NCBI GenBank assembly: GCA_019752045.1
Contig: JAIEMP010000004.1
Coordinates: 62,001-126,000, forward strand
Length of the DNA stretch: 64,000 nt
DNA from: Chitinophagaceae bacterium
GTDB lineage: Bacteria; Bacteroidota; Bacteroidia; Chitinophagales; Chitinophagaceae
Reading direction: 5' to 3'
Shown here: piece by piece, positions 1 to 64,000 of the stretch
Layout of the letters: each line of letters begins with the position of its first letter
Numbering within the stretch: position 1 is the first letter of the stretch
The notes under the pieces: generated by a model
The model's input: only the letters and a program-made list of their open reading frames with translations
What the model was told of the DNA's origin: nothing
Database searches by the model: none
Made by a program: the position numbers and the translations under genes

Positions 1-68
1 AAGTTCTTTCATTCCATTTATGAAACTACACGCTTTGGAGTATTGGTTATACGAAGCAATTATTTATT

Positions 69-107
69 AACTAAAGCGTTTGTATTTAGTATGCAAACGC
101 TTTGGTT
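69..107 (+). terminator. Terminator-like hairpin before the TonB receptor gene
   Basis: A 10-bp perfect stem (73-82 with 94-103) extends to about 14 bp with one G-T pair (69-82 with 94-107) around an 11-nt loop. The T-run after it is weak. One frame entering from the left edge ends with a stop at about 68-70, just before the hairpin, so it may close an upstream gene whose last codons lie in the window. That upstream gene cannot be identified from so little sequence. Confidence 0.45.
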
Positions 108-123
108 TAGCTAAAGATGTAAT

Positions 124-2505
124 ATGAGAATCAAACTGCTAACTGCTTTTATTTTCTTAATTTTTGGGGATACGAATGCTCAGGTTTCCATAAATATCAG
201 TGGTTTTACAGAAGAAGTAATAACTAAAGAACGTATTACCGGAGTGACTGTTTTTTACAAAGAGAAAAGCAGTAACATCATAACAAATGATGCCGGATAT
301 TATAGTATAAAAGTGAAAAAGGGCGACAGCTCTACATTGATATTCAGTCATGCCTCTTTTGAAACTCTCATCATTAAAGTATTTTCTTATAAGGATACTT
401 TTTTCTCTGTTGTCCTAAAACCTTTATCAAAGGAATTGCAAGAAATACAAATTCAAAACAGGAATTCAAATGATGGCAAATCGTATTTAGGAACAGTTTC
501 TATACCTGTTAAAAAGTTAGCCAAACTTCCGACCCTTTTTGGAGAAAAAGATGTTATAAAAGCAATACAGTTGCTTCCCGGTGTTCAAACAGGCAATGAA
601 GGGAATGCCGGTTTTTATGTACGGGGAGGTGGAGCAGATCAGAACCTGATTTTATTGGACGGCATTACTATTTACAATGTTTCACATCTGTTTGGTTTTT
701 TCTCATTATTTCCAACCGATGCGGTTAAAAGTGTAGACTTAATAAAAGGAGGTTTCCCGGCAAGATACGGGGGTCGTTTATCATCTGTTTTAGATATAAA
801 ATTAAAAGATGGGAATAAGCAGAAGTATGAAACTAATTACAATATTGGATTGCTTTCTTCAAAATTTTCGGTTGAAGGTCCAATCAAAAAAAATGGGTCA
901 TCCTTTATTTTTACAGGAAGACGAACATATTTTGATGTATTAACTAAACCGTTTCTTGCCAAGAAAGCAAATAGCGCAGGATATAATTTTTATGATGGGA
1001 TAGCAAAACTAAATTTTATACTTAATGAAAGGAGTAGTTTATCTGTCAGTGCTTATAATGGAAAAGATAAATACAATTCATTTGCCAAAGAGACTTATTA
1101 CTCAAATTCGGGTGAGGTAATAAGTAAATCGAATTCAAATTCCGGATTGGAATGGGGGAATTCAACATTTGCATTGCGCTATGGTATAGCCTTATCTTCA
1201 AAAATCAATTTCAATCAGAGTGTAAATTATACAAGTTATTATTACAATTCATTTTATAAAAATGATATTTCGGATAAAGATGGTAATGAAATGCCTGAAA
1301 AATCTTTTTCATTTTTATTTCGAAGCTCAATAAAAGATATAAGTTACAAGTCAGAGTTAGATTGGTTTATTTCAAATAAACTAAAACTTAAATCAGGAAT
1401 AGGCTATATCCATCAAATATTTAACCCATCCTCTGCACTGGTAAGAACCGGTGGTAATGGACAGCCGGTTTCTCAAAATTTAACTTCCGGTAATATTCGT
1501 ACTAATACAGCTTATTTGTTTTCAGAAGCTGATTATTCAATAACTGATAAGGCGCAGGTAAATATGGGAGTCCACAGTACTTTATATGTTGTAAATAATC
1601 GAAAGTTCTATTCCGCACAACCCAGATTAAACGGAAAATTTCAAATAAGTAATTTATCCAACTTGCAGTATTCGTTTTCTTATATCCTTCAACCTATTCA
1701 TTTGTTAACTAATAATGGCCCCGGGTTGCCGGTAGATTTATGGGTTCCTGCAACTCCAAAAGTACCACCACAGAATGCATGGCAATATTCATTAGGATAT
1801 CTCATAAAGCCGAAGAAAGGTTATGAGATTTCACTTGATATCTATTATAAAATTATGAATGGATTAATTGAATATGGTGAAGGTGCAAACTTTTTAAATA
1901 GTACCCTTGATTGGGAAAAAAGAATTGAAATTGGAAAGGGGATTAGTTACGGGGCAGAGTTGTTTATGCAAAAAAAAGTGGGTGTTTTTTCGGGATGGGT
2001 TGGATATACTTTATCATGGAATAAAAGAAAGTTTGCCAATCTGAATAACAATAACTGGTTTTGGTATAAATATGATCACAGACATGATTTAAAAGTGGTA
2101 TTGATTTATGAACCTTCTAAGAAATTTGATCTCTCTTTTAATTTCGTTCTTCATTCCGGTAATAAAATTACAATTCCTGATATTGCATATAATGGTATTC
2201 AGGGAGGGCTTCCGGCAACTTATACAGGATTCATGTTTGACATTAACTCGCAATACATTTTAAATGCAAGTCAAAGAAATAATTTCAATTATAAAATATA
2301 TCATCGAAGTGATGTCAGTTTTAATTTCAATAAAGAAAAGAAACGGGGCACCAGAATCTGGAACATAAGTATCTATAATGTTTATTCACGCCTCAATCCT
2401 TATTTCTATTATTTAAAGGAAGATTCGTCAGGTAAATTAACGCTAACCAGTTTTAGCTTGTTTCCCATATTGCCATCAGTGAGTTATCAATTTAAATGGA
2501 AATGA
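124..2505 (+). CDS. TonB-dependent receptor with N-terminal carboxypeptidase-regulatory-like domain
   Basis: Predicted outer-membrane TonB-dependent transporter of 793 residues. A signal peptide ends near 'TNAQV' (about residue 20). A CarboxypepD_reg-like beta-sandwich follows (about 25-110), then a plug domain (about 130-230) with 'LPGVQTGNEG', 'FYVRGGGADQN', 'LLDGITIYN' and 'GGFPARYGGRLSSVLDI', then a long beta-barrel. This is the FecA-like Bacteroidota architecture rather than the longer SusC type. The stop lies one base before the next gene, a DUF4249 lipoprotein, which is the usual partner of this receptor subtype, so the two are probably co-transcribed. The substrate is unknown; no siderophore or B12 gene is adjacent. 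The ATG at 124 starts a good signal peptide. Confidence 0.88.
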   Translation: MRIKLLTAFIFLIFGDTNAQVSINISGFTEEVITKERITGVTVFYKEKSSNIITNDAGYYSIKVKKGDSSTLIFSHASFETLIIKVFSYKDTFFSVVLKPLSKELQEIQIQNRNSNDGKSYLGTVSIPVKKLAKLPTLFGEKDVIKAIQLLPGVQTGNEGNAGFYVRGGGADQNLILLDGITIYNVSHLFGFFSLFPTDAVKSVDLIKGGFPARYGGRLSSVLDIKLKDGNKQKYETNYNIGLLSSKFSVEGPIKKNGSSFIFTGRRTYFDVLTKPFLAKKANSAGYNFYDGIAKLNFILNERSSLSVSAYNGKDKYNSFAKETYYSNSGEVISKSNSNSGLEWGNSTFALRYGIALSSKINFNQSVNYTSYYYNSFYKNDISDKDGNEMPEKSFSFLFRSSIKDISYKSELDWFISNKLKLKSGIGYIHQIFNPSSALVRTGGNGQPVSQNLTSGNIRTNTAYLFSEADYSITDKAQVNMGVHSTLYVVNNRKFYSAQPRLNGKFQISNLSNLQYSFSYILQPIHLLTNNGPGLPVDLWVPATPKVPPQNAWQYSLGYLIKPKKGYEISLDIYYKIMNGLIEYGEGANFLNSTLDWEKRIEIGKGISYGAELFMQKKVGVFSGWVGYTLSWNKRKFANLNNNNWFWYKYDHRHDLKVVLIYEPSKKFDLSFNFVLHSGNKITIPDIAYNGIQGGLPATYTGFMFDINSQYILNASQRNNFNYKIYHRSDVSFNFNKEKKRGTRIWNISIYNVYSRLNPYFYYLKEDSSGKLTLTSFSLFPILPSVSYQFKWK

Positions 2506-2506
2506 T

Positions 2507-3631
2507 ATGCGCTTGTTTAACATGATAGGTTTAGTGCTTTGTTTTGTGGCAGCAGGCTCATGCTCAAAACAAATAAATGAGAAAGAATTAAGGTTTAATA
2601 AAGTTCCGGTTGTTAATTGCATTTTCAGGCCGGATAGTATTTGGAAGGTGAATGTAACAATGAGTGGTACAGGTTTAAATACCAGTGGTGAGGCTGTTAC
2701 AAATGCTGCAGTAAAATTATACTCTTCAGGAATATTAACTGAAGAACTTGCTTATGTATCAAATGGTAATTATATTTCACTAAACGGATTTAAACCATTA
2801 GTGGGTGTAGAGTATAGAGTGGAAGTAAATATTCCCGGATTCCCCGCAATAACTGCAACTGATAAGATTCCTAACGCAATACTTACAAATAATATTAAGA
2901 CCGATACCAGTGCTTTTTCGTTTTCTTATAATCCTTTTTATGATCCTGTGTCAGTTTTTAATGTTGATATAAATCTTTCAGATAATGAAGCTGCTCATAA
3001 ATATTATATGTTGAAGCCATTATACTATGAAAAAGATGAACTGAAGATTTACAAAGTAACATCTGTAACATTTGACTCATTACGAAGTAAGAACGAACTT
3101 CGAAATGAAGATTCAATAAGACTGGCTGCAATTGTTGGCATCCCATTTTATGGGAAGACTGCGTTTATTGCTAAACTTAATGAACTTTTTGCGCCTCGTG
3201 CTTATCCATTTAGCACTGCAAAATACTCAGAAGATGGTTTTTTTAATATTTACTATCCTCAGCTATTTCAATTTCACCCCGCATTTGTGAATGATCTTTA
3301 TTTCAAACAAATTCAGGATTTCTACTTCATGGTATTTGCAGAAAAGCAGATTGGTCAGTTATTCAATAATTATTCACTGCGGTTCAATTATCAGTATTAT
3401 CCGGGAGGAAGTTTTTCTGTCATTAATGGAGAAATTATCAGAAAAGAAGCGGAATTCTTTTTAGAAGTGAACACTTTCAGTTTTGCCGGATATAAGTACT
3501 TTTCAACTTACGTTCAAAATATTTCCAACAGGGCTAATCCTTTTACAGAACAGATCAATACTTTTTCAAACATCAATAATGGAACCGGAATTTTTGCCGG
3601 TGCAAATGTTTCAAGAATAAAAATCTGGTAA
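2507..3631 (+). CDS. DUF4249 family lipoprotein
   Basis: 374-residue predicted lipoprotein. A short hydrophobic signal ends in a lipobox-like 'AAGSC' near residues 15-19. The N-terminal part ('VNCIFRPDSIWKVNVT', then a run on added values and 'GVEYRVEVNIPGFP') matches the start of DUF4249 proteins, which in Bacteroidota follow TonB receptors with a carboxypeptidase-like domain. The start lies one base after the receptor stop, so the pair is translationally coupled. By context it is a surface or periplasmic accessory of the receptor; the biochemical role of the family is not established. A Met a few codons downstream is an alternative start. Confidence 0.8.
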   Translation: MRLFNMIGLVLCFVAAGSCSKQINEKELRFNKVPVVNCIFRPDSIWKVNVTMSGTGLNTSGEAVTNAAVKLYSSGILTEELAYVSNGNYISLNGFKPLVGVEYRVEVNIPGFPAITATDKIPNAILTNNIKTDTSAFSFSYNPFYDPVSVFNVDINLSDNEAAHKYYMLKPLYYEKDELKIYKVTSVTFDSLRSKNELRNEDSIRLAAIVGIPFYGKTAFIAKLNELFAPRAYPFSTAKYSEDGFFNIYYPQLFQFHPAFVNDLYFKQIQDFYFMVFAEKQIGQLFNNYSLRFNYQYYPGGSFSVINGEIIRKEAEFFLEVNTFSFAGYKYFSTYVQNISNRANPFTEQINTFSNINNGTGIFAGANVSRIKIW

Positions 3632-3806
3632 TTCTCTTGCTAAGGGTTAGGTATATTAAATCGTTGCATTGTTGTACATAACAACGAATTAGTTTCTCCT
3701 TTAACCCCTGCTCAAAAAATTCAAGGCAATAAGAAGGGTATTGTTATATGGGAAATATTGAATAATTTGAGTGGCTAATCAATTGTAAAAATCTAACATT
3801 AATCAA

Positions 3807-3983
3807 ATGAAACAGACATTTATACGATACGCCGGAATTATTTCATTACTTCTTCTTTTCCTCTTCATTGCAGTGCCAAAGATTTCCAATCAGGATTGGT
3901 TTCTGTTTGCCTTTGCAGGAATAAATATTTCCTTAGTACTGATCCTTTTCTTCTGGAAATGGGATAGGCAGCAAAAATCATAA
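3807..3983 (+). CDS. Small two-helix membrane protein (58 aa)
   Basis: A 58-codon ORF starting MKQTFIRYAG and ending in WDRQQKS. It has two hydrophobic stretches (about residues 9-24 and 32-50) joined by a short polar turn 'PKISNQDW', and a basic C-terminal tail, so it is probably a two-pass inner-membrane peptide. It lies alone between the DUF4249 gene and the convergent toxin gene. Its hydrophobic periodicity and charged ends look like a real membrane protein rather than random sequence. I recognise no family and assign no function. Confidence 0.5.
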   Translation: MKQTFIRYAGIISLLLLFLFIAVPKISNQDWFLFAFAGINISLVLILFFWKWDRQQKS

Positions 3984-4005
3984 TATCTATATTTTTAAAA
4001 AGAGG

Positions 4006-4326
4006 TTATTTTCTTTGTATTCTTCTTTTAAAAACAGGATTGTTTTTTAATAATCTTGATTGATGATGTACAGACAGAATATGAACTTCATTTTTAGAAG
4101 CAAGCTCATAAATAATTCTGTAACTGCTGATGGGGATTTCTCTGATTTTTTTGTTTTCCAGTTCAGGAACCGGTTTGCCAAAATGCGGATGTTGAATTAA
4201 AACTTCTGCTCTTTCAAAAAACAATTGAACCATATTTTCTGCCGCTGCTAATGAGTTGTTTGAAATATAAGCAGCAATTTCATCTATATCTTTTAATGCA
4301 GTTGGGGCCCATATTAACTCAGCCAT
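4006..4326 (-). CDS. RelE/ParE family toxin of a type II toxin-antitoxin module
   Basis: 106-residue ParE/RelE-fold protein. Family hallmarks are the N-terminal 'WAPTALKDIDEIAAYI', the middle segment 'LIQHPHFGKPVPEL' and the C-terminal 'IREIPISSYRIIYEL' strands followed by 'VHILSVHHQSRLL'. Members of this fold inhibit gyrase (ParE-like) or cleave ribosome-bound mRNA (RelE-like). The 'HFGKPVPE...R.I.YRIIY' pattern fits ParE better. The 5' end overlaps the upstream antitoxin gene by 13 bp, the classic antitoxin-first arrangement that couples translation. Confidence 0.85.
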   Translation of the reverse strand: MAELIWAPTALKDIDEIAAYISNNSLAAAENMVQLFFERAEVLIQHPHFGKPVPELENKKIREIPISSYRIIYELASKNEVHILSVHHQSRLLKNNPVFKRRIQRK

Positions 4327-4496
4327 TTCTTTAGCTTTTTCTTTGCTTGAATGGTAGTAAGACCTTTTCCATCTTTTATTTCAGATTGAGCTTTACTTAT
4401 TTTATTCAATACAATTAATCGGTCGATAGCTTCGTCTACCGGAAATTCATCCGGCAATTCTTTGAGACTTTTCAACACTTCTTTTTTCAACAGCAT
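4314..4496 (-). CDS. Antitoxin of the ParE-type module
   Basis: 60-residue charged protein lying immediately upstream of, and overlapping, the ParE-like toxin gene. The sequence reads 'LKSLKELPDEFPVDEAIDRLIVLNKISKAQ', then 'IKDGKGLTTIQAKKKLKKWLS'. This resembles short Bacteroidota antitoxins with an N-terminal 'lPeeF.ldelieRLi' helix and a C-terminal '..ahe.akkkl.kW' segment that wraps the toxin. The N-terminal half presumably dimerises and autoregulates the operon; that is inferred from the family. The start ATG at 4496 is preceded by A/T-rich sequence. Confidence 0.78.
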   Translation of the reverse strand: MLLKKEVLKSLKELPDEFPVDEAIDRLIVLNKISKAQSEIKDGKGLTTIQAKKKLKKWLS

Positions 4497-4545
4497 ATCA
4501 TTTTATTTATACTTAAAGTTAAAAAATAAATCTCCAATTTCAGGA

Positions 4546-4579
4546 AATAAAAAAGCTGATGCAGTAATACATCAGCTTA
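4546..4579 (-). terminator. Rho-independent terminator of the gpx operon
   Basis: A perfect 9-bp inverted repeat (4553-4561 with 4570-4578, loop of 8) is followed on the minus strand by a run of T residues. It lies just beyond the end of the glutathione peroxidase gene and so ends the minus-strand transcript. Confidence 0.85.
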
Positions 4580-4601
4580 TTGATTATAGCTTTAAAGTAA
4601 A

Positions 4602-5144
4602 TTAAAGCTTACTGGTAATCTCTTCACTCATCGGCTTCACCTTACTTGGAAAGTATGCAATCAGCTCACCCTTCTCATTCAATAAAAATTTATTGAAGTT
4701 CCATTTCACTTCTGCATCAAGAACACCATTCTTTTCTTTACTGGTTAACCACTGGTACAAGGGATGTGCATCTTCACCCTTTACGCTGATTTTTGCAGCC
4801 ATGGGAAATGTAACTTTAAACTTACTGCTGCAGAATTCTTTAATTTCTTTGTTGCTGCCGGGCTCTTGTCCGCCAAAATTGTTTGCAGGGAAACCAATCA
4901 CCACTAATTTGTCTTGGTATTTTTCATACAAAGCCTGTAACTCTTCGTATTGCGGTGTATAGCCGCATTGCGATGCGGTGTTCACAATTAAAATCTTTTT
5001 GCCCTTAAAGCCGGCGAAATTAATAGTGCCGCCTTCCAGACTTTCTACTTTAAAACCATGAACGGTTGGGGGGGTGGCAAAATGGTTCTTGCCGGTAAAA
5101 GCCAGCGAAACCAAAACAAGCGTTGTGAGCATAAAACGGATCAT
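4602..5144 (-). CDS. Glutathione peroxidase family protein, exported
   Basis: 180-residue thioredoxin-fold peroxidase. An N-terminal hydrophobic segment (about residues 1-18) suggests export. The peroxidatic Cys lies in 'NTASQCGYTPQY', followed by 'LVVIGFPANNFGGQEPGS' with the catalytic Gln, and 'VKWNFNKFLL' with the catalytic Trp/Asn. The active site is therefore complete, with Cys rather than selenocysteine. Bacterial members are usually thioredoxin-dependent peroxidases (BtuE/Gpx type) that detoxify hydroperoxides. It is the last gene of a minus-strand run and ends in a clear terminator. Confidence 0.9.
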   Translation of the reverse strand: MIRFMLTTLVLVSLAFTGKNHFATPPTVHGFKVESLEGGTINFAGFKGKKILIVNTASQCGYTPQYEELQALYEKYQDKLVVIGFPANNFGGQEPGSNKEIKEFCSSKFKVTFPMAAKISVKGEDAHPLYQWLTSKEKNGVLDAEVKWNFNKFLLNEKGELIAYFPSKVKPMSEEITSKL

Positions 5145-5160
5145 GATGTTGAATTTTTAT

Positions 5161-5595
5161 TTATGAATTTGATCTTTTAATTTTTACTGTTTTTTTCCTG
5201 AGTGTTTCATAAGTCAAACGTTCCTGATGGTTGATGACCCTTACGTTCTGCAATACAACGGAAAAAGGCCGGTTCGGTTTACATTCTTTAAAGATAAATA
5301 CAGAGTCGGTAGTTATATAGTATAAGTGGATGCCGTCCCTTTTCTGTTCATCTTCAAACTCAAGAATAAAATCGGGCCTAGTTCTGTTCTTCAGAAACTG
5401 TGCCAGCTCCGATCTGCGGTGGTGAGCCATATTATACCGTAGCCGCTTATTCCCTAAATCTGATTCGTTTTCTGATATCAGCAAATAATAATCTTTGGCC
5501 TTGCTATGTGTGTAACCATATTTAAAGGAGTTACATCCCGCAGCAACTGTTATCAACCAAACAAATACAATTGTTTTAAATAAACGGAAATCCAT
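5161..5595 (-). CDS. Hypothetical lipoprotein
   Basis: 144-residue protein with an N-terminal hydrophobic signal and a lipobox-like 'VAAGC' (Cys near residue 21), so probably lipid-anchored. The rest is soluble with mixed charge and a basic C-terminus ('RKKTVKIKRSNS'). I recognise no catalytic motif or named family. It sits 3 bp after the beta-helix lipoprotein gene and 16 bp before gpx on the same strand, which suggests one operon. Function unknown. Confidence 0.7.
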   Translation of the reverse strand: MDFRLFKTIVFVWLITVAAGCNSFKYGYTHSKAKDYYLLISENESDLGNKRLRYNMAHHRRSELAQFLKNRTRPDFILEFEDEQKRDGIHLYYITTDSVFIFKECKPNRPFSVVLQNVRVINHQERLTYETLRKKTVKIKRSNS

Positions 5596-5598
5596 TGC

Positions 5599-6990
5599 TT
5601 ATTGTTTTTCATAGCAACCTAAATCGGGCAATCCGTTTCTTGGTAACCCGTCAAAATCTGTAAGTAATGATGTTGCTGTTCCTTTATTAATGGCAGGTGA
5701 TCCTGTTTTTAATCTGAAGTTGTAAAATCGTTTGGCTACATCAACACTGTCAAACACCGGATCGCTGTTACGCACTACGTTAGAAAAGCTGGTAAACGAA
5801 GGATCGGTTTTAGTTCTGAATAATACGTTGGTAAATACCACTGTTGCAGTATCGGCACCTTCTTTCTGCACGGCTACTTCATTATCAACCAAACCCTCAT
5901 CGCCCCAGAGAATACTGTTTGTAAAACCTGCATTTAAAGGAGCTGTAAACAATTGATTGTTTTGCCGTACAAAATTGGTAGCAGTAAGCACGGGGTTTTT
6001 ATGCTGTATAAAAAAGTTGGATGTGCTTACAACAGTGCAATGATTAAACTGATAATTGCCGCCGTAGATCAAAGCAATATTATTACCGCAGTTGCTGATT
6101 AAACAGTTGTTGGCAACAATGCTGCTGTTAATACCAAACAATCCAATATCAAAAATATTATCCAGTACACAATTGTTGAGTGTAAGTTTTGGATTGGCGT
6201 TGGCTGCCGGCTTTTCTGTAATAATACCCTGGTAGGCGTTTTTAATATAAGTATAGGTAAGCCGGTTGTTGATGCTGCTGCCACGGAAATACATACCGGG
6301 CCATGCACCGGGGTAATCTTTATACGGTTCATCTAAACGATTACCCTGAAACACCACACTGTCGTTTTTTGTTCCGTTGATGATTAAAGTACCGTCAACA
6401 ATAAAAGGCGCATCGGCATTTAAATAAATTCTTGTTCCCTGCTGTATGGTTAAAACAGCATTGGTATCAATTATAATGCCCCCCATAATTACATAGGGTC
6501 TCGTTTTATTCCAGGTTAAATTTCCCTGAAAGCGTGTACTGCGGATGTAGTTGGCATTTTGTCCCCATGCTTCTAATTGTTTAAAAAAGGTATTACCGTT
6601 CCATTCAATTTTAATACTGTCACGTATAACAAAAGGCTGATTTTCGGCATTGGGATTTACATTCACCCGCACAAAAACATATATACTGTCGTTGCCTTCA
6701 ATTTCAATATTGCTGAACTGCACACCGGAGCTGCCATCTGCATTTATCTTAAAAGCCGATGTGGCGCCGCCCATTAACTGAAGATTACTGATGTTGATTT
6801 TTTGACGGTTCTCATTTTTAATCAGAAAATATTTGCTGATGGAACCGGCGGTTGTAAATACCGTATCAAACCGAACACTGTCGCTGGTAAGGGTCAGTCT
6901 GGAATCATTGCCCGTATCCAGCCTGTCTTTACGGCAGGATACGATACACACAAAAACAAGGATAAGCAGTATGGGGAGATGTGTTTTCAC
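5599..6990 (-). CDS. Right-handed beta-helix lipoprotein (choice-of-anchor Q type)
   Basis: About 463 residues from a GTG start at 6990, chosen because it yields a clean lipoprotein signal (hydrophobic 'LPILLILVFVCIVSC') and avoids overlap with comF; a longer frame reaches back to 7113. The mature part starts 'RKDRLDTGND' and carries an immunoglobulin-like segment with 'DSVRFDTVFTTAGS'. A parallel beta-helix region follows with repeated short hydrophobic/Asn turns ('LTLNNCVLDNIFDIGLFG', 'IVANNCLISNCGNNIAL'). It ends in 'GSPAINKGTA...DFDG.PRNG.PDLGCYE', typical of Bacteroidota cell-surface 'choice-of-anchor Q' proteins. Probably a surface-exposed binding or structural protein; the ligand is unknown. 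Confidence 0.75.
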   Translation of the reverse strand: MKTHLPILLILVFVCIVSCRKDRLDTGNDSRLTLTSDSVRFDTVFTTAGSISKYFLIKNENRQKINISNLQLMGGATSAFKINADGSSGVQFSNIEIEGNDSIYVFVRVNVNPNAENQPFVIRDSIKIEWNGNTFFKQLEAWGQNANYIRSTRFQGNLTWNKTRPYVIMGGIIIDTNAVLTIQQGTRIYLNADAPFIVDGTLIINGTKNDSVVFQGNRLDEPYKDYPGAWPGMYFRGSSINNRLTYTYIKNAYQGIITEKPAANANPKLTLNNCVLDNIFDIGLFGINSSIVANNCLISNCGNNIALIYGGNYQFNHCTVVSTSNFFIQHKNPVLTATNFVRQNNQLFTAPLNAGFTNSILWGDEGLVDNEVAVQKEGADTATVVFTNVLFRTKTDPSFTSFSNVVRNSDPVFDSVDVAKRFYNFRLKTGSPAINKGTATSLLTDFDGLPRNGLPDLGCYEKQ

Positions 6991-7037
6991 AAAGTGTAAA
7001 AATAAGGAAGCGGCAGTGATTGGATATAAGAATAATG

Positions 7038-7742
7038 TTAATCTCTGCTGGCCCAGGCCAGTGTGGCAATACTGAGTTGTGTCGCCGGCGCCTGTAATAT
7101 TGCCTGCCCGCAAGCTTCCAGCGTTGCACCTGTGGTAATAACATCATCAACAAGCAGCAGATGTTTATTGCTGATTTCTTCCGGATTAGTGATCTCAAAA
7201 CTCCCTTCCACATTAGCCCAGCGTTCACTCCGGCCTTTTTTGGTTTGGGTATCTGTGAAATGTTTTCGCTCAACAAGATTGTTTATCACCGGCACTTGTA
7301 TGATATCTGCCATTCCTTCACAGAGTATAGTTGACTGGTTATACCCTCTTTTCTTTTCCTTATCGGGGAAAAGCGGTAAGGGTACCAAGGCGTCAATTCC
7401 CGTAAACCTTCCGCTGCTTTTCAGTTGAAGCCCCATCCACTGGCCTAATTGCCGGCCCACTTCCCGGTTGCCATTGTATTTGAGCTGGTGAATGAGGCGT
7501 TGCAAAACAGCGCTTTTGGTAAAATAGTAACCGGCCGCAGCTGAGCTTACATTTAACCGTCCATAAAATATTTTTTCAATGGGGTTGTTTTGGAGACCAA
7601 AAAAGCCCGTTTCGGGCAAATTGCTGTAGCAATGGAGGCAAACGGTCTGGTCCTCTTCCAGCAGATCACTGCCGCAACCGGCACATGTATGCGGGTAGAA
7701 AAGATGAGAAAAATCGGTGAACCATTTGGTTGCTTTAAGCAT
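7038..7742 (-). CDS. comF: ComF family phosphoribosyltransferase-like protein
   Basis: 234-residue ComF/GntX-type protein, taking the ATG at 7742 ('MLKATKWF'); a start 13 codons upstream at 7781 is possible. An N-terminal zinc-ribbon ('HTCAGCG...VCLHC') is followed by 'IHQLKYNGNREVG' and a type I phosphoribosyltransferase fold with 'ALVPLPLFPDKEKKRGYNQS' split across the loop, and the PRPP-binding motif 'LLLVDDVITTGAT'. ComF proteins assist natural transformation, probably in handling incoming single-stranded DNA. It lies directly downstream of radA on the same strand, which fits a recombination/transformation role. Confidence 0.88.
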   Translation of the reverse strand: MLKATKWFTDFSHLFYPHTCAGCGSDLLEEDQTVCLHCYSNLPETGFFGLQNNPIEKIFYGRLNVSSAAAGYYFTKSAVLQRLIHQLKYNGNREVGRQLGQWMGLQLKSSGRFTGIDALVPLPLFPDKEKKRGYNQSTILCEGMADIIQVPVINNLVERKHFTDTQTKKGRSERWANVEGSFEITNPEEISNKHLLLVDDVITTGATLEACGQAILQAPATQLSIATLAWASRD

Positions 7743-7845
7743 GTAAGAAAGATAAAAAACAAATGCTGCAATTGCAATCAATGATGAATAAAATCATCTT
7801 TTGTTCATTCGTTTCTTTTATTGTGTGGAGTTACATCAAAAAAAA

Positions 7846-9240
7846 TTACTGAAATAAGTATTGGTAGAGTTCTTCTACCTTTCCCATTGTGATTACTTCA
7901 ATATTATACTTCTCTAATAATTTTTTATCATTTTCTTTGCGATGTCCTAAGTTGTATTTACTGATTACAATTTTTTCAAAACCTAATTTCTCTGCTTCTG
8001 CAATACGCTGATCAATTCTGTTTACTGCTCTTATCTCACCACTTAATCCAACTTCACCTGCAAAACAGATATGCGGGTTAACAGTTACATCTTCATAACT
8101 TGAAAGCAATGCACAAAGAACGGCAAGATCAATAGAAGGATCTTCTACTTTTAAACCACCGGCAATATTCAGGAATACATCTTTCATTCCAAAATGAAAA
8201 CCGCCACGTTTTTCCAACACAGCTAATAACAGTTGCAAACGTCTTAAATCAAAACCACTTACTGTTCGTTGAGGAGTTCCATAAACACTTTGCGTAACCA
8301 ATGCCTGTACTTCAATTAATAAAGGACGCATCCCTTCCATAGTTGCAGCAATGGCAATACCGCTTAACTCATCTTCTTTTTGTGTAATTAAAATTTCACT
8401 TGGATTATTCACCGGCCGCATACCTGTTTCCGTCATTTCATAAATACCTAATTCAGATGTTGAACCAAACCGGTTCTTCATTGTTCGCAGAATTCTATAT
8501 GCATAGTGGCGATCGCCTTCGAACTGCAAAACCGTGTCCACCATGTGTTCCAGGATTTTTGGTCCTGCAATATTTCCATCTTTAGTTATATGACCAATCA
8601 GAAAAACAGGTGTGTTGGTTTCTTTTGCAAACCGTTGTAACTCTGCTGCTGTTTCTCTTATTTGTGAAATACTTCCGGGGCCACTTTCAATAAAAGGAGT
8701 TTGTAATGTTTGTATTGAATCTATGATTACCAGTTGCGGTTTTAGTTTTTTTATTTCATTAAAGATGGTGTTGGTGGATGTTTCGGTTAACAGGTAAAAA
8801 TCTTCATTGTTCATTTGTAAACGGTCGGCACGCATTTTAATTTGCTGTTCACTTTCTTCACCACTTACATAAAGTGTTATTGTATTTTTTAAATGCAATC
8901 CGATCTGTAAAAACAAGGTTGATTTTCCAATACCCGGTTCGCCAGCTATTAAAACAATACTGCCCGGAACAATTCCTCCGCCGAGTACACGATTTAATTC
9001 AGCATCCTGCGTAAACATTCTTTTTTCTTCGCCGCTTTTTACTTCGTTCAGTGAAATGGTTTTCATTTCGCCGGTGGTTCCACTTTCTTTCCAAACTTGT
9101 TTTTGAGGATTGTTTTTATCTTTGGTAATGATCTCTTCAGCAAACGTATTCCATTCATTGCAGGAAGGACATTTGCCAATCCATTTAGTTGATTCGTATC
9201 CGCAATTCTGACAAAAAAAAGAAGTTTTAACTTTACTCAT
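7846..9240 (-). CDS. radA: DNA repair protein RadA
   Basis: 464-residue RadA/Sms, standard family length. The N-terminal zinc finger has Cys10, Cys13, Cys24 and Cys27. A RecA-like ATPase core follows with Walker A 'GEPGIGKST' (about 104-112) and Walker B around 'QLVIIDSIQTL'. The RadA signature 'KNRFGSTSE' is intact, as is the C-terminal Lon-protease-like domain ('GGLKVEDPSIDLAVL', 'CFAGEVGLSGEIRAV') without a protease dyad. RadA is a hexameric helicase that extends D-loops and promotes branch migration in recombination. comF follows on the same strand. Confidence 0.96.
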   Translation of the reverse strand: MSKVKTSFFCQNCGYESTKWIGKCPSCNEWNTFAEEIITKDKNNPQKQVWKESGTTGEMKTISLNEVKSGEEKRMFTQDAELNRVLGGGIVPGSIVLIAGEPGIGKSTLFLQIGLHLKNTITLYVSGEESEQQIKMRADRLQMNNEDFYLLTETSTNTIFNEIKKLKPQLVIIDSIQTLQTPFIESGPGSISQIRETAAELQRFAKETNTPVFLIGHITKDGNIAGPKILEHMVDTVLQFEGDRHYAYRILRTMKNRFGSTSELGIYEMTETGMRPVNNPSEILITQKEDELSGIAIAATMEGMRPLLIEVQALVTQSVYGTPQRTVSGFDLRRLQLLLAVLEKRGGFHFGMKDVFLNIAGGLKVEDPSIDLAVLCALLSSYEDVTVNPHICFAGEVGLSGEIRAVNRIDQRIAEAEKLGFEKIVISKYNLGHRKENDKKLLEKYNIEVITMGKVEELYQYLFQ

Positions 9241-9752
9241 AATCGTTGCTCCCTGCCCGTTAAAAGTGCATCAAAAAAAATTATTCCATCAAAAAATTTT
9301 TATTGAAAAAAAGTGTTGCAGCAAGTAAGTAAAAAATGAAAAAAACGAAAGAAGAAAAGGAGCAGAAAAAACAGATGTTTTTTAAAAGTAAAAGGGCTGG
9401 AATTACTTCCAACCCTTTGTACTTACTAACCCATTAAATTCTGATGCTAAATTACAAATTGCCGCCACATTACAAAATTATTTTTCGCCGATGTGTATAA
9501 ATTCCTTTGATAACCGCACCTGCTGCATGGCTTTTATTTAGCGGCTGAAAGCATAATTTTAATTATTGAAAATCAAGTGGTTACATATATTTCCAGAAGG
9601 TGCTTATACCTCTGTGTTTGCTTACGGCTACCAGCAAACGTAACTGTCTCTGACAAAACGACTTAGAACAAATGAAATGCATGTATTTTTGAGCAATAAA
9701 AATAGTTTGGAAACGAATTTGATAGATTTACACATCAAAAACAAACATAAAA
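9241..9752. other. 512-bp divergent intergenic region between radA and the yugP-like gene
   Basis: No convincing gene. It holds an isolated hairpin at 9391-9418 (12-bp stem, one C-A mismatch, loop TTAC) with T-rich sequence on its minus-strand side, and a smaller 7-bp hairpin at 9616-9622/9633-9639. A lysine-rich 33-codon frame (9336-9437) runs through the first hairpin and does not look genuine. The region should contain the radA and yugP promoters. A small RNA ending at the hairpin is possible but unproven. Confidence 0.4.
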
Positions 9753-10445
9753 ATGACACCGGGAATTTTGATGATTTCACTCCTCTTTATGGGGATTGGT
9801 TTTTTGGTTCAGATGCGCTTAAAAAGCAAGTTTAAACAGTACGGAAAACAGCCGCTTATGAGCGGTTTAACAGGCAAGCAGGTAGCTGAAAAAATGCTCA
9901 AAGAAAACGGCATTTATGATGTGCAAGTGGTTTCAGTAGAAGGATTTCTGAGCGATCATTACAACCCTACGAATAAAACCGTAAACCTGAGCCCCGATGT
10001 GTATCAATCCAATTCCATTGCAGCTGCTGCGGTGGCGGCACATGAGTGTGGCCATGCGGTACAGCATGCCACGGCCTACCAATGGTTAATGCTCCGTTCC
10101 CGATTGGTGCCTGTTGTGCAGGTGAGTACTACTTTGTCGCAATGGGTGCTGGCCATAGGGGTGGGTATTCTCGGTTTTGGGGGCGGCAATCCTACCGTTT
10201 TACTCATTGGTATTTTATTATTTGCGGCTACAACCATTTTTTCACTCATTACTCTGCCGGTGGAGTTTGATGCCAGCAACAGGGCATTGGCCTGGCTCAA
10301 CCATACCAATCTAACCAATGAACAGGAACATGCAGGCGCTAAAGATGCATTGAAGTGGGCTGCGGCAACTTATGTAGTAGCAGCTTTGGCATCGCTGGTA
10401 ACATTGGTGCAATACATTCTCATTTATTTAAGCAGAAGGGACTAA
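9753..10445 (+). CDS. Neutral zinc metallopeptidase, YugP-like membrane protein
   Basis: 230-residue integral membrane protein of the Zn_peptidase_2 (YugP) family. It has an N-terminal transmembrane helix (about 3-20), a cytoplasmic or peripheral segment, the zinc-binding 'AAHECGHAVQHA' with HECGH at residues 97-101, and three further hydrophobic helices (about 128-165 and 205-226). 'LPVEFDASNRALAWL' carries the conserved E-F-D-A-S downstream motif expected to supply further metal or catalytic ligands. The motif is intact, so it is probably active. The substrate of the family is not established. It is transcribed alone, divergent from radA. Confidence 0.88.
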   Translation: MTPGILMISLLFMGIGFLVQMRLKSKFKQYGKQPLMSGLTGKQVAEKMLKENGIYDVQVVSVEGFLSDHYNPTNKTVNLSPDVYQSNSIAAAAVAAHECGHAVQHATAYQWLMLRSRLVPVVQVSTTLSQWVLAIGVGILGFGGGNPTVLLIGILLFAATTIFSLITLPVEFDASNRALAWLNHTNLTNEQEHAGAKDALKWAAATYVVAALASLVTLVQYILIYLSRRD

Positions 10446-10594
10446 AGCGTTGTTTTTATTACTATTAGTTAGTACATCGTTTCGATAGACTAACGGAATT
10501 ACCGTTCATCCTTTTGAATATTATTTGTGCAGCTATAAGTATCTGCAGCTTGTCAATCATTTAACATTATAATTTTTGTTATGTGAATTGAGCC

Positions 10595-10602
10595 TAATTT
10601 TG
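10595..10602 (+). promoter_or_regulatory. Bacteroidota-type -7 element of the SusC promoter
   Basis: TAATTTTG matches the TAnnTTTG -7 consensus 26 bases upstream of the susC start. A TTG at 10576-10578 could be the -33 element, though the spacing (16) is shorter than usual. Confidence 0.45.
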
Positions 10603-10628
10603 AATCTTCTAAAAACAAACTGTCAATT

Positions 10629-13625
10629 ATGAGAAAACTGCTATTCTTAGTGATTAGCCTGATGACTATCGGTCAAGTGTGGGCGCAAACAAAGGAAGTA
10701 ACCGGCAAGGTTACCGATGAAAAAGACGGATCGGCAATTAATGGTGCCACCGTTACAGTAAAAGGAACAACTAGTGCAACAAAAACAGATGTACAGGGAA
10801 TGTTTAAACTCACTGTTCCGGCTAATGCAAAATTTCTGGTAATATCAAATATTGGTTTTAAACCTGTTGAAGTTAGTATTGCTGACGGTATGATTAATGT
10901 TTTACTTCAAACTGCGGAAACACAAATAAGTGAGATTGTAGTTACAGGTTATGCTACAAAAACAAAGCGTTCAAGTACAGGCTCAGCCGTTACAGTGGCT
11001 GTTGATGACATCCGTACACAACCAGTTGCTTCATTTGAACAAATTTTACAGGGTCAGGCAGCCGGATTAAATGTAAAAGCAGGTTCAGGCCAACCAGGCC
11101 GTGGTGCAGATGTTGTAATCAGAGGCCAGGGTTCAATAAATGGTTCTACAACTCCTCTATATATTATTGATGGTGTTGAAGTAAGACCTGGTGACTTTAG
11201 TACTATGAATCAGGGCGATTTTGAAAGTGTTACTATTTTAAAAGATGCAGCTTCAACAGCCATATACGGATCAAGAGGAGCAAACGGGGTAATTGTTGTT
11301 ACAACAAAAAAAGGGAAAAGCGGTAAAACGAGATTTTCTTATGACGCACAATATGGTATTTCAAGGTTACCAGCGAACAAGCTTGAATTAATGAATACTC
11401 AGGAAAAACTGGATTTTGAAATGAATATTGCAGGTAATCCTTGGGGATGGACAGCTGCGCAGGTAGCTGATTTTAGAAAAGTTAATACTGACTGGAATGA
11501 TCTCGTTTTCAGAGACGGTAAAGTACAATCTCACCAATTATCAGCATCTGGAGGGACAGACAAAACTACATTTTATACTTCTGTGGGTATTTATGATGAA
11601 GAAGGTATTACTATTAATACTGGTCTTAAAAGATATACGGGTAGATTAAATGTTGCTCATAGCGACAACAATATTAAAATGGGAGTTAATTTAACCGGCG
11701 GATGGTCAAATTTCAGAGGAACTGGAGAAGGAAATCAGAGCGTTGGCGCACCATTAAATACTGTCCTTTGGGCTTTACCTTACGAACTAAATAAAAATCC
11801 TGATGGAACATTTTATAACTCAGCTCAGTTTCCATTTTGGATTAATCCTGTAGAAGAATTAACCGTTAATGGAGACAATAGCTGGCAATTAAAACTTAAT
11901 GGAAATGCTTTTTTTGAATATAAATTGCCATGGATAAAAAATCTTACTTACAGGTTTAATGCAGGTGGCGACTTTTCGCAGATAGAATCATTCAATATAA
12001 CAAACCTTGGTACGCAAGGTGCTGACCAGACTGGTCAGCTAACTGCTGCATTTCGTGGCGAAGGTGTACTGGGTCGTGGTTATGACAGAAGATTCAGAAG
12101 CACAATTACAAATAGTTTAACCTACAAAACATTTCTGGATTCAAAAGAAGATCATAGCATTAATGTTGGATTATTTAACGAGTTTATTAAAAGGTCTGGC
12201 CGCAATTTTAATTTTGAAGCATATGGGTTGTTGAATCCTTTCAGAAATGAAGCTGGCCTTGTGGCAGGAACTGCTGCCAATGGGTATATACCAGTGGTTG
12301 GTGGGGGATTTCCACAGGATAATACAATTTCTTCTTTTTTTGGAACTGTTGACTATGCGTTTAAAAACAAATACTATTTATCTCTTACCGGGAGAACTGA
12401 TGGCTCATCAAGATTAAGCCCTGCAAACAGATGGACCCAATATGGTTCGGTTGGTGCAGCATGGATACTTTCAGAAGAAAACTTTTTTAAAGTTGAGGTA
12501 ATTAATTTCCTCAAATTTAAAGCAAGTTATGGTGCTGTAGGTAATTCAGAAGGTATAGGTGACTTCCCTTATTTATTACAGTACGGAAGAGGAACATATA
12601 ATGGTAACGGAACTTTGAATATAAACAGATTGGGTAACCCTGATCTAACATGGGAAAAAAGAAGAACTGCAAATTTTGGAATTGATTTTGAAATATTCAA
12701 GAGTAGAATTCGTGGTTCTGTTGAATATTATAACAGTCTTACGAAAGGTTTATATTTTGCTCCGTTCGTTCCCGCCACTAGTGGTGGTAATGGTAATGTG
12801 TTAACCAATGGCGGAGATATGGCAAATAATGGATTTGATGTAACACTTGGTTTCAAAATTGTAGAAGGCAAAAACTTCCGCTGGTCTGTTGATGCAAATT
12901 ATAACTACAATAAAAACACAATTAAATCTTTGCCAAATAATCAGGATTTTCAATTGTACCAGAGCTTTCAGGCTTTAAAGGTTGGTAAGCCATTTGGAAG
13001 TTTCTATCTTGTTGAATTTGCTGGTGTAAACCCGGCAAATGGGAATTCACAATACGTAAAGCAATCAGATAAGTCGTTAACCGAAATATATGATGCTAAT
13101 GATTTAGCCGTGCTTGGTACAAGCTATGCACCGCACACTGGAGGTTTAACGAACACAATCGGTTATAAAGGTCTGGAGCTTTCAACATTCTTTGTATTTA
13201 ATTATGGTAATTATGTATACAATAATGCAAGGTTTAATGTCGAGTTTTATCAGTACACTACTTCTGGTTTTGCAAAGAATGGCCTTAATGCATGGACAGC
13301 GCCAGGTCAGGTTACTAATTTTCCAAGGATCGATGAAGCAACTGAAGCCCAAACAACCAGATTTCTTGAAAAAGGTGATTTCTTGAGGCTGAGAAACGTT
13401 ATGCTTTCGTACAATTTCCCCAAAACACTTTTAAATAAGGTTAAGATTCAGGGATTAAGAATCTTTGTTCAGGGACAAAACTTATATACCTGGCATAATT
13501 TCCAAGGTTGGGACCCAGAGGTTTCAACAGTTGTTAACTCAGATGCAGGTTCAAATGCTGCAGTTTCAGGAGCACAGTATCCCGTTCTTCGCAGTGTTAC
13601 TGCCGGTATTAATTTGACATTTTAA
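10629..13625 (+). CDS. SusC/RagA family TonB-linked outer membrane protein
   Basis: 998-residue SusC-type TonB-dependent transporter, usual length. The signal peptide ends near 'GQVWAQTKEV'. A carboxypeptidase-like domain ('VTGKVTDEKDGSAINGATV', about 23-105) leads into the SusC hallmark 'EIVVTGYATKTKRSSTGS', then a plug domain with 'GQAAGLNV', 'VVIRGQGS', 'PLYIIDGVEV' and 'ILKDAASTAIYGSRGANGV', then the barrel. The partner SusD lipoprotein follows after 18 bases; together they form a lidded 'pedal-bin' importer for oligosaccharides or peptides. No glycoside hydrolase is adjacent, but a secreted astacin protease is, so a peptide substrate is conceivable. Confidence 0.95.
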   Translation: MRKLLFLVISLMTIGQVWAQTKEVTGKVTDEKDGSAINGATVTVKGTTSATKTDVQGMFKLTVPANAKFLVISNIGFKPVEVSIADGMINVLLQTAETQISEIVVTGYATKTKRSSTGSAVTVAVDDIRTQPVASFEQILQGQAAGLNVKAGSGQPGRGADVVIRGQGSINGSTTPLYIIDGVEVRPGDFSTMNQGDFESVTILKDAASTAIYGSRGANGVIVVTTKKGKSGKTRFSYDAQYGISRLPANKLELMNTQEKLDFEMNIAGNPWGWTAAQVADFRKVNTDWNDLVFRDGKVQSHQLSASGGTDKTTFYTSVGIYDEEGITINTGLKRYTGRLNVAHSDNNIKMGVNLTGGWSNFRGTGEGNQSVGAPLNTVLWALPYELNKNPDGTFYNSAQFPFWINPVEELTVNGDNSWQLKLNGNAFFEYKLPWIKNLTYRFNAGGDFSQIESFNITNLGTQGADQTGQLTAAFRGEGVLGRGYDRRFRSTITNSLTYKTFLDSKEDHSINVGLFNEFIKRSGRNFNFEAYGLLNPFRNEAGLVAGTAANGYIPVVGGGFPQDNTISSFFGTVDYAFKNKYYLSLTGRTDGSSRLSPANRWTQYGSVGAAWILSEENFFKVEVINFLKFKASYGAVGNSEGIGDFPYLLQYGRGTYNGNGTLNINRLGNPDLTWEKRRTANFGIDFEIFKSRIRGSVEYYNSLTKGLYFAPFVPATSGGNGNVLTNGGDMANNGFDVTLGFKIVEGKNFRWSVDANYNYNKNTIKSLPNNQDFQLYQSFQALKVGKPFGSFYLVEFAGVNPANGNSQYVKQSDKSLTEIYDANDLAVLGTSYAPHTGGLTNTIGYKGLELSTFFVFNYGNYVYNNARFNVEFYQYTTSGFAKNGLNAWTAPGQVTNFPRIDEATEAQTTRFLEKGDFLRLRNVMLSYNFPKTLLNKVKIQGLRIFVQGQNLYTWHNFQGWDPEVSTVVNSDAGSNAAVSGAQYPVLRSVTAGINLTF

Positions 13626-13643
13626 ACTTTAAAAGAATTAAAA

Positions 13644-15083
13644 ATGAAACGAATATTTTTATATACAATTGTTGGAGCAGGGTTGGCTTTTTTGGGAGTA
13701 GCCTGTAAAAAACAGCTGAATACCTCTCCTCAGACTTCATTATTAAAATTGGTAACTTTTTCTGATTTACAGGCCGGTTTGCGTGGAGTTTATGATGGAT
13801 TTCAATCAACCAGCTATTATGGAAACAATGCAAATAGTGGTAACCCAAGTGCATATAGCGCTTTGCCCGATCTGATGGGCGATGATTTTGTTGAAACACT
13901 GGAGAGTTTAGGAAACTGGAACACAATGTCCGAAATGATTTATGCTTCGGATAACGGGATTGTGAATGCTGCTTTTATTCAGCCATATGAAATTATATCA
14001 AGGGCCAATAATATATTGCAATCCATTTCTCCTTTTGAAACAGGCTCAACAGATGCTGAATCAAAAAGAATAAAAGCACAGGCATATGCAATACGAGCGC
14101 ATTGTCATTTTGATTTAATGCGTTATTTCGCTGTTGACTTTGGCAGAAATTCGTCCGCACTAGGTGTTCCTTATGTAACTGTATTCGATCCCAATAATGC
14201 ATTAACCATACTTCCATCAAGAAATACAGTAAAGGAAAACTATGATTTTATTTTAAAAGATCTCGATTCTGCGTTAGCAAACTTCCGCTTGGGAGGAAAC
14301 ACAACTGCAAATACAAACAGGGCATTTATTGACAGTGTAACTGTATATGCTATGAGAGCAAGAGTTAATTATTATGCTTCGCAATGGGCTAGCGTAATTA
14401 CTGACGCAAATGTTGCACTTGGCTTAAGGCCATTAACAAATAGCGCCGGTTATGCATCAATGTTTACAACTGGAACAGAAGCAACACCTTCTTCAGAAGT
14501 ATATTGGGCAGTTCCATCTGATGGCACTTTAAATCCCGGAAGAGCAACTAACGGAACAAACGCTAGCTACAGGGTTACCAATGCATTAACGTCTGTCATC
14601 AATGGTTTTGGCGGCGCTTATGTTAACAGCAGCGTTACCAGATTCAATCAGGTTTCTGTCGGAGGAGTAAGTAGAACACTATGTTGGAAATATCCAGGTA
14701 TAAGAAGTTTTAAAGTTTACAGAGCTGGTGAATTAATGTTAATGAGAGCAGAAGCTAAGCATAATGTCAGTGATATTACAGCAATCAATGATTTAAACGA
14801 TTTACGAATTAACAGAGGCGTAGCTATCGGTGCTGAAGTCGGTCCAGCTTTACTTAATGCAATTTTAACTTTACGAAGAGTGGAATTGTTAGGTGAAGGG
14901 CATAGATGGTTTGATTTGCGCAGAACAACTAAAACTACTACACGACTTGAATGTATTTCTTCAGGTGGACAGTCAAGAGCAGCTAAGTGTACAATTGCAA
15001 GTACAGAACGTGGATGGATTTTTCCGATACCATTTAATCAAATACTTGTCAATCCAAATTTAAAACCCAACCCTGGTTACTAA
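13644..15083 (+). CDS. SusD/RagB family nutrient-binding outer membrane lipoprotein
   Basis: 479-residue SusD-like lipoprotein that acts as the surface lid of the SusC transporter encoded just upstream. A signal with lipobox 'LGVACKKQLN' is followed by the TPR-like helical core ('SKRIKAQAYAIRAHCHFDLMR' region, split by 'YFAVDFGRNSSALGVPYVT') and the C-terminal signature 'LRRVELLGEGHRWFDLRR'. It ends in 'IPFNQILVNPNLKPNPGY', the canonical SusD terminus, so the gene is complete. The ligand cannot be told from sequence. The 270-bp gap that follows precedes the astacin gene. Confidence 0.94.
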   Translation: MKRIFLYTIVGAGLAFLGVACKKQLNTSPQTSLLKLVTFSDLQAGLRGVYDGFQSTSYYGNNANSGNPSAYSALPDLMGDDFVETLESLGNWNTMSEMIYASDNGIVNAAFIQPYEIISRANNILQSISPFETGSTDAESKRIKAQAYAIRAHCHFDLMRYFAVDFGRNSSALGVPYVTVFDPNNALTILPSRNTVKENYDFILKDLDSALANFRLGGNTTANTNRAFIDSVTVYAMRARVNYYASQWASVITDANVALGLRPLTNSAGYASMFTTGTEATPSSEVYWAVPSDGTLNPGRATNGTNASYRVTNALTSVINGFGGAYVNSSVTRFNQVSVGGVSRTLCWKYPGIRSFKVYRAGELMLMRAEAKHNVSDITAINDLNDLRINRGVAIGAEVGPALLNAILTLRRVELLGEGHRWFDLRRTTKTTTRLECISSGGQSRAAKCTIASTERGWIFPIPFNQILVNPNLKPNPGY

Positions 15084-15353
15084 GAGCCTGTTTAAAAATC
15101 AATTATTAGAATCCCTATGTGGAAAAAGGCTGTCGCTTATTGCTGACTAAATAGTACTAATTGTGAATTACCACAAACCAAATTAGTATGACAAGTTATC
15201 CAACAAATTTAACCTCAAAGAGAAATGGGTATTAATAATACAGCTAGTTCAAAATGAAAGATATTAAGTTTATTCGGAAGAGAAAAAATGAAAAAAGAAA
15301 AGCTTCATTAATGAAGAATTCGAGATAAATTTTTCAACTTAAAAAAATGATAT

Positions 15354-16529
15354 ATGAAAAAACTAAGTTTAAATGGGTTTATTTTAATTCTTTTTGCTAT
15401 TCTACAACTTACAGCATGTAATAAAACGAATGAAGGTTTAGGTACAAATAGCGAACAAAAGAAGCAGAGTTGCAAGTCCTGTGAAGCAGAAGAGGCTTTG
15501 CCAGATATTTTAGGTAAAGAGGTAGTATTCAATTATAGAGGACAAGAAATTTCAGTTATGCAAAAAAAGGATAAATTTATCCTTGGGGGTGATATCTTGC
15601 TTTCTCCTCAACAGATATCAATATTAAAAGGAGAAGTGCAAGCTATCGAAAGAACTGCTGTTAACTCTATTACAAAGCTGTGGCCAAACCGTATTGTTTA
15701 CTATACAATTGATCCTTCTCTGCCAGATCAATTCAGGGTTATAGATGCAATTGCACATTGGCAAGGTATAACAAACCTTGCATTTGTTCAAAGAACTAAT
15801 CAGACTAATTACATCTTTTTTACAACTGGTAGTGGCTGCTCTTCGTTCGTGGGAATGATTGGTGGAGCTCAGAATATTACCCTCGCTTCTGGGTGCTTAA
15901 CAGGCAATACTATTCATGAAATAAGTCATGCAATTGGATTTTACCATGAGCATGTCAGAAGCGACAGGGATAATTATGTGACTGTTAATTACAATAATAT
16001 TGAGTCTAGTGCGGTTAATAATTTTAAAAAGTATACAGAACTTGGGCAAGGCGGTTTACAACTAACTGGAGGGTTGGACTATAATTCTGTTATGATGTAT
16101 GGGTCGTTTTTCTTTTCTTCAAATGGATTGCCTACAATTGTAAACAGAGATGGGACTACTTTTAATGTTCAAAGGGTTGGTTTATCCAATGGCGATATTG
16201 ATACTTATAACTACCTATACAATAGGCCTTATCTTGAACTTTATAAAGCGAATATTGTAAATGTTGATACAGATACACAATTTGGGCAGAGATGGGATGT
16301 ATATGTTAGGGCTTTTACAGATGCTTCAAAGACTACTCCGATGAATCTAGTACGTGACTTGGAAGTTCACTATGCTACAATAACAAATGGGGTAAGTTCA
16401 AATGGAGTGGCGACATTTTTACAAGGAACTAATAATTTTAAACTGGGTAAGGGTTACAGCATAAGAAATCTTACAGGAACACGGGTAACAAATACACAAG
16501 GTTTTGTTTTAACGGATCTAATTCAATAA
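15354..16529 (+). CDS. Astacin family (M12A) zinc metalloprotease, lipoprotein
   Basis: 391-residue secreted protease. The signal peptide ends in lipobox 'LQLTAC' (Cys22), suggesting a lipid anchor. A propeptide-like stretch (about 45-105) is followed by the catalytic domain with the astacin zinc motif 'HEISHAIGFYHEHVRSDRD' (His188, Glu189, His192, His198) and the Met-turn 'SVMMYGSFFF'. About 110 C-terminal residues form an extra beta-rich domain of unknown role. All catalytic ligands are present. It would degrade extracellular protein. Its position after SusC/SusD suggests, but does not prove, that the products feed that importer. A strong terminator follows. Confidence 0.92.
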   Translation: MKKLSLNGFILILFAILQLTACNKTNEGLGTNSEQKKQSCKSCEAEEALPDILGKEVVFNYRGQEISVMQKKDKFILGGDILLSPQQISILKGEVQAIERTAVNSITKLWPNRIVYYTIDPSLPDQFRVIDAIAHWQGITNLAFVQRTNQTNYIFFTTGSGCSSFVGMIGGAQNITLASGCLTGNTIHEISHAIGFYHEHVRSDRDNYVTVNYNNIESSAVNNFKKYTELGQGGLQLTGGLDYNSVMMYGSFFFSSNGLPTIVNRDGTTFNVQRVGLSNGDIDTYNYLYNRPYLELYKANIVNVDTDTQFGQRWDVYVRAFTDASKTTPMNLVRDLEVHYATITNGVSSNGVATFLQGTNNFKLGKGYSIRNLTGTRVTNTQGFVLTDLIQ

Positions 16530-16550
16530 TATTTAGTGCTGAAACAAAGT

Positions 16551-16590
16551 AAAACTGCATCCTTACATTGATAAGGGTGCAGTTTTACTT
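16551..16590 (+). terminator. Intrinsic terminator after the astacin gene
   Basis: A 14-bp inverted repeat with one G-T pair (16551-16564 with 16573-16586, loop of 8) is followed by T-rich sequence, 22 bases after the astacin stop codon. Confidence 0.85.
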
Positions 16591-16635
16591 TTATGCATTT
16601 CACTAACACTCATTCGTTTTTTGTAACTCTTGTTG

Positions 16636-16643
16636 TACATTTG
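16636..16643 (+). promoter_or_regulatory. Putative -7 element upstream of icmF
   Basis: TACATTTG fits the Bacteroidota TAnnTTTG consensus and ends 20 bases before the icmF ATG, just downstream of the astacin terminator. T-rich sequence at 16616-16623 may include the -33 element. Confidence 0.4.
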
Positions 16644-16663
16644 CAGTTCCAATTCGTATTAAC

Positions 16664-19600
16664 ATGCCATATTCCCCCTCCAACAAAGTGCGCATCGTTA
16701 CTGCCGCTTCCCTTTTCGATGGACACGATGCTGCCATCAACATCATGCGCCGCATTATGCAAAGCAAAGGCGCAGAAATTATTCATCTCGGTCATAACCG
16801 GAGCGTGTTGGAAATTGTGGAATGTGCCATTGAAGAAGATGCACAAGGCATTGCCATTACAAGTTACCAGGGCGGGCACGTAGAATTTTTCAAATACATG
16901 AAAGATCTGCTGGAAGAAAATGGTTGCGGCCACATCAAAATTTTCGGTGGCGGTGGTGGTACGATCCTGCCTGCAGAAATAGATGAATTGCATCAATATG
17001 GTATCACACGTATTTATTCGCCGGATGATGGACGACAGATGGGGCTTGAAGGAATGATTGAAGATGTGATTAAACAATGTAGCCCCCTCCCAACCTCCCC
17101 CAAAGGGGGAGGAGATTGGCAACAGTCTGACTATTGGTCAGCATCAAAAAAATGGAATGGAAAACTTCCGCTTGGTGAAGTAAAAGATATCAGACGTATT
17201 GCAAGAATGATTTCATTAGCTGAAACTGGAAACGATTATTCTCATATCAAAGCAGGGATGTCAAAATTATCAAGCTCTGAAATCCCCCCTTTGGGGGGTG
17301 GGGGGGCACCTGTTCTCGGAATTACCGGTACAGGCGGTGCAGGTAAATCGTCAGTAACGGATGAAATTGTTCGTCGCTATTTAAATGCGTTCACAGATAA
17401 AACAATCGCTGTTATTTCTGTTGATCCATCAAAGAAAAAAACAGGTGGCGCTTTGCTGGGTGATCGTATTCGAATGAATTCGATTTCCAATCCACGGGCT
17501 TATATGCGCAGCCTTGCTACAAGAGAAAGTGATAAAGCGTTAAGTGCACATGTGCAGGAAGCAATTGACATTTGTAAAGAAGCTGGCTTTGATTTTATTA
17601 TTCTTGAAAGTGCAGGTGTTGGACAAAGTGATGCATCTATTCTTGATTACTGTAATGTGAGTTTATATGTGATGACGCCGGAATATGGTGCCGCATCTCA
17701 ACTGGAAAAAATCAACATGCTGGATTATGCCGATGTAATTGCCATCAACAAATTTGATAAAGCAGGAGCATTGGATGCATTGGCCGATGTACGCAAGCAA
17801 TACAAACGCAATCATCAACTTTTTATGGCAAAGGATGATGAGCTGCCGATAGTTGGTACCATAGCATCGCAGTTCAATGATGCAGGTGTAAATGAATTGT
17901 TTGAAAAAATTATTCATACACTTGAAATAAAAACGAGTGTAACGTTTGGTGCGGTTGAACATTTTACTCACCGGGATACGGTAAGTAAATCACTCATCAT
18001 TCCTCCTGCACGTGTTCGCTACCTGAGTGAAATTGCCGATGCCATTAAAGATTATAATCAACTCGTTATTGATCAGGCGGCAATTGCATCGAAGCTTTAC
18101 CAGTTGAATGGTGCGTTAGAAATTATTAAAGACAAAGCAGATGCTGCTTTACTGGAAACAATTCAGCAACAGATTCAATTTTATACAGATAAACAAACAC
18201 TGGTTGCAAAAAAACTCATTGCACATTGGCCGGAGAAAGTACAAGCATATCAGAAAGATTACTACGAATACAAAGTGCGTGATAAAATCATTAAGCAACC
18301 TTTGTTCAGCACCAGTTTAAGTGGTACAAGAATTCCTAAAGTAGTATTACCAAAGTATAAAGATTGGGGCGATTTATTAAAATGGCAGGCACAGGAAAAT
18401 GTTCCCGGCAGTTTTCCTTTTGCAGCCGGTGTGTTTCCGTTGAAACGTGAAGGCGAAGACCCCACAAGAATGTTTGCAGGTGAAGGCGGACCTGAACGTA
18501 CCAATAAACGTTTTCATTATGTATCACTCGATCAGCCGGCCAAACGTTTATCAACAGCATTCGATAGTGTAACATTATATGGCGAAGATCCTGCACATCG
18601 CCCCGACATTTATGGCAAAGTAGGCAACAGTGGTGTTAGTATTGCAACCGTAGATGATGCAAAAAAATTATACAGTGGGTTTGATCTCTGCGATCCAAAG
18701 ACAAGTGTAAGCATGACCATCAATGGTCCGGCCCCTATGCTATTGGCGTTTTTTATGAATGCAGCCATTGATCAGCAATGTGAAAAGTGGATTGAGGCGA
18801 ATGGTGAATGGTCAATGGTGAATGATGCCTTTGAAAAAAAATTCCCCGACAAAAAACGACCAGTATATTTTAATCCATCGGAGGCTTCGAAAGGCTCCCC
18901 TTCCGGGGGAGGTTTGGAGGGGGCTTTACCATCGGGCAACAACGGACTTGGTTTGCAATTACTCGGCTTAAGTGGCGATGAAGTATTGCCTGCTGATGTG
19001 TATGAGCAATGCCGCCAAACTGCTTTGCAACAAGTAAGAGGAACCGTGCAGGCAGATATTTTAAAAGAAGATCAGGCACAAAATACTTGCATCTTCTCAA
19101 CTGAATTTGCATTGAAGTTGATGGGTGATGTGCAGGAATACTTTATTCAGCAAAACATCCGCAACTTTTACAGTGTCAGTATCAGCGGTTATCATATTGC
19201 AGAAGCAGGTGCAAATCCTATCACACAATTGGCCTTTACATTGGCAAATGGATTTACCTATGTTGAGTATTACTTAAGCAGAGGAATGAATATTGATGAC
19301 TTTGCACCGAATCTTTCCTTCTTCTTTAGTAATGGAATGGATCCGGAGTATAGTGTGATTGGCAGAGTATCAAGAAAGATCTGGGCAAAGGCGATGAAGT
19401 ATAAGTACAAAGCCAACAAACGGAGCCAGATGTTGAAGTATCATATTCAAACAAGTGGCAGAAGTTTGCATGCACAGGAAATTGATTTCAACGATATACG
19501 TACAACATTACAGGCCTTGTATGCAATTTATGACAACTGTAATTCATTACACACGAATGCATATGATGAAGCCATTACCACACCAACAGAAGAAAGTGTT

Positions 19601-20137
19601 CGCAGAGCAATGGCCATTCAATTAATCATCAACAGAGAATTAGGCACAGCGAAAAATGAAAACCCCAACCAGGGCGCATTCTTAATTGAAGAGCTAACGG
19701 ATCTGGTTGAAGATGCAGTGATGAATGAGTTCAACCGTATTACAGAACGTGGTGGTGTACTTGGTTCCATGGAGCGGATGTACCAGCGGAATAAAATACA
19801 GGAAGAAAGTTTGTATTACGAACATCAGAAACATACCGGTGAATTACCATTGATTGGTGTAAATACTTTCTTAAGTAAAAACGGCAGCCCCACTATTTTA
19901 CCGCAGGAAGTAATTCGCAGTACAACAGAAGAAAAAGAACAGCAGATCAGTAATCTGCAAAACTTCTGGAAACGAAATGAACAACGCAGTGCAGAGGAGT
20001 TAAAGAAGCTGAAAGAAGTAGCAGTGAGCAACGGAAACATTTTTGCGCAACTGATGCAAACCGCAAAACATTGTTCACTGGGACAAATAACGCATGCTTT
20101 ATATGAAGTAGGTGGACAGTACCGAAGAAATATGTAA
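16664..20137 (+). CDS. icmF: Fused isobutyryl-CoA mutase (IcmF-type methylmalonyl-CoA mutase family protein)
   Basis: 1157-residue adenosylcobalamin-dependent acyl-CoA mutase with the IcmF domain order. An N-terminal B12-binding domain (about 8-135) has the base-off/His-on motif 'DGHDAA' (His21) and 'GGGGGTI'. A MeaB-like G-protein chaperone domain has the P-loop '[12 protein letters not shown]' (about 220-231). A C-terminal mutase barrel (about 540-1157) includes '[16 protein letters not shown]' and '[17 protein letters not shown]'. IcmF interconverts isobutyryl- and n-butyryl-CoA (some also act on pivalyl- or isovaleryl-CoA), linking valine and fatty-acid metabolism. Unusually, three GC-rich palindromic repeats are translated in frame as Pro/Gly-rich insertions at domain linkers (17082-17112, 17282-17307, 18893-18924), which makes the protein slightly longer than typical. 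The frame stays open throughout. Confidence 0.93.
17082..17112 (+). repeat. GC-rich palindromic repeat, copy A, in frame in icmF
   Basis: A perfect 8-bp stem (17094-17101 with 17105-17112, loop AAA) preceded by a C-rich tail at 17082-17091. It is translated as '[11 protein letters not shown]' between the B12-binding and G-protein domains. Its reverse complement aligns with copy C along roughly 31 bases with few mismatches. Confidence 0.8.
17282..17307 (+). repeat. GC-rich palindromic repeat, copy B, in frame in icmF
   Basis: Six C, TTT, six G form a perfect stem (17284-17289 with 17293-17298) followed by a G-rich tail to 17306. It is translated as 'IPPLGGGGA' immediately before the P-loop of the G domain. 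The orientation is opposite to copy A. Confidence 0.75.
18799..18827 (+). repeat. TGGTGAA-type heptamer repeat inside icmF
   Basis: Consecutive 7-base units of the form TGGTGAA/TGGTCAA. The reverse complement of 29178-29215 shows nearly the same series. Here it is translated as 'NGEWSMVND' in the mutase part of IcmF, 66 bases before palindromic copy C. Confidence 0.6.
18893..18924 (+). repeat. GC-rich palindromic repeat, copy C, in frame in icmF
   Basis: Stem CTCCCC/GGGGAG (18895-18900 with 18906-18911) followed by a G-rich tail. Translated as '[11 protein letters not shown]', it falls just before '[13 protein letters not shown]', a position where IcmF proteins normally have a short linker. 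It matches the reverse complement of copy A over about 31 bases. Confidence 0.8.
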
Positions 20138-20147
20138 TAATAATAAA

Positions 20148-20172
20148 GAGAGGGTGCAGTTGCGCCCTCTTC
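20148..20172. terminator. Hairpin between convergent icmF and WG-repeat genes
   Basis: A 9-10 bp stem with a G-T pair (20148-20157 with 20162-20171, loop AGTT) in the 54-bp gap between convergent genes. The T-run is poor, so termination efficiency is uncertain. Confidence 0.45.
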
Positions 20173-20191
20173 AGTTAACCTGCATCATCTA

Positions 20192-20782
20192 TCAATCATT
20201 ACTTTCTTTTACCTCTTTACCTTCTTTATTTATCAAAATCATGATGCTGTTCTTCATCACCCTTGCCTTGCCGTCAACAAAAAAATCAGCAAAATTATAT
20301 TGGTAGTTTAATTCCAGATTCCCCTTCTTATTAATATAGCCCCACATGCCTTTGCTGTTTGATACAGGAGCAAGACCTTCAGAAAAACCACGGGCCGATT
20401 CAAACTGATAAGCAATCACTACTTTAAACTGGTGATTCACATATCCATATTTTCCATTCTTTTTTACAACAGCTAAACTGTCTCTGAAACAACCGGCATC
20501 TTCCAGTATCAGCTCTTCTGCAATTTTTCCTGTACTGTCCAGAAAGCCCCACTTATCTCCTGATCGTACGGCAGCTTTCCCTTCTCTGAAAGCCATTGCT
20601 TCATCATAAATTAATGGAACAATTAACTCGCCTTTGGTATTCACATAACCGGATTTACCTGCTTTCGTAACTTTTGCAAGTCCGCAACTGAAATCATCTG
20701 TATAATCATATTGCTTTGTCCACTGTTGGCCAAAGCCCGCAATAGAAATCCAAAGCAATAGGAAAGTGAAATATTTTTTCAT
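20192..20782 (-). CDS. WG repeat-containing exported protein
   Basis: 196-residue protein with an N-terminal signal peptide (hydrophobic to about residue 18, 'GFGQQW'). Four to five tandem WG-type repeats follow, visible as 'GLAKVTKAGKSGYVNTKGE', 'GKAAVRSGDKWGFLDSTGK', 'LAVVKKNGKYGYVNHQFK', 'GLAPVSNSKGMWGYINKKG' and a final degenerate unit. WG repeats form beta-propeller-like surfaces, probably for protein binding; the partner is unknown. It is convergent with icmF. Confidence 0.85.
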   Translation of the reverse strand: MKKYFTFLLLWISIAGFGQQWTKQYDYTDDFSCGLAKVTKAGKSGYVNTKGELIVPLIYDEAMAFREGKAAVRSGDKWGFLDSTGKIAEELILEDAGCFRDSLAVVKKNGKYGYVNHQFKVVIAYQFESARGFSEGLAPVSNSKGMWGYINKKGNLELNYQYNFADFFVDGKARVMKNSIMILINKEGKEVKESND

Positions 20783-20932
20783 AACATAAAATTGATTGGA
20801 TGAAAAAATGTTGTTTGTAAGGTAGAGAACATACCATGTATCTGAAATGACTGTAGGCAGGTAAATAACTGATGTTTGGCAGCAAATAACTGTTCGGAAA
20901 ACAATCCTTATTTTGAGGAATATTTTATACGT

Positions 20933-21730
20933 ATGAATGGTAAGCTTTTTCTTTTCAGTTTTTTAGTAATGACGGCCTGCTCTCAAGGCCCTTACAGAGC
21001 AACCAATAAAGTGTATAAGCAACAGGCAAAGAAATTTGCCAGCCTGCTTCGTCAGTATCCCTTAAAAGATTCGGTTGAAACAGCGCCGTTTGTAGGTACA
21101 ACCAATTTTTCCATGCGCCGGCCCAATTTTGTCATCATTCATCATACAGCACAAAACAGTTGTGAACAAACGCTGAAAACATTTACGTTGCCACGTACAC
21201 AGGTGAGTGCTCATTATGTAATTTGTAAAGACGGAACTGTGCATCACATGCTCAACGATTATTTGCGTGCTCATCATGCAGGTGTAAGCAGGTGGGGCAA
21301 TGCAACCGATATCAATTCAAACAGCATCGGTATTGAATTAGACAACAATGGTTTTGAACCGTTTGATGAACGACAAATCAACAGTTTGAATCTGTTGCTG
21401 GAGCGGTTAAAAAAATCATTCAACATACCTGCTGCCAATTTTATTGGTCATGGCGATATTGCACCTACACGTAAAAATGATCCCAACTGGCGTTTCCCCT
21501 GGCAAATATTAAGTGCAAAAGGTTTTGGTTTGTGGTGGAACGATACAACCAATGTGCAGGTGCCGGCAGGTTTTGACCCGTTAACAGCAATCCGAATTGT
21601 TGGATACGATGTAAAAGATACAACAGCAGCTATTCTCGGATTTAAACGTCACTTCATGATGGATACAACAAAAGGAATGACACCTGAAGCAAAAAAAGTG
21701 CTCTATCAGCTCCATAAAAAATACCTGTAA
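20933..21730 (+). CDS. N-acetylmuramoyl-L-alanine amidase, lipoprotein
   Basis: About 265 residues from the ATG at 20933, chosen because a signal peptide with lipobox 'LVMTACSQ' begins there; an in-frame TTG at 20876 would add 19 unlikely residues. It is an Amidase_2 (PGRP-like) domain. Zinc and catalytic features include 'FVIIHHTAQN' (first His), 'VSAHYVICKDGTVHHM' and 'FIGHGDIAPTRKNDPN' (second His and the downstream ligand region). It cleaves the bond between MurNAc and the peptide stem, acting in peptidoglycan turnover at the outer-membrane inner face. It is monocistronic. Confidence 0.9.
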   Translation: MNGKLFLFSFLVMTACSQGPYRATNKVYKQQAKKFASLLRQYPLKDSVETAPFVGTTNFSMRRPNFVIIHHTAQNSCEQTLKTFTLPRTQVSAHYVICKDGTVHHMLNDYLRAHHAGVSRWGNATDINSNSIGIELDNNGFEPFDERQINSLNLLLERLKKSFNIPAANFIGHGDIAPTRKNDPNWRFPWQILSAKGFGLWWNDTTNVQVPAGFDPLTAIRIVGYDVKDTTAAILGFKRHFMMDTTKGMTPEAKKVLYQLHKKYL

Positions 21731-21919
21731 CTTTATCTCTCTCCGATTGTTTAAAAGGAATAATTATTTCTGCGATTGCTCCCATGTAAGAAAGATGACA
21801 ACCGAAATCGTTTGCAACAGCTTACTGTTTGTGACAAAGAACAGAATCTGATAAATTGCTTAAGAGTTTGGTATGATTAAGAAGATGAACTAAACGAGAC
21901 CGGTTTTAAATTGAATAGT

Positions 21920-24535
21920 ATGTCAGCAGAACAACAACGGCTTTTAGAAAATGCAAATAAAACGGTTCCACTTGAACGATGGGGTCCTTACCTCAGCGAA
22001 CGCCAATGGGGAACGGTACGTGAAGATTATGGTGAGTATGGCGATGCCTGGGGTTATTTTCCATTTGAACATTCGCATTTCCGTTCTTATCTCTGGGGCG
22101 AAGATGGAATTGCAGGCATCTCCGATTATTTTCAGAACCTCTGCTTTAGTGTAGCACTGTGGAATGGAAAAGATCCTATAATAAAAGAGCGTCTTTTTGG
22201 ATTGGGTAATTACAGCGGCAACCATGGAGAAGATGTAAAAGAATTATACTACTACCTGGATAATGTGCCTACGCATTATTACATGGAATACCTGTATAAA
22301 TATCCGCAGAGTTTATTTCCTTATAAAAAATTGTACGAAGAAAACAGGAAACGAAACCGACACGAACCTGAATATGAAATACTGGATACAGGTGTGTTCA
22401 GGAATAATCATTATTTTGATGTACAGGTTACCTATGCCAAACAACATGCTACCGACATGTTCATTAAAATAGATGTTACGAACCGTTATCACCGTGCAGC
22501 AGATATTTCAGTGCTGCCAACACTTTGGTTCGCAAATAAATGGGATCACAACGGCAAAGAAATGAAGCCGGTGCTGGAATTTGTAAACGATGCATGTGTA
22601 CATGCATGGCATAACCGTTTGGGTGATTACTATTTTTATTTTTCTGAAAGCAACGATGTTTGGTTTACTGAAAATGAAACCAATAAAGAAAAATTAAACG
22701 GATCAGTGAACGATTCCGTTTTTGTAAAAGATGCGTTCAATGATGCGGTTGTAAATAATAAGAACAGAAAAAAATTACGGGAGAAAAAAACCGGTACCAA
22801 ATGTTCGCCTGTATATGAGTTACATGTAAAAGCACACGAAACAAAAACAATTTATTGCCGGTTGGTGGATGGTTATCTGGATCAGGCTTTTCCGGAAGGA
22901 TTTCATTCAGTGTTTAATCAACGCAAACAGGAGGCGGATGAGTTTTATGCAACGGTGATTGCTGATTCATTAAGCGAAGATGAAAAACGTATTTCCCGAC
23001 AGGCTTATGCCGGTTTGTTGTGGAGTAAACAATACTATTCATTTGATGTAGAACAATGGATCAATGAAAGCGATGGTATTACACAGGTGAACAATGGTAA
23101 AAAGAACGGACGAAACAACGACTGGACGCATTTAAAAAATGCAGACGTTATTTCGATGCCGGATAAATGGGAATACCCCTGGTATGCGGCATGGGATCTC
23201 GCATTTCAATGCATTGCCATGGCTGCAGTAGATCCGGTTTTTGCAAAACATCAACTGTTGCTCATCATGCGGGAGTGGTATATGAAACCCGACGGACAAT
23301 TACCTGCATACGAATGGAACTTTGGTGATGTGAATCCGCCGGTGCATGCAACAGCTGCCTGGTACGTATATAATATTGAAAAGAAACGAACAGGTAAAGG
23401 CGATGTGCAATTTCTGAAACGCATCTTTCAAAAACTATTGATCAATTTTACCTGGTGGATCAACCGGAAAGATGAAAACGGAAACAATTTATTCCAGGGT
23501 GGATTCTTAGGTCTTGATAATATTGGTGTATTCAATCGCTCTCATCATATTCCCGGCAATCATCAGTTAGAACAGGCCGATGGTACTGCATGGATGGGGA
23601 TGTATGCATTGAACATGATGGATATTGCAGTTGAGATTGCGATGTATGATGATGCATTTGAAGATACAGCTACTCGCTTCTTTGAACATTTTGTTTTGAT
23701 TGCTGAAGCGTTGAACGAACATCATACCTGGAATGAAGAAGATAAATTTTATTATGATGTATTGGTGATGCACGATGGAAGTCATCTTCCGTTGCGGATT
23801 AAATCGGCAGTTGGACTTACGAGTTTATTTGCAGTATCTACCATTCACAGAGGTAATTTATCAAGGCTGCGTGATTTTAAGAAACGTATTTCCTGGTTTG
23901 AAAATTACCGTAAATCAAAAAGCCGATTCTGGCCCAACGAAGAAAAAAGTGACAGTGACGAAATTCTGATTTCACTTGTGCCAAGGGAAAAATTAGTTGC
24001 TATTCTGCAACGCTTGCTGGATGAAGACGAGTTTTTATCGCCGGGTGGCATCAGGGCATTATCAAAAGATCATGAAGCCAACCCATATTCAGTAGAAATT
24101 GACGGGCAAACTTATTCCATTCAATATGATCCCGGCGACAGTACCAGCGATATGTTTGGAGGTAACAGTAACTGGCGTGGCCCCGTGTGGATGCCGTTGA
24201 ACTTTTTAACCATTCAGGCTATCCAGCGCTTTGGTGAATTTTATGGTGATACCGTTACAGTTGAATATCCTGTTGGCTCCGGAAAGAAACTTACACTTGA
24301 GCAAGTGGCACATCAACTTTCAAAACGTATTCTTTCTTTGTTTACACGTGATGAAAAAGGCGACCGCCGTTGTTATGAAGAGTACAATTGGTTTTATAAA
24401 CAACCCGGTAACGAACACCTTGTTTTATTCTATGAATATTTTCATGGTGATAGCGGAAAAGGGTTGGGTGCAAACCATCAAACAGGATGGACGGCCCTTG
24501 TTGCGGAGTTGATGTATGAGTTTAGAGGAAAGTAA
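21920..24535 (+). CDS. GH63-like glucosidase (MGH1-type)
   Basis: About 871 residues from the ATG at 21920 (a TTG three codons upstream is also in frame). No signal peptide, so cytosolic. An N-terminal region ('ERWGPYLSERQWGTVREDY', 'HSHFRSYLWGEDGIAG') and a beta-sandwich precede an (alpha/alpha)6 barrel with 'WEYPWYAAWDLAFQCIA', 'PDGQLPAYEWNFGDVNPPV', 'EQADGTAWMGMYALN', 'NWRGPVWMPLNFL' and C-terminal 'GLGANHQTGWTALV'. This matches bacterial proteins annotated as glucosidase of family GH63/MGH1. The exact substrate, probably an alpha-glucoside or glucosylglycerate-like compound, cannot be deduced. It is followed after 13 bp by a convergent amidohydrolase gene. Confidence 0.82.
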   Translation: MSAEQQRLLENANKTVPLERWGPYLSERQWGTVREDYGEYGDAWGYFPFEHSHFRSYLWGEDGIAGISDYFQNLCFSVALWNGKDPIIKERLFGLGNYSGNHGEDVKELYYYLDNVPTHYYMEYLYKYPQSLFPYKKLYEENRKRNRHEPEYEILDTGVFRNNHYFDVQVTYAKQHATDMFIKIDVTNRYHRAADISVLPTLWFANKWDHNGKEMKPVLEFVNDACVHAWHNRLGDYYFYFSESNDVWFTENETNKEKLNGSVNDSVFVKDAFNDAVVNNKNRKKLREKKTGTKCSPVYELHVKAHETKTIYCRLVDGYLDQAFPEGFHSVFNQRKQEADEFYATVIADSLSEDEKRISRQAYAGLLWSKQYYSFDVEQWINESDGITQVNNGKKNGRNNDWTHLKNADVISMPDKWEYPWYAAWDLAFQCIAMAAVDPVFAKHQLLLIMREWYMKPDGQLPAYEWNFGDVNPPVHATAAWYVYNIEKKRTGKGDVQFLKRIFQKLLINFTWWINRKDENGNNLFQGGFLGLDNIGVFNRSHHIPGNHQLEQADGTAWMGMYALNMMDIAVEIAMYDDAFEDTATRFFEHFVLIAEALNEHHTWNEEDKFYYDVLVMHDGSHLPLRIKSAVGLTSLFAVSTIHRGNLSRLRDFKKRISWFENYRKSKSRFWPNEEKSDSDEILISLVPREKLVAILQRLLDEDEFLSPGGIRALSKDHEANPYSVEIDGQTYSIQYDPGDSTSDMFGGNSNWRGPVWMPLNFLTIQAIQRFGEFYGDTVTVEYPVGSGKKLTLEQVAHQLSKRILSLFTRDEKGDRRCYEEYNWFYKQPGNEHLVLFYEYFHGDSGKGLGANHQTGWTALVAELMYEFRGK

Positions 24536-24548
24536 AAGCCATGCTTGC

Positions 24549-25841
24549 TTATTTATTGTGCTTATATACTTTCCCGTCTTTCATTACAAACTTTACATCA
24601 CTCAATATTTTGATATTGCTGAGTGGATTTTCTTTTACTGCAATGATATCTGCAAAGGCACCGGGAATAATTTCACCAATCAACCCTGTTTGTTCCAGTA
24701 ACTCTGCTCCATTGATGGTTGCAGTTTGAATGGCCTGCAGCGGCTGCATACCGTATTGAATAAAATATTCAAAATCTTTTGTTTGCGGTTCGTTCCAATC
24801 GTAACCGCCAATATCTGTACCGTAAGCAATCTTTACACCAAAGCTCATTGCTTTTTTAAATACATCCGGCTCCGACTGTGAAAAATATTTATTGATGGGG
24901 CTTCCCGCTTTGGCTCTCCCTTCTGCAACAAAATCATTTACATAAATGGTGGGACACCAGAACACATTTTTCTTTGCCATCAGCTGCATACATTCTTCGT
25001 TCATACCAAAGCCATGTTCAATGCTGCTTGCACCTGCGTTAATGGAATAAATAATTCCATCGGGTGTAACAGCATGTGCTGCTAACTTTTTTCTGCTTTT
25101 AAGAGTTTCATCGGCAATGGCTTCAATTTCTTCTTTGGTAAAGTTGGGAATGCTTTTATAACCACCGTTGGGCAAACGCACATAACCACGATCAGCATAA
25201 ATTTTTATCCAATCGGCACCATAAGCAATTTGTGTACGCACAGCTTTGCGTCCTTCATCTGCACCGGTAATTTCCTGCAGACCTTTGGGCAATTTTAATT
25301 CCCATGCATAATCTTTCTCTGCTATTAAATAATGACCCGTTGTATTAATGGCCAGCGTTGATACAAACATTCTCGGACCGGGAATAATATTTTTGTTGAT
25401 GGCTTTCTTAATATCCACATCGGCATAGCCTGCACCTTCCGTTCCCAGATCACGGATTGTTGTAAAACCGTTTAGCAGCGATTGATGTGCACTTTTGGAA
25501 GCACGCAGTGTGCGGTAAGGAATAGATTCTTTCAATATCTGTACATCATAATCTTCGGTGGTAATATCGCCCTGCAGCAGTACATGTGTATGACAGTCGA
25601 TCAATCCCGGCAAAATAAAATAGTCTTTCAGGTCAATCACCGAATCGGTTTTTTGTTTGAAGTTGGCAGCATCGGTAATTGATTCAATCTTATTTCCCTT
25701 TACAAGTATTACCTGGTTCACTAAAATTTTACCACTGCGCACATCCAGTATTTTACCACATTGTATTGCAATCGTTTTTTGCTGTGCGAATGAAAAGAAA
25801 ACAACAACTTGTAACAGCAGCAGGGAAATAATTTTTCTCAT
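24549..25841 (-). CDS. Amidohydrolase family protein, exported
   Basis: 430-residue metal-dependent hydrolase of the amidohydrolase superfamily with an N-terminal signal peptide ('LLLLQVVVFFSFAQQ'). The metal site is intact: 'LIDCHTHV' (HxH), 'DWIKIYADRG' around the position of the bridging Lys or nearby ligand, 'KLAAHAVTP', 'SIEHGFGM' and 'AYGTDIGGYDW' (Asp). The layout resembles periplasmic imidazolonepropionase- or prolidase-like enzymes such as Xaa-Pro dipeptidases of the same superfamily. The substrate is unresolved. It is convergent with the glucosidase gene and 71 bp from umuC, with which it may share a transcript. Confidence 0.88.
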   Translation of the reverse strand: MRKIISLLLLQVVVFFSFAQQKTIAIQCGKILDVRSGKILVNQVILVKGNKIESITDAANFKQKTDSVIDLKDYFILPGLIDCHTHVLLQGDITTEDYDVQILKESIPYRTLRASKSAHQSLLNGFTTIRDLGTEGAGYADVDIKKAINKNIIPGPRMFVSTLAINTTGHYLIAEKDYAWELKLPKGLQEITGADEGRKAVRTQIAYGADWIKIYADRGYVRLPNGGYKSIPNFTKEEIEAIADETLKSRKKLAAHAVTPDGIIYSINAGASSIEHGFGMNEECMQLMAKKNVFWCPTIYVNDFVAEGRAKAGSPINKYFSQSEPDVFKKAMSFGVKIAYGTDIGGYDWNEPQTKDFEYFIQYGMQPLQAIQTATINGAELLEQTGLIGEIIPGAFADIIAVKENPLSNIKILSDVKFVMKDGKVYKHNK

Positions 25842-25912
25842 TTGTTTGGTTTAGGAAAATGAATGTACCGAATTACCTGTTTCTGTCACAGGAAAAAGTA
25901 TCAGCGGCTTGT

Positions 25913-27196
25913 TTACTTTACTTCGTACAACTCTTCCCAACGTGTGGTATAACGTGGACTGCGTAGCTCCTGCCGCATCTTCCAGTCCCGGGTGGTGCCG
26001 CTTGCTGCAAACTTCAATACATCATTCCGCTGACTGAAGTTGATGTTATCAATCATATCCATCAGCAGTCGGCTATTGTTTTTTGTTTGGGGTAAAAATA
26101 AATTTCCCTGAATAGAAGCATCTGGAACAAGTCCGCTCAACATTACACCTGCTTTTTTATAGAGCTTCCCTTTTTCAAAAATCTGATCCACTAACTCAAC
26201 CGCAGGTTTAATTAATTCATTGGTGAAGGAAGTAGGAGTTGGTAAAGTAGCGTACCGGCTGTGTGTAATACCACGGTTAAATGTAGCGTTGTGATTTTCT
26301 TCTTTCGATACTACAAATACGCTGATGATGTTGGCAGCACTCTGTTGCCGTCTTAATTTTTCGGCAGCTCTTGATGTATAGGTAGCAACGGCCTCTTTAA
26401 TATCATTGATATCGCCAACCGGGCTGCCGAACATGCGTGTGGTAGCGATCATTTTTTTGTTTACCAGTTCGTCCTGCATTTCTTTTGATGCAATACCGTT
26501 CAGTTCCCGGATCAAACGTACACCTACTACACCACCTAAATACAGGCGACCAAACTCTTCGCTCATTTTACTCAGCTGCAACGCATCATCAATAAACCAT
26601 TGTTCTTTTAGTTTCTTTGCATATTGGCCACCTACTCCCCAGATGTCGCCAACAGGTGTAATAGCTAATGCCTGTTTTATTTTCTCCATCGTATCCAGCA
26701 CAATCACTCCGCCTGATTTTACTTTGTTTTTTTTCGATAAGCGATTCGCCAACTTGGATAAAACTTTGGTTGGCGCTACACCAATTGACACCTTAATACC
26801 CGTCCATTGTTCAACCGTTGCTTTCATCTTACGTGCTATATCATCCAGGTCTTCTATCGAAAACATGCTCAGGTCCACAAATGCTTCATCAACCGAATAC
26901 ACTTCTACCTGTTGCTTACCAATAACAGCACGCAGTGTATCCATCACCCGCATGCTCAAATCGCCATAGAGGTTGTAGTTGCTGCTGAATACTGAAACAT
27001 CATGTTTTTTAATCAACGGCTTCGCCATAAAGTACGGCCCTGCCATATCTACGCCCAACAACTTTGCTTCATCGCTGCGGCTAATAATACAGCCATCGTT
27101 ATTGCTGAGTACTACAACCGGTTTATTATCCAGATGCGGTTTGAATAATCGTTCACAGGAACAATAAAAATTATTGCAATCAACAATGGCGTACAT
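25913..27196 (-). CDS. umuC: Y-family DNA polymerase UmuC
   Basis: 427 residues from the ATG at 27196 ('MYAIVDCNNFYCSCERLF'), which aligns with normal UmuC starts; the frame is open 29 codons further upstream through a palindromic repeat. Catalytic residues are present: Asp6 in 'IVDCNNFY' and the Asp-Glu of 'YSVDEAFVDLS'. 'GVAPTKVLSKLANRLSKKNK' is the Y-family palm/fingers motif, and the C-terminal DUF4113 tail ends 'SPRYTTRWEELYEVK'. It is the catalytic subunit of error-prone translesion Pol V. Its umuD partner lies upstream but a DUF559 gene intervenes. Confidence 0.94.
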   Translation of the reverse strand: MYAIVDCNNFYCSCERLFKPHLDNKPVVVLSNNDGCIISRSDEAKLLGVDMAGPYFMAKPLIKKHDVSVFSSNYNLYGDLSMRVMDTLRAVIGKQQVEVYSVDEAFVDLSMFSIEDLDDIARKMKATVEQWTGIKVSIGVAPTKVLSKLANRLSKKNKVKSGGVIVLDTMEKIKQALAITPVGDIWGVGGQYAKKLKEQWFIDDALQLSKMSEEFGRLYLGGVVGVRLIRELNGIASKEMQDELVNKKMIATTRMFGSPVGDINDIKEAVATYTSRAAEKLRRQQSAANIISVFVVSKEENHNATFNRGITHSRYATLPTPTSFTNELIKPAVELVDQIFEKGKLYKKAGVMLSGLVPDASIQGNLFLPQTKNNSRLLMDMIDNINFSQRNDVLKFAASGTTRDWKMRQELRSPRYTTRWEELYEVK

Positions 27197-27198
27197 AG

Positions 27199-27226
27199 AC
27201 CCTCCCCGCTCCCTAAAGGGAGAGCT
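27199..27226. repeat. GC-rich palindromic repeat, copy D, between DUF559 and umuC
   Basis: Stem CTCCCT/AGGGAG (27209-27214 with 27217-27222) with the tail 'CCCTCCCC' on the umuC side. It begins three bases from the umuC start codon. Its orientation is opposite to copy F on the other side of the DUF559 gene. Confidence 0.75.
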
Positions 27227-27254
27227 CAAACACTCCGCTATTTTTGTTTCTGTT

Positions 27255-27620
27255 TTAAACATGTAACAGTTCTTGTATTGCACTAATTACATGATCGAGA
27301 TCGGTTTCTATTTGTTCATTAGTAAAACGCACTACATTTATTCCATCCTCTTCAATTAGACGTTGTCTGTAGCGATCATGTTCTGCTACTTCTTTTTTCT
27401 TGTGAATTGATCCGTCAATCTCAATTACCAATTTCAGGCGATGACAATAAAAGTCTGCAATAAAAATTCCTAATGGATGTTGTCTTCTGAATTTGAAACC
27501 ATCAGGTTTTGTTCGTAAATAACTCCATAGTACCATTTCCGCATTTGTTACATGATTGCGTAACTCTTTTGCCAGTCCGAATAAAAGTGGTGAAGCCCTG
27601 TAAAACATTTTCTTTTCCAT
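27255..27620 (-). CDS. DUF559 endonuclease-domain protein (Vsr-like fold)
   Basis: 121 residues from the ATG at 27620 ('MEKKMFYRAS'); the frame stays open upstream to 27710 but that would overlap umuD. It is a DUF559 domain of the PD-(D/E)XK superfamily related to Vsr. Hallmarks are 'NAEMVLWSYLR', 'GFKFRRQHPLG', 'FIADFYCHRLKLVIEIDG' (candidate catalytic Asp and Glu), 'HDRYRQRLIEEDGINVVRF' and 'TNEQI'. The motif set is complete, so it is probably an active nuclease. It sits between umuD and umuC, where no gene is normally found, and is bracketed by inverted GC-rich palindromes (27199-27226 and 27653-27675), which suggests a cassette insertion. Confidence 0.85.
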   Translation of the reverse strand: MEKKMFYRASPLLFGLAKELRNHVTNAEMVLWSYLRTKPDGFKFRRQHPLGIFIADFYCHRLKLVIEIDGSIHKKKEVAEHDRYRQRLIEEDGINVVRFTNEQIETDLDHVISAIQELLHV

Positions 27621-27652
27621 ACTATAGTGTTTTATCTGGTTGTTGCGTATAG

Positions 27653-27675
27653 TTCCCCTGCAGGGGGTTAGGGAG
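27653..27675. repeat. GC-rich palindromic repeat, copy F, at the umuD 3' end
   Basis: A perfect 12-bp palindrome (27655-27666) followed by 'GGTTAGGGAG'. The umuD stop codon (27668-27670 on the minus strand) lies inside the element. Its outward tail mirrors that of copy D, so the two resemble terminal inverted repeats around DUF559. Confidence 0.7.
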
Positions 27676-28105
27676 TAAACGAATGAATGGAATGCACCAC
27701 CACTCCCCACACTTTAAAATCACTGAACTCTGCCAGGTTCACCGGTTTGTATCTCGGATTTTCCGGAATTAAAAATGCCGATGAAAAATTTTTATGAAAT
27801 CTTCGCACAAGCAATTCACCATTGAGTACCGCTACAATAATTTTTCCATTCATTAATTGAAACGAACGGTCTACAATTAAAATATCGCCATCAAAAATGC
27901 CCACCTGCTGCATGGCATCGCCTTTCATTTTAAAAAAGAAAGTAGCCGGTTTGTTTTTAATCAACTGTTCATTTAAATCAATACCACGCTCAGCATAATC
28001 ATCGGCAGCTGCACCAAACCCCGTGGCGTTGGCTGTTTTCACCTGCTGTTGTGTAAACTGTTTACTGCCTTTATAGGCAGCTCCAAAAAAATCGTCCCCA
28101 TCCAT
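27668..28105 (-). CDS. umuD: UmuD-like S24 family protein with substituted catalytic dyad
   Basis: 145 residues, normal UmuD length. It aligns along E. coli UmuD: 'AERGIDLNEQLIKNKPATFF', 'GIFDGDILIVDRS', 'KVWGVVVHSIH'. The nucleophile Ser of the 'GDSM' motif is Ala here ('KGDAM', Ala64, codon GCC) and the general-base Lys is Arg ('LLVRRF', Arg101, codon CGA). The scissile Cys/Ala-Gly is Thr-Gly ('ATGFG'). Autocleavage to UmuD' therefore seems impossible. UmuD-family proteins regulate and assemble with UmuC in Pol V; this one would act as a fixed uncleaved form. The C-terminal codons run into palindromic repeat F. Confidence 0.9.
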   Translation of the reverse strand: MDGDDFFGAAYKGSKQFTQQQVKTANATGFGAAADDYAERGIDLNEQLIKNKPATFFFKMKGDAMQQVGIFDGDILIVDRSFQLMNGKIIVAVLNGELLVRRFHKNFSSAFLIPENPRYKPVNLAEFSDFKVWGVVVHSIHSFTP

Positions 28106-28210
28106 AAAAAAGAATTTAACTCCAGCAACTGCAAAGAGTGGTGATAAAAAAATATGTCTGGGTTTGTAAGAAAGTTTGGTAAAGCTAAAACTTTTAGTAA
28201 TTTAGTGGTG

Positions 28211-28239
28211 CGGTTTCAGGAAATATTTTTTTGAAACCG
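28211..28239. repeat. Inverted repeat upstream of umuD
   Basis: CGGTTTCA (28211-28218) and TGAAACCG (28232-28239) form a perfect 8-bp inverted repeat with a 13-nt A/T-rich spacer, about 105 bp upstream of the umuD start. It could be an operator or a leader hairpin; no regulator can be assigned. The rest of the 279-bp divergent region (28106-28384) holds no gene. Confidence 0.4.
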
Positions 28240-28384
28240 TTACTTCAGCAAACCCTCCGTTAGTATACAAGCAAACAAATTCCGATATGCTTTTGTGCAG
28301 ACTGTTATAGCAAAAAGCATCAGCAATACAATTATGATTATTGCTGAATAGAAATTGATTGTTCAAATGCTTAAATACTAAAAA

Positions 28385-29041
28385 ATGAAATTAGATACAA
28401 CGCATGGCCTCCCTCTCCTTTGGAGAGGGAACGAGGGTGAGGCTTCCATTCCCGGTTACCGAGTATATGAGTACCTGCTGGTATTAAGTCCGCACGAAGA
28501 ATTATGGAACCGCATTATAAAAGTGAAAGAACAGTTTTCAACCGATTACCGTTGTGAACAGGCGAAGTGGGGGAAGCCACACATTACGCTGGCGAATTTT
28601 CTCCAGTATGAAATGATGGAAGAACGTTTGATCAACCGGTTAAAGATGATTGCTATGGGTTTTCATCCCATAAAAGTGGAGCTGAGAGATTATGGGAGTT
28701 TTCCTTCTCACACTATTTATATTAATGTAGTGAGTAAACTTCCGATTCAATCATTGGTGAAAACCATACGAACAGATGCGCAACGGTTAATGAAACTCAA
28801 TAATGATAATAAGCCGCATTTTATTTTAGAACCTCATTTAACGATTGCAAGAAAGTTACAACCCTGGCAATATGAAAAAGGCTGGCTGGAGTACAGTCAT
28901 AAACATTTCACAGGAAGATTTATTGCAGATGGTATGTTATTGCTCAAGCGACCACTGTTTGAAAACAAGTATCAAATCGTTCAACGCCTGGAGTTTCAAA
29001 ATTTGGCAGTAACTACAAAACAGGGAGAATTATTTGTCTGA
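28385..29041 (+). CDS. 2'-5' RNA ligase family protein
   Basis: 218-residue member of the 2H phosphoesterase superfamily. Both His-x-Thr signatures are present: 'KPHITLANF' and 'EPHLTIARK'. These enzymes ligate or hydrolyse 2'-5' or cyclic phosphodiester bonds in RNA; many bacterial members act as cyclic phosphodiesterases. The only in-frame ATG before the conserved 'YEYLLVLSPHEELW' lies upstream of a GC-rich palindromic repeat (copy E), so about 13 N-terminal residues ('GLPLLWRGNEGEA') are encoded by the repeat. It is divergent from the umuD group. Confidence 0.8.
   Translation: MKLDTTHGLPLLWRGNEGEASIPGYRVYEYLLVLSPHEELWNRIIKVKEQFSTDYRCEQAKWGKPHITLANFLQYEMMEERLINRLKMIAMGFHPIKVELRDYGSFPSHTIYINVVSKLPIQSLVKTIRTDAQRLMKLNNDNKPHFILEPHLTIARKLQPWQYEKGWLEYSHKHFTGRFIADGMLLLKRPLFENKYQIVQRLEFQNLAVTTKQGELFV
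28406..28443 (+). repeat. GC-rich palindromic repeat, copy E, in frame at the RNA ligase-like N-terminus
   Basis: A perfect 8-bp stem CCCTCTCC/GGAGAGGG (28411-28418 with 28422-28429, loop TTT) followed by a G-rich tail 'CGAGGGTGAGGC'. It has the same design as copies A-D and is translated from codon 8 onward. Confidence 0.8.
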
Positions 29042-29129
29042 ACCTTGATTTAAAGGATTGAAAAGATTCTGAGGATGATGTTTATATAGTCATCATCAGT
29101 ACAACTATCAGCTTCTGTTGCGTTGCACA

Positions 29130-29158
29130 CCCGTCCGAACGGCAATAGGCCGGGCGGG
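29130..29158. repeat. Hairpin upstream of the PA0069-type gene
   Basis: CCCGTCCG (29130-29137) pairs with CGGGCGGG (29151-29158), 8 bp with one G-T pair. It is GC-rich against an AT-rich background and followed by a heptamer series (29178-29215). It could be a dispersed intergenic element. Confidence 0.45.
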
Positions 29159-29177
29159 ATTGTACAACAGTATTTCT

Positions 29178-29215
29178 ATTCAACATTCACTATTGACCAT
29201 TCACCATTCACAATC
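29178..29215. repeat. Heptamer repeat series (TTCACCA-type)
   Basis: 7-base units such as TTCACTA, TTGACCA and TTCACCA in tandem, just upstream of the radical SAM start at 29223. The reverse complement matches 18799-18827 inside icmF almost base for base. Confidence 0.6.
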
Positions 29216-29222
29216 ATTTGTC

Positions 29223-30335
29223 ATGTCAGAAAAATTAAAACAGGATCATTTTAAAGTAACACCTAAAAAAGAAGACACGGAGAACCCGCAATACATTGCC
29301 GGACGTGGTGCACAGTTCAACACCAAAAACCGCTTTCTCAAAAATGAAAAAACAAAAGAACACATTGAAGGAATTGATGACTGGCAGGAAACAAATTTAC
29401 CAACCCAATACATTGAACAGGAAAGTAAAACCATTGTAAACAAAGTGGATAGTCCCGATGTAGGCATGAGCTACAGTATGAATCCCTATGCCGGTTGTGA
29501 ACATGGCTGCATTTACTGTTATGCACGCAATGTGCATGAGTACTGGGGCTACAGTGCAGGAATGGATTTTGAACAAAAGATCCTCATCAAAAAAAATGCG
29601 CCGCAACTGCTCCGTAAATTTTTAATGCATCCCAAGTGGAATGCCACACCCATTATGCTCAGTGGTAATACCGATTGTTATCAACCGGCCGAACAAAAGT
29701 ATCGTTTAACAAGAGGATTGCTGGAAGTATGCAACGAGTTTAATCAACCCGTTGGCATCTTAACAAAAAATGCATGGATACTTAAAGACAAAGATGTGTT
29801 GCAGGAAATGGGTAAGAAAAATATTGTATCAGCCATGGTATCCATCACCTCCTTCAACGAAGATTTAAGAAGAGTAATGGAACCACGTACCGTAACTGCA
29901 AAAGCAAAACTGAAAGTGATTAACGAACTGAGCAGTGCAGGTGTACGCATGGGTATTATGATGGGGCCGATGATTCCCGGGCTCAACGAACATGAAATGC
30001 AACGCATTATGAAAGCAGCAAGGGATAATGGTGCAACATTCACCGCTTACACCTTCATTCGGATGAATGGTGCGATCAAGTTTTTATTTCATGACTGGTT
30101 GTATAAAAATTTCCCCGACCGTGCTGATAAAGTATGGCACCACATTGAACACAGCCATGATGGAAAAGTGAACGACACACGCTTTGGTGTACGTATGCGT
30201 GGCGAAGGACCCATTGCGCAACTCGTGGCACAGCAGTATAAAAAATACGGAAAGCTGTATGGCATGAATGCGGAAGAATGGAGTTTGGACAGAACAAAAT
30301 TCAGAAGACCGGGTATGCAGACGAGTTTGTTTTGA
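29223..30335 (+). CDS. PA0069 family radical SAM protein
   Basis: About 370 residues from the ATG at 29223 ('MSEKLKQDHF'); the frame is open upstream through repeats but those residues look non-coding. The radical SAM cluster motif is 'GCEHGCIYCYARN' (three Cys of CxxxCxxC) in the context 'MNPYAGCEHGC', preceded by 'AGRGAQFNTKNRF'. Later segments 'PIMLSGNTDCYQPAE' and 'KLKVINELSSAGVRMGIM' complete a partial TIM barrel. PA0069-type proteins resemble the spore photoproduct lyase/Rv2578c group; their reaction is not established. It lies just upstream of the TcmP/DUF5131 pair, which has a second three-Cys protein. Confidence 0.88.
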   Translation: MSEKLKQDHFKVTPKKEDTENPQYIAGRGAQFNTKNRFLKNEKTKEHIEGIDDWQETNLPTQYIEQESKTIVNKVDSPDVGMSYSMNPYAGCEHGCIYCYARNVHEYWGYSAGMDFEQKILIKKNAPQLLRKFLMHPKWNATPIMLSGNTDCYQPAEQKYRLTRGLLEVCNEFNQPVGILTKNAWILKDKDVLQEMGKKNIVSAMVSITSFNEDLRRVMEPRTVTAKAKLKVINELSSAGVRMGIMMGPMIPGLNEHEMQRIMKAARDNGATFTAYTFIRMNGAIKFLFHDWLYKNFPDRADKVWHHIEHSHDGKVNDTRFGVRMRGEGPIAQLVAQQYKKYGKLYGMNAEEWSLDRTKFRRPGMQTSLF

Positions 30336-30374
30336 GCAAAAGGGAAGTTATATTTGTTGTAAACCAAATGAAAC

Positions 30375-31535
30375 ATGCCCAAGCAAAATCCTAAAAAAAT
30401 TGTATTACCACATTCAAAGGCAAAGCTGGATTTATATAAGTCTTATTTAAGCGAGTATTTGCCGATACTAGGACATTCAAAGTATATTGACGGGATAAAT
30501 GTTTTTGACATCTTTTGCGGAACTGGTATTTATGATGATGGTAATTTAGGCAGCCCTCTAATCGCAGCCGCATGTGTTTTGGAGTATGAAAAGTATTTTA
30601 GAGAACGAAACCAGAAAAGTAAACCTGTAAAGCTCTTTATAAATGACTTCGATACAGATAAGGTCGAGTCTGTAAATGAAATTATTAGCAAGTTTGAATT
30701 CGAAAATTGTAAAGTTAATCCTTATAATTTGGATGCGTCTGAAATGTTAGACGTTGTGAGGGATAAAATAAATTCGTTTTCCGATAGAGAACGTAGTCTT
30801 GTTTTTATTGATCCTTATGGGTATTCAAAAATTGACAAGGAAAAGCTTTATCAGTTATTAAAACGCAGAAGATCAGAAATAATCTTATTTCTACCAGTTG
30901 CACATATGAAAAGATTTACCGACGAAGCATTGACTGATTATGAGAAAAAAGCTTATGAAAACCTGCGAAAATTTATTTTAGATTTTTTTGATGCGAGTTC
31001 CAGAGTATTACAAGAGAGTAATTTAAATATTTTTGATTACATAGAAGAATTAAGGAAAGCTTTCTCTTTTGACAATGAGTTTTATACCGCATCGCATTAT
31101 ATTGAACGTAATAAGGCTAATTATTATGCGTTGTTCTTTATTGGTCACCATATTTATGGGTTAGAAAAATTTATTGAAGCGAAATGGAAAAATGATAGTC
31201 TTGGCAAAGGCTTTAATCAAAGCAGGAATTCTGCTACTTTGTTTGGCGAAAGTCTTATTGAGTATGATAAGAACGTAAGTGTTTCTAGACTGGAGCAGAT
31301 CTTTAGATCGGCTATTGAAAAGTCTCCTATGTCAAATATTGAATTGTATGAGTTTACTTTATCTAACCAGTTTAAAAGTGCGCATATGAATCAGCTTATA
31401 CGAGAATGGAAGAAGGCTAAGAAAATCCAAATTCTTGATATGAAAGGAAACCCAATTGAAGACATAAGAGGTTTTGGCCTAACTTATGATGACTATAAAT
31501 CGAAAACACCTTCTTACTTAATTAAAAAAAGATAA
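30375..31535 (+). CDS. tcmP: Three-Cys-motif partner protein TcmP
   Basis: 386-residue protein recognised as TcmP. The N-terminus has 'KLDLYKSYLSEYLPILG', then a Rossmann methyltransferase-like motif I 'VFDIFCGTGIYDDG' with the TcmP hallmark 'GSPLIAAA', and a motif IV-like 'LVFIDPYGYSKID'. The C-terminal half (about 190-386) is helical and winged-helix-like. The family is named for its genetic pairing with proteins carrying a radical SAM-like three-Cys motif, and exactly such a gene follows after 2 bp. The biochemical role is unknown; a SAM-binding enzyme acting with the partner is plausible but inferred. Confidence 0.85.
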   Translation: MPKQNPKKIVLPHSKAKLDLYKSYLSEYLPILGHSKYIDGINVFDIFCGTGIYDDGNLGSPLIAAACVLEYEKYFRERNQKSKPVKLFINDFDTDKVESVNEIISKFEFENCKVNPYNLDASEMLDVVRDKINSFSDRERSLVFIDPYGYSKIDKEKLYQLLKRRRSEIILFLPVAHMKRFTDEALTDYEKKAYENLRKFILDFFDASSRVLQESNLNIFDYIEELRKAFSFDNEFYTASHYIERNKANYYALFFIGHHIYGLEKFIEAKWKNDSLGKGFNQSRNSATLFGESLIEYDKNVSVSRLEQIFRSAIEKSPMSNIELYEFTLSNQFKSAHMNQLIREWKKAKKIQILDMKGNPIEDIRGFGLTYDDYKSKTPSYLIKKR

Positions 31536-31537
31536 AA

Positions 31538-32269
31538 ATGGCACAATCTTCAATAGAATGGACTGAAATGACTTGGAATCCAACTACAGGCTGTAATAAA
31601 ATATCTGCAGGCTGTAAATATTGTTATGCTGAGGTGATGGCTCGTAGATTAAAAGCGATGGGAGTTGATAAATATAAAGATGGGTTTAAACTTCGGATAC
31701 ATGATGATGCTTTATTGATTCCGTATTCCTGGAAGCATCCTAAAATTGTGTTTGTTAATTCAATGAGTGATCTTTTTCATAAAGATGTCCCACTTGAATT
31801 TATCAAGAAGGTTTTTAAAGTAATGAATGAAAATCCACAGCATACTTTTCAGGTTCTCACAAAACGTTCAGATATTTTATTAAAGTATCATAAGGAGTTA
31901 AAATGGACGCATAATATCTGGATGGGCGTGTCTGTGGAAGATGATAGAGTAAAGCATCGTATTGACGATTTACGTAAAACAAATGCAAGAACTAAATTCT
32001 TATCATGTGAACCATTAATCGGCCCTCTACATAAACTCAATCTTAAAAAAATTGATTGGGTAATTGTAGGTGGTGAAAGTGGAAGAACACCAAGACCAAT
32101 GGATGTAGATTGGGTCTTAGATATTCAACAACAATGTGAGAAAGCTAAAGTAGCCTTCTTCTTTAAACAATGGGGTGGTACTAATAAAAAGAAAACTGGA
32201 AGATTGCTTAATGGTAAAACTTATGACGAAATGCCAAGTAATGAACAACTGGAAGAAATTCAGCATTAA
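31538..32269 (+). CDS. DUF5131 (phage Gp37/Gp68-type) three-Cys-motif protein
   Basis: 243 residues. The N-terminal 'SIEWTEMTWNPTTGCNK' and 'GCKYCYAEVMARRL' give a CxxxxxCxxC-type three-Cys motif of the radical SAM-like kind. 'IVFVNSMSDLFHKDVP', 'FQVLTKRSD', 'IWMGVSVED', 'FLSCEPLIGPL' and 'WVIVGGESG' are the standard DUF5131 segments, ending with 'FFFKQWGG'. The family is often found on phages and accessory islands. It is encoded two bases after tcmP, so they form an operon and probably a functional pair. The substrate is unknown. Confidence 0.88.
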   Translation: MAQSSIEWTEMTWNPTTGCNKISAGCKYCYAEVMARRLKAMGVDKYKDGFKLRIHDDALLIPYSWKHPKIVFVNSMSDLFHKDVPLEFIKKVFKVMNENPQHTFQVLTKRSDILLKYHKELKWTHNIWMGVSVEDDRVKHRIDDLRKTNARTKFLSCEPLIGPLHKLNLKKIDWVIVGGESGRTPRPMDVDWVLDIQQQCEKAKVAFFFKQWGGTNKKKTGRLLNGKTYDEMPSNEQLEEIQH

Positions 32270-32290
32270 AGGTTTCTTTATCTTCACCCC

Positions 32291-32983
32291 ATGAAAACAA
32301 TCGGTCTCATCGGCGGCATCACCTGGCTTTCAACAATGGATTATTATCGTTTGCTCAATCAAAAGGTAAATGAGCAGTTGGGTGGTGTAGCTTCGGCAAA
32401 GCTGCTCATCAGTTCGGTAAATTTTGAAGAAATAAAAGCATTAACTATTACCAATGATTGGGATGTATTGGCAAACATCATGAGCAGTGAAGCAAAAAAA
32501 TTAGAAGCAGCGGGAGCAAGTTGTATTTTAATGGGTGCCAATACCATGCATCATATTGCAGATCAAGTGCAGGCTTCCATCAACATTCCGTTAATACATG
32601 TGGCGGAAGAAACAGGGAAACAAATTGTAAAACTCAACCTCAAAAAAGTTGCACTACTGGGAACCAAGTACACGATGCAGCTTCCGTTCTATAAAAATAA
32701 ATTAGCAGAACAGGGAATTGAAACCATTCTCCCCAACGAAACAGAGATGGAATATATTAACAGCGTTATTTATAATGAAATGGACAAAGGTATTTTTTTG
32801 CAGGAAAGTAAAGAGAACTTTATCCAAATCATCCATCAACTGAAAGCAGCCGGAGCAGAAGGAGTCATACTCGGTTGTACTGAAATCCCCATCCTCATTA
32901 AACAGGAAGACAGCCCCATTCCGGTATTTGACACAACAGCTATCCATGCAGCGGCAGCAGTCAATTTTGCGCTGAACAATTAA
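32291..32983 (+). CDS. Aspartate/glutamate racemase family protein
   Basis: 230-residue cofactor-independent racemase. Both catalytic-Cys regions should be considered: the usual first one is 'MGANTMHHI', where Thr occupies the position commonly held by Cys or Thr in this family, and the second is 'VILGCTEIPIL' with an intact Cys. 'KTIGLIGGITWLSTMDYYRLLN' (split here by the start) is the family N-terminus, matching YgeA-like members with broad or lyase-like activity. A single catalytic Cys would favour a non-aspartate substrate. It stands alone downstream of the TcmP pair. Confidence 0.85.
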   Translation: MKTIGLIGGITWLSTMDYYRLLNQKVNEQLGGVASAKLLISSVNFEEIKALTITNDWDVLANIMSSEAKKLEAAGASCILMGANTMHHIADQVQASINIPLIHVAEETGKQIVKLNLKKVALLGTKYTMQLPFYKNKLAEQGIETILPNETEMEYINSVIYNEMDKGIFLQESKENFIQIIHQLKAAGAEGVILGCTEIPILIKQEDSPIPVFDTTAIHAAAAVNFALNN

Positions 32984-33093
32984 TCGTTATCCATCAACAT
33001 CGCCATTCATCGAATTATTAACGCATCTTTTTCAAAAAAAGAGAGGGGGTTTCCGCAAACCTTCGTTTCTTTAAATCCTCTATAACAATCTAT

Positions 33094-35034
33094 ATGAAAA
33101 AATTTCTTTTTATCATTCTCAGTATTTGTATCAGTACACCCATATTTGCGCAGAGCAAGTACGATCATCGTGAAGCATTTCATCCGTTTTTTTATCCTTA
33201 TCCCGGGAATGAATACAGAAGTGCAAGTGGAGAACCGGGCCCCGGGTATTGGCAAAACAAAGCCAACTATTCTATACAGGCGGCCATCAATCCCGATGAC
33301 CACAGTGTTAAAGGAACAGCAGCGATCAGTTATATTAATAACAGTCCCGATGAATTGCGTTTTATCTGGCTGCAGTTAGATCAGAATATTTACAAAGCAG
33401 ATTCCCGTGGTTCTGCCACCACAACTACACAAGGTGGTCGCTGGGCAAACGGACAGTTCACCAACGGCAGTGTGATTAAAGCCGTTAAACTGGAAGTAGA
33501 TGGAAAAATGATTGAACCTACCTTTTCGGTTACTGATACACGTATGCAGATATGGTTGCCCAAGCCTTTAAAAAATAAAGGTGGAGAGGCAGTGATCATC
33601 ATCGAATATCAATTTACGATTCCTGAATATGGTACAGACAGGATGGGTCGTTTAAAACAAAAAGACGGATGGGTGTATGAAGTGGCACAGTGGTTTCCAC
33701 GTGTATGTGTGTACGATGACTTGGTTGGATGGAACACCAATCCTTACATTGGAGCAGGTGAGTTTTATTTAGAGTATGGTGATATTGATTTTGCTATTAC
33801 TGCACCATCGAACATGATTGTGGTGGGCAGTGGTGCGTTAACCAATGCAGAAGAATGTTTTACTGCAGAACAAATTACACGCTGGGGCCAGGCAATGAAC
33901 AGCGATAAAACAGTAATGATCCGCACAGCCGATGAAGTAAACAAAGCAACTTCACGTCCGGGTAATCCGTTTACTACATGGAAGTTTAAATGCGAAAATA
34001 CCAGAGATGTGGCCTGGGCTGCAAGCACTGCTTTCATTATGGATGCAGCACGAATTAATTTACCAAGTGGAAAAAAATCCATGGCTGTAAGTGTGTATAC
34101 CAAAGAAAGTGCATCAAAAAAAGATGGGAACGATTGGCGCAGATCAACAGAATATACAAAAGCAAGTATTGAATTTTACAGCAACTATCTGTTCGAGTAT
34201 CCTTATCCGGTAGCAACGAATGTTGCAGGTATTGTAGGTGGAATGGAATATCCGGGTATTGTGTTTTGCGGTGCAGGTGCAACCGAGGGCGGATTATGGG
34301 GCGTTACTGATCATGAGTTTGGACATACATGGTTTCCTATGATTGTAGGAAACAATGAACGCAAATATGCATGGATGGATGAAGGATTTAATACGTTCAT
34401 CAACATTCTTTCAGGCGAAGCATTTAATAAAGGTGAGTATAAAGATGTGCCTGATGTAAATGGAATGGCTGGATATATTTTTAACGATAAGATGGATGGA
34501 ATGCTCAACCAGGCAGATGTAATTCAGCAGCCCAATCTGGGAGTTGCAGCTTATTTCAAACCCGGCTTGATGTTGTATGTGTTAAGAAATGAAGTGTTAG
34601 GAAAAGAACGTTTCGACAGAGCGTTGAAAGAATATGTAAGAAGATGGGCATTTAAACATCCCACTCCATGGGACTTTTTTCATACAATTGAAAATGTTGC
34701 CGGCGAAGATTTAAACTGGTTCTGGAGAAGCTGGGCATTAAACACCTGGAAGTTTGATGTGGCTGTAAAAGAAGTTGCTCCGTTAAAAAGCGGCGGAAAA
34801 ACAGGTGTAAACATTACGTTACAGTTGCTTGAAAAAATGCCGATGCCCCTTACTGTTAAAGTAACCGATGTAAATGGTGATGTGCAGATGGTTCAACTTC
34901 CGGTTGAAGTTTGGCAGCGAGGTGATACATGGACATTTCCTGTGCAAACAAAAGCCGAAGTAAAAGAAGTGCTTCTTGATCCGGAAATGCGATTGCCGGA
35001 TATCAATAACAGTAATAACAGCTGGAAAAAATAA
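33094..35034 (+). CDS. M1 family metallopeptidase, exported
   Basis: 646-residue zinc aminopeptidase-like protein with a signal peptide ('[15 protein letters not shown]'). An N-terminal beta domain is followed by the exopeptidase-type 'GGMEYPG' and the zinc site 'HEFGHTWFP' (His407, Glu408, His411) with the third ligand Glu430 in 'WMDEGFNTF', a spacing of 18 residues, standard for M1. The active site is complete. Exported M1 enzymes in Bacteroidota trim peptides in the periplasm. It is followed by a strong terminator and a convergent DUF2490 gene. Confidence 0.93.
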
Positions 35035-35054
35035 ACAACAGCTTTCTGCAGTTT

Positions 35055-35098
35055 AAAAATAAGGTCGGCCAACGCCTCGTGGTCTGACCTTATTTTTT
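35055..35098 (+). terminator. Intrinsic terminator after the M1 peptidase gene
   Basis: A 12-bp stem (35055-35066 with 35086-35097) ends in a T-run. The hairpin's core is also one arm of a larger inverted repeat (35065-35134), so it can fold in two ways. Confidence 0.8.
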
Positions 35099-35134
35099 CA
35101 CATTCATTCGATCAGACCACGAGGCGTTGGCCGA
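35065..35134. repeat. REPIN-like perfect 23-bp inverted repeat
   Basis: 35065-35087 and 35112-35134 are perfect reverse complements of 23 bases separated by 24 bases. The arms begin with TCGGCC and end with GTCTGA, resembling the arms of 48952-49041. It lies between convergent genes. Confidence 0.85.
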
Positions 35135-35142
35135 TCGTATAC

Positions 35143-35916
35143 TTACTTGAACTGATTTACATTAATGATACCCGAAAGAATAAATCCGTTGTTATGTTGA
35201 AATACATTGCGGCCAATAATTTCCCTTCCTAATTGTAATGTTTGATTCAGATATCCGCCTTCAATTCTGAACGATGAATTAAAACGGTAGCCCAGCAATA
35301 AACCAATTCTGTTCTGATCAAAAATATTTTCATTTACATTTTTACCAAAGCCAATAAAAATTTCATCATAAGCAGCAATGTATGGTTCTTTGTCTTCAAG
35401 TGTTTTACCTTTTAATGCACGTTGCAAACGCAGCATATACCTTGCACGGTTTAAGTATAACCATTCTTCCGGCTTCACAGATGCAGCAGATGCATAACGG
35501 GGAAGCCATCGTTGTTCTAATAAAAAACGATGCGTAAGATCAATGCATCCGTTGCGCTGTGTGAGTGTGGCAACCTGGTACAAGCGGTGTTCAGTAAATG
35601 TTTTTCCAAACGCATTGAGCGGGTAATCTCCATAGTTATACGTTTCTGCCCACGCATAGCCGGCACGTACAGTAAGGTTACTGTTTACATGATAGTTGAT
35701 GCCGGTACGCAGTAAACTCTGCTGCCACTTGCTTAAAAAATCTTCACGGCGCCATTGATATTCCAGATGAGCACTCCATTTTTTGTGAAAATGAAAAGTG
35801 CCGGTTGCAGCATACCAGCCAATATTGTTATAGTCTTTAATCCTTGTGTTTTGTGCAGTGCTGTTAAATGTGTTGATGCAAAAGGCAATCAATAAGAAAA
35901 TAGAAATTCGTTTCAT
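35143..35916 (-). CDS. DUF2490 family outer-membrane-type protein
   Basis: About 257 residues from the Met at 35916 ('MKRISIFLLIAF'), which begins a signal peptide ending 'NSTAQN'; a Met 7 codons upstream is also in frame. The mature part alternates hydrophobic and polar residues in beta-strand fashion, with 'WYAATGTFHFHKKWSAHLEYQWRR', broken as 'HFHKKWSAHLEY', and 'LEQRWLPRY', 'NIFDQNRIGLLLGYRF', 'EGGYLNQ'. This is the DUF2490 pattern, a predicted small beta-barrel. Function unknown. It is convergent with the M1 peptidase gene. Confidence 0.8.
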   Translation of the reverse strand: MKRISIFLLIAFCINTFNSTAQNTRIKDYNNIGWYAATGTFHFHKKWSAHLEYQWRREDFLSKWQQSLLRTGINYHVNSNLTVRAGYAWAETYNYGDYPLNAFGKTFTEHRLYQVATLTQRNGCIDLTHRFLLEQRWLPRYASAASVKPEEWLYLNRARYMLRLQRALKGKTLEDKEPYIAAYDEIFIGFGKNVNENIFDQNRIGLLLGYRFNSSFRIEGGYLNQTLQLGREIIGRNVFQHNNGFILSGIINVNQFK

Positions 35917-36058
35917 GGTCTGCAAAAGTAATATCATCTTGATGAATTAAAGAAGGATAAAAATGTTGGCAGACACTGCATTGATCTTATCAGTAAAGTT
36001 TTAAGCAACGCTGATGTTCAATACAAAGTTGCTTCATATGAATAAGTGGGTATGCTTA

Positions 36059-37144
36059 TTAAGTCAGCAGTTTTTTCAACGGCATCTCTTCCAGAATCAT
36101 TCGTTCTGACGAAGCTCCGCTCTTTTTCCATTTGATTAAGCGGATCATACCATCGGCAATTTCAATACCGGTAATGTCGCCATCACTGTAACAGCAACAT
36201 CCGCTGTTAAAATAATACGGCTTCATATTTACATAGTTCCCGCTTACATAATCGTATTCCTGTTGTCTGAAATGGATGGCAGCATTGAGCGATGCAATCA
36301 GCGTTTCATCTTTCCGTTCTCTTGCATCCATCAGTTGTTTGTATAAATGCTCCAGATGCGTGAGCGATGCAAACACCGGCTGATGTGTATGCCCGGTAAT
36401 GAGCACCGGATTTTTTTCCAGCTTGCTCCATTCATACATAAACAGGTTGTGTTTGGTTTTTAATTCTTTGCTGGCGGCAGGTGTGTTTGGGTTTAAGTTC
36501 AGATAGCTTTGCAGCGGCGCCCATATTCTGCCAACAAACCATGCACTGAAAGGATTGGTATCGCTTTGTCCGTCGCCCTGATGACCATGTGTTAAAAAAA
36601 CCGGTAGTATTTTTTGTTCTATTGAAATATGCAGCACAACTGCTTCATACACTTTTACAGGTTCGCCATACATACTCATCAGTTGCAATGAAGCAAACGG
36701 ATCGTTGTTCCAGAAAATATCATGGTTGCCGAACACTTTGGTAAATCGTTTTGTCTGCAGGAATTTTTTCTCCGCTTCAGTGGTTATTTTATTATTTGCT
36801 TTTACCGGCCACATGGTGTTTTCCCACAACTCTTCACTATCGCCCAGCGAAATAAAATGAAACTGCTGCTCATAATAATATGAGAGTGCAGCGAGGTAGT
36901 TCGGTTCTGCCTTTATAAAATCATCACTTCCATTCTTAGCTCCTTTATGCTGATCGCTGAAGATGATAAACCTGTCTGCTTCAACAGCGTTCAGCAGCAA
37001 TCCTTTTTTGCCGGGATTTGTAAGACTGTGTTCATACAATTTGGTTAAAGCAGTATGCACCCGTTGCAAATCGGGTTTGCTCGAAAATTTATTGGCCAGT
37101 CTTGTAACCGGTTTGGTTAATATTTTTTGCAGGAATCGGCGCAT
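36059..37144 (-). CDS. Calcineurin-like metallophosphoesterase
   Basis: 361 residues from the ATG at 37144 ('MRRFLQKILTKP'); the open frame continues upstream to 37243 but would overlap the divergent kinase gene. All five metallophosphoesterase blocks are present: 'FSDQHKGAKNGSDDF', 'LGDSEELWE', 'VFGNHDIFW', 'THGHQGDG' and 'ITGHTHQPVF'. A dinuclear metal site is therefore complete. The substrate may be a phosphodiester such as a UDP-sugar lipid (LpxH-like) or a nucleotide; sequence alone does not decide. It is divergent from the AmgK-RapZ gene, with a 48-bp shared promoter region. Confidence 0.9.
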   Translation of the reverse strand: MRRFLQKILTKPVTRLANKFSSKPDLQRVHTALTKLYEHSLTNPGKKGLLLNAVEADRFIIFSDQHKGAKNGSDDFIKAEPNYLAALSYYYEQQFHFISLGDSEELWENTMWPVKANNKITTEAEKKFLQTKRFTKVFGNHDIFWNNDPFASLQLMSMYGEPVKVYEAVVLHISIEQKILPVFLTHGHQGDGQSDTNPFSAWFVGRIWAPLQSYLNLNPNTPAASKELKTKHNLFMYEWSKLEKNPVLITGHTHQPVFASLTHLEHLYKQLMDARERKDETLIASLNAAIHFRQQEYDYVSGNYVNMKPYYFNSGCCCYSDGDITGIEIADGMIRLIKWKKSGASSERMILEEMPLKKLLT

Positions 37145-37192
37145 ATAGTTTAAGATCTTGCTAAAATAACTATTTTTCGTTCCTTTGAACTT

Positions 37193-38647
37193 ATGCAACA
37201 GATCATTGATGAGATCGGTAAACTGTATCAACAGGAGTTTCATACTTCACCTCAAACCATAGAAAAAATTCCGCAAAGTGGAAGCGACCGTGTGTATTAT
37301 CGTGTTTCAGGCGCAACAACCTGTATTGCTACAGTAAGTAAGAACATCAGAGAGAATCAGACGTTCTTACAATTCAGCCGTCACTTTAAAGAGCGCAATT
37401 GTCCGGTTCCTGCTATCATTTGTGTAAGCAAAGATGAACAGATTTATCTGCAGGAGGATTTTGGTGATATCTCTTTACTCAATGAACTGGAGCAACATGG
37501 TTATACGGAGCATGTGTATGGATTGTTTCAGCAAAGCCTGCAGCAACTGGCACATATGCAGATCAAGGGGCATCATCAGCTTAATTATGATTGGTGCATT
37601 ACATCAAAAGAATTTGGTAAGCAGGCAATTCTGTCAGATTTACTCTATTGTAAGTATTATTTTATTGATGCATTAAAAATTCCGTACGATAAAGAAAAAC
37701 TGATTGATGATTTTGAAGCACTCAGTACATATCTCACACATGTAGATCATAAGTATTTTATGTTTCGTGATTTTCAGAGTCGCAATGTAATGGTGAAAGA
37801 AGGGATGGTCAAGTTTATAGACTATCAGGGAGGTATGCGTGGAGCATTGCAATACGATGTGGCTTCGTTGTTATGGCAGGCCAAAGCCGAGTTGCCCGAT
37901 GAATGGAAGAATAATCTGCTGGAATATTATATGGATTGTGTGAACGATGTGCTGCACACTAAAATAGACCGGGTGCGTTTCAGCAGTCAGTACAACGGAT
38001 ATGTACTCATTCGTTTGTTACAGGTATTAGGTGCATACGGGTTTAGAGGGTTGTTTGAACGGAAGGCACATTTTTTAACCAGTATACCCCTTGCGTTAAA
38101 AAACCTGAAATGGTTTTTGAAGAACAAAGGAGTGGGCATTGTATTGCCTGAGTTTGAACGATTGCTGGGGTTGATGGTGGAAGATGAAATTATTCAACGC
38201 TTTGAACCTGTACAGGCAACTGATGATACAAAACTTGTTGTACGCATCAACAGCTTCTCTTACAAAACAACAGGTATACCTAAAGACGAAACAGATAATG
38301 GCGGCGGGTTTGTGTTTGATTGCAGGAGTATTTATAATCCCGGCAGGTTTGCTGAGTATAAAACACAAACGGGCAGAGATAAACCGGTGAAAGATTTTCT
38401 TGAGCAACAAACACGGATGCCGCAGTTTTTAAACAGTGTGTATAATATTGTTGACATAGCAGTGGAAGATTATATGCAACGGGGGTTTGAAAATCTTCAG
38501 ATCAGTTTTGGTTGCACAGGCGGGCAGCACCGCAGTGTATATGCAGCAGATGCATTAACCAGACATTTAAAAAATAAATACGGAGTAAAGATCGAGTTGC
38601 AACATCTTGTACAGGATGCAAAAAACTGGATCAATAAAATTGATTGA
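37193..38647 (+). CDS. AmgK-like sugar kinase fused to a RapZ C-terminal domain
   Basis: 484-residue two-domain protein. Residues about 15-325 form an APH-type kinase: 'FRDFQSRNVMV' is the catalytic loop (Asp, Asn) and 'VKFIDYQGGMRGALQYDVASLL' contains the metal-binding Asp; this subtype matches AmgK, the anomeric MurNAc/GlcNAc kinase. Residues about 345-484 are a RapZ C-terminal domain with 'NSFSYKTTGIP', 'FVFDCRSIYNPGR' and 'ISFGCTGGQHRSVYAADAL'. In E. coli this RapZ region binds glucosamine-6-phosphate. The nucleotidyltransferase gene starts one base after the stop. I infer amino-sugar salvage with built-in sensing. The fusion may be common in Bacteroidota. Confidence 0.85.
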   Translation: MQQIIDEIGKLYQQEFHTSPQTIEKIPQSGSDRVYYRVSGATTCIATVSKNIRENQTFLQFSRHFKERNCPVPAIICVSKDEQIYLQEDFGDISLLNELEQHGYTEHVYGLFQQSLQQLAHMQIKGHHQLNYDWCITSKEFGKQAILSDLLYCKYYFIDALKIPYDKEKLIDDFEALSTYLTHVDHKYFMFRDFQSRNVMVKEGMVKFIDYQGGMRGALQYDVASLLWQAKAELPDEWKNNLLEYYMDCVNDVLHTKIDRVRFSSQYNGYVLIRLLQVLGAYGFRGLFERKAHFLTSIPLALKNLKWFLKNKGVGIVLPEFERLLGLMVEDEIIQRFEPVQATDDTKLVVRINSFSYKTTGIPKDETDNGGGFVFDCRSIYNPGRFAEYKTQTGRDKPVKDFLEQQTRMPQFLNSVYNIVDIAVEDYMQRGFENLQISFGCTGGQHRSVYAADALTRHLKNKYGVKIELQHLVQDAKNWINKID

Positions 38648-38648
38648 T

Positions 38649-39383
38649 ATGAAAGCTATGATTTTTGCAGCAGGGTTGGGCACAAGGTTTAAACCATGGA
38701 CTGATCATCATCCCAAAGCTTTAGCAATTGTAAACGGCAAAACCTTACTGCAACGGAATATTGAATACCTGCAGCAATATGGGATTAATGATGTAGTTGT
38801 GAATGTGCATCATTTTGCTGACCAGATCATTGATGCTGTAAAAACAAATCATGGATGGGGAAGCGACGTTGTAATCAGCGATGAGCGAAATGAAGTATTG
38901 GAAACCGGCGGCGGTTTATTGAATGCAAGAACACTACTCGATGGGGAAGAACCTTTTGTAACCATTAATGTTGACATACTCACCAATCTCAATCTGCACA
39001 GGCTGCTGGAGTTTCATCAGCAACATCGGCCACTCATTTCTTTTGCAGTGAGTAACCGCAAAACAGCACGTAATTTTTTGTTTGATGGGGAAAACAGATT
39101 GTGCGGCTGGAGAAACAATATAACCGGTGAAGAAAAAGGACCACATCTCTTATTGAATGAAACAAAAACAAAACAGCTCATTGAAAAAGCATACAGCTGT
39201 GTCGTGGTGTTTGAGCCAACCGTTTTTTCACTCATCAAACAAACAGGAAAATTTTCTTTAACAGAAACCTATCTGGATTTAGCAAAAGATCATACCATTC
39301 TTGGTTATGATCACAGTGGTGATGTGTTGGTTGATGTGGGTAAAACTGAAAGCATTGCTGTGGCGGAAGCGAAATTTCAATAA
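38649..39383 (+). CDS. MurU-like sugar-1-phosphate nucleotidyltransferase
   Basis: 244 residues from the ATG at 38649. NTP_transferase fold with the N-terminal signature 'MKAMIFAAGLGTRFKPWT', Lys in 'HHPKALAIVNGKTLL', and 'DERNEVLETGGGLLNA' plus 'NVDILTNLNL' (metal-binding Asp). These match MurU, which turns MurNAc-alpha-1-phosphate into UDP-MurNAc. Coupled to the AmgK-like kinase just upstream, it would complete the AmgK/MurU bypass of de novo UDP-MurNAc synthesis. The alternative is another sugar-1-phosphate uridylyltransferase. Confidence 0.82.
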   Translation: MKAMIFAAGLGTRFKPWTDHHPKALAIVNGKTLLQRNIEYLQQYGINDVVVNVHHFADQIIDAVKTNHGWGSDVVISDERNEVLETGGGLLNARTLLDGEEPFVTINVDILTNLNLHRLLEFHQQHRPLISFAVSNRKTARNFLFDGENRLCGWRNNITGEEKGPHLLLNETKTKQLIEKAYSCVVVFEPTVFSLIKQTGKFSLTETYLDLAKDHTILGYDHSGDVLVDVGKTESIAVAEAKFQ

Positions 39384-39428
39384 GCTTTTTTAAGTATATC
39401 AACTTCAATTTGATTCCAAGTATTTCTT

Positions 39429-39494
39429 GTTCTTTTGTCTTGACACAAAAGAACCAAAAAGTCAAGCAGGAACATATTACCCCCATGTTCCTGC
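39429..39494. repeat. Double hairpin in intergenic region
   Basis: Two perfect 10-bp stems in tandem: 39429-39438 with 39445-39454 (loop 6) and 39466-39475 with 39485-39494 (loop 9). It lies between convergent murU-like and HGSNAT-like genes, so it could terminate either. The first hairpin resembles a dispersed intergenic repeat of Bacteroidota (TTCTTTTGTCTTGACAC type), from memory. Confidence 0.65.
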
Positions 39495-39599
39495 TAACGC
39501 CTTGATTTAGCAGTTGTACTACTGTAGTGAAGAACCTTTGTACTTACACAATCATCCTTTGTTAAACATTGTGAGTTTACTTGTTGTCTTTTTATTTCG

Positions 39600-40805
39600 T
39601 TACACCTTAATATAAATTTTCTTTTTATCCAGCCAGTAACAAATAGCCCAATAGAAAATGATCATGCAAATGGCATAGAACAACGACCCGTTTTCGGGAA
39701 TACCCGGAATTAGTTTGCAGATTTTTTCATAGAACCATCCAAACGGGCTCAGGTATTTAGGAAGTCCATCTGCAGTTACACCGTTTGGAATGCGGATCAA
39801 TCCCAACAGCCGGGGCAACAATCCGCTCAATACAAAAATGAACAACGGATTTTTACCAAATACATCGAAGAACTTAGCCAGCCAGCCTTGGGCCTCTTTT
39901 AACTCAATAAAATAAATAAGTGTGGCAATGGTATAAATGGCCAGTCCGGTTGTGTAAACTGTGTAAGAGCTGGTCCATATTTTTTTGTTGATGGGGAAAA
40001 CCATATCCCATATAAAACCGGTAACAGTAAATAACGTAGCCGTTACAAACAGCGAAGCAATCAATTCAAAACGTTTATTTTTCAGCACTTCTTTTCCATC
40101 AGGCCCTTTCAATACATCGGGTGATATACGGGTCTTTTGCTGAATAAAATCTCCAATTAAATAACCAAAGATCACCTGTACAATGGCGGCCATGGAACTC
40201 ATGATTCCTTCGGGATCAAAAACAGTACCTTCTCCTTTATATAGATGGCCGTCACCAAGAATAGCGATATCAATGGATGATCCAAACCAGCCTTTCAAAC
40301 TAAATGGATCGCCGGGAGTTCCTAAAACAAGACAAAGCACCCAGTATAATAACAGAATTACAACGCCCAATACAAATGCACCACGTTGTTTTAAATAAAA
40401 CACAATCACAGATGCAAAGAAATAACAGAGCGCTATCCGCTGCAGCACACCAAAAAGGCGCAATGAGTCGAATGGCTTCCATACCAGATCTGCACCGCTC
40501 CATTTTACAAATGGACTCCAGTTGAGGAAAAGACCAATCAGAAAAATCAACACTGTTCTTTTTACCACTTTTTTCCAAAACGAAGCTGCACCGGCCTGCT
40601 GCAGACGGGGCATCACAAATGCCATGGCATTACCTACAGCAAACAAAAAGAATGGAAATACAAGATCGGTTGGGGTGCAGCCATGCCAGGGGGCGTGTTT
40701 CAGGGGCGCATACATATAACTCCATGATCCCGGATTGTTCACAAGAATCATTAAAGCAACTGTTGCTCCACGAAATATATCCAGCGAGTAAAAACGTTGA
40801 TTCAA
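39600..40805 (-). CDS. HGSNAT-like acyltransferase (DUF5009-type membrane protein)
   Basis: 401-residue polytopic membrane protein with about ten hydrophobic helices. The N-terminal 'YSLDIFRGATVALMILVNNPG', broken as 'LDIFRGATVALMILVNN', 'HAPWHGCTPTDLVFPFFLF' and 'VKRTVLIFLIGLFLNW' match the heparan-alpha-glucosaminide N-acetyltransferase-like family, with the conserved His in 'PWHG'. Such enzymes transfer acetyl groups across the membrane to amino sugars. It is convergent with the AmgK-RapZ/MurU pair, so an amino-sugar link is possible but not proved. Confidence 0.88.
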   Translation of the reverse strand: MNQRFYSLDIFRGATVALMILVNNPGSWSYMYAPLKHAPWHGCTPTDLVFPFFLFAVGNAMAFVMPRLQQAGAASFWKKVVKRTVLIFLIGLFLNWSPFVKWSGADLVWKPFDSLRLFGVLQRIALCYFFASVIVFYLKQRGAFVLGVVILLLYWVLCLVLGTPGDPFSLKGWFGSSIDIAILGDGHLYKGEGTVFDPEGIMSSMAAIVQVIFGYLIGDFIQQKTRISPDVLKGPDGKEVLKNKRFELIASLFVTATLFTVTGFIWDMVFPINKKIWTSSYTVYTTGLAIYTIATLIYFIELKEAQGWLAKFFDVFGKNPLFIFVLSGLLPRLLGLIRIPNGVTADGLPKYLSPFGWFYEKICKLIPGIPENGSLFYAICMIIFYWAICYWLDKKKIYIKV

Positions 40806-40987
40806 TTGATGATTTTATTAAAAATAGGAAAATGCTGCGATCCATCCGGTTGTTTATAAAGTACTCCATTGGGATTATTTTTTTTAAGATTGGGGGGCAA
40901 CCTTTAAATTGCAGCCTTATTAAGTGAAGGAGAGTGAAATCAACCCCTCTCAGAAAGGAAAAGCGGGCTGTAAGGACTTAAAATTCA

Positions 40988-40995
40988 TATATTTG
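40988..40995 (+). promoter_or_regulatory. Putative -7 promoter element of the polysaccharide operon
   Basis: TATATTTG matches TAnnTTTG exactly. Transcription would start near 41002, giving a roughly 218-base leader before upxY. No clear -33 TTG is seen at the expected distance. Confidence 0.5.
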
Positions 40996-41022
40996 CAACT
41001 GTTATTGGGGGCAAATGCATTT

Positions 41023-41100
41023 ATGAAATGTAATAGTGAAATTGGAGCAACCACAAACAGTACTGTCAATGACAGTTTTAATAAGATGATGGAAGGGTAA
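41023..41100 (+). CDS. Possible 25-codon leader peptide
   Basis: A short frame starting 'MKCNSEIGATTNST' whose stop codon (41098-41100) lies inside the 5' stem of the following terminator. A ribosome reaching the stop would overlap the terminator stem, as in translation-coupled attenuators. Composition gives no family, and it may be coincidental. Confidence 0.3.
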   Translation: MKCNSEIGATTNSTVNDSFNKMMEG

Positions 41101-41133
41101 ATGAGCCTTACAGGCTTGTTTGCCCTTTTTTAT
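41093..41133 (+). terminator. Leader terminator upstream of upxY (probable attenuator)
   Basis: A 15-bp stem with three G-T pairs (41093-41107 with 41113-41127) is followed by a T-run. No complete gene precedes it on this strand, so it sits inside the leader of the downstream operon. The first downstream gene encodes a NusG-type antiterminator that could act on it. Confidence 0.85.
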
Positions 41134-41219
41134 TATTTATTCAGCTTAATCGCATCTCTGCTTAGTCTTTTTTTATTGAAATGTGACTGAGGTGGCGAAG
41201 CTTTGCAGTAAACTTTCTA

Positions 41220-41726
41220 ATGAATCCCGTTAAAACCTGGTACGCTGTTTATACAAAGCCCCGTTGGGAAAAAAAAGTCAGTCTCCAGTTAGATAAAAAA
41301 GGGTTGGACTATTATTGCCCGTTAAATAAAGTACGCCGTAAATGGAGCGACCGTTATAAAGTAATTGAAGAGCCGTTGTTTACCTCCTATGTATTTGTTC
41401 ATATTACCGAAGAAGAAAAAGCAAGAGTGCGGCTTACCGATGGGGTGGTTAACTTTGTTTACTGGAACGGAAAGCCCGGAGTAATTCCGGCAGCAGAGAT
41501 TGAAATCATTCGTAAATTTCTGAAAGAGTACGAAGATGTTCAGGCAGAAAAAGTGGATGTATTGGCCGGTCAAAAAGTACGTATCAAAACAGGGCTCATG
41601 ATGGATACGGAAGGGCTTGTAATTAAAGTACTCAATAACCGGGCATATGTATTGCTCGAAAGCCTCGGCTATCAGTTAACTGCTCAATTTGAAAAAAATA
41701 ATCTTGAACCGATTAAACAACCTTAA
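41220..41726 (+). CDS. UpxY-type transcription antiterminator (NusG paralogue)
   Basis: 168 residues. NusG N-terminal domain (about 5-100: 'TWYAVYTKPRWEKKVS', 'KGLDYYCPL', 'PLFTSYVFVHI', 'VVNFVYWNGKPG') and a C-terminal KOW domain (about 112-165: 'LAGQKVRIKTGLMMDTEG', 'VLLESLGYQL'). Specialised NusG paralogues such as UpxY (Bacteroides), LoaP and RfaH bind RNA polymerase at a leader signal and let it read through long polysaccharide operons. It is the first gene of the locus, after a leader with a terminator, as expected for that role. Confidence 0.9.
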   Translation: MNPVKTWYAVYTKPRWEKKVSLQLDKKGLDYYCPLNKVRRKWSDRYKVIEEPLFTSYVFVHITEEEKARVRLTDGVVNFVYWNGKPGVIPAAEIEIIRKFLKEYEDVQAEKVDVLAGQKVRIKTGLMMDTEGLVIKVLNNRAYVLLESLGYQLTAQFEKNNLEPIKQP

Positions 41727-41777
41727 AACGAAACAACATTCATGTTCAACAATATCATTTCAGATCAAATTAAACCG

Positions 41778-42593
41778 ATGAAGCAAAACCTCTGCCTTCT
41801 GGCTGTGTGTGCCATTGCTTTTTTAGCATCCTGTGTTTCGCCTGAGAAGCTCAGGAAAGAAAACGTTTATTTTAATGAAGGATTAGACAGTACTAAGTTG
41901 AGCCAGTATCAACTGATTGAACCTGTCATTCAAAAAGGAGATCTGTTACAAATTACTATTTCTTCCAGAAGCTCATCTTCAAATCAATTATTCAGTCAAA
42001 ATTATTCAGCAGGTTCGGGCACAACATCCGGGGGTGCTACTGGTGCGGGTACTTCAGCATCGGGTGCCGGAGGGTACTTGGTAGATATTGTTACCGGTGA
42101 AATTAAATTACCACTGCTGGGGGTTATTACAGCAGATGGTATGACCAAGCTGCAACTGGAAAAAGAAATCATCAAACGCTCAATGGATTATCTGAAAGAA
42201 GATCCCATTGTAAATATCCGGTACCTCAATTTCAGAGTAACGTTTTTGGGAAGTGTGGGTGCACCGGGTTCTAAAATTTTTGAATCAGAAAGAGTTTCTT
42301 TTTTACAGGCACTGGGTGATGTAGGTGGTATTGCACCCGGAGGTGATCTCAAAAATATTCTTCTGTTTCGTGAACAAAACGGAACACGAACCATGCATAC
42401 CATTGATTTAACCAATGGCAACTTTTTAAATTCGCCCAATTATTATCTTAAGCAAAACGATGTGGTGTATGTAAGTCCTTCTAAAAGACAACTTGTTGCC
42501 ATGGATCAAACATCAGCAAAAACCTTTCAGTACGTCAACTTTGGTTTCTTTGCTGTGAATTTCATCGTTACACTAATCTCACTCATTAAATAA
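41778..42593 (+). CDS. Polysaccharide export outer membrane lipoprotein (Wza-like)
   Basis: About 271 residues from the Met at 41778, which begins a lipoprotein signal ('LCLLAVCAIAFLASC'); an upstream ATG at 41742 would add 12 residues. The Poly_export domain has 'VIQKGDLLQITISSRSS', a Gly/Ser/Ala/Thr-rich loop (about 88-115), and 'GEIKLPLLGVITADGMT' with an SLBB-like domain 'VTFLGSVGAPGSKIF'. A C-terminal hydrophobic helix ends the protein. Wza-type proteins form the outer-membrane exit channel for capsule or exopolysaccharide. The stop overlaps the wzc start by one base. Confidence 0.9.
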   Translation: MKQNLCLLAVCAIAFLASCVSPEKLRKENVYFNEGLDSTKLSQYQLIEPVIQKGDLLQITISSRSSSSNQLFSQNYSAGSGTTSGGATGAGTSASGAGGYLVDIVTGEIKLPLLGVITADGMTKLQLEKEIIKRSMDYLKEDPIVNIRYLNFRVTFLGSVGAPGSKIFESERVSFLQALGDVGGIAPGGDLKNILLFREQNGTRTMHTIDLTNGNFLNSPNYYLKQNDVVYVSPSKRQLVAMDQTSAKTFQYVNFGFFAVNFIVTLISLIK

Positions 42594-44989
42594 TGAATAA
42601 CAACGGAATTGATCAGCTCCAGACAAACGAACCGGAAGGGAAACTGCTGACGTTTAAAGAAATTCTCTTTAAATATATTTCTAACCTGCCGCTCTTTTTC
42701 TTTTCGCTTGGTATTGCACTCATTGTATCGTGGGCTTATCTGCGTTGGGCCACACCGGTTTACAGCGTCTACAGCAGTATGATTGTAAAAATGGAAAATG
42801 CAGCAAATATTAAAGGGAATGATAAGTTCAGCAGTATGTTCAATCCGGTAGATAAGATCAATATGGAAGATGAAATTGATCTCATGCGGTCGAAAGAATT
42901 TTTACGCCGTGTAGTCGACAGTCTGCAGCTCAACTCCACCTATATTGAACACGGAAAAGTAAGAAGCAGTGAAGTTTACAAACTGGCACCTTTTATTGTT
43001 GAAGCAGTAATGATTGCTGACAGTAACAGCGGGTATGGGTTTAATATTCAGATATTAAATCAAAACACATTTCTGCTGAATAAAGAAACCAAGCCCCGAA
43101 GTTTTTACAGTAATGTAGAAACGGGTAATTCAATCTTTAGAATAGTGCCCAATACAAATTTAATTGCGGATGCTGCCGGCAGAAAATTTACCTACTCCTG
43201 GCAACCATCAATAGCGGTGGCTGGTGGAATTACCGGCTGGTTAAGTATTGCTCAGAAGAGCCGCACCTCGAGTGTATTAAACCTGAGTTTGAATACGTAT
43301 AACCCCGAAAAGGGGATTGATATTTTAAACCAGATCATGAAAGAGTATGGCCGTTACAATGTGCAGGACAAAAGCCGTATTTCAGAAAATTCGTTCAAGT
43401 TTATCAATGACCGTCTTACTAATTTAGAGAATGACCTGGGAATTGTAGAAGGGAACTTGCAGAGTTTTAAAAAGAAAAATCAGTTTCTTGATCTCGAAGA
43501 TCAGTCAAAAATGTATCTGGAAAATATTACCAGTACAGAAGCCGATTTAAGAAAGCAGGAAGTACAGATTAAAGTACTGGATCTGCTAGATGAATATGTT
43601 AATGACAAACAGAATCGTTTTAATCTTACACCCACTATCCTTAGTATTGAAGATCCTACACTAACCTACTTGGTATCAGAATACAACCGCCTGATCATTA
43701 AACGGGATATCGAATTACAAACCACAACCGAAAACAATCCGGTTATTCGTGATATTGAATTTAGTATTGAGAAAACCAGATTGGCCATGATTGAAAACCT
43801 GAAGAATATCAGGGAATCATACATGCTGGCAAAAAATGAATTGGAAAAACGGAATGCAGTGGTGCGAAACGAAATGTTTGCGTTGCCCGAAAAAGAAAGT
43901 CAAATCAGGGAAATCAAACGTCAGCAGCTTATCAAAAATGAACTGTATACATTCCTCTTACAAAAACGGGAAGAAACAGGTATTCAACTGGCATCAACCG
44001 TATCTAACTCAAAAGTATTTGCTGAAGCAGAAGGGGGTGGTGCTCCAATACTACCAAAACGCCGCAATGCTTACATGCTGGCTATTTTCTTTGGTATTTT
44101 AATTCCGGTGATCATCATTCTCATACGGGATCTGATGAACGATCGTGTAACAACGAAAGCCGATATCACCAAGAATACAAAAATACCGGTGATTGGTGAG
44201 CTGGGCCATAATGATAAAATGGAAACACTGGTTGTAGTTAAAAACAGCCGCAGTATACTGGCCGAACAGTTCCGCATCATCCGCTCAAACCTGCAAGGCC
44301 TGCTAAAGCGTGAACGTACACCGGTGATTTTGGTTACATCTTCGTTTAGTGGAGAAGGTAAATCCTTTGCTGCAACTAATCTGGCAGCATCTATTGCATT
44401 AACAGGTAAACGTACAGTTGTTCTTGAGTTCGATTTACGTAAACCAAAAATCATCAGCGGTCTTGGTCTGCAACGCACATTCGGTATTACCCATTTTGTA
44501 ATTGGCAAAGTAAGTCTGGAAGAAATGCCCGTGAAAGTACCTGATACAGATAACTTATATGTGATTGCCTGCGGACCAACGCCACCCAACCCATCAGAAT
44601 TATTACTCGATCCAAAAATTAAAGAACTGTTTGAATTTTGCCGGGATAATTTTGATGCTGTCATTATTGATACGGCACCAATTGGTCTTGTAAGTGATGC
44701 AATGACGCTGGCTTCTTTTGCAGATGCAACTTTGTTTGTGGTACGCCAGCGGTACACATATAAAAAACAATTGCAGATGCTCGAAGATCTGTATCAGCAA
44801 CAAAAGTTTCCAAGTGTATCCATACTTGTAAATGATATCAGGGTAGAAGGATATAACAGCTACTACGGTTATGGCGGTTATGGTTATGGCTATGGCTATG
44901 GTTATGGCTATGGTTATGGTTATTACGATACCGATCCTTCTAAAAACAAATGGTACAATAAAGTACTTCAGTTCATCGGAATAAAATAA
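42593..44989 (+). CDS. Wzc-like polysaccharide co-polymerase/tyrosine autokinase
   Basis: 798-residue inner-membrane protein. A Wzz domain between two membrane helices (about 28-55 and 490-515), a coiled-coil middle (about 260-440) and a GNVR-like segment lead to a cytoplasmic BY-kinase. Its Walker A is 'SSFSGEGKSFAATNLA' (about 583-598), Walker A' 'VVLEFDLRKPKI' and Walker B 'DAVIIDTAPIG'. The C-terminal tail is unusually rich in Tyr-Gly ('YGYGYGYGYG'), the expected autophosphorylation cluster. It controls chain length and export with Wza. The tail is encoded by eight tandem 6-base units (44876-44923). Confidence 0.93.
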   Translation: MNNNGIDQLQTNEPEGKLLTFKEILFKYISNLPLFFFSLGIALIVSWAYLRWATPVYSVYSSMIVKMENAANIKGNDKFSSMFNPVDKINMEDEIDLMRSKEFLRRVVDSLQLNSTYIEHGKVRSSEVYKLAPFIVEAVMIADSNSGYGFNIQILNQNTFLLNKETKPRSFYSNVETGNSIFRIVPNTNLIADAAGRKFTYSWQPSIAVAGGITGWLSIAQKSRTSSVLNLSLNTYNPEKGIDILNQIMKEYGRYNVQDKSRISENSFKFINDRLTNLENDLGIVEGNLQSFKKKNQFLDLEDQSKMYLENITSTEADLRKQEVQIKVLDLLDEYVNDKQNRFNLTPTILSIEDPTLTYLVSEYNRLIIKRDIELQTTTENNPVIRDIEFSIEKTRLAMIENLKNIRESYMLAKNELEKRNAVVRNEMFALPEKESQIREIKRQQLIKNELYTFLLQKREETGIQLASTVSNSKVFAEAEGGGAPILPKRRNAYMLAIFFGILIPVIIILIRDLMNDRVTTKADITKNTKIPVIGELGHNDKMETLVVVKNSRSILAEQFRIIRSNLQGLLKRERTPVILVTSSFSGEGKSFAATNLAASIALTGKRTVVLEFDLRKPKIISGLGLQRTFGITHFVIGKVSLEEMPVKVPDTDNLYVIACGPTPPNPSELLLDPKIKELFEFCRDNFDAVIIDTAPIGLVSDAMTLASFADATLFVVRQRYTYKKQLQMLEDLYQQQKFPSVSILVNDIRVEGYNSYYGYGGYGYGYGYGYGYGYGYYDTDPSKNKWYNKVLQFIGIK
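44876..44923 (+). repeat. Eight tandem GGYTAT hexamers encoding the Wzc Tyr tail
   Basis: Eight consecutive units of GGTTAT or GGCTAT, each encoding Gly-Tyr. Slippage would change the number of Tyr residues in steps without changing the frame. Confidence 0.9.
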
Positions 44990-44999
44990 TGCATTCTCA

Positions 45000-46784
45000 A
45001 TGTGCCGCATAGCCGGTATTTACGATCCTTCTGTTAAAAATTTGCAGCAGCAGATTGTTCACATGCGTGATGCCATGAAACGTGGCGGCCCGGATGATGA
45101 CGGTGTGTTTGTGCACCAGACTTTTCCGCTTGCATTTGGCCACAGGCGTTTATCACTCATTGATCTCAGCGCTGCAGGTCATCAACCGATGATTGATGAC
45201 ACATTAACCATTGTGTTCAATGGCGAAATTTATAATTACAAAGAGATTCGCAATACGTTGAAACATTACGGCCATCAATTTAAATCAGAAAGTGATACCG
45301 AAGTTATCTTAAAAGCATACCGCCAATGGGGAACAGATGCGTTTGAATATTTCAACGGTATGTTTGCACTCGCCATCTGGGATGAGAAACAACAGCAACT
45401 GATACTGGCAAGAGATCATGCAGGCATCAAGCCATTGTATTATTACATGGATCATTCCTGTCTTTATTTTGCATCAGAGATACGGGCCTTCTATCAAACA
45501 GATAAAAAATTTGAAGAAAACGAAAACTGGCAAACTGCTTTTTTAACGTTTGGTCATTTACCCGAACCCATCACCACATTAAAAGCTGTAACACCTTTAC
45601 CAAAAGGAACAGTGATGCTGATTGATTTACCTTCGCTCAAATCGAAACAGCATACATTCTTCAACTGGAAGTTTACAGGCAAACTGAAAAACGAAGAAGA
45701 GGCATTGCAGTTGATGCGTGAAACCATGGAGCAGGCCGTTGACCGTCATTTGGTTTCGGATGCGCCCATTGGTTTGTTTTTAAGCGGCGGTATTGATTCA
45801 AGTTTGTTAACCTTAATTGCCAGTCATACACAGAAAGAAAACCTGCATACCTTATCTATTGTATTTAACGAAAAAGCATTTTCTGAAGACTATTATCAGA
45901 AACTCATCATTGATCAAACGCAGGCAAAACACCAGTCGTTCCTGGTAACAAAAAATATTTTCAATGAAAAGCTGAGCGATGCCATGGAAGCCATGGATCA
46001 ACCAACACTGGATGGCATCAACACCTATTTTATTTCCATGTACGCCAAAGAATATGGTTTAAAAGCAGTGTTATCGGGTTTGGGCGCCGATGAATTATTT
46101 GGCGGCTACCCTTCGTTTCAACAACAGAAACGGATGGACCTTGTAAAAAAAGTACCCGACAGTTTTTTAAAAGGACTTCAACATTTTCCTGATCACCGCA
46201 TCCGCAAACTCAGTTATGCAGGTATGCAAAACACCGCATCAGAATACCTGAGTTACCGGGGAATTTTTACACCGGTGTCTGTTGCTGCTTTATTAGGCGC
46301 AACACAAAAACAGGTGGAGCAGGAACTGGAACATATCAGCAGCTATTATCCTATGAACGGATTAACCAACGGCAACAGAGTAAGCTGGCTCGAAACAAAT
46401 TTTTACATGCAGAATCAGTTACTCAAAGATTCTGATTTTATGAGTATGTGGCACGGCATTGAAATACGGGTTCCGTTTTTAGATAAAGAAGTGATGTTAA
46501 TGGCCGGCGCCATTGATGCAGCTATCAAGTTTAAAAAAGTGCCACCCAAATATTTACTGGTAAAAGCATTTGAAAAAGAGTTACCCGTTGAAATATGGAA
46601 ACGAAAAAAACAGGGCTTCACGTTTCCGTTTGAAGGATGGCTGAAAGAAAATGAATTTATTAAACCTTCATCAGAAGAAGAACTGAAATTATACAAAGCA
46701 TTTCAAAATAAACGTCTTTCCTGGGGCCGCTACTGGTGTGCATTATTAATGAAGCGGTTCACTCAACAAAAAACGCATGCCTGA
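45000..46784 (+). CDS. asnB: Asparagine synthase-like glutamine amidotransferase
   Basis: 594 residues. Class II glutaminase domain with nucleophile Cys2 ('MCRIAGIYDPS'), 'RGGPDDDGVF', 'LAFGHRRLSLIDLS' and 'IVFNGEIYNY'. A synthetase domain follows with the ATP pyrophosphatase loop 'FLSGGIDSSLL' and 'GLGADELFGGY', so both half-reactions look intact. Its place within the polysaccharide operon, 10 bp after wzc, suggests amidation of a sugar acid (uronamide formation) rather than free asparagine synthesis, as for similar genes in O-antigen loci. Confidence 0.9.
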   Translation: MCRIAGIYDPSVKNLQQQIVHMRDAMKRGGPDDDGVFVHQTFPLAFGHRRLSLIDLSAAGHQPMIDDTLTIVFNGEIYNYKEIRNTLKHYGHQFKSESDTEVILKAYRQWGTDAFEYFNGMFALAIWDEKQQQLILARDHAGIKPLYYYMDHSCLYFASEIRAFYQTDKKFEENENWQTAFLTFGHLPEPITTLKAVTPLPKGTVMLIDLPSLKSKQHTFFNWKFTGKLKNEEEALQLMRETMEQAVDRHLVSDAPIGLFLSGGIDSSLLTLIASHTQKENLHTLSIVFNEKAFSEDYYQKLIIDQTQAKHQSFLVTKNIFNEKLSDAMEAMDQPTLDGINTYFISMYAKEYGLKAVLSGLGADELFGGYPSFQQQKRMDLVKKVPDSFLKGLQHFPDHRIRKLSYAGMQNTASEYLSYRGIFTPVSVAALLGATQKQVEQELEHISSYYPMNGLTNGNRVSWLETNFYMQNQLLKDSDFMSMWHGIEIRVPFLDKEVMLMAGAIDAAIKFKKVPPKYLLVKAFEKELPVEIWKRKKQGFTFPFEGWLKENEFIKPSSEEELKLYKAFQNKRLSWGRYWCALLMKRFTQQKTHA

Positions 46785-47874
46785 ACGTAAGATCCTGTTT
46801 CTTGTACTTACGGCTTTTTCGAGTATGGGTGGTATTGAAAAATTTAACCGGGCTTTTATCAAGGCCTTGTTGAAATTTCCATTGATCAAACCAACCTTTG
46901 CCGGAATGTATGATCATACATCCGATGAACGGTATGTACCCAACAACTTATTTCAATCCTATCAGGGAAAGCAAATACGGTTTGTTCTAAGGAATATCAT
47001 AAGTTCCTTACAACAGGATGAGTTGATACTGGGCCATATCAACCTCGCTATGATTGGTGTTGTATTTAAGTTGTTTCGACCTTCAAAAAAATTAACCGTT
47101 ATCTGTCATGGTATTGAAGTGTTTGAACCTGTAACAGGATTGAAAAAAAAACTTCTGCAGCAGGCAGACACAATACTTGCAGTGAGCAACTTTACCAAAG
47201 ATCAGCTCGTCAACATTCAGCATATCAATAAAGAAAAAATTTCTGTTTTTCCCAATACATTGGATCCTTTTTTTGAACTGCCTCAGCGTTTTTCAAAACC
47301 GGACTATTTAAAACAGCGTTATCAATTAAAGGAAGATGAACAAATTCTTTTTACACTTACACGGCTCAACAGCAACGAAGGCTATAAAGGATACGATAAA
47401 GTGATTCGTGTATTGCCTCAGTTACTGCAACAGGGGTTGCAGATAAAATATATTCTTGCCGGCAAAGCCGATGCAGCAGAAACGCAACGGATGAATGCAT
47501 TGATCAGTGAACTGAAACTGGAACAGCAAGTGATCATGCCCGGCTTTATTGCCGATGAAGAAGTAACCGATCATTATGTGCTGAGCGATGTATTTGTAAT
47601 GCCCAGCAAAGGCGAAGGATTTGGAATTGTGTATGTAGAAGCCATGGCCTGCGGACTGCCGGTTATTGCAGGTAACAAAGATGGCAGCACCGAAGCCTTG
47701 CAGTTTGGTGAGTTAGGTAACTTGATTGATCCGGATAATTCAAATGAATTGTATACAGCCATTCAAACAGTATTGAAACAACCAAACGATCCGCAGCAGC
47801 TGCAGCAAAAAATGCTCAGCTTTTTTTCGTTTGAAAAATATACAGAACGTTTGCAACAACATGTACGTGCATAA
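46777..47874 (+). CDS. Family 4 glycosyltransferase
   Basis: 365-residue GT-B glycosyltransferase. The N-terminal domain reads 'FSSMGGIEKFNRAFI', and the C-terminal GT4 core has 'LNSNEGYKGYDKVIRV', 'YILAGKADA' and the donor-binding 'PSKGEGFGIVYVEAMACGLPVIAGN'. It is a retaining transferase that uses a nucleotide sugar; donor and acceptor are unknown. The start overlaps asnB by 8 bases and the stop abuts the next gene, so translation is coupled. Confidence 0.88.
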   Translation: MPERKILFLVLTAFSSMGGIEKFNRAFIKALLKFPLIKPTFAGMYDHTSDERYVPNNLFQSYQGKQIRFVLRNIISSLQQDELILGHINLAMIGVVFKLFRPSKKLTVICHGIEVFEPVTGLKKKLLQQADTILAVSNFTKDQLVNIQHINKEKISVFPNTLDPFFELPQRFSKPDYLKQRYQLKEDEQILFTLTRLNSNEGYKGYDKVIRVLPQLLQQGLQIKYILAGKADAAETQRMNALISELKLEQQVIMPGFIADEEVTDHYVLSDVFVMPSKGEGFGIVYVEAMACGLPVIAGNKDGSTEALQFGELGNLIDPDNSNELYTAIQTVLKQPNDPQQLQQKMLSFFSFEKYTERLQQHVRA

Positions 47875-48894
47875 ATGAAACCACTCAACTTTATATTGGT
47901 GGGTTGCGGAACAATTGGGGAGCGGCATGCATTGCTGGCAAACCAAAAAGGAATATTGATGGCTGTTTGTGATATTGATGAGCAAAAAGTAAAACGGTTT
48001 TCGAAGCAGTACAGTTGTTACGGATATACCAGCCTCGATGAGATGCTGCAATCAGAAACAGATGCAGATGCATTGCTTGTTTGTACACCCAATGGATTAC
48101 ATGCAGCACACAGCATCAGCGGATTAAAGGCAGCAAAACATGTGTTGTGCGAAAAACCCATGGCTCTTTCAACAGCCGATTGTAAAAAAATGATTGCTGC
48201 TGCAACAAAAGCAAAAAAGCATTTACTCATTGTAAAACAGAATCGGTTAAATCCACCTGTTGCAGCAGTAAAACAACTACTCGACAAAAAAAAGCTGGGT
48301 ACTATTTACAGTGTGCAGATCAACTGCTGCTGGAACCGTGCTGCACGTTATTATCAACAATCGGATTGGCGTGGTACAAAGGCATTGGATGGCGGTGTGC
48401 TGTTTACACAGTTCAGTCATTTTATGGATCTGTTGTATTGGTTTTTTGGCGATGTAAAAAAAGTAAAGGGATTCACGGCCAATCTTGCACACAAAAAAAT
48501 CATTGAAGTAGAAGACACAGGGGTGTTTTCATTTGTAACAGAAGCAGGCGTGCCGGGTACTTTGCATTACAGCACCAATGCAGCGAATAAAAATTTCGAA
48601 GGTTCCGTAACGATCCTTGCAGAGAAAGCAACTATTAAAATTGGCGGACCATATTTAAATAAGATCGAGTACCAGGAACCTGTGTTAATTGATACAGCTA
48701 AACTGATGGAAAGTAACAGCGCCAACAAATACAAAGGTTACCAGGGTTCTATGAACAATCATGCAAGCGTGTATGATGAGTTTATAAAGGTGATTGCAGG
48801 TAAGCAGAAAAACTATGTGTCGGGCGAAGAGGGGATTCATAGTGTGAAAATGATTGAACAGTTTTATAAAGCAGCGGCGAGTGAGAGAATTTAA
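47875..48894 (+). CDS. Gfo/Idh/MocA family oxidoreductase
   Basis: 339-residue NAD(P)-dependent sugar dehydrogenase. Rossmann motif 'LVGCGTIGERHA', then 'LVCTPNGLHAAH', the family Glu-Lys-Pro 'HVLCEKPMAL' and 'KQNRLNPPV', with a beta-sheet domain containing 'DWRGTKALDGGVLF'. In polysaccharide loci such enzymes oxidise or epimerise nucleotide sugars, for example WbpB acting at C3 of a UDP-sugar acid. The following hexapeptide acetyltransferase gene fits an amino-sugar pathway. ATG starts directly after the GT4 stop. The substrate is unresolved. Confidence 0.87.
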   Translation: MKPLNFILVGCGTIGERHALLANQKGILMAVCDIDEQKVKRFSKQYSCYGYTSLDEMLQSETDADALLVCTPNGLHAAHSISGLKAAKHVLCEKPMALSTADCKKMIAAATKAKKHLLIVKQNRLNPPVAAVKQLLDKKKLGTIYSVQINCCWNRAARYYQQSDWRGTKALDGGVLFTQFSHFMDLLYWFFGDVKKVKGFTANLAHKKIIEVEDTGVFSFVTEAGVPGTLHYSTNAANKNFEGSVTILAEKATIKIGGPYLNKIEYQEPVLIDTAKLMESNSANKYKGYQGSMNNHASVYDEFIKVIAGKQKNYVSGEEGIHSVKMIEQFYKAAASERI

Positions 48895-48951
48895 CTTCGT
48901 TCAAATTGTATTGCGACAAAGACAGAAAGCCAAGAAGGATATAAAGGTAAA

Positions 48952-49041
48952 GTTGGTCGGCACGGTCCTTAGACCGTCAGACCATTTCAAAATATCGTTT
49001 TACTTTTTAGGTCTGATGGTTTGCAACCGTACCTACCAAAC
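48952..49041. repeat. REPIN-like imperfect inverted repeat
   Basis: 48952-48983 and 49010-49041 form an imperfect inverted repeat of about 32 bases. The left arm contains its own stem ACGGTC/GACCGT (48962-48967 with 48972-48977). Ends resemble GGTCGGC...CAGACC, as at 35065-35134. It reaches to two bases before the next gene's ATG. Confidence 0.7.
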
Positions 49042-49043
49042 GT

Positions 49044-49511
49044 ATGCCAGCTTATAAATTAAAAAAAATCAGTCTCCGTAAAGTAAAAACGGGTAAGAAC
49101 GTGGTTATTGTGCAGCCATCCAATCTGTACGAATGTACCTTAGGCAGTGATTGTTTTGTAGGTCCGTTTACAGAGATACAAAAAGGAGTCGTGATTGGAA
49201 ACAATTGCCGCATACAAAGTCACTCCTTTATCTGTGAACTCGTAACCATTGGCAACAATTGTTTTATTGGTCATGGCGTGATGTTCATCAACGATACCTT
49301 CAGCAATGGAAAACCAGCAGCAGGTGATCAAAGCAAATGGAAAAAAACGAATATCGGCAACAATGTATCCATTGGCAGCAATGCAACTATTCTTCCGGTA
49401 AGCATTTGCGATGAAGTTGTGATTGGTGCAGGTGCAGTGGTAACAAAAGATATCAAGAAGAAAGGAACCTATGTGGGTAGTCCGGCGAAGCGATTAAAAA
49501 ATAAACAATGA
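49044..49511 (+). CDS. Hexapeptide-repeat acyltransferase
   Basis: 155-residue left-handed beta-helix transferase. Hexad pattern: 'VVIVQPSNLYECTLGSDC', broken as 'PSNLYECTLGSDCF', then 'VVIGNNCRIQSH', 'VTIGNNCFIGHGVMF', 'NIGNNVSIGSNATILP' and 'VVIGAGAVVTKDI', ending in the typical 'GSPAKRL'. It probably acetylates an amino sugar in the locus, as WbpD/PglD-type enzymes do. It follows the Gfo/Idh gene across a REPIN-like repeat and overlaps the Wzm gene by 4 bases (ATGA). Confidence 0.85.
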   Translation: MPAYKLKKISLRKVKTGKNVVIVQPSNLYECTLGSDCFVGPFTEIQKGVVIGNNCRIQSHSFICELVTIGNNCFIGHGVMFINDTFSNGKPAAGDQSKWKKTNIGNNVSIGSNATILPVSICDEVVIGAGAVVTKDIKKKGTYVGSPAKRLKNKQ

Positions 49512-50374
49512 GTCAACAAACCGATACAACAGAACACTGGGATCTTGAAATCAAACCACAGTCCTCTGTCTTTGATCTTAATCTCAAAGAAGTGTGGCGG
49601 TACAAAGATCTGATGCTGCTGTTTGTAAAACGGGATTTTACAGCACAGTTTAAACAAACCGTGTTAGGTCCGGTGTGGCACCTGGTGCAACCGGTATTAA
49701 CCACCATCATGTTTTTATTTGTATTTCATACGGTTGCAGGTATTGATACAGATGAGATTGAGCCCATCCTTTTCTACATGAGCGGCATCACCATCTGGAA
49801 TTATTTTGCAAGCTGCCTCACCAACACCTCCAACACCTTTGTGGCCAATGCATCCATCTTTGGCAAAGTATATTTTCCTCGTTTAATTCTTCCGTTATCG
49901 GTGGTACTGTCAAACATGGCAAGGTTGGGTATTCAGTTTTTGTTGTTGCTGGGTTGTATGGTTTTTTATGCACTGTTTAAAAACACACCCATGCATTTTG
50001 GCATGAGCTGGTTGTTGATTCCCGTGCTGGTGTTAATTATGGCAGGCATTGGTTTAGGTTTGGGCATCATCATTTCATCGCTCACCACCAAGTACAGAGA
50101 TTTTACTGTGCTGGTAACTTTTGGTGTGCAGTTACTCATGTATGCCACACCTGTTGCCTATCCGCTTTCGTTTTTAAAGAGTAAAAGTTATGCGTCCTTT
50201 ATTGAATGGAATCCGTTGAGTCCGTTGGTAGAAGGGTTTCGTTATGCATTGTTTCAAACAGGTAACTTCAATTTCAATACATTGATTTATAGTTTTGTTT
50301 TTATGCTCATCGTATTGGTATTTGGCACCATGATCTTCAGTAAGGTGGAGAAAACATTTATGGATACGGTGTGA
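49508..50374 (+). CDS. wzm: ABC transporter permease for polysaccharide export (Wzm-like)
   Basis: 288-residue ABC-2 type permease with six predicted membrane helices. The cytoplasmic N-terminus 'DLNLKEVWRYKDLMLLFVKRDF', broken as 'LKEVWRYKDLMLLFVKRDF', precedes 'TVLGPVWHLVQPVL', typical of Wzm/TagG. Helices follow at about 55-75, 85-100, 125-150, 160-185, 190-215 and 250-275. Together with Wzt encoded downstream it would flip a completed lipid-linked glycan to the periplasm. The start overlaps the acyltransferase stop by 4 bases. Confidence 0.92.
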   Translation: MSQQTDTTEHWDLEIKPQSSVFDLNLKEVWRYKDLMLLFVKRDFTAQFKQTVLGPVWHLVQPVLTTIMFLFVFHTVAGIDTDEIEPILFYMSGITIWNYFASCLTNTSNTFVANASIFGKVYFPRLILPLSVVLSNMARLGIQFLLLLGCMVFYALFKNTPMHFGMSWLLIPVLVLIMAGIGLGLGIIISSLTTKYRDFTVLVTFGVQLLMYATPVAYPLSFLKSKSYASFIEWNPLSPLVEGFRYALFQTGNFNFNTLIYSFVFMLIVLVFGTMIFSKVEKTFMDTV

Positions 50375-50447
50375 TGATGAGTGATGAATAATGAGTGATG
50401 AAAAGAATAACAGGAGAAGCCGTGATTAATACAAGAATAAAAGCAGC

Positions 50448-51725
50448 ATGAGTACCATTATAAAAGTAGAAGACATTTCCAAGCAATACCGTCTCGGTCA
50501 GGTAAGCACGGGTACCATCAGTCATGATGTAAACCGTTGGTGGCACCGGGTGCGTGGCAAAGAAGATCCTTATTTAAAAATTGGCGAAACCAACGACCGT
50601 ACTTCAACAGGCAACAGCGATTATGTATGGGCACTCAAAGACATCAACTTTGAAGTAAAGCAGGGCGAAGTGCTGGGCATTATTGGCCGTAACGGAGCAG
50701 GCAAGAGTACCTTGCTTAAAATTTTAAGTCGCACTACGGCCCCCACCACCGGCAGTATTAAAATCAAAGGCCGGGTAGCCAGCCTGCTGGAAGTGGGTAC
50801 CGGTTTCCATCCCGAATTGAGCGGGCGAGAAAATGTTTTTTTAAACGGTGCAATTTTAGGTATGAGCAAACAGGAAATCAAGCGTAAGTTTGATGAGATC
50901 GTTTCGTTTGCCGGTGTGGAGCGTTACATTGATACACCGGTTAAACGTTACAGCAGCGGTATGTATGTACGACTGGCTTTTGGTGTAGCTGCACATCTTG
51001 AACCGGAAATTTTAATTGTGGATGAGGTGCTGGCCGTAGGCGATGCAGAGTTTCAGAAAAAATGTTTGGGTAAAATGAAAGATGTGAGTGAGCGTGAGGG
51101 ACGAACTGTTTTGTTTGTTAGTCATAATATGGCTGCAGTAAAGCAATTATGTACAAAAGGGCTTGTGATGCAGCATGGCATGAACCGTTTTTCAGGAACA
51201 CAATATGAAGCGGTTAATTTTTACCAGAATGCACACCAGACCAACAGTTCGTTTTTGTATGAAGGGCATTTAACAGATGCTCCGGGCAATGAAAATATCC
51301 GGATCCTGCGTTTTGATGTAAATCCGTTGAAGGGCGACTGTTTGTCGATTTCGTCAGGTGTGGCATTTGAACTTGAATTTTATAATCATAAAGGCGGTAT
51401 TAACTTGGATGCAACATTCGAACTTAAGTCGTCTGATGAGATAGTGGTTTTTCATCACGGTGCTATTCTTTCGCAGCAGAACGATTCAAAAAGAGGTTTG
51501 TATAAAGTAAAAGGAACGCTTCCTCCTCATTTTTTAAATGCAGGAATTTTTATTTTTAATTTAATCTTTGGCGAAAACCAACGGATTGCTCTGTTTGCCA
51601 TCAACGATTTTATTCAATTTGAAGTAATGAATGAAACCATTGGTTCAAATGCCAATCAGTTACCGGGCGTTGTAAGGCCTGCTATTCAGTACACTGTTTC
51701 ACACGCATCATATGAACAACAATAA
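50448..51725 (+). CDS. wzt: ABC transporter ATPase with C-terminal glycan-binding domain (Wzt-like)
   Basis: 425 residues. ABC domain (about 1-250): Walker A 'GIIGRNGAGKSTLLKIL', signature 'YSSGMYVRLAFGV' and Walker B 'EILIVDEVLAVGD'. The C-terminal extension (about 265-425) is beta-rich, as in Wzt proteins that bind the chain terminus of the exported polysaccharide. Such domains recognise capped O-antigens, which implies a terminal modification on the glycan. It overlaps the fdtA-like gene by 14 bases and follows wzm across a 73-bp gap carrying short GATGA-type repeats. Confidence 0.92.
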   Translation: MSTIIKVEDISKQYRLGQVSTGTISHDVNRWWHRVRGKEDPYLKIGETNDRTSTGNSDYVWALKDINFEVKQGEVLGIIGRNGAGKSTLLKILSRTTAPTTGSIKIKGRVASLLEVGTGFHPELSGRENVFLNGAILGMSKQEIKRKFDEIVSFAGVERYIDTPVKRYSSGMYVRLAFGVAAHLEPEILIVDEVLAVGDAEFQKKCLGKMKDVSEREGRTVLFVSHNMAAVKQLCTKGLVMQHGMNRFSGTQYEAVNFYQNAHQTNSSFLYEGHLTDAPGNENIRILRFDVNPLKGDCLSISSGVAFELEFYNHKGGINLDATFELKSSDEIVVFHHGAILSQQNDSKRGLYKVKGTLPPHFLNAGIFIFNLIFGENQRIALFAINDFIQFEVMNETIGSNANQLPGVVRPAIQYTVSHASYEQQ

Positions 51726-52119
51726 GCCTTATATCATTCAGTTCGATTCAATCGGTGATACAACACTTGGTTACATTTCGGTTGCCGAGCAAAACAAAAA
51801 CATTCCCTTTGACATAAAGCGTGCCTACTGGACCTATTATACACCGCAAAGTGTTAACCGGGGGGGGCATGCCAATATTGATAAAGAACTTGTACTCATT
51901 GCTGTGGCCGGCATCATTAAAGTGGATATTGAGTTACAGAACGGATACACTGAACAGTTTGTATTAGACAGGCCGGATTGCGGGTTGTTTATGCCAAAGT
52001 TATGCTGGCATACCATGAACTATTCGCATAATGCCGTACAACTGGTGTTAGCTTCCAATCATTATTCAGCCACCGACTACATCAGAGATTACAGTCAATT
52101 TCATTCTTATGGCCAATAA
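51712..52119 (+). CDS. fdtA: FdtA/QdtA-type sugar 3,4-ketoisomerase-like cupin
   Basis: 135-residue WxcM/FdtA cupin. It has '[16 protein letters not shown]', '[17 protein letters not shown]', '[20 protein letters not shown]' and '[17 protein letters not shown]', which follow FdtA and QdtA closely. FdtA makes the 3-keto isomer of dTDP-6-deoxy-4-ketoglucose. The family 'HAH' pair of active-site His is 'HAN' here (His53, Asn55), so the catalytic second His is missing; it may be inactive or use another base. It lies directly before the FdtC-like and FdtB-like genes, so the pathway context is strong. Confidence 0.82.
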
Positions 52120-52666
52120 TATACATGCACTTGCAGATGTGCAAACGAAAACTATCGGTACAGACACGCTGGTTTGGCAGTTTGCCATTATCTTAAAAGG
52201 GGCTGTGGTGGGTAACAACTGTAATATCAACTGCCATACGTTTATTGAAAACGATGTCGTAATCGGTAACCATGTAACCGTTAAAAGCGGTGTGTATTTG
52301 TGGGATGGTATTACCGTGGAAGATTTTGTTTTTATAGGACCAAACGTAACCTTTACCAATGATAAAGTGCCCCGTTCGAAGCAGTACCCCTCTTCATTCG
52401 ACCGGACGGTATTAAGGCAAGGTGCTTCTATCGGAGCGGGTGCAACCATACTGGGCGGTGTAGAAATAGGGAGGTATGCATTGGTAGGAGCAGGGTCATT
52501 AGTTACCAGATCTGTTCCTGATTTTGCGCTCGTTTACGGTTCGCCTGCAACCATTCGTGGGTGGGTGGATGAAAAAGGAAATCGCCTTAAAGAGCATGGC
52601 AAATTTTTAACGGACGGAAACGGACGTTTTTTTCAAGTAATCAATCAACAACTTATAGCGCAATAA
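52109..52666 (+). CDS. FdtC/WlbB-like hexapeptide acyltransferase
   Basis: 185-residue left-handed beta-helix transferase. '[20 protein letters not shown]', broken as '[16 protein letters not shown]', '[20 protein letters not shown]', '[19 protein letters not shown]', '[20 protein letters not shown]' and '[11 protein letters not shown]' match N- or O-acetyltransferases such as FdtC, QdtC and WlbB. It would acetylate the 3-amino group of the dTDP-3-amino-3,6-dideoxyhexose. The start overlaps fdtA by 11 bases. FdtC order before FdtB fits known loci. Confidence 0.87.
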
Positions 52667-52670
52667 GAAT

Positions 52671-53774
52671 ATGCAAATTCCTTTTCTTTCGTTTGAGTAT
52701 ATGAACCGGGAAATAAAACCCGAAATCATGACTGCTTTTGAACAGTTTTTCGATAAAAGCTGGTACATATTAGGTACGTCTGTGCAGGATTTCGAAGCAG
52801 CTTATGCGCATTTTAATCAAACAAAGGCTGCTGTGGGTGTTAGCAACGGACTCGATGCGTTACATATTGCTCTGAAGTGTGCAGGCATAGGTGCAGGCGA
52901 CGAAGTGCTGGTACCTTCCAATACCTATATTGCCACTTTTCTTGCTGTGTCTTATGTTGGTGCAACACCGGTTCCGGTGGAGCCCGATATACGTACCTAT
53001 AACATCAACCCCGATTTACTGGAAGCTGCAGTAACGCCTAAAACAAAAGCGATTATTCCCGTTCATTTATATGGGCAGGCCTGTAATATGGATGCGATTA
53101 TGACCATCGCCGAAAAGCACGGATTAAAAGTGATTGAGGATAATGCGCAGGCACATGGTGCAACCTGGCAAAACAGGTTAACCGGTAGTTTTGGACATAT
53201 CAATGCCACCAGTTTTTATCCCGGAAAAAATCTTGGAGCGTTTGGCGATGCCGGTGCTGTAACAACCGATGATGAGGTGTTGGCAGAAAAAGCTAAAGTG
53301 TTGCGCAACTATGGTTCGCAAAAAAAATATTACAACGAAGAGATTGGATTTAATATGCGGCTGGATGAATGCCAGGCTGCCTTTCTTTCTGTAAAACTAA
53401 AGCGATTAAAGGAATGGACAGCGTTGCGCCGACAGGCTGCGGTGTGGTACAATGAATTCTTACAGGATTGTTCTTCAGTTATCACACCCTCTACAGAACA
53501 GGCCGCCACACATGTGTATCATTTGTATGTTATCAGAACAACGCAAAGAGATGCTTTGCAAAAACATCTGGCAAATAACGGAATTGGTACATTAATTCAT
53601 TATCCTGTACCACCCCATTTACAGGAAGCCTATAAAGGATTTGGTTTTACGGCCAGGCAATTTCCTGTTGCCGAGGATCTGGCACAAACCTGTTTAAGCC
53701 TGCCAATGTGGCCCGGTATAACGAAAGAGATGGTGTTTGAAGTAACAGGGCAAATCCATTCATTTTTTAGTTAA
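52671..53774 (+). CDS. fdtB: DegT/DnrJ/EryC1/StrS family PLP-dependent sugar aminotransferase
   Basis: 367-residue class V-like aminotransferase. '[16 protein letters not shown]', '[17 protein letters not shown]', '[17 protein letters not shown]', '[11 protein letters not shown]' and the Lys region '[20 protein letters not shown]' carry the PLP-binding Lys and surrounding motif. It places an amino group at C3 of the dTDP-keto sugar in the FdtB/QdtB reaction. FdtA and FdtC homologues lie immediately upstream. dTDP-4-keto-6-deoxyglucose itself (RmlA/RmlB) must be made elsewhere. Confidence 0.9.
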
Positions 53775-53876
53775 AGAGTGCATAAGCACATAGAATATAT
53801 TCTTGCTGACAACAGTAGGTTTAGGGTAACGGAAAGTAATTGAATACTGGTTATAAATTTGATTTCCCAAGGCAAC

Positions 53877-55031
53877 ATGCGAGGTACTTTTATAAAAGAA
53901 AAAGACTATTCAACAGACTATTTCTTTCAGCTTGATTTTTTGCGTGCTATAGCGGTGCTGTTGGTCATTGTTTCTCATTGGTATTCGAAAGACTTTTTTT
54001 TAAACAGGTATACGGAAAACGACACACTCGGGGTTACTATGTTTTTTGTGCTTAGCGGATTCCTGATTACGGGTATTTTATTAAAGAGTAAAAATGCGTT
54101 GGGAAAAAGCCAGTCTTTGGGAGGTATTTTAAAAGTCTTTTATGTAAGGAGGGCGCTTCGTATATTCCCTGTTTACTATTTATTGCTTTTACTTCTTGTA
54201 ACCTTAGGTATTGATGAAACCAGAGATACATTTTGGTGGCATTTTTTTTACGGTTCAAATTTTTTATTCTGGATAAAAGGCCACTTTGTTGGTTTGCTTT
54301 CCCCTTTTTGGTCATTATCTGTTGAAGAGCAGTTTTATCTGATATGGCCATTCGTGATATTGCTAGCAGGTCAAAAAAAGCTTCCTTATCTCTTTTGTTT
54401 AATTGCAGCTTCATCTGTTCTTTTCAGATTTTTTATAGCAACAGATGTTACACAAATTGGACGAATTCTGATGCCCGGTAGTCTTGATTCATTTTGCGTG
54501 GGTGGTTTAATTGCTTTTGGCAGATTATACCAACCTAAATGGTACGCTTGTATACAAAAAAACAAAGGGAGCTTATTATTTCTAGCAGTTATAATGCTGG
54601 TATTTGTAAATACCCATTTTTTCAATAGCATTAGTATTAAATTTAGCGTTGCAATATATTATTTAATCCTGTCCATAGCATTTGCAATTTTGACGGATCG
54701 TTTAGCATCAGGTATAAACAGCAAACCATTTGTATTGGTTTTAAATAATCCGGTATTTCTATTTTTAGGGAAGATCAGTTACGGGCTGTATTTGTTTCAC
54801 AGCTTCATACCAAAAGTTTATGGGTTACCAATTCCGAAGTTTTTGACACCCTTCTCTTTTTATATTGCAGAAATAACGAGGTTCTCAATTCTTATTCTAA
54901 TCGCCTCTATCAGCTGGTATTTTTTTGAAAAGCCTATACTGAAATTTAAAAAATATTTTTTTTATCAGGATAGTCAAATAATAAGTAGTCGTAAGGCTAT
55001 TGATAAACTAAATATGCCCAATACAATATGA
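53877..55031 (+). CDS. OafA/NolL-type membrane acyltransferase
   Basis: 384 residues from the ATG at 53877 (an in-frame TTG six codons upstream is possible). Acyltransferase-3 family with ten or more hydrophobic helices. The N-terminal 'QLDFLRAIAVLLVIVSHW' contains the family Arg and active-site His, followed by 'FFVLSGFLITGILLK' and 'PFWSLSVEEQFYLIWPF', the typical second signature. It O-acylates (usually acetylates) the exported glycan on the periplasmic side. It overlaps the fucosyltransferase gene by 4 bases (ATGA). Confidence 0.92.
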   Translation: MRGTFIKEKDYSTDYFFQLDFLRAIAVLLVIVSHWYSKDFFLNRYTENDTLGVTMFFVLSGFLITGILLKSKNALGKSQSLGGILKVFYVRRALRIFPVYYLLLLLLVTLGIDETRDTFWWHFFYGSNFLFWIKGHFVGLLSPFWSLSVEEQFYLIWPFVILLAGQKKLPYLFCLIAASSVLFRFFIATDVTQIGRILMPGSLDSFCVGGLIAFGRLYQPKWYACIQKNKGSLLFLAVIMLVFVNTHFFNSISIKFSVAIYYLILSIAFAILTDRLASGINSKPFVLVLNNPVFLFLGKISYGLYLFHSFIPKVYGLPIPKFLTPFSFYIAEITRFSILILIASISWYFFEKPILKFKKYFFYQDSQIISSRKAIDKLNMPNTI

Positions 55032-55903
55032 TTATAACGGAATTAAGAGGAGGGCTGGGTAATCAAATGTTTCAATATGCGATCGGCAAAGCCTTAGCAG
55101 TAAAAAACAAGACATTCCTTTATCTTGACAAACGACCTTTGTATGATATTGATGAGACTTTATTTGTAAAGAGACCATTTGAGCTGAATATTTTTAATAT
55201 TGAGTTTAATGCTGCATCAGACAGTCAATTAAGCATATTTTTTCCTGACGGGCATTTGGGGTGGAGGTTACTTAGGAAGCTTTTCAGAACCAAGGTGCAG
55301 AAAGAAAACGGGTTTAACTATGATGGCCAATCGATCCGCACTAACAGTAGACATATTTACCTGCAGGGTTATTGGCAAAGTGAGAAGTATTTTGAAAGTA
55401 TTTCTGATGTTATCAGAAGGGATTTTACATTTATGGCGAAAGTTAATCCGGAGACAAAAAAAATTGCACAGGAAATATCGGAAGGTAATTCTGTAAGTAT
55501 CCATGTAAGACGTGGAGATTATGTAACATCAGCCAGTGCCAATCATGGTTTTATAGGGCTAACCTATTATAAGGATGCGTTCAGGATAACTGCCGAAAGA
55601 GCTAAAGATGCTAAATATTATATTTTTAGCGATGACAGTGCATGGGTTAAACAGCATTTGTTAGGTTATATCGATTCTGCAACAATGGTTGTGCACAATT
55701 CGGGGGAAGATAGCTGGCAGGATATGTATTTAATGAGTTTGTGCAAACATAATATTATTGCTAACAGCAGCTTTAGCTGGTGGGGGGCATGGTTAAATAA
55801 AAATGTAGACAAGCTTGTAATTGCGCCAAACAAGTGGTTTGCAAATGAAGAAATGAATTTGCAAACAGGTGATCTGATACCAAATAGTTGGATCAGGATT
55901 TAA
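55028..55903 (+). CDS. Alpha-1,2-fucosyltransferase (GT11)
   Basis: 291-residue GT11 inverting fucosyltransferase. The N-terminal 'RGGLGNQMFQYAIGKAL' and the donor-binding 'VSIHVRRGDYV' (residues about 157-166) are diagnostic; 'NSSFSWWGAWL' is the C-terminal family motif. It transfers fucose from GDP-fucose to O2 of a galactose, building the H-antigen type Fuc-alpha-1,2-Gal. GDP-fucose synthesis genes are not in the window. A GT6 gene follows two genes later, which would use the fucosylated galactose as acceptor. Confidence 0.92.
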   Translation: MIITELRGGLGNQMFQYAIGKALAVKNKTFLYLDKRPLYDIDETLFVKRPFELNIFNIEFNAASDSQLSIFFPDGHLGWRLLRKLFRTKVQKENGFNYDGQSIRTNSRHIYLQGYWQSEKYFESISDVIRRDFTFMAKVNPETKKIAQEISEGNSVSIHVRRGDYVTSASANHGFIGLTYYKDAFRITAERAKDAKYYIFSDDSAWVKQHLLGYIDSATMVVHNSGEDSWQDMYLMSLCKHNIIANSSFSWWGAWLNKNVDKLVIAPNKWFANEEMNLQTGDLIPNSWIRI

Positions 55904-55990
55904 GATGCCAGAATCAGGAATTTTATTCAGGTAATCCCCAAGTCTCAGACTTTAATCACTGAGTTTAAACTGTGTAAAGTAATAAAAGTA

Positions 55991-56962
55991 ATGCCCAAAA
56001 TAACGGTTATCAATCTTTGTTATAATAGTGGTAATAGGCTAATAAAAACCCTGCAATCATTCGCTAATCAAACATTCAAAGATTTTGAAGTAATAATTAT
56101 AGATGATGCTTCCTCTGATAACTCGGTGAGTGTTCTTGAAGGTTGGATACAGTTAAACAAAATAACAAATGCCAGGCTTGTAAAGAATAAGGTTAATGTA
56201 GGAATACCTTCCGGACTGAACCGGGCTCTGAAAGAAGCAACGGGTGATTACATTTCTGTAATTGGTGATGATCTGTGGGATGTTGATTTTTTAGAGCAGT
56301 TGTATATACGACTCAATAACACGCCAGCAAATGTTGGAATGATTTATTGTAAAGCGAGGCGTTTTAATGAGGTTTCTCAAACCTTTGACAAAGAGCCAGA
56401 GCCACCTGTAGTAATGCGGTCAAATGGTTGCCCCTTTGCGGAGGACTTATTTGAATCAAAAGGCAATAAATTGTATTTCATGAGATCAGATGTTGCATTT
56501 GAATGTCTTTTCTGGTCAAATTATATCGCTTCTTTTACATTTCTGGCTAAAAAAAGTGCTCTGATAGCTTCCGGCGGATATGATGAAACGTATTCAATTG
56601 AAGATTATCCTATGTGGTTTAGGATCACAAAAAAATATGATCTTCTGTTTCTTGATGAAGTACATGCGACGTATGTGAGACACGCTACGAATTTTTCTAC
56701 AAATAACCGAGTGTCCTTGCAGTTTAGTGTAATTAAGCTAAAGATTGGGTTGATCAAAAAAATTAAAGATTCAAGAACACGGTCACATGTTTATTCAGAG
56801 GTCTTCGATTTATTGAGTGGACTTTTAACAAATTCCGAGCATTGTCAAAAATTACTAGTACTGTATTTAGTGAGTCAGACTTTATTTTTACCAGGGTTTA
56901 AATTTAAACGAAGCTTATTGCAAAAGATTCCATTATTCTTATTAAACAGCCCAAGAAAGTAA
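55991..56962 (+). CDS. Family 2 glycosyltransferase
   Basis: 323-residue GT-A fold inverting transferase. N-terminal 'ITVINLCYNSGNRLIKTLQS', broken as 'VINLCYNSGNRLIKTLQ', then 'VIIIDDASSDNS' (nucleotide binding) and 'ISVIGDDLWD' where the metal site DxD-like residues are expected (GDDL here). The C-terminal part has no recognised extra domain. Donor and acceptor unknown. It lies 87 bp after the GT11 gene. Confidence 0.88.
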   Translation: MPKITVINLCYNSGNRLIKTLQSFANQTFKDFEVIIIDDASSDNSVSVLEGWIQLNKITNARLVKNKVNVGIPSGLNRALKEATGDYISVIGDDLWDVDFLEQLYIRLNNTPANVGMIYCKARRFNEVSQTFDKEPEPPVVMRSNGCPFAEDLFESKGNKLYFMRSDVAFECLFWSNYIASFTFLAKKSALIASGGYDETYSIEDYPMWFRITKKYDLLFLDEVHATYVRHATNFSTNNRVSLQFSVIKLKIGLIKKIKDSRTRSHVYSEVFDLLSGLLTNSEHCQKLLVLYLVSQTLFLPGFKFKRSLLQKIPLFLLNSPRK

Positions 56963-56978
56963 GTTAAAGTAAAATTCT

Positions 56979-57878
56979 ATGATTAATATTTATACAGTAA
57001 GCGATAAACGTCCAGACTTTATTTCGCTACAATATAATGGATTTAAAAAATTCTTGAAAGACAAGGATTACAAGTTCATTGTTTGTAATAACGGTTCAAC
57101 CTCGGAATTACGAAATGAAATTGCGGATATCTGTAATAAGCTCGGACTTACAAGTGTTTATGTGGAAGGAAATTATGAAAATGGTGCGATTGCTACACAG
57201 GTGCCATTGATTTATTGTTTAAAAAATTATATCCGACACGACCCGAAAGAAGATATGACGGTTATTATAGACTCTGATATCTTTCTATTTAACAATTTTA
57301 GTTTTACAGAATTATTAGAAGGGGCAGACATTGCAGGTATTTATCAACAACGGGACCGACAGGCAAAGAAAATATTCTTGCGTAATCATTATTATTTGTG
57401 GAATGCATTTCTTGTTTTTAAGAATAGTTCGATCGATTTTGAAAAATTTGACATATCAATGATTCAAAATATAACAGATGTTGGGGGGAATCTTCATTAT
57501 TATCTTGAAAGATTTAAACCTAAAGTAAAATGGGTTGTTCACACACCAGATATCGAAGACGAATCAGAAATATTCATCGATGGCTTAAGGGAAATATATC
57601 ATCCTCAATTTGGCATGCAGATAATTGCAAGCTCTTTTATTCACTACTACCGAGGGTCGAATTGGGATGCTTTGAATAACAATTATCACGAACTGAAAAC
57701 AGGTTTTTTGGTGAAGTTCTTAGAAACTGCCAGAAAGCAATATCCTCTAACTCCGAAATTGCATAACTACCAAGATGATTGTGCGCATACCAAGAGGCAT
57801 TATAATGGCACGAGACACAATACTAAATCGAGATTCAGGATTTCAAATAAGCTTTACCGATTAAAATGGTTTGGATAA
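56979..57878 (+). CDS. GT-A-like glycosyltransferase of unknown family
   Basis: 299 residues. N-terminal 'NIYTVSDKRPDFISLQY', then a sugar-nucleotide binding region and a 'MTVIIDSDIFLFNN' segment containing a DxD motif (Asp-Ser-Asp), the usual metal-binding site of GT-A enzymes. Later 'YLWNAFLVFKNSS' and 'IHYYRGSNWDAL' are expected acceptor-side features. I recognise no named CAZy family with confidence. It abuts the GT6 gene with no gap, so they are co-translated. Role inferred from context only. Confidence 0.65.
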   Translation: MINIYTVSDKRPDFISLQYNGFKKFLKDKDYKFIVCNNGSTSELRNEIADICNKLGLTSVYVEGNYENGAIATQVPLIYCLKNYIRHDPKEDMTVIIDSDIFLFNNFSFTELLEGADIAGIYQQRDRQAKKIFLRNHYYLWNAFLVFKNSSIDFEKFDISMIQNITDVGGNLHYYLERFKPKVKWVVHTPDIEDESEIFIDGLREIYHPQFGMQIIASSFIHYYRGSNWDALNNNYHELKTGFLVKFLETARKQYPLTPKLHNYQDDCAHTKRHYNGTRHNTKSRFRISNKLYRLKWFG

Positions 57879-58658
57879 ATGAAAAACAAAGTTGCCATAC
57901 TTTATATCTGCACAGGGAATTATGTTATCTTTTGGGAGAACTTTTACAAGAGTTTTTCCAGGCATTTCCTGCCAGGGTATCAAAAAAAATATTTTGTTTT
58001 TACAGAAAGCAACGATGCTTCGTTACAGACAGCAAATGATGTTCGTGTGATTTACCAGAAAAAGCTTGGCTGGCCATATGATACGTTGTACAGATTCCGT
58101 ATGTTTTACAGTATTGATGAGCAATTGAAAGATTTTGATTACATCTTCTTCTTTAACGCAAACATGATCTGTCTTCAAGATATTGATGACCGAATTTTAC
58201 CAAATGAGCAGGAGCGGTTAGTAGTTGTAAAACATCCCGGATTTTTCGATAAGGATCGCAGTTTATTTACTTATGAAACAAATCCTCAATCATTGGCCTA
58301 TATTCCGGATGACAAAGGGGAGTATTATTTTATGGGGGGATTTAACGGGGGGATTGGTAAGTATTACAGAGAATTAATCAAAACCCTGAAAGAAAATATT
58401 GATTATGATTTGCAAACGAATAAACTAATTGCTATTTGGCATGATGAGTCGCATTTAAACAGGTATATGCTGGATAGATCTCCTAAAATCCTTTCGCCTG
58501 CGTATGGTTATCCCGAAGGAGTCGAACTGCCTTTCGAACAAAAAATTATTATTCTTGACAAGAATCGTTTTGGCGGTCATAACGCAATGCGTGGTATTGA
58601 AAAGAACCGACCGTTTATTGGAAAGATTAAAAAAATCCTACACTTTTTCAAAATTTGA
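57879..58658 (+). CDS. GT6 family glycosyltransferase (ABO blood-group type)
   Basis: 259-residue GT6 enzyme. 'VAILYICTGNYVIFWENF', 'RVIYQKKLGWPYDTLYRF', 'FFFNANMICLQDID' (Asn93-Ala-Asn95), 'YYFMGGFNGG' and 'WHDESHLNRYM' follow the GT6 core that includes human ABO transferases. Bacterial GT6 members have Asn-x-Asn instead of Asp-x-Asp and work without metal; this one does too. GT6 adds alpha-1,3 GalNAc or Gal to a galactose carrying alpha-1,2 fucose. The GT11 gene three genes upstream makes that acceptor. The stop overlaps the next GT2 start. Confidence 0.9.
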   Translation: MKNKVAILYICTGNYVIFWENFYKSFSRHFLPGYQKKYFVFTESNDASLQTANDVRVIYQKKLGWPYDTLYRFRMFYSIDEQLKDFDYIFFFNANMICLQDIDDRILPNEQERLVVVKHPGFFDKDRSLFTYETNPQSLAYIPDDKGEYYFMGGFNGGIGKYYRELIKTLKENIDYDLQTNKLIAIWHDESHLNRYMLDRSPKILSPAYGYPEGVELPFEQKIIILDKNRFGGHNAMRGIEKNRPFIGKIKKILHFFKI

Positions 58659-59518
58659 TAAAGATGGTTAAAGTATCAGTTATTATTCCTTGTTATAATC
58701 ATGGTCAATATTTGCATCAGTGTCTTGATTCCGTAAAAAAGCAGACTTATTCTAATCTTGAAATAATCATTGTGAATGACGGCTCGACTGATCCCGAGAC
58801 AAATCGAATTATCGGTGCGATTGATGAGACCGGTATTCAAGTAATTAATAAAAAAAATGAAGGACTTGCTGCAGCAAGAAATACAGGAATAGATGCTGCA
58901 ACCGGTGAGATCATCCTTCCCATTGATTCGGATGATTATTTGGGTGATCAATATGTTGAAAAAGCGGTAAATCTTTTAACTAATGACAACGAAATAGGGC
59001 TTGTTTCCTGCCGTGGGAAGTATTTCGGCACGAGAGATAATGTGATTGAGAATGCGTATATATCGGCTCATTCGATGCTGCTGTATAATTCGCTTTTCCA
59101 CTGTGCCATATTTCGTAAAAGCGATTTTCTGCATATCGGGAAATATAACGTTAATATGACGAAAGGCTACGAGGATTGGGAAATGTATATACGCATGATC
59201 AATTACAAAAAAAAGGTAGTTCAGTTGCCCGATATCTTTTTCTTTTACAGGCAAAGAAACGGATCAATGCTTGATGAGCTGGAAAAAAGTGAATCAGCCA
59301 GAATTGAGATGGAAAACGTAATAGTAAAAAACAATATTGATATTTATATCAAGGAATGGGGGTCGATCATAAAAGTTCTGAGGGAGTATGAGTGGCTAAA
59401 AAAGCAAGAATCTTCTTTAGATGAAGCCAGGAAAGAAATTAAAAATACGATGTCGTACAGACTGGGGAGTTTCATTTTGTACCCGTTTAAAATGATTAAA
59501 GCTGTTATAAAAAAATGA
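58655..59518 (+). CDS. Family 2 glycosyltransferase
   Basis: 287-residue GT-A fold protein; a Met at 58664 ('MVKVSVIIPCYNHG') is an alternative start. 'VSVIIPCYNHGQYLHQCLDS', broken as 'IIPCYNHGQYLHQCLDS', 'IIIVNDGSTDPET', 'LAAARNTGID' and 'ILPIDSDDYLGD' (DSDD metal site) are canonical GT2 features. The C-terminus has a short charged coiled segment and a basic tail. It overlaps the GT6 gene by 4 bases and the next GT4 gene by 4 bases. Confidence 0.9.
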   Translation: MIKMVKVSVIIPCYNHGQYLHQCLDSVKKQTYSNLEIIIVNDGSTDPETNRIIGAIDETGIQVINKKNEGLAAARNTGIDAATGEIILPIDSDDYLGDQYVEKAVNLLTNDNEIGLVSCRGKYFGTRDNVIENAYISAHSMLLYNSLFHCAIFRKSDFLHIGKYNVNMTKGYEDWEMYIRMINYKKKVVQLPDIFFFYRQRNGSMLDELEKSESARIEMENVIVKNNIDIYIKEWGSIIKVLREYEWLKKQESSLDEARKEIKNTMSYRLGSFILYPFKMIKAVIKK

Positions 59519-60681
59519 AAGTCGCTTTTTTTTCAACTCTAACAAATACGTCATGGGGGGGGAGTGAGGTTTTGTGGTATAAAACGGCCTTGCATATGCA
59601 AAAGAACGGAGTAAGGGTTGCTGCATTCGTTAAAAAGTGGGAAACCGAAGCTTTGTCTATTAGAATATTAAGAGAGGCTGGGGTGGAAGTTTTTTTGTAC
59701 AGTACCTGGAAAGACATAAATCTTTCACAAAGAATGATCAGAAAAGTAAAGCGCCACTTTTTTTTGGAAAAAAATATTCTGGATGATGTTTTTAAATGGG
59801 AACCAGATTTAGTTTTTTTCAGTCAGTCGCATAGTTATGATTTGGGATATTTTCCAGCGAAAGTAGTTTCAGATTTGTTAAGAACAAAAATACCTTATTG
59901 TATTATTTGCCAAAACAACACCGATTATTCATTTGTGCCAGAAACAGAAGTGCGTTCGAAAATTAAACAAATTTACCGGAGAGCAGAGCATGTGTTTTTT
60001 GTATCAAAACGCAACAGAAGGACGGCTGAGCATATTATTTGCGTTCCAGTTGAAAATTCCAGAATTCTCTCTAACAGTATTTCAATTTCTGCAAATGAGG
60101 TGGGTATTTTGCCTTATCCTAACGACGAAGTGATACATTTTGCAAGTGTAGCCAGATTACGTTGTTCTCACAAAGGCCAGAATTTATTGTTGGATGTATT
60201 TTCGCAGCCTGTTTGGCGTCAGCGCAACTGGGTGCTTAATTTTTACGGAAGTGGTGAAGATGAAAGTTATCTTAAAGAATTAGTTAGCTATTTACGTTTA
60301 GAAGGTAAAGTAAATTTTAACGGGCAGGTTTCTGATATAAGGTCTGTTTGGGAAAAAAACCATGTATTATTACTCGCTTCTTTTGGAGAAGGAATGCCAT
60401 TAGCCCTTCAAGAGGCAATGCTTTGCGGAAGGCCCGGAGTGGTAACAGATGTTGGCGGTAATTCGGAGCTGATTGATGATAATGTGTGTGGCTGGATTGC
60501 CAAAGGAAATGCACTTGCTTCTTTTAGTGAGGCTTTAGAAAGAGCATGGGACAACAGGAAGGGATGGGCAAAAACGGGTGAGCTTGCCTTTAAAAAGGCT
60601 ATAGCCAATATAGACCTGTATCCACAGGAAACCTTGTTGAACTATGCTTTGGAGCAAACAGAAAGGAAAAGCAAGAATTGA
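59515..60681 (+). CDS. Family 4 glycosyltransferase
   Basis: 388-residue GT-B fold transferase. 'FFSTLTNTSWGGSEVLWYK', broken as 'LTNTSWGGSEVLWYKTA', opens the N-terminal domain. The C-terminal GT4 core contains 'VARLRCSHKGQNLLLDV', 'LNFYGSGEDESYLKEL' and 'LLLASFGEGMPLALQEAMLCGRP', broken as 'FGEGMPLALQEAMLCGRP' (the E-x7-E type motif). Donor and acceptor unknown. The start overlaps the preceding stop by 4 bases (ATGA). Confidence 0.88.
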   Translation: MKVAFFSTLTNTSWGGSEVLWYKTALHMQKNGVRVAAFVKKWETEALSIRILREAGVEVFLYSTWKDINLSQRMIRKVKRHFFLEKNILDDVFKWEPDLVFFSQSHSYDLGYFPAKVVSDLLRTKIPYCIICQNNTDYSFVPETEVRSKIKQIYRRAEHVFFVSKRNRRTAEHIICVPVENSRILSNSISISANEVGILPYPNDEVIHFASVARLRCSHKGQNLLLDVFSQPVWRQRNWVLNFYGSGEDESYLKELVSYLRLEGKVNFNGQVSDIRSVWEKNHVLLLASFGEGMPLALQEAMLCGRPGVVTDVGGNSELIDDNVCGWIAKGNALASFSEALERAWDNRKGWAKTGELAFKKAIANIDLYPQETLLNYALEQTERKSKN

Positions 60682-60718
60682 ACCCTATAATATCTGATAA
60701 GTAAAACCTGATAATGTT

Positions 60719-61924
60719 TTGAGAATTGCTTTTTTTACCTATGAATACCCTCCTGATATTGCACAAGGAGGTATTGCAACTTATGTAAAGCAGGTTGCCA
60801 GGCTACTCGCTGAACGAGAACATGATGTAGAGGTTTTTTGTGCGAGTCCGTACAGAACTGTTTCAATAAGAGAGGATAATGTCCTTGTTCATCGCTTGCA
60901 AAGTGATGGCCCGGCGACCTTTAACCGGATACTGCCGGATTTCTTTGCTGGCATCCACAGCCAGAAGGCTTTTGATATCATTGAAAGTCCTGAAATACAT
61001 GGGCACGCTTATCTTATTAAACAGCAATTTCCGTCTCTGCCTTTGGTTGTAAAATTTCATATGCCGGTATTTATTCAGATGCGGCTAATTAATTTTTACA
61101 CATCACGAATAGTAAAGCTTCGTTATTTCCTGGGTGCATTGCGGAGAGGGCGAATTCGTTTTTATGGATATAATGATCATAACAATGATATTGACTATAA
61201 GGTTACATCGGTAGCGGATGCTTATGTTTCTCCTTCCCGATCTTTAGGGGCAATTTTGCAAAAAGAGTGGAAACTGAAACCTGAAAAGTTAACAGTGTTA
61301 CCTTACCCATTTATACCTCCCCGTCCATTGCTGGATATACCTATTACAGAAAGGAAAACGAAGGTTGTAAGTTTTGTTGGCAAATTAAATGTACACAAAG
61401 GAATTGTTGCCTTGGTGGAAATGATCCGAAAAGTTGTTCCAGAACATCCGGATGTACAATTTCGTCTGATTGGTGCTGATAGTTTTTTTCCAGCCCGCAA
61501 CATGTCTATGAAGGATTATATTTCTTCTCAGCTGCAAGGTCTGGAAGCTAACTACGTAATTAAAGGAGGACTTGATTACGAGGCGGTTTTACAGGAATTA
61601 GCAGAAACAGATATTTGTATTTTTCCAAGTATATGGGAGAATTTCCCTAATGTATGCCTTGAGGCCATGAGTGCAGGGCGAGCGGTGATTGGCAGTAAAA
61701 ATGGCGGGATGAGTGAGATGCTGGAAGATGGAGCCGGAGTGATTATTGATCCTTTGCAAGTTCATGCAGGTGCAAAGGCTATCTCTGTTCTTTTGGATAA
61801 TCCTGCAAGGCGGGTTGCGTTGGGGATTAAAGCAAGGTTGGTCGTTTTAGAACGGTACAATGCTGACCGTATTGGTTTGTTGCTTGAAAAACATTTTTCA
61901 AACGTAATTACAGATGTCTGTTAA
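60719..61924 (+). CDS. Family 4 glycosyltransferase (TTG start)
   Basis: 401-residue GT-B transferase. The N-terminus reads 'RIAFFTYEYPPDIAQGGIA', split by the start; the usual GT4 start residue aligns with a TTG at 60719, since no in-frame ATG lies close upstream. C-terminal core: 'VSFVGKLNVHKGIVALVEMI', broken as 'FVGKLNVHKGIVALVEM', 'RLIGADSFFP', 'LAETDICIFPSIWENFPNV' and 'CLEAMSAGRAVIGSKNGG'. Donor unknown. It ends overlapping the next GT4 gene by 11 bases. Confidence 0.87.
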   Translation: MRIAFFTYEYPPDIAQGGIATYVKQVARLLAEREHDVEVFCASPYRTVSIREDNVLVHRLQSDGPATFNRILPDFFAGIHSQKAFDIIESPEIHGHAYLIKQQFPSLPLVVKFHMPVFIQMRLINFYTSRIVKLRYFLGALRRGRIRFYGYNDHNNDIDYKVTSVADAYVSPSRSLGAILQKEWKLKPEKLTVLPYPFIPPRPLLDIPITERKTKVVSFVGKLNVHKGIVALVEMIRKVVPEHPDVQFRLIGADSFFPARNMSMKDYISSQLQGLEANYVIKGGLDYEAVLQELAETDICIFPSIWENFPNVCLEAMSAGRAVIGSKNGGMSEMLEDGAGVIIDPLQVHAGAKAISVLLDNPARRVALGIKARLVVLERYNADRIGLLLEKHFSNVITDVC

Positions 61925-63077
61925 GGTTTTTCATTTTCATAATGGTAGTGGAGGAGGCGTGCTTTCTGTTATCCGCAACTTATTACTCTACCGCCAACAT
62001 GAAATTGAAAATCATGTTATTTATACTATCAACAAAGATGTTCATCCTGTTTTTCAAGTGTCTAATTTAAAGGGTGCCAAAAGTGAAACAGTTTTTTATT
62101 ATTCTTCCAAATGGAACTTCTATCATACTGTAAAACAACTTGCCAAGTTGCTGCCTGATGAAAAGGCAATTATTGTTGCGCATGACTGGCTGGAGTTAGG
62201 GATGGTGAGTCAACTTGGTTTGCAAAATCCGGTTGTTTTTTTTGTGCACGGGGATTATGAGTATTATTATCAGCTGGCTGTAAAACACTTTCGTTCCATT
62301 GATGTGTTTATATGTGTATCTGCATCCATTACAAACAGACTAAAGGAGATGCTTCCTGCGGAAGCAGCGAATATTCAAAATGCCCGTTTTCCTGTGCCTT
62401 ATGCCTTTAAAAGTGCTCAACGTTCAAATGTTATTTTGCAGCTAATTTTTGTTGGCAGATGCGAAGAGGCAAAAGGGTATTACCTGCTGACGGAAATAGA
62501 ACGGAAGCTTGAAGATTTGGGAGTAAAAGTTGCATGGCATATAGCCGGTGAAGGCTCTGATCAGCCTCATAATCAGGTTTGCTGGCCAGCTGATTCAGAT
62601 GTTTATTTTTATGGTAAAGTATCGCAAAGTGAACTGTCTCAACTTCTTCTTAAAGTGGATCTGCTTGTGTTGCCATCCCTTGCAGAGGGGATGCCTGTTT
62701 CTATTGTTGAAGCAATGAAGGCAGAGGTTGTACCTATTGTAAATAATCTACCCGGAGGGATACAAGAGATTGTTATTAATGGAACAACGGGGTATAAAAT
62801 CGATCAGAACTTACCTGCTGAATTTGCAATTATTATTAAACAATTAAATGAAGATCAAGACTTGCTGCATACGTTGCGAAAAGAAGCGGCGTCGGTTGCC
62901 AATCGTTTATTTGATCCTTTGCTTAATACAAATTCGATAGAGGCAATTTTATTACAATCTCTCCTTCAAAATAAGTCTAAAAGCTCATTTAAAACATATG
63001 GAAGCCGGTTAGATCAAAGATGGATTCCTAATGTTTTTGTAAACTGGGTGCGGATTGTTTTTCGTTCCTTTAAATGA
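61914..63077 (+). CDS. Family 4 glycosyltransferase
   Basis: 387-residue GT-B fold transferase beginning 'VKVFHFHNGSGGGVLSVIRN', broken as 'FHFHNGSGGGVLSVIRN'. Core elements are 'FVGRCEEAKGYYLL', 'WHIAGEGSDQP', 'YGKVSQSELSQLL' and 'VLPSLAEGMPVSIVEAMKAEV', broken as 'LAEGMPVSIVEAMKAEV'. A hydrophobic basic tail ends the protein. Donor and acceptor unknown; it belongs to the same operon. Confidence 0.86.
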   Translation: MSVKVFHFHNGSGGGVLSVIRNLLLYRQHEIENHVIYTINKDVHPVFQVSNLKGAKSETVFYYSSKWNFYHTVKQLAKLLPDEKAIIVAHDWLELGMVSQLGLQNPVVFFVHGDYEYYYQLAVKHFRSIDVFICVSASITNRLKEMLPAEAANIQNARFPVPYAFKSAQRSNVILQLIFVGRCEEAKGYYLLTEIERKLEDLGVKVAWHIAGEGSDQPHNQVCWPADSDVYFYGKVSQSELSQLLLKVDLLVLPSLAEGMPVSIVEAMKAEVVPIVNNLPGGIQEIVINGTTGYKIDQNLPAEFAIIIKQLNEDQDLLHTLRKEAASVANRLFDPLLNTNSIEAILLQSLLQNKSKSSFKTYGSRLDQRWIPNVFVNWVRIVFRSFK

Positions 63078-63121
63078 GATAATTGGTTTTTTGATAGAAT
63101 TACTAAAGAACTAAACAGATA

Positions 63122-63979
63122 ATGGAAACTCCTTTTTTTTCTGTTTTAATGACGGCCTTTAACCGAGAGCAATATATTGCTGAGGCGATTGAAAGTGTTC
63201 TGGTGCAGAACTATACCAGTTTTGAGTTGATTATTTGTGATGATTGTTCAACTGATAACAGCTTTTCTATTATCCAATCTTATGCAGAAAAGGATGAACG
63301 TATTAAAGTTCACCGAGGGGAAAAAAATATCGGTCAGTTTCCAAACAGGAATAAAGCCGCTTCTCTGGCAATAGGGCATTTGCTTGTATTTGCCGATTCT
63401 GATGACAGCTTGAAGCCTGATGCACTGCATTATCTTTCAAAAGTCTACAGCGAGCATCCTAATGCTGATTTTTGGCTGGTTTATTATGGTAAAGCAGAAC
63501 GCCCTTTATTCTTGGAGTCGAAGGCTGCAATTGATAAGCATTTTTTTGAACAGGGCTTTCTTCATATCGGGCCTGGAGGTACTGTTATTACAAAGAAGCT
63601 ATTTGATGAAATTGGAGGCTTCCCCACTAAGTATGGGCCGGCAGGTGATATGTTTTATAATGTTAAAGCTGCAAGTAATGGTAGCGTATTGTTACTACCA
63701 TATATTTATTCCAATTACAGAAGACATGAAGGGCAAGAATTGAATAATCCGTTTTCTTATTTGTATAATACCTATAACTATTATAATGATTTATTGAGAC
63801 TACCTGAGATCCCATTAAGTTTCGAGGAGCGAGAATTTTTATCATTGAAGAGCAAACGACGTTTTGTAGTAAATACTTTCATGTATTTTGTTAAAACTGG
63901 AAATCTTTACCAAACATTAAAAGCTTTTTATTTGGCCCGCTTCGGGTTTAAAGATTTTATTAAAGGAATTATTCATTAA
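63122..63979 (+). CDS. Family 2 glycosyltransferase
   Basis: 285-residue GT-A fold protein. 'FFSVLMTAFNREQYIAEAIE', broken as 'VLMTAFNREQYIAEAIE', 'LIICDDCSTDNSF' and 'LLVFADSDDSLKPD' (DSDD metal site) are standard. The C-terminal part contains 'HIGPGGTVITKKLFDEIGG' and 'GPAGDMFYNVK', the GT2 acceptor-side pattern. Its stop overlaps the start of the next, truncated gene by one base (TAATG). Confidence 0.88.
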   Translation: METPFFSVLMTAFNREQYIAEAIESVLVQNYTSFELIICDDCSTDNSFSIIQSYAEKDERIKVHRGEKNIGQFPNRNKAASLAIGHLLVFADSDDSLKPDALHYLSKVYSEHPNADFWLVYYGKAERPLFLESKAAIDKHFFEQGFLHIGPGGTVITKKLFDEIGGFPTKYGPAGDMFYNVKAASNGSVLLLPYIYSNYRRHEGQELNNPFSYLYNTYNYYNDLLRLPEIPLSFEEREFLSLKSKRRFVVNTFMYFVKTGNLYQTLKAFYLARFGFKDFIKGIIH

Positions 63980-64000
63980 TGAAAGTTATACATGTTCTTA
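63979..64000 (+). CDS. Start of a further gene, cut by the window edge
   Basis: ATG at 63979 in a TAATG overlap with the preceding stop, reading MKVIHVL to the edge. This beginning is common in GT4 glycosyltransferases, and the locus continues in this direction, but seven residues do not identify it. Confidence 0.5.

Follow-up and report, generated by a model that had tools for sequence, protein, structure and literature searches.

REP and REPIN sequences are short dispersed palindromes with tails that also occur as inverted doublets. In REPtrons, such palindromes flank the gene of an enzyme, the RAYT (TnpA-REP), which is the known partner of REPs. Intragenic REP copies are known as well, and REP families without a known transposase are called an open question, stated for the CGTC repeats (available text of PMC3733652). 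Rickettsia palindromic elements (RPEs) are likewise palindromes located in frame in many unrelated genes (available text of PMC10969869 and PMC3733652). There they are inserts of about 150 bp or shorter, and no nuclease is mentioned. The EDxHD family of homing endonucleases, to which I-Bth0305I (3r3p) belongs, is described in PMC3943268 (available part). The domain studied here, DUF559, is shared by NGO0050 (3hrl) and by VsrA of Caulobacter, which is needed for the DNA-damage response in cells without cytosine methyltransferase and has been proposed as a mismatch repair enzyme; the string 'palindrom' is absent from the available text of that paper (PMC12907096).

We analyzed a DUF559 gene located between umuD and umuC in the window, that is, the whole stretch of 64,000 nucleotides of Chitinophagaceae DNA. 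As in REPtrons, this enzyme gene is flanked by palindromes, and inverted doublets of the same repeat occur without the enzyme. It differs from REPtrons because its product is a PD-(D/E)XK-type nuclease and not a Y1 (HUH) transposase, because GTAG/CGTC tags are not enriched, and because the enzyme gene often lies in frame inside host genes. Like free-standing homing endonuclease genes, DUF559 occupies shared insertion sites in many genera, with clean empty alleles and no target duplication. I-Bth0305I is its closest functional match by fold and profile. Unlike I-Bth0305I, DUF559 units were found without an intron or intein, have palindromic ends and dispersed nuclease-less copies, and encode a single small domain that lacks the long DNA-binding region described for I-Bth0305I in the available literature. 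With RPEs, the units share palindromes in frame inside open reading frames (ORFs), but they carry a nuclease. The difference from VsrA is the mismatch repair role proposed for the latter, with no palindromes mentioned in the available text of its paper (PMC12907096). Our literature search covered titles and the starts of abstracts, mostly outside subscription journals and outside bioRxiv; among the papers listed, none concerned such a DUF559 palindrome element. An in-frame precedent is provided by the LAGLIDADG genes in fungal mitochondrial rps3.

A DUF559 gene framed by palindromes between umuD and umuC

The locus consists of the following features:

25913..27196, minus strand: umuC, host-operon gene on the downstream side of the insertion (Pfam IMS, IMS_C, DUF4113)
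27199..27226, minus strand: palindrome D, putative 3' end of the element, tail facing umuC (sequence)
27255..27620, minus strand: DUF559 nuclease gene, 121 aa, predicted Vsr/EDxHD-like fold (Pfam PF04480, E 6e-31; AlphaFold model)
27653..27675, plus strand: palindrome F, putative 5' end of the element, tail holding the umuD stop codon (sequence)
27668..28105, minus strand: umuD, host-operon gene on the upstream side of the insertion (Pfam Peptidase_S24)

The order on the minus strand is umuD (28105-27668), DUF559 (27620-27255) and umuC (27196-25913). Both the coordinates and the Pfam matches (DUF559, Peptidase_S24, IMS) agree with the initial annotation, which had placed a DUF559 gene between umuD and umuC. 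The PF04480 score of 106.9 bits lies above the curated cutoff of 20.6 and assigns the protein to Pfam DUF559. The two GC-rich palindromes described there are also present. Hairpin F is located upstream of the DUF559 gene, with the last umuD codons and the stop codon in its tail, and hairpin D is located in the interval between DUF559 and umuC. In both, the hairpin side faces the DUF559 gene and the G/C tail faces outward. The same annotation had likened the pair to terminal inverted repeats. Matched ends were found across the family (see below), but the local inverted score of D against F was 9.5 (locus L004), which is at background level. Because this mutual match is weak, the pair alone is no proof of terminal inverted repeats, and the case rests on comparison with other loci.

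The window is without any tRNA, which rules out a tRNA insertion site. Two adjacent genes are located at 30375-31535 and 31538-32269; we take them to resemble a three-Cys-motif partner protein and its Gp37/Gp68-like companion.

Predicted fold and conserved residues of the nuclease

The AlphaFold model of the window protein had a pLDDT of 88, and its best PDB matches were 3hrl, which is endonuclease-like and of the DUF559 family, and the homing endonuclease I-Bth0305I. Vsr (1vsr, E 0.15) and TnsA (E 0.89) were matched without significance. The profile search concurred, with E 9e-34 for 3hrl and 2e-7 for I-Bth0305I. An EDxHD/Vsr-like fold with conserved acidic residues, as predicted here, is a trait of homing endonucleases. 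The columns E13, D41, E52, D54, H58 and D67 were at least 99% conserved in 221 domains, including the copies embedded in host genes. Because the embedded copies keep these columns, nuclease activity seems to be maintained by selection inside the host enzymes. A catalytic assignment among the six residues would follow from our reading of the predicted fold. In PADLOC, the window protein matched the restriction- or defense-type models mREase_II (E 9e-6) and DpdF (E 3e-5), and the copy in acs matched a homing-endonuclease model (E 2e-4).

Many DUF559 domains are flanked by matched inverted ends

DUF559 was found in 76 of the 147 genomes of the family and in 170 of 296 in the phylum sample; a phage collection gave 5 matches. 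The genome containing the window carries five DUF559 copies, all of which have GC palindromes on both sides as judged by eye. Each locus was scored by comparing the 250 nt that precede the domain with the reverse complement of the 250 nt that follow it; the best local match was taken as the score, with a threshold of at least 13. The family set comprised 114 loci, mostly the strongest of the matches listed; some full-length copies, such as G123:C3:440835, G012:C265 and G027:C2:1185, lie outside it. Loci with a flank shorter than 100 nt were dropped, namely L039 of the family set (leaving 113), two of the 80 named loci and one of the 29 phylum loci. Since L205 equals L017 over the nuclease and the compared host stretch, the locus sets overlap.

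In the family, 73 of 113 loci scored at least 13. Among the controls, this score was reached by 1 of 108 window pairs at a further distance of 700 nt and by 23 of 339 flank pairs with swapped partners. Inverted palindromes, whose excess around DUF559 genes the initial annotation had proposed to check, were thus far commoner there than in the controls. Of the 113 family loci, 63 had hairpins with a stem of at least 6 on both sides and 89 had them on one side or both; for the 108 control pairs, taken at the same further distance of 700 nt, the counts were 0 and 18. The threshold was also reached by 46 of 78 named loci (controls 1/71), by 19 of 28 loci of the phylum sample (controls 0/25) and by 9 of 14 plasmid-collection records from Cyanobacteria, Deinococcus and Proteobacteria (controls 0/14). 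On the plasmids, the inverted ends reach about 70-90 nt, e.g., between paaD and paaZ of Deinococcus psychrotolerans; the five loci below 13 were L332, L334 (Rhizobiaceae), L324, L322 and L325 (the last two both 12.5). The DUF559 locus of Sinorhizobium meliloti Ak57 had clear matched ends with a score of 104, and at that of E. coli KE47 the inverted ends were unmatched (9.5). In Azospirillum brasilense, three loci scored 14 through a non-palindromic match, with clear palindromes by eye on the left only, and were left out of the positives. Matched inverted ends were absent from the gene controls umuC (0/27) and leuS (0/23) and from shuffled flanks (0/119), and they were present at four of five loci of the positive control, Y1_Tnp.

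Free and embedded copies both had matched ends (57/82 and 80/135, with controls of 0/77 and 2/125, respectively). Terminal inverted repeats, a trait of classical insertion sequences, therefore occur, though not in every copy: 80 of 217 loci were without them by score, including the window copy (9.5). A score of at least 13 was reached in direct orientation as well by 39 of 113 family loci, as is possible for self-complementary repeats. The end-to-end length of the 114 units with matched ends was 430-680 nt for the central 90% (median 513). The tails of 114 elements pointed outward in 50, inward in 17 and were unclear in 47. Palindrome type and the similarity of the DUF559 copies were correlated (rho 0.36; 500 permutations gave at most 0.11), which could partly reflect the relatedness of the genomes.

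On the cyanobacterial plasmids with L322 and L325, DUF559 adjoins genes annotated as DUF1156. Two Deinococcus plasmids (L326, L328) carry DUF559 at two different positions of one kind of hpa gene cluster. In S. meliloti Ak57 (L341, CP090106.1), ISRm16 adjoins the DUF559 unit, apparently inside a palindrome flank, as seen by comparison with Sinorhizobium K101 and C101. Sinorhizobium was ruled out as a strain-level empty site, because the compared strains carry the element.

In-frame copies inside host enzymes

In the genome containing the window, DUF559 is located in frame within acetyl-CoA synthetase (acs, L002) and leucyl-tRNA synthetase (leuS, L003). A single open frame runs through host, palindrome, nuclease, palindrome and host again; the sequence around the two domains is recognized as acetate-CoA ligase and leuS, respectively, by Pfam and NCBIfam. 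Palindromes in frame inside ORFs are a trait of RPEs. In the family set, 50 of 114 loci were embedded on both sides in the host frame; in the phylum sample, 11 of 29 were. The value of 73 of 80 for the named loci is biased, because these loci were the top matches of a query that consisted mainly of embedded copies. The 135 embedded loci fell into 29 host clusters, one of which merged leuS and metG and was split by motif.

Host domains flanked DUF559 on either side in all 10 hosts scanned with Pfam, which included LeuRS, MetRS, another class I synthetase (IleRS by eye), MetH, IcmF, CinA, adenine deaminase and Acs; AroC, RecG, UvrA, MurC and other hosts were identified by eye. No intein or Hint family was detected in these 10 scans at E≤1e-5. 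Of 144 family genomes in which leuS was matched, 21 carry DUF559 in this gene, as counted by hand among the matches listed. Among these listed matches, occupied leuS was single-copy, second matches being weak or pieces of contigs. Some leuS genes carry two DUF559 insertions at different sites in one open frame of more than 1300 aa (L010 in G123; L012 and L041 in G013). A TADPxxYxLL-like stretch precedes the domain in 75 of 135 embedded copies, compared to 4 of 86 free copies (e.g., L017, L207, L273). The structure model of AroC::DUF559 had a pLDDT of 45 and gave no information on the host part.

Empty and scar-like sites

An empty umuD-umuC site in relatives, which the initial annotation had proposed to look for, was found: DUF559 was present at none of 29 umuC loci (one of them, L133, with 643 N in the gap). 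Both umuD and umuC were found at 25 of the 29, and the gap between them was at most 60 nt in 16 of these 25.

One same-genus pair offered an occupied and an empty metG allele whose DNA is 97.3% identical on one side of the site and 96.3% on the other. Here, 477 bp stand in place of 18 bp, in frame, with no target duplication, and the empty allele is without any palindrome. A more distant metG pair (82%) had 475 in place of 22, and leuS of the genome containing the window had about 471 bp in place of 18 bp of a same-genus leuS (80-81% identity). Occupation of the same site across lineages, with empty alleles elsewhere, is a trait of homing endonucleases and was thus observed for leuS and metG. 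No clear target-site duplication was found in the outer 12-nt flanks of 114 elements: the longest shared word averaged 3.14 for own and 3.04 for swapped flanks, words of at least 5 occurred in 13/114 versus 6.2% of swapped flanks, and exactly adjacent repeats of at least 3 in 1/114. The 18-bp replacement and the absent target duplication fit homing without proving it.

Scar-like states were also observed. The aroC gene of G038 contains a right-end remnant only and that of G058 the left palindrome, at the position where sister genomes carry DUF559. In leuS of L153, a 50-residue loop includes a palindrome-like peptide, compared to 28-35 residues in 25 other DUF559-free loci. Such palindromes may be remnants of lost units; independent insertions and pre-existing targets would look alike here.

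In G027, the umuD-umuC gap measures 559 nt (L116), and a Y1_Tnp match (G027:C1:834636-834977) lies just upstream of umuC (835136). The junction in this other genus seems to be occupied by another kind of element.

Dispersed palindromes without a nuclease

The four further related palindromes that the initial annotation had noticed in the window are located as follows:

17082..17114, minus strand: left palindrome, in frame in an icmF-like gene (16664-20137); nuclease-less counterpart of the DUF559 site of relatives
17284..17307, plus strand: right palindrome of the nuclease-less icmF pair, directly before the right-hand DUF559 junction of relatives
18895..18924, plus strand: solo palindrome, in frame in the icmF-like gene 16664-20137 (locus L184)
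28406..28443, plus strand: solo palindrome of CCTCTCC..GGGTGAGGC type, placed in frame close to the beginning of an ORF that resembles 2'-5' RNA ligases (ORF, Pfam)

The icmF-like gene thus contains three in-frame palindromes. Its linker with the palindrome pair 17082-17307 is the DUF559 site in seven relatives (L057, L066, L073, L087, L220, L235, L263), all of which have an identical right-hand junction before GITG(T/V)GG.

A sequence model of the repeat gave at least 107 matches at E≤1 in the genome containing the window, at least 82 of them at E<0.07, including the DUF559 flanks; 107 is a lower bound because the search scored 150 of 813 candidates. Most palindromes of this genome occur singly, and they come in several subtypes, not one. 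Among the matches listed, 9 of 12 pairs of neighboring repeats less than 600 nt apart face outward. Two of these nine enclose DUF559, and seven are nuclease-less doublets whose spacing of 56-116 nt is too short to contain DUF559; one of the seven adjoins the DUF559 gene of L001. Non-autonomous inverted doublets of the same repeat are a trait of RAYT/REPtron systems. Of the best 30 repeats, 14 are located inside ORFs with at least 60 aa on either side, and 4 of these 14 are DUF559 flanks.

Relationships among DUF559 units

The tree was built from an alignment of 221 domains, with 2 of 223 left out as short or broken. Free and embedded copies were largely apart (15 changes vs at least 59 when shuffled), and copies that share an insertion site grouped together (55 changes; 50 shuffles gave at least 121). 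Related units were also found in unrelated genes, i.e., in acs and metH and in ade and cinA. The DNA similarity between the acs and metH units extends from the left palindrome into the right one, from -93 to +60 around the domain. In four pairs of related units from different hosts, the alignment extended past the 3' end of the domain, up to +60, in only two and ended at -8 and +2 in the others.

At the main site in leuS, the identity of DUF559 did not correlate with that of the host (rho 0.06, 300 pairs), so simple vertical descent is disfavored at this site. The nuclease tracked its host gene moderately in metG (rho 0.66) and ileS (rho 0.53), which would also be compatible with vertical descent.

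Alternative explanations

The palindromes could be REPs mobilized by RAYT-type (Y1) transposases, with DUF559 as cargo between two REPs. RAYTs are known REP partners (available text of PMC3733652), the genome containing the window has eight Y1_Tnp loci (RAYT and IS200 pooled), and Y1_Tnp was detected in 23 of 28 DUF559-bearing genomes. However, five of the 28 gave no Y1_Tnp at E≤0.001, one of these being a complete single contig and one only 72% complete. The palindrome of L001-L003 was absent from all eight Y1_Tnp loci (best score ≤8.5), so a Y1 (HUH) transposase flanked by the same REP, as in RAYT/REPtron systems, was not seen for this palindrome. In the same test, L002 and L003 scored 17.5-21 and L001 12-12.5. 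L004 and L005, which have palindromes of other subtypes, also reached only 7-9.5; because the test consensus misses these two, the negative result for Y1 holds for one palindrome subtype only. The Y1 loci long enough to score had, in four of five cases, matched inverted ends of their own. Finally, the tags GTAG (27/114 ends, shuffled mean 50.6) and CGTC (13/114, shuffled mean 63.9) were below the shuffled expectation at DUF559 ends, which argues against membership in the GTAG and CGTC REP superfamilies; the S. meliloti ends look CGTC-like in places (one locus only). Given the palindrome-free Y1 loci (for one subtype) and the 5/28 genomes without Y1_Tnp, we rejected Y1/RAYT mobilization as the main reading, and we regard transport of DUF559 as REP cargo as unlikely.

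It is similarly improbable that the gene encodes a domesticated repair or restriction enzyme, i.e., a Vsr-like mismatch endonuclease whose position in umuDC would provide co-regulation with the SOS response, with the palindromes acting as terminators or mRNA stabilizers. The position of the window copy within an SOS-type operon, its best PADLOC match to a methyl-directed restriction enzyme and the role of Caulobacter VsrA in the DNA-damage response (available text of PMC12907096) would fit such a function. It does not explain the matched inverted ends and the in-frame embedding, and it is at odds with the absence of DUF559 from the 29 umuC loci of relatives, with the copies in unrelated genes (leuS, acs, metH, aroC) and with the weak structural similarity to Vsr (1vsr, E 0.15). 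An explanation that we consider very unlikely is that DUF559 owns no palindromes and inserts preferentially into existing ones. Solo palindromes are indeed common, and in some relatives a single palindrome marks the site where others carry DUF559 (aroC of G058; icmF of the window). Yet the cleanest empty site (metG, 97% identity) is without a palindrome, and the two ends of each unit match each other better than swapped ends.

Discussion

The palindrome-framed DUF559 gene has the appearance of a mobile element that has so far escaped notice and that inserts either between genes or, in frame, into enzymes such as tRNA synthetases. Our main reading, to which we assign a probability of roughly 0.7, is that DUF559 is the homing or mobilizing enzyme of a palindrome-ended element and that the dispersed palindromes are its remnants. 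The initial annotation had proposed DUF559 as the mobilizing or homing enzyme of the repeat family. The empty sites and the excess of flanking palindromes support this proposal, and mobilization by DUF559 itself is the part that we infer. We accordingly place the unit as a homing-type element or as a REPtron-type element with another enzyme. The proposed division into an autonomous unit and non-autonomous copies gained support from the nuclease-less inverted doublets of the same repeat, with DUF559 as the presumed mover. An intergenic unit of one repeat type, as originally described, fits the window copy but had to be revised for the family, because many copies are in frame in hosts, the palindromes belong to several subtypes and the tails do not always point outward.

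According to the main reading, the DUF559 gene and both flanking palindromes would form one mobile unit. The endonuclease, of PD-(D/E)XK Vsr/EDxHD-like type, would most likely cut the target allele, and possibly also the palindromes; host repair would then fill the break, in the manner of homing, with a copy of the unit from palindrome to palindrome. A first group of units, to which the umuD-umuC copy of the window belongs, would land between genes. A second, largely separate group, without a stop codon of its own, is located in frame in variable loops or linkers of LeuRS, MetRS, IleRS, MetH, IcmF, AroC, CinA, Acs and other hosts. The palindromes of these units would be translated as Pro/Gly-rich linkers, and the embedded host would presumably work as a fusion. 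The two forms may represent two strategies, one between genes and one inside proteins. Loss of the nuclease would leave in-frame palindromic scars and short inverted doublets, i.e., the dispersed palindromes.

The chances are about even that these units represent a new class of bacterial mobile element spanning several phyla, in which a DUF559 homing nuclease with palindromic termini persists unspliced as a translated extra domain of essential enzymes (LeuRS, MetRS, IleRS, methionine synthase, chorismate synthase). The palindromes would have a double use, as termini of the DNA and as linkers in the protein, and decay of the element would seed genomes with in-frame palindromes. If the main reading is true, DUF559, a widespread domain of 'unknown function', would gain a likely role, and a class of C/G-rich bacterial palindromes (not the CGTC repeats) would gain a dedicated enzyme. 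It would also provide an evolutionary route for a selfish nuclease to live in essential proteins without splicing, and it makes testable the idea that in-frame palindromes of genes are footprints of DUF559 elements.
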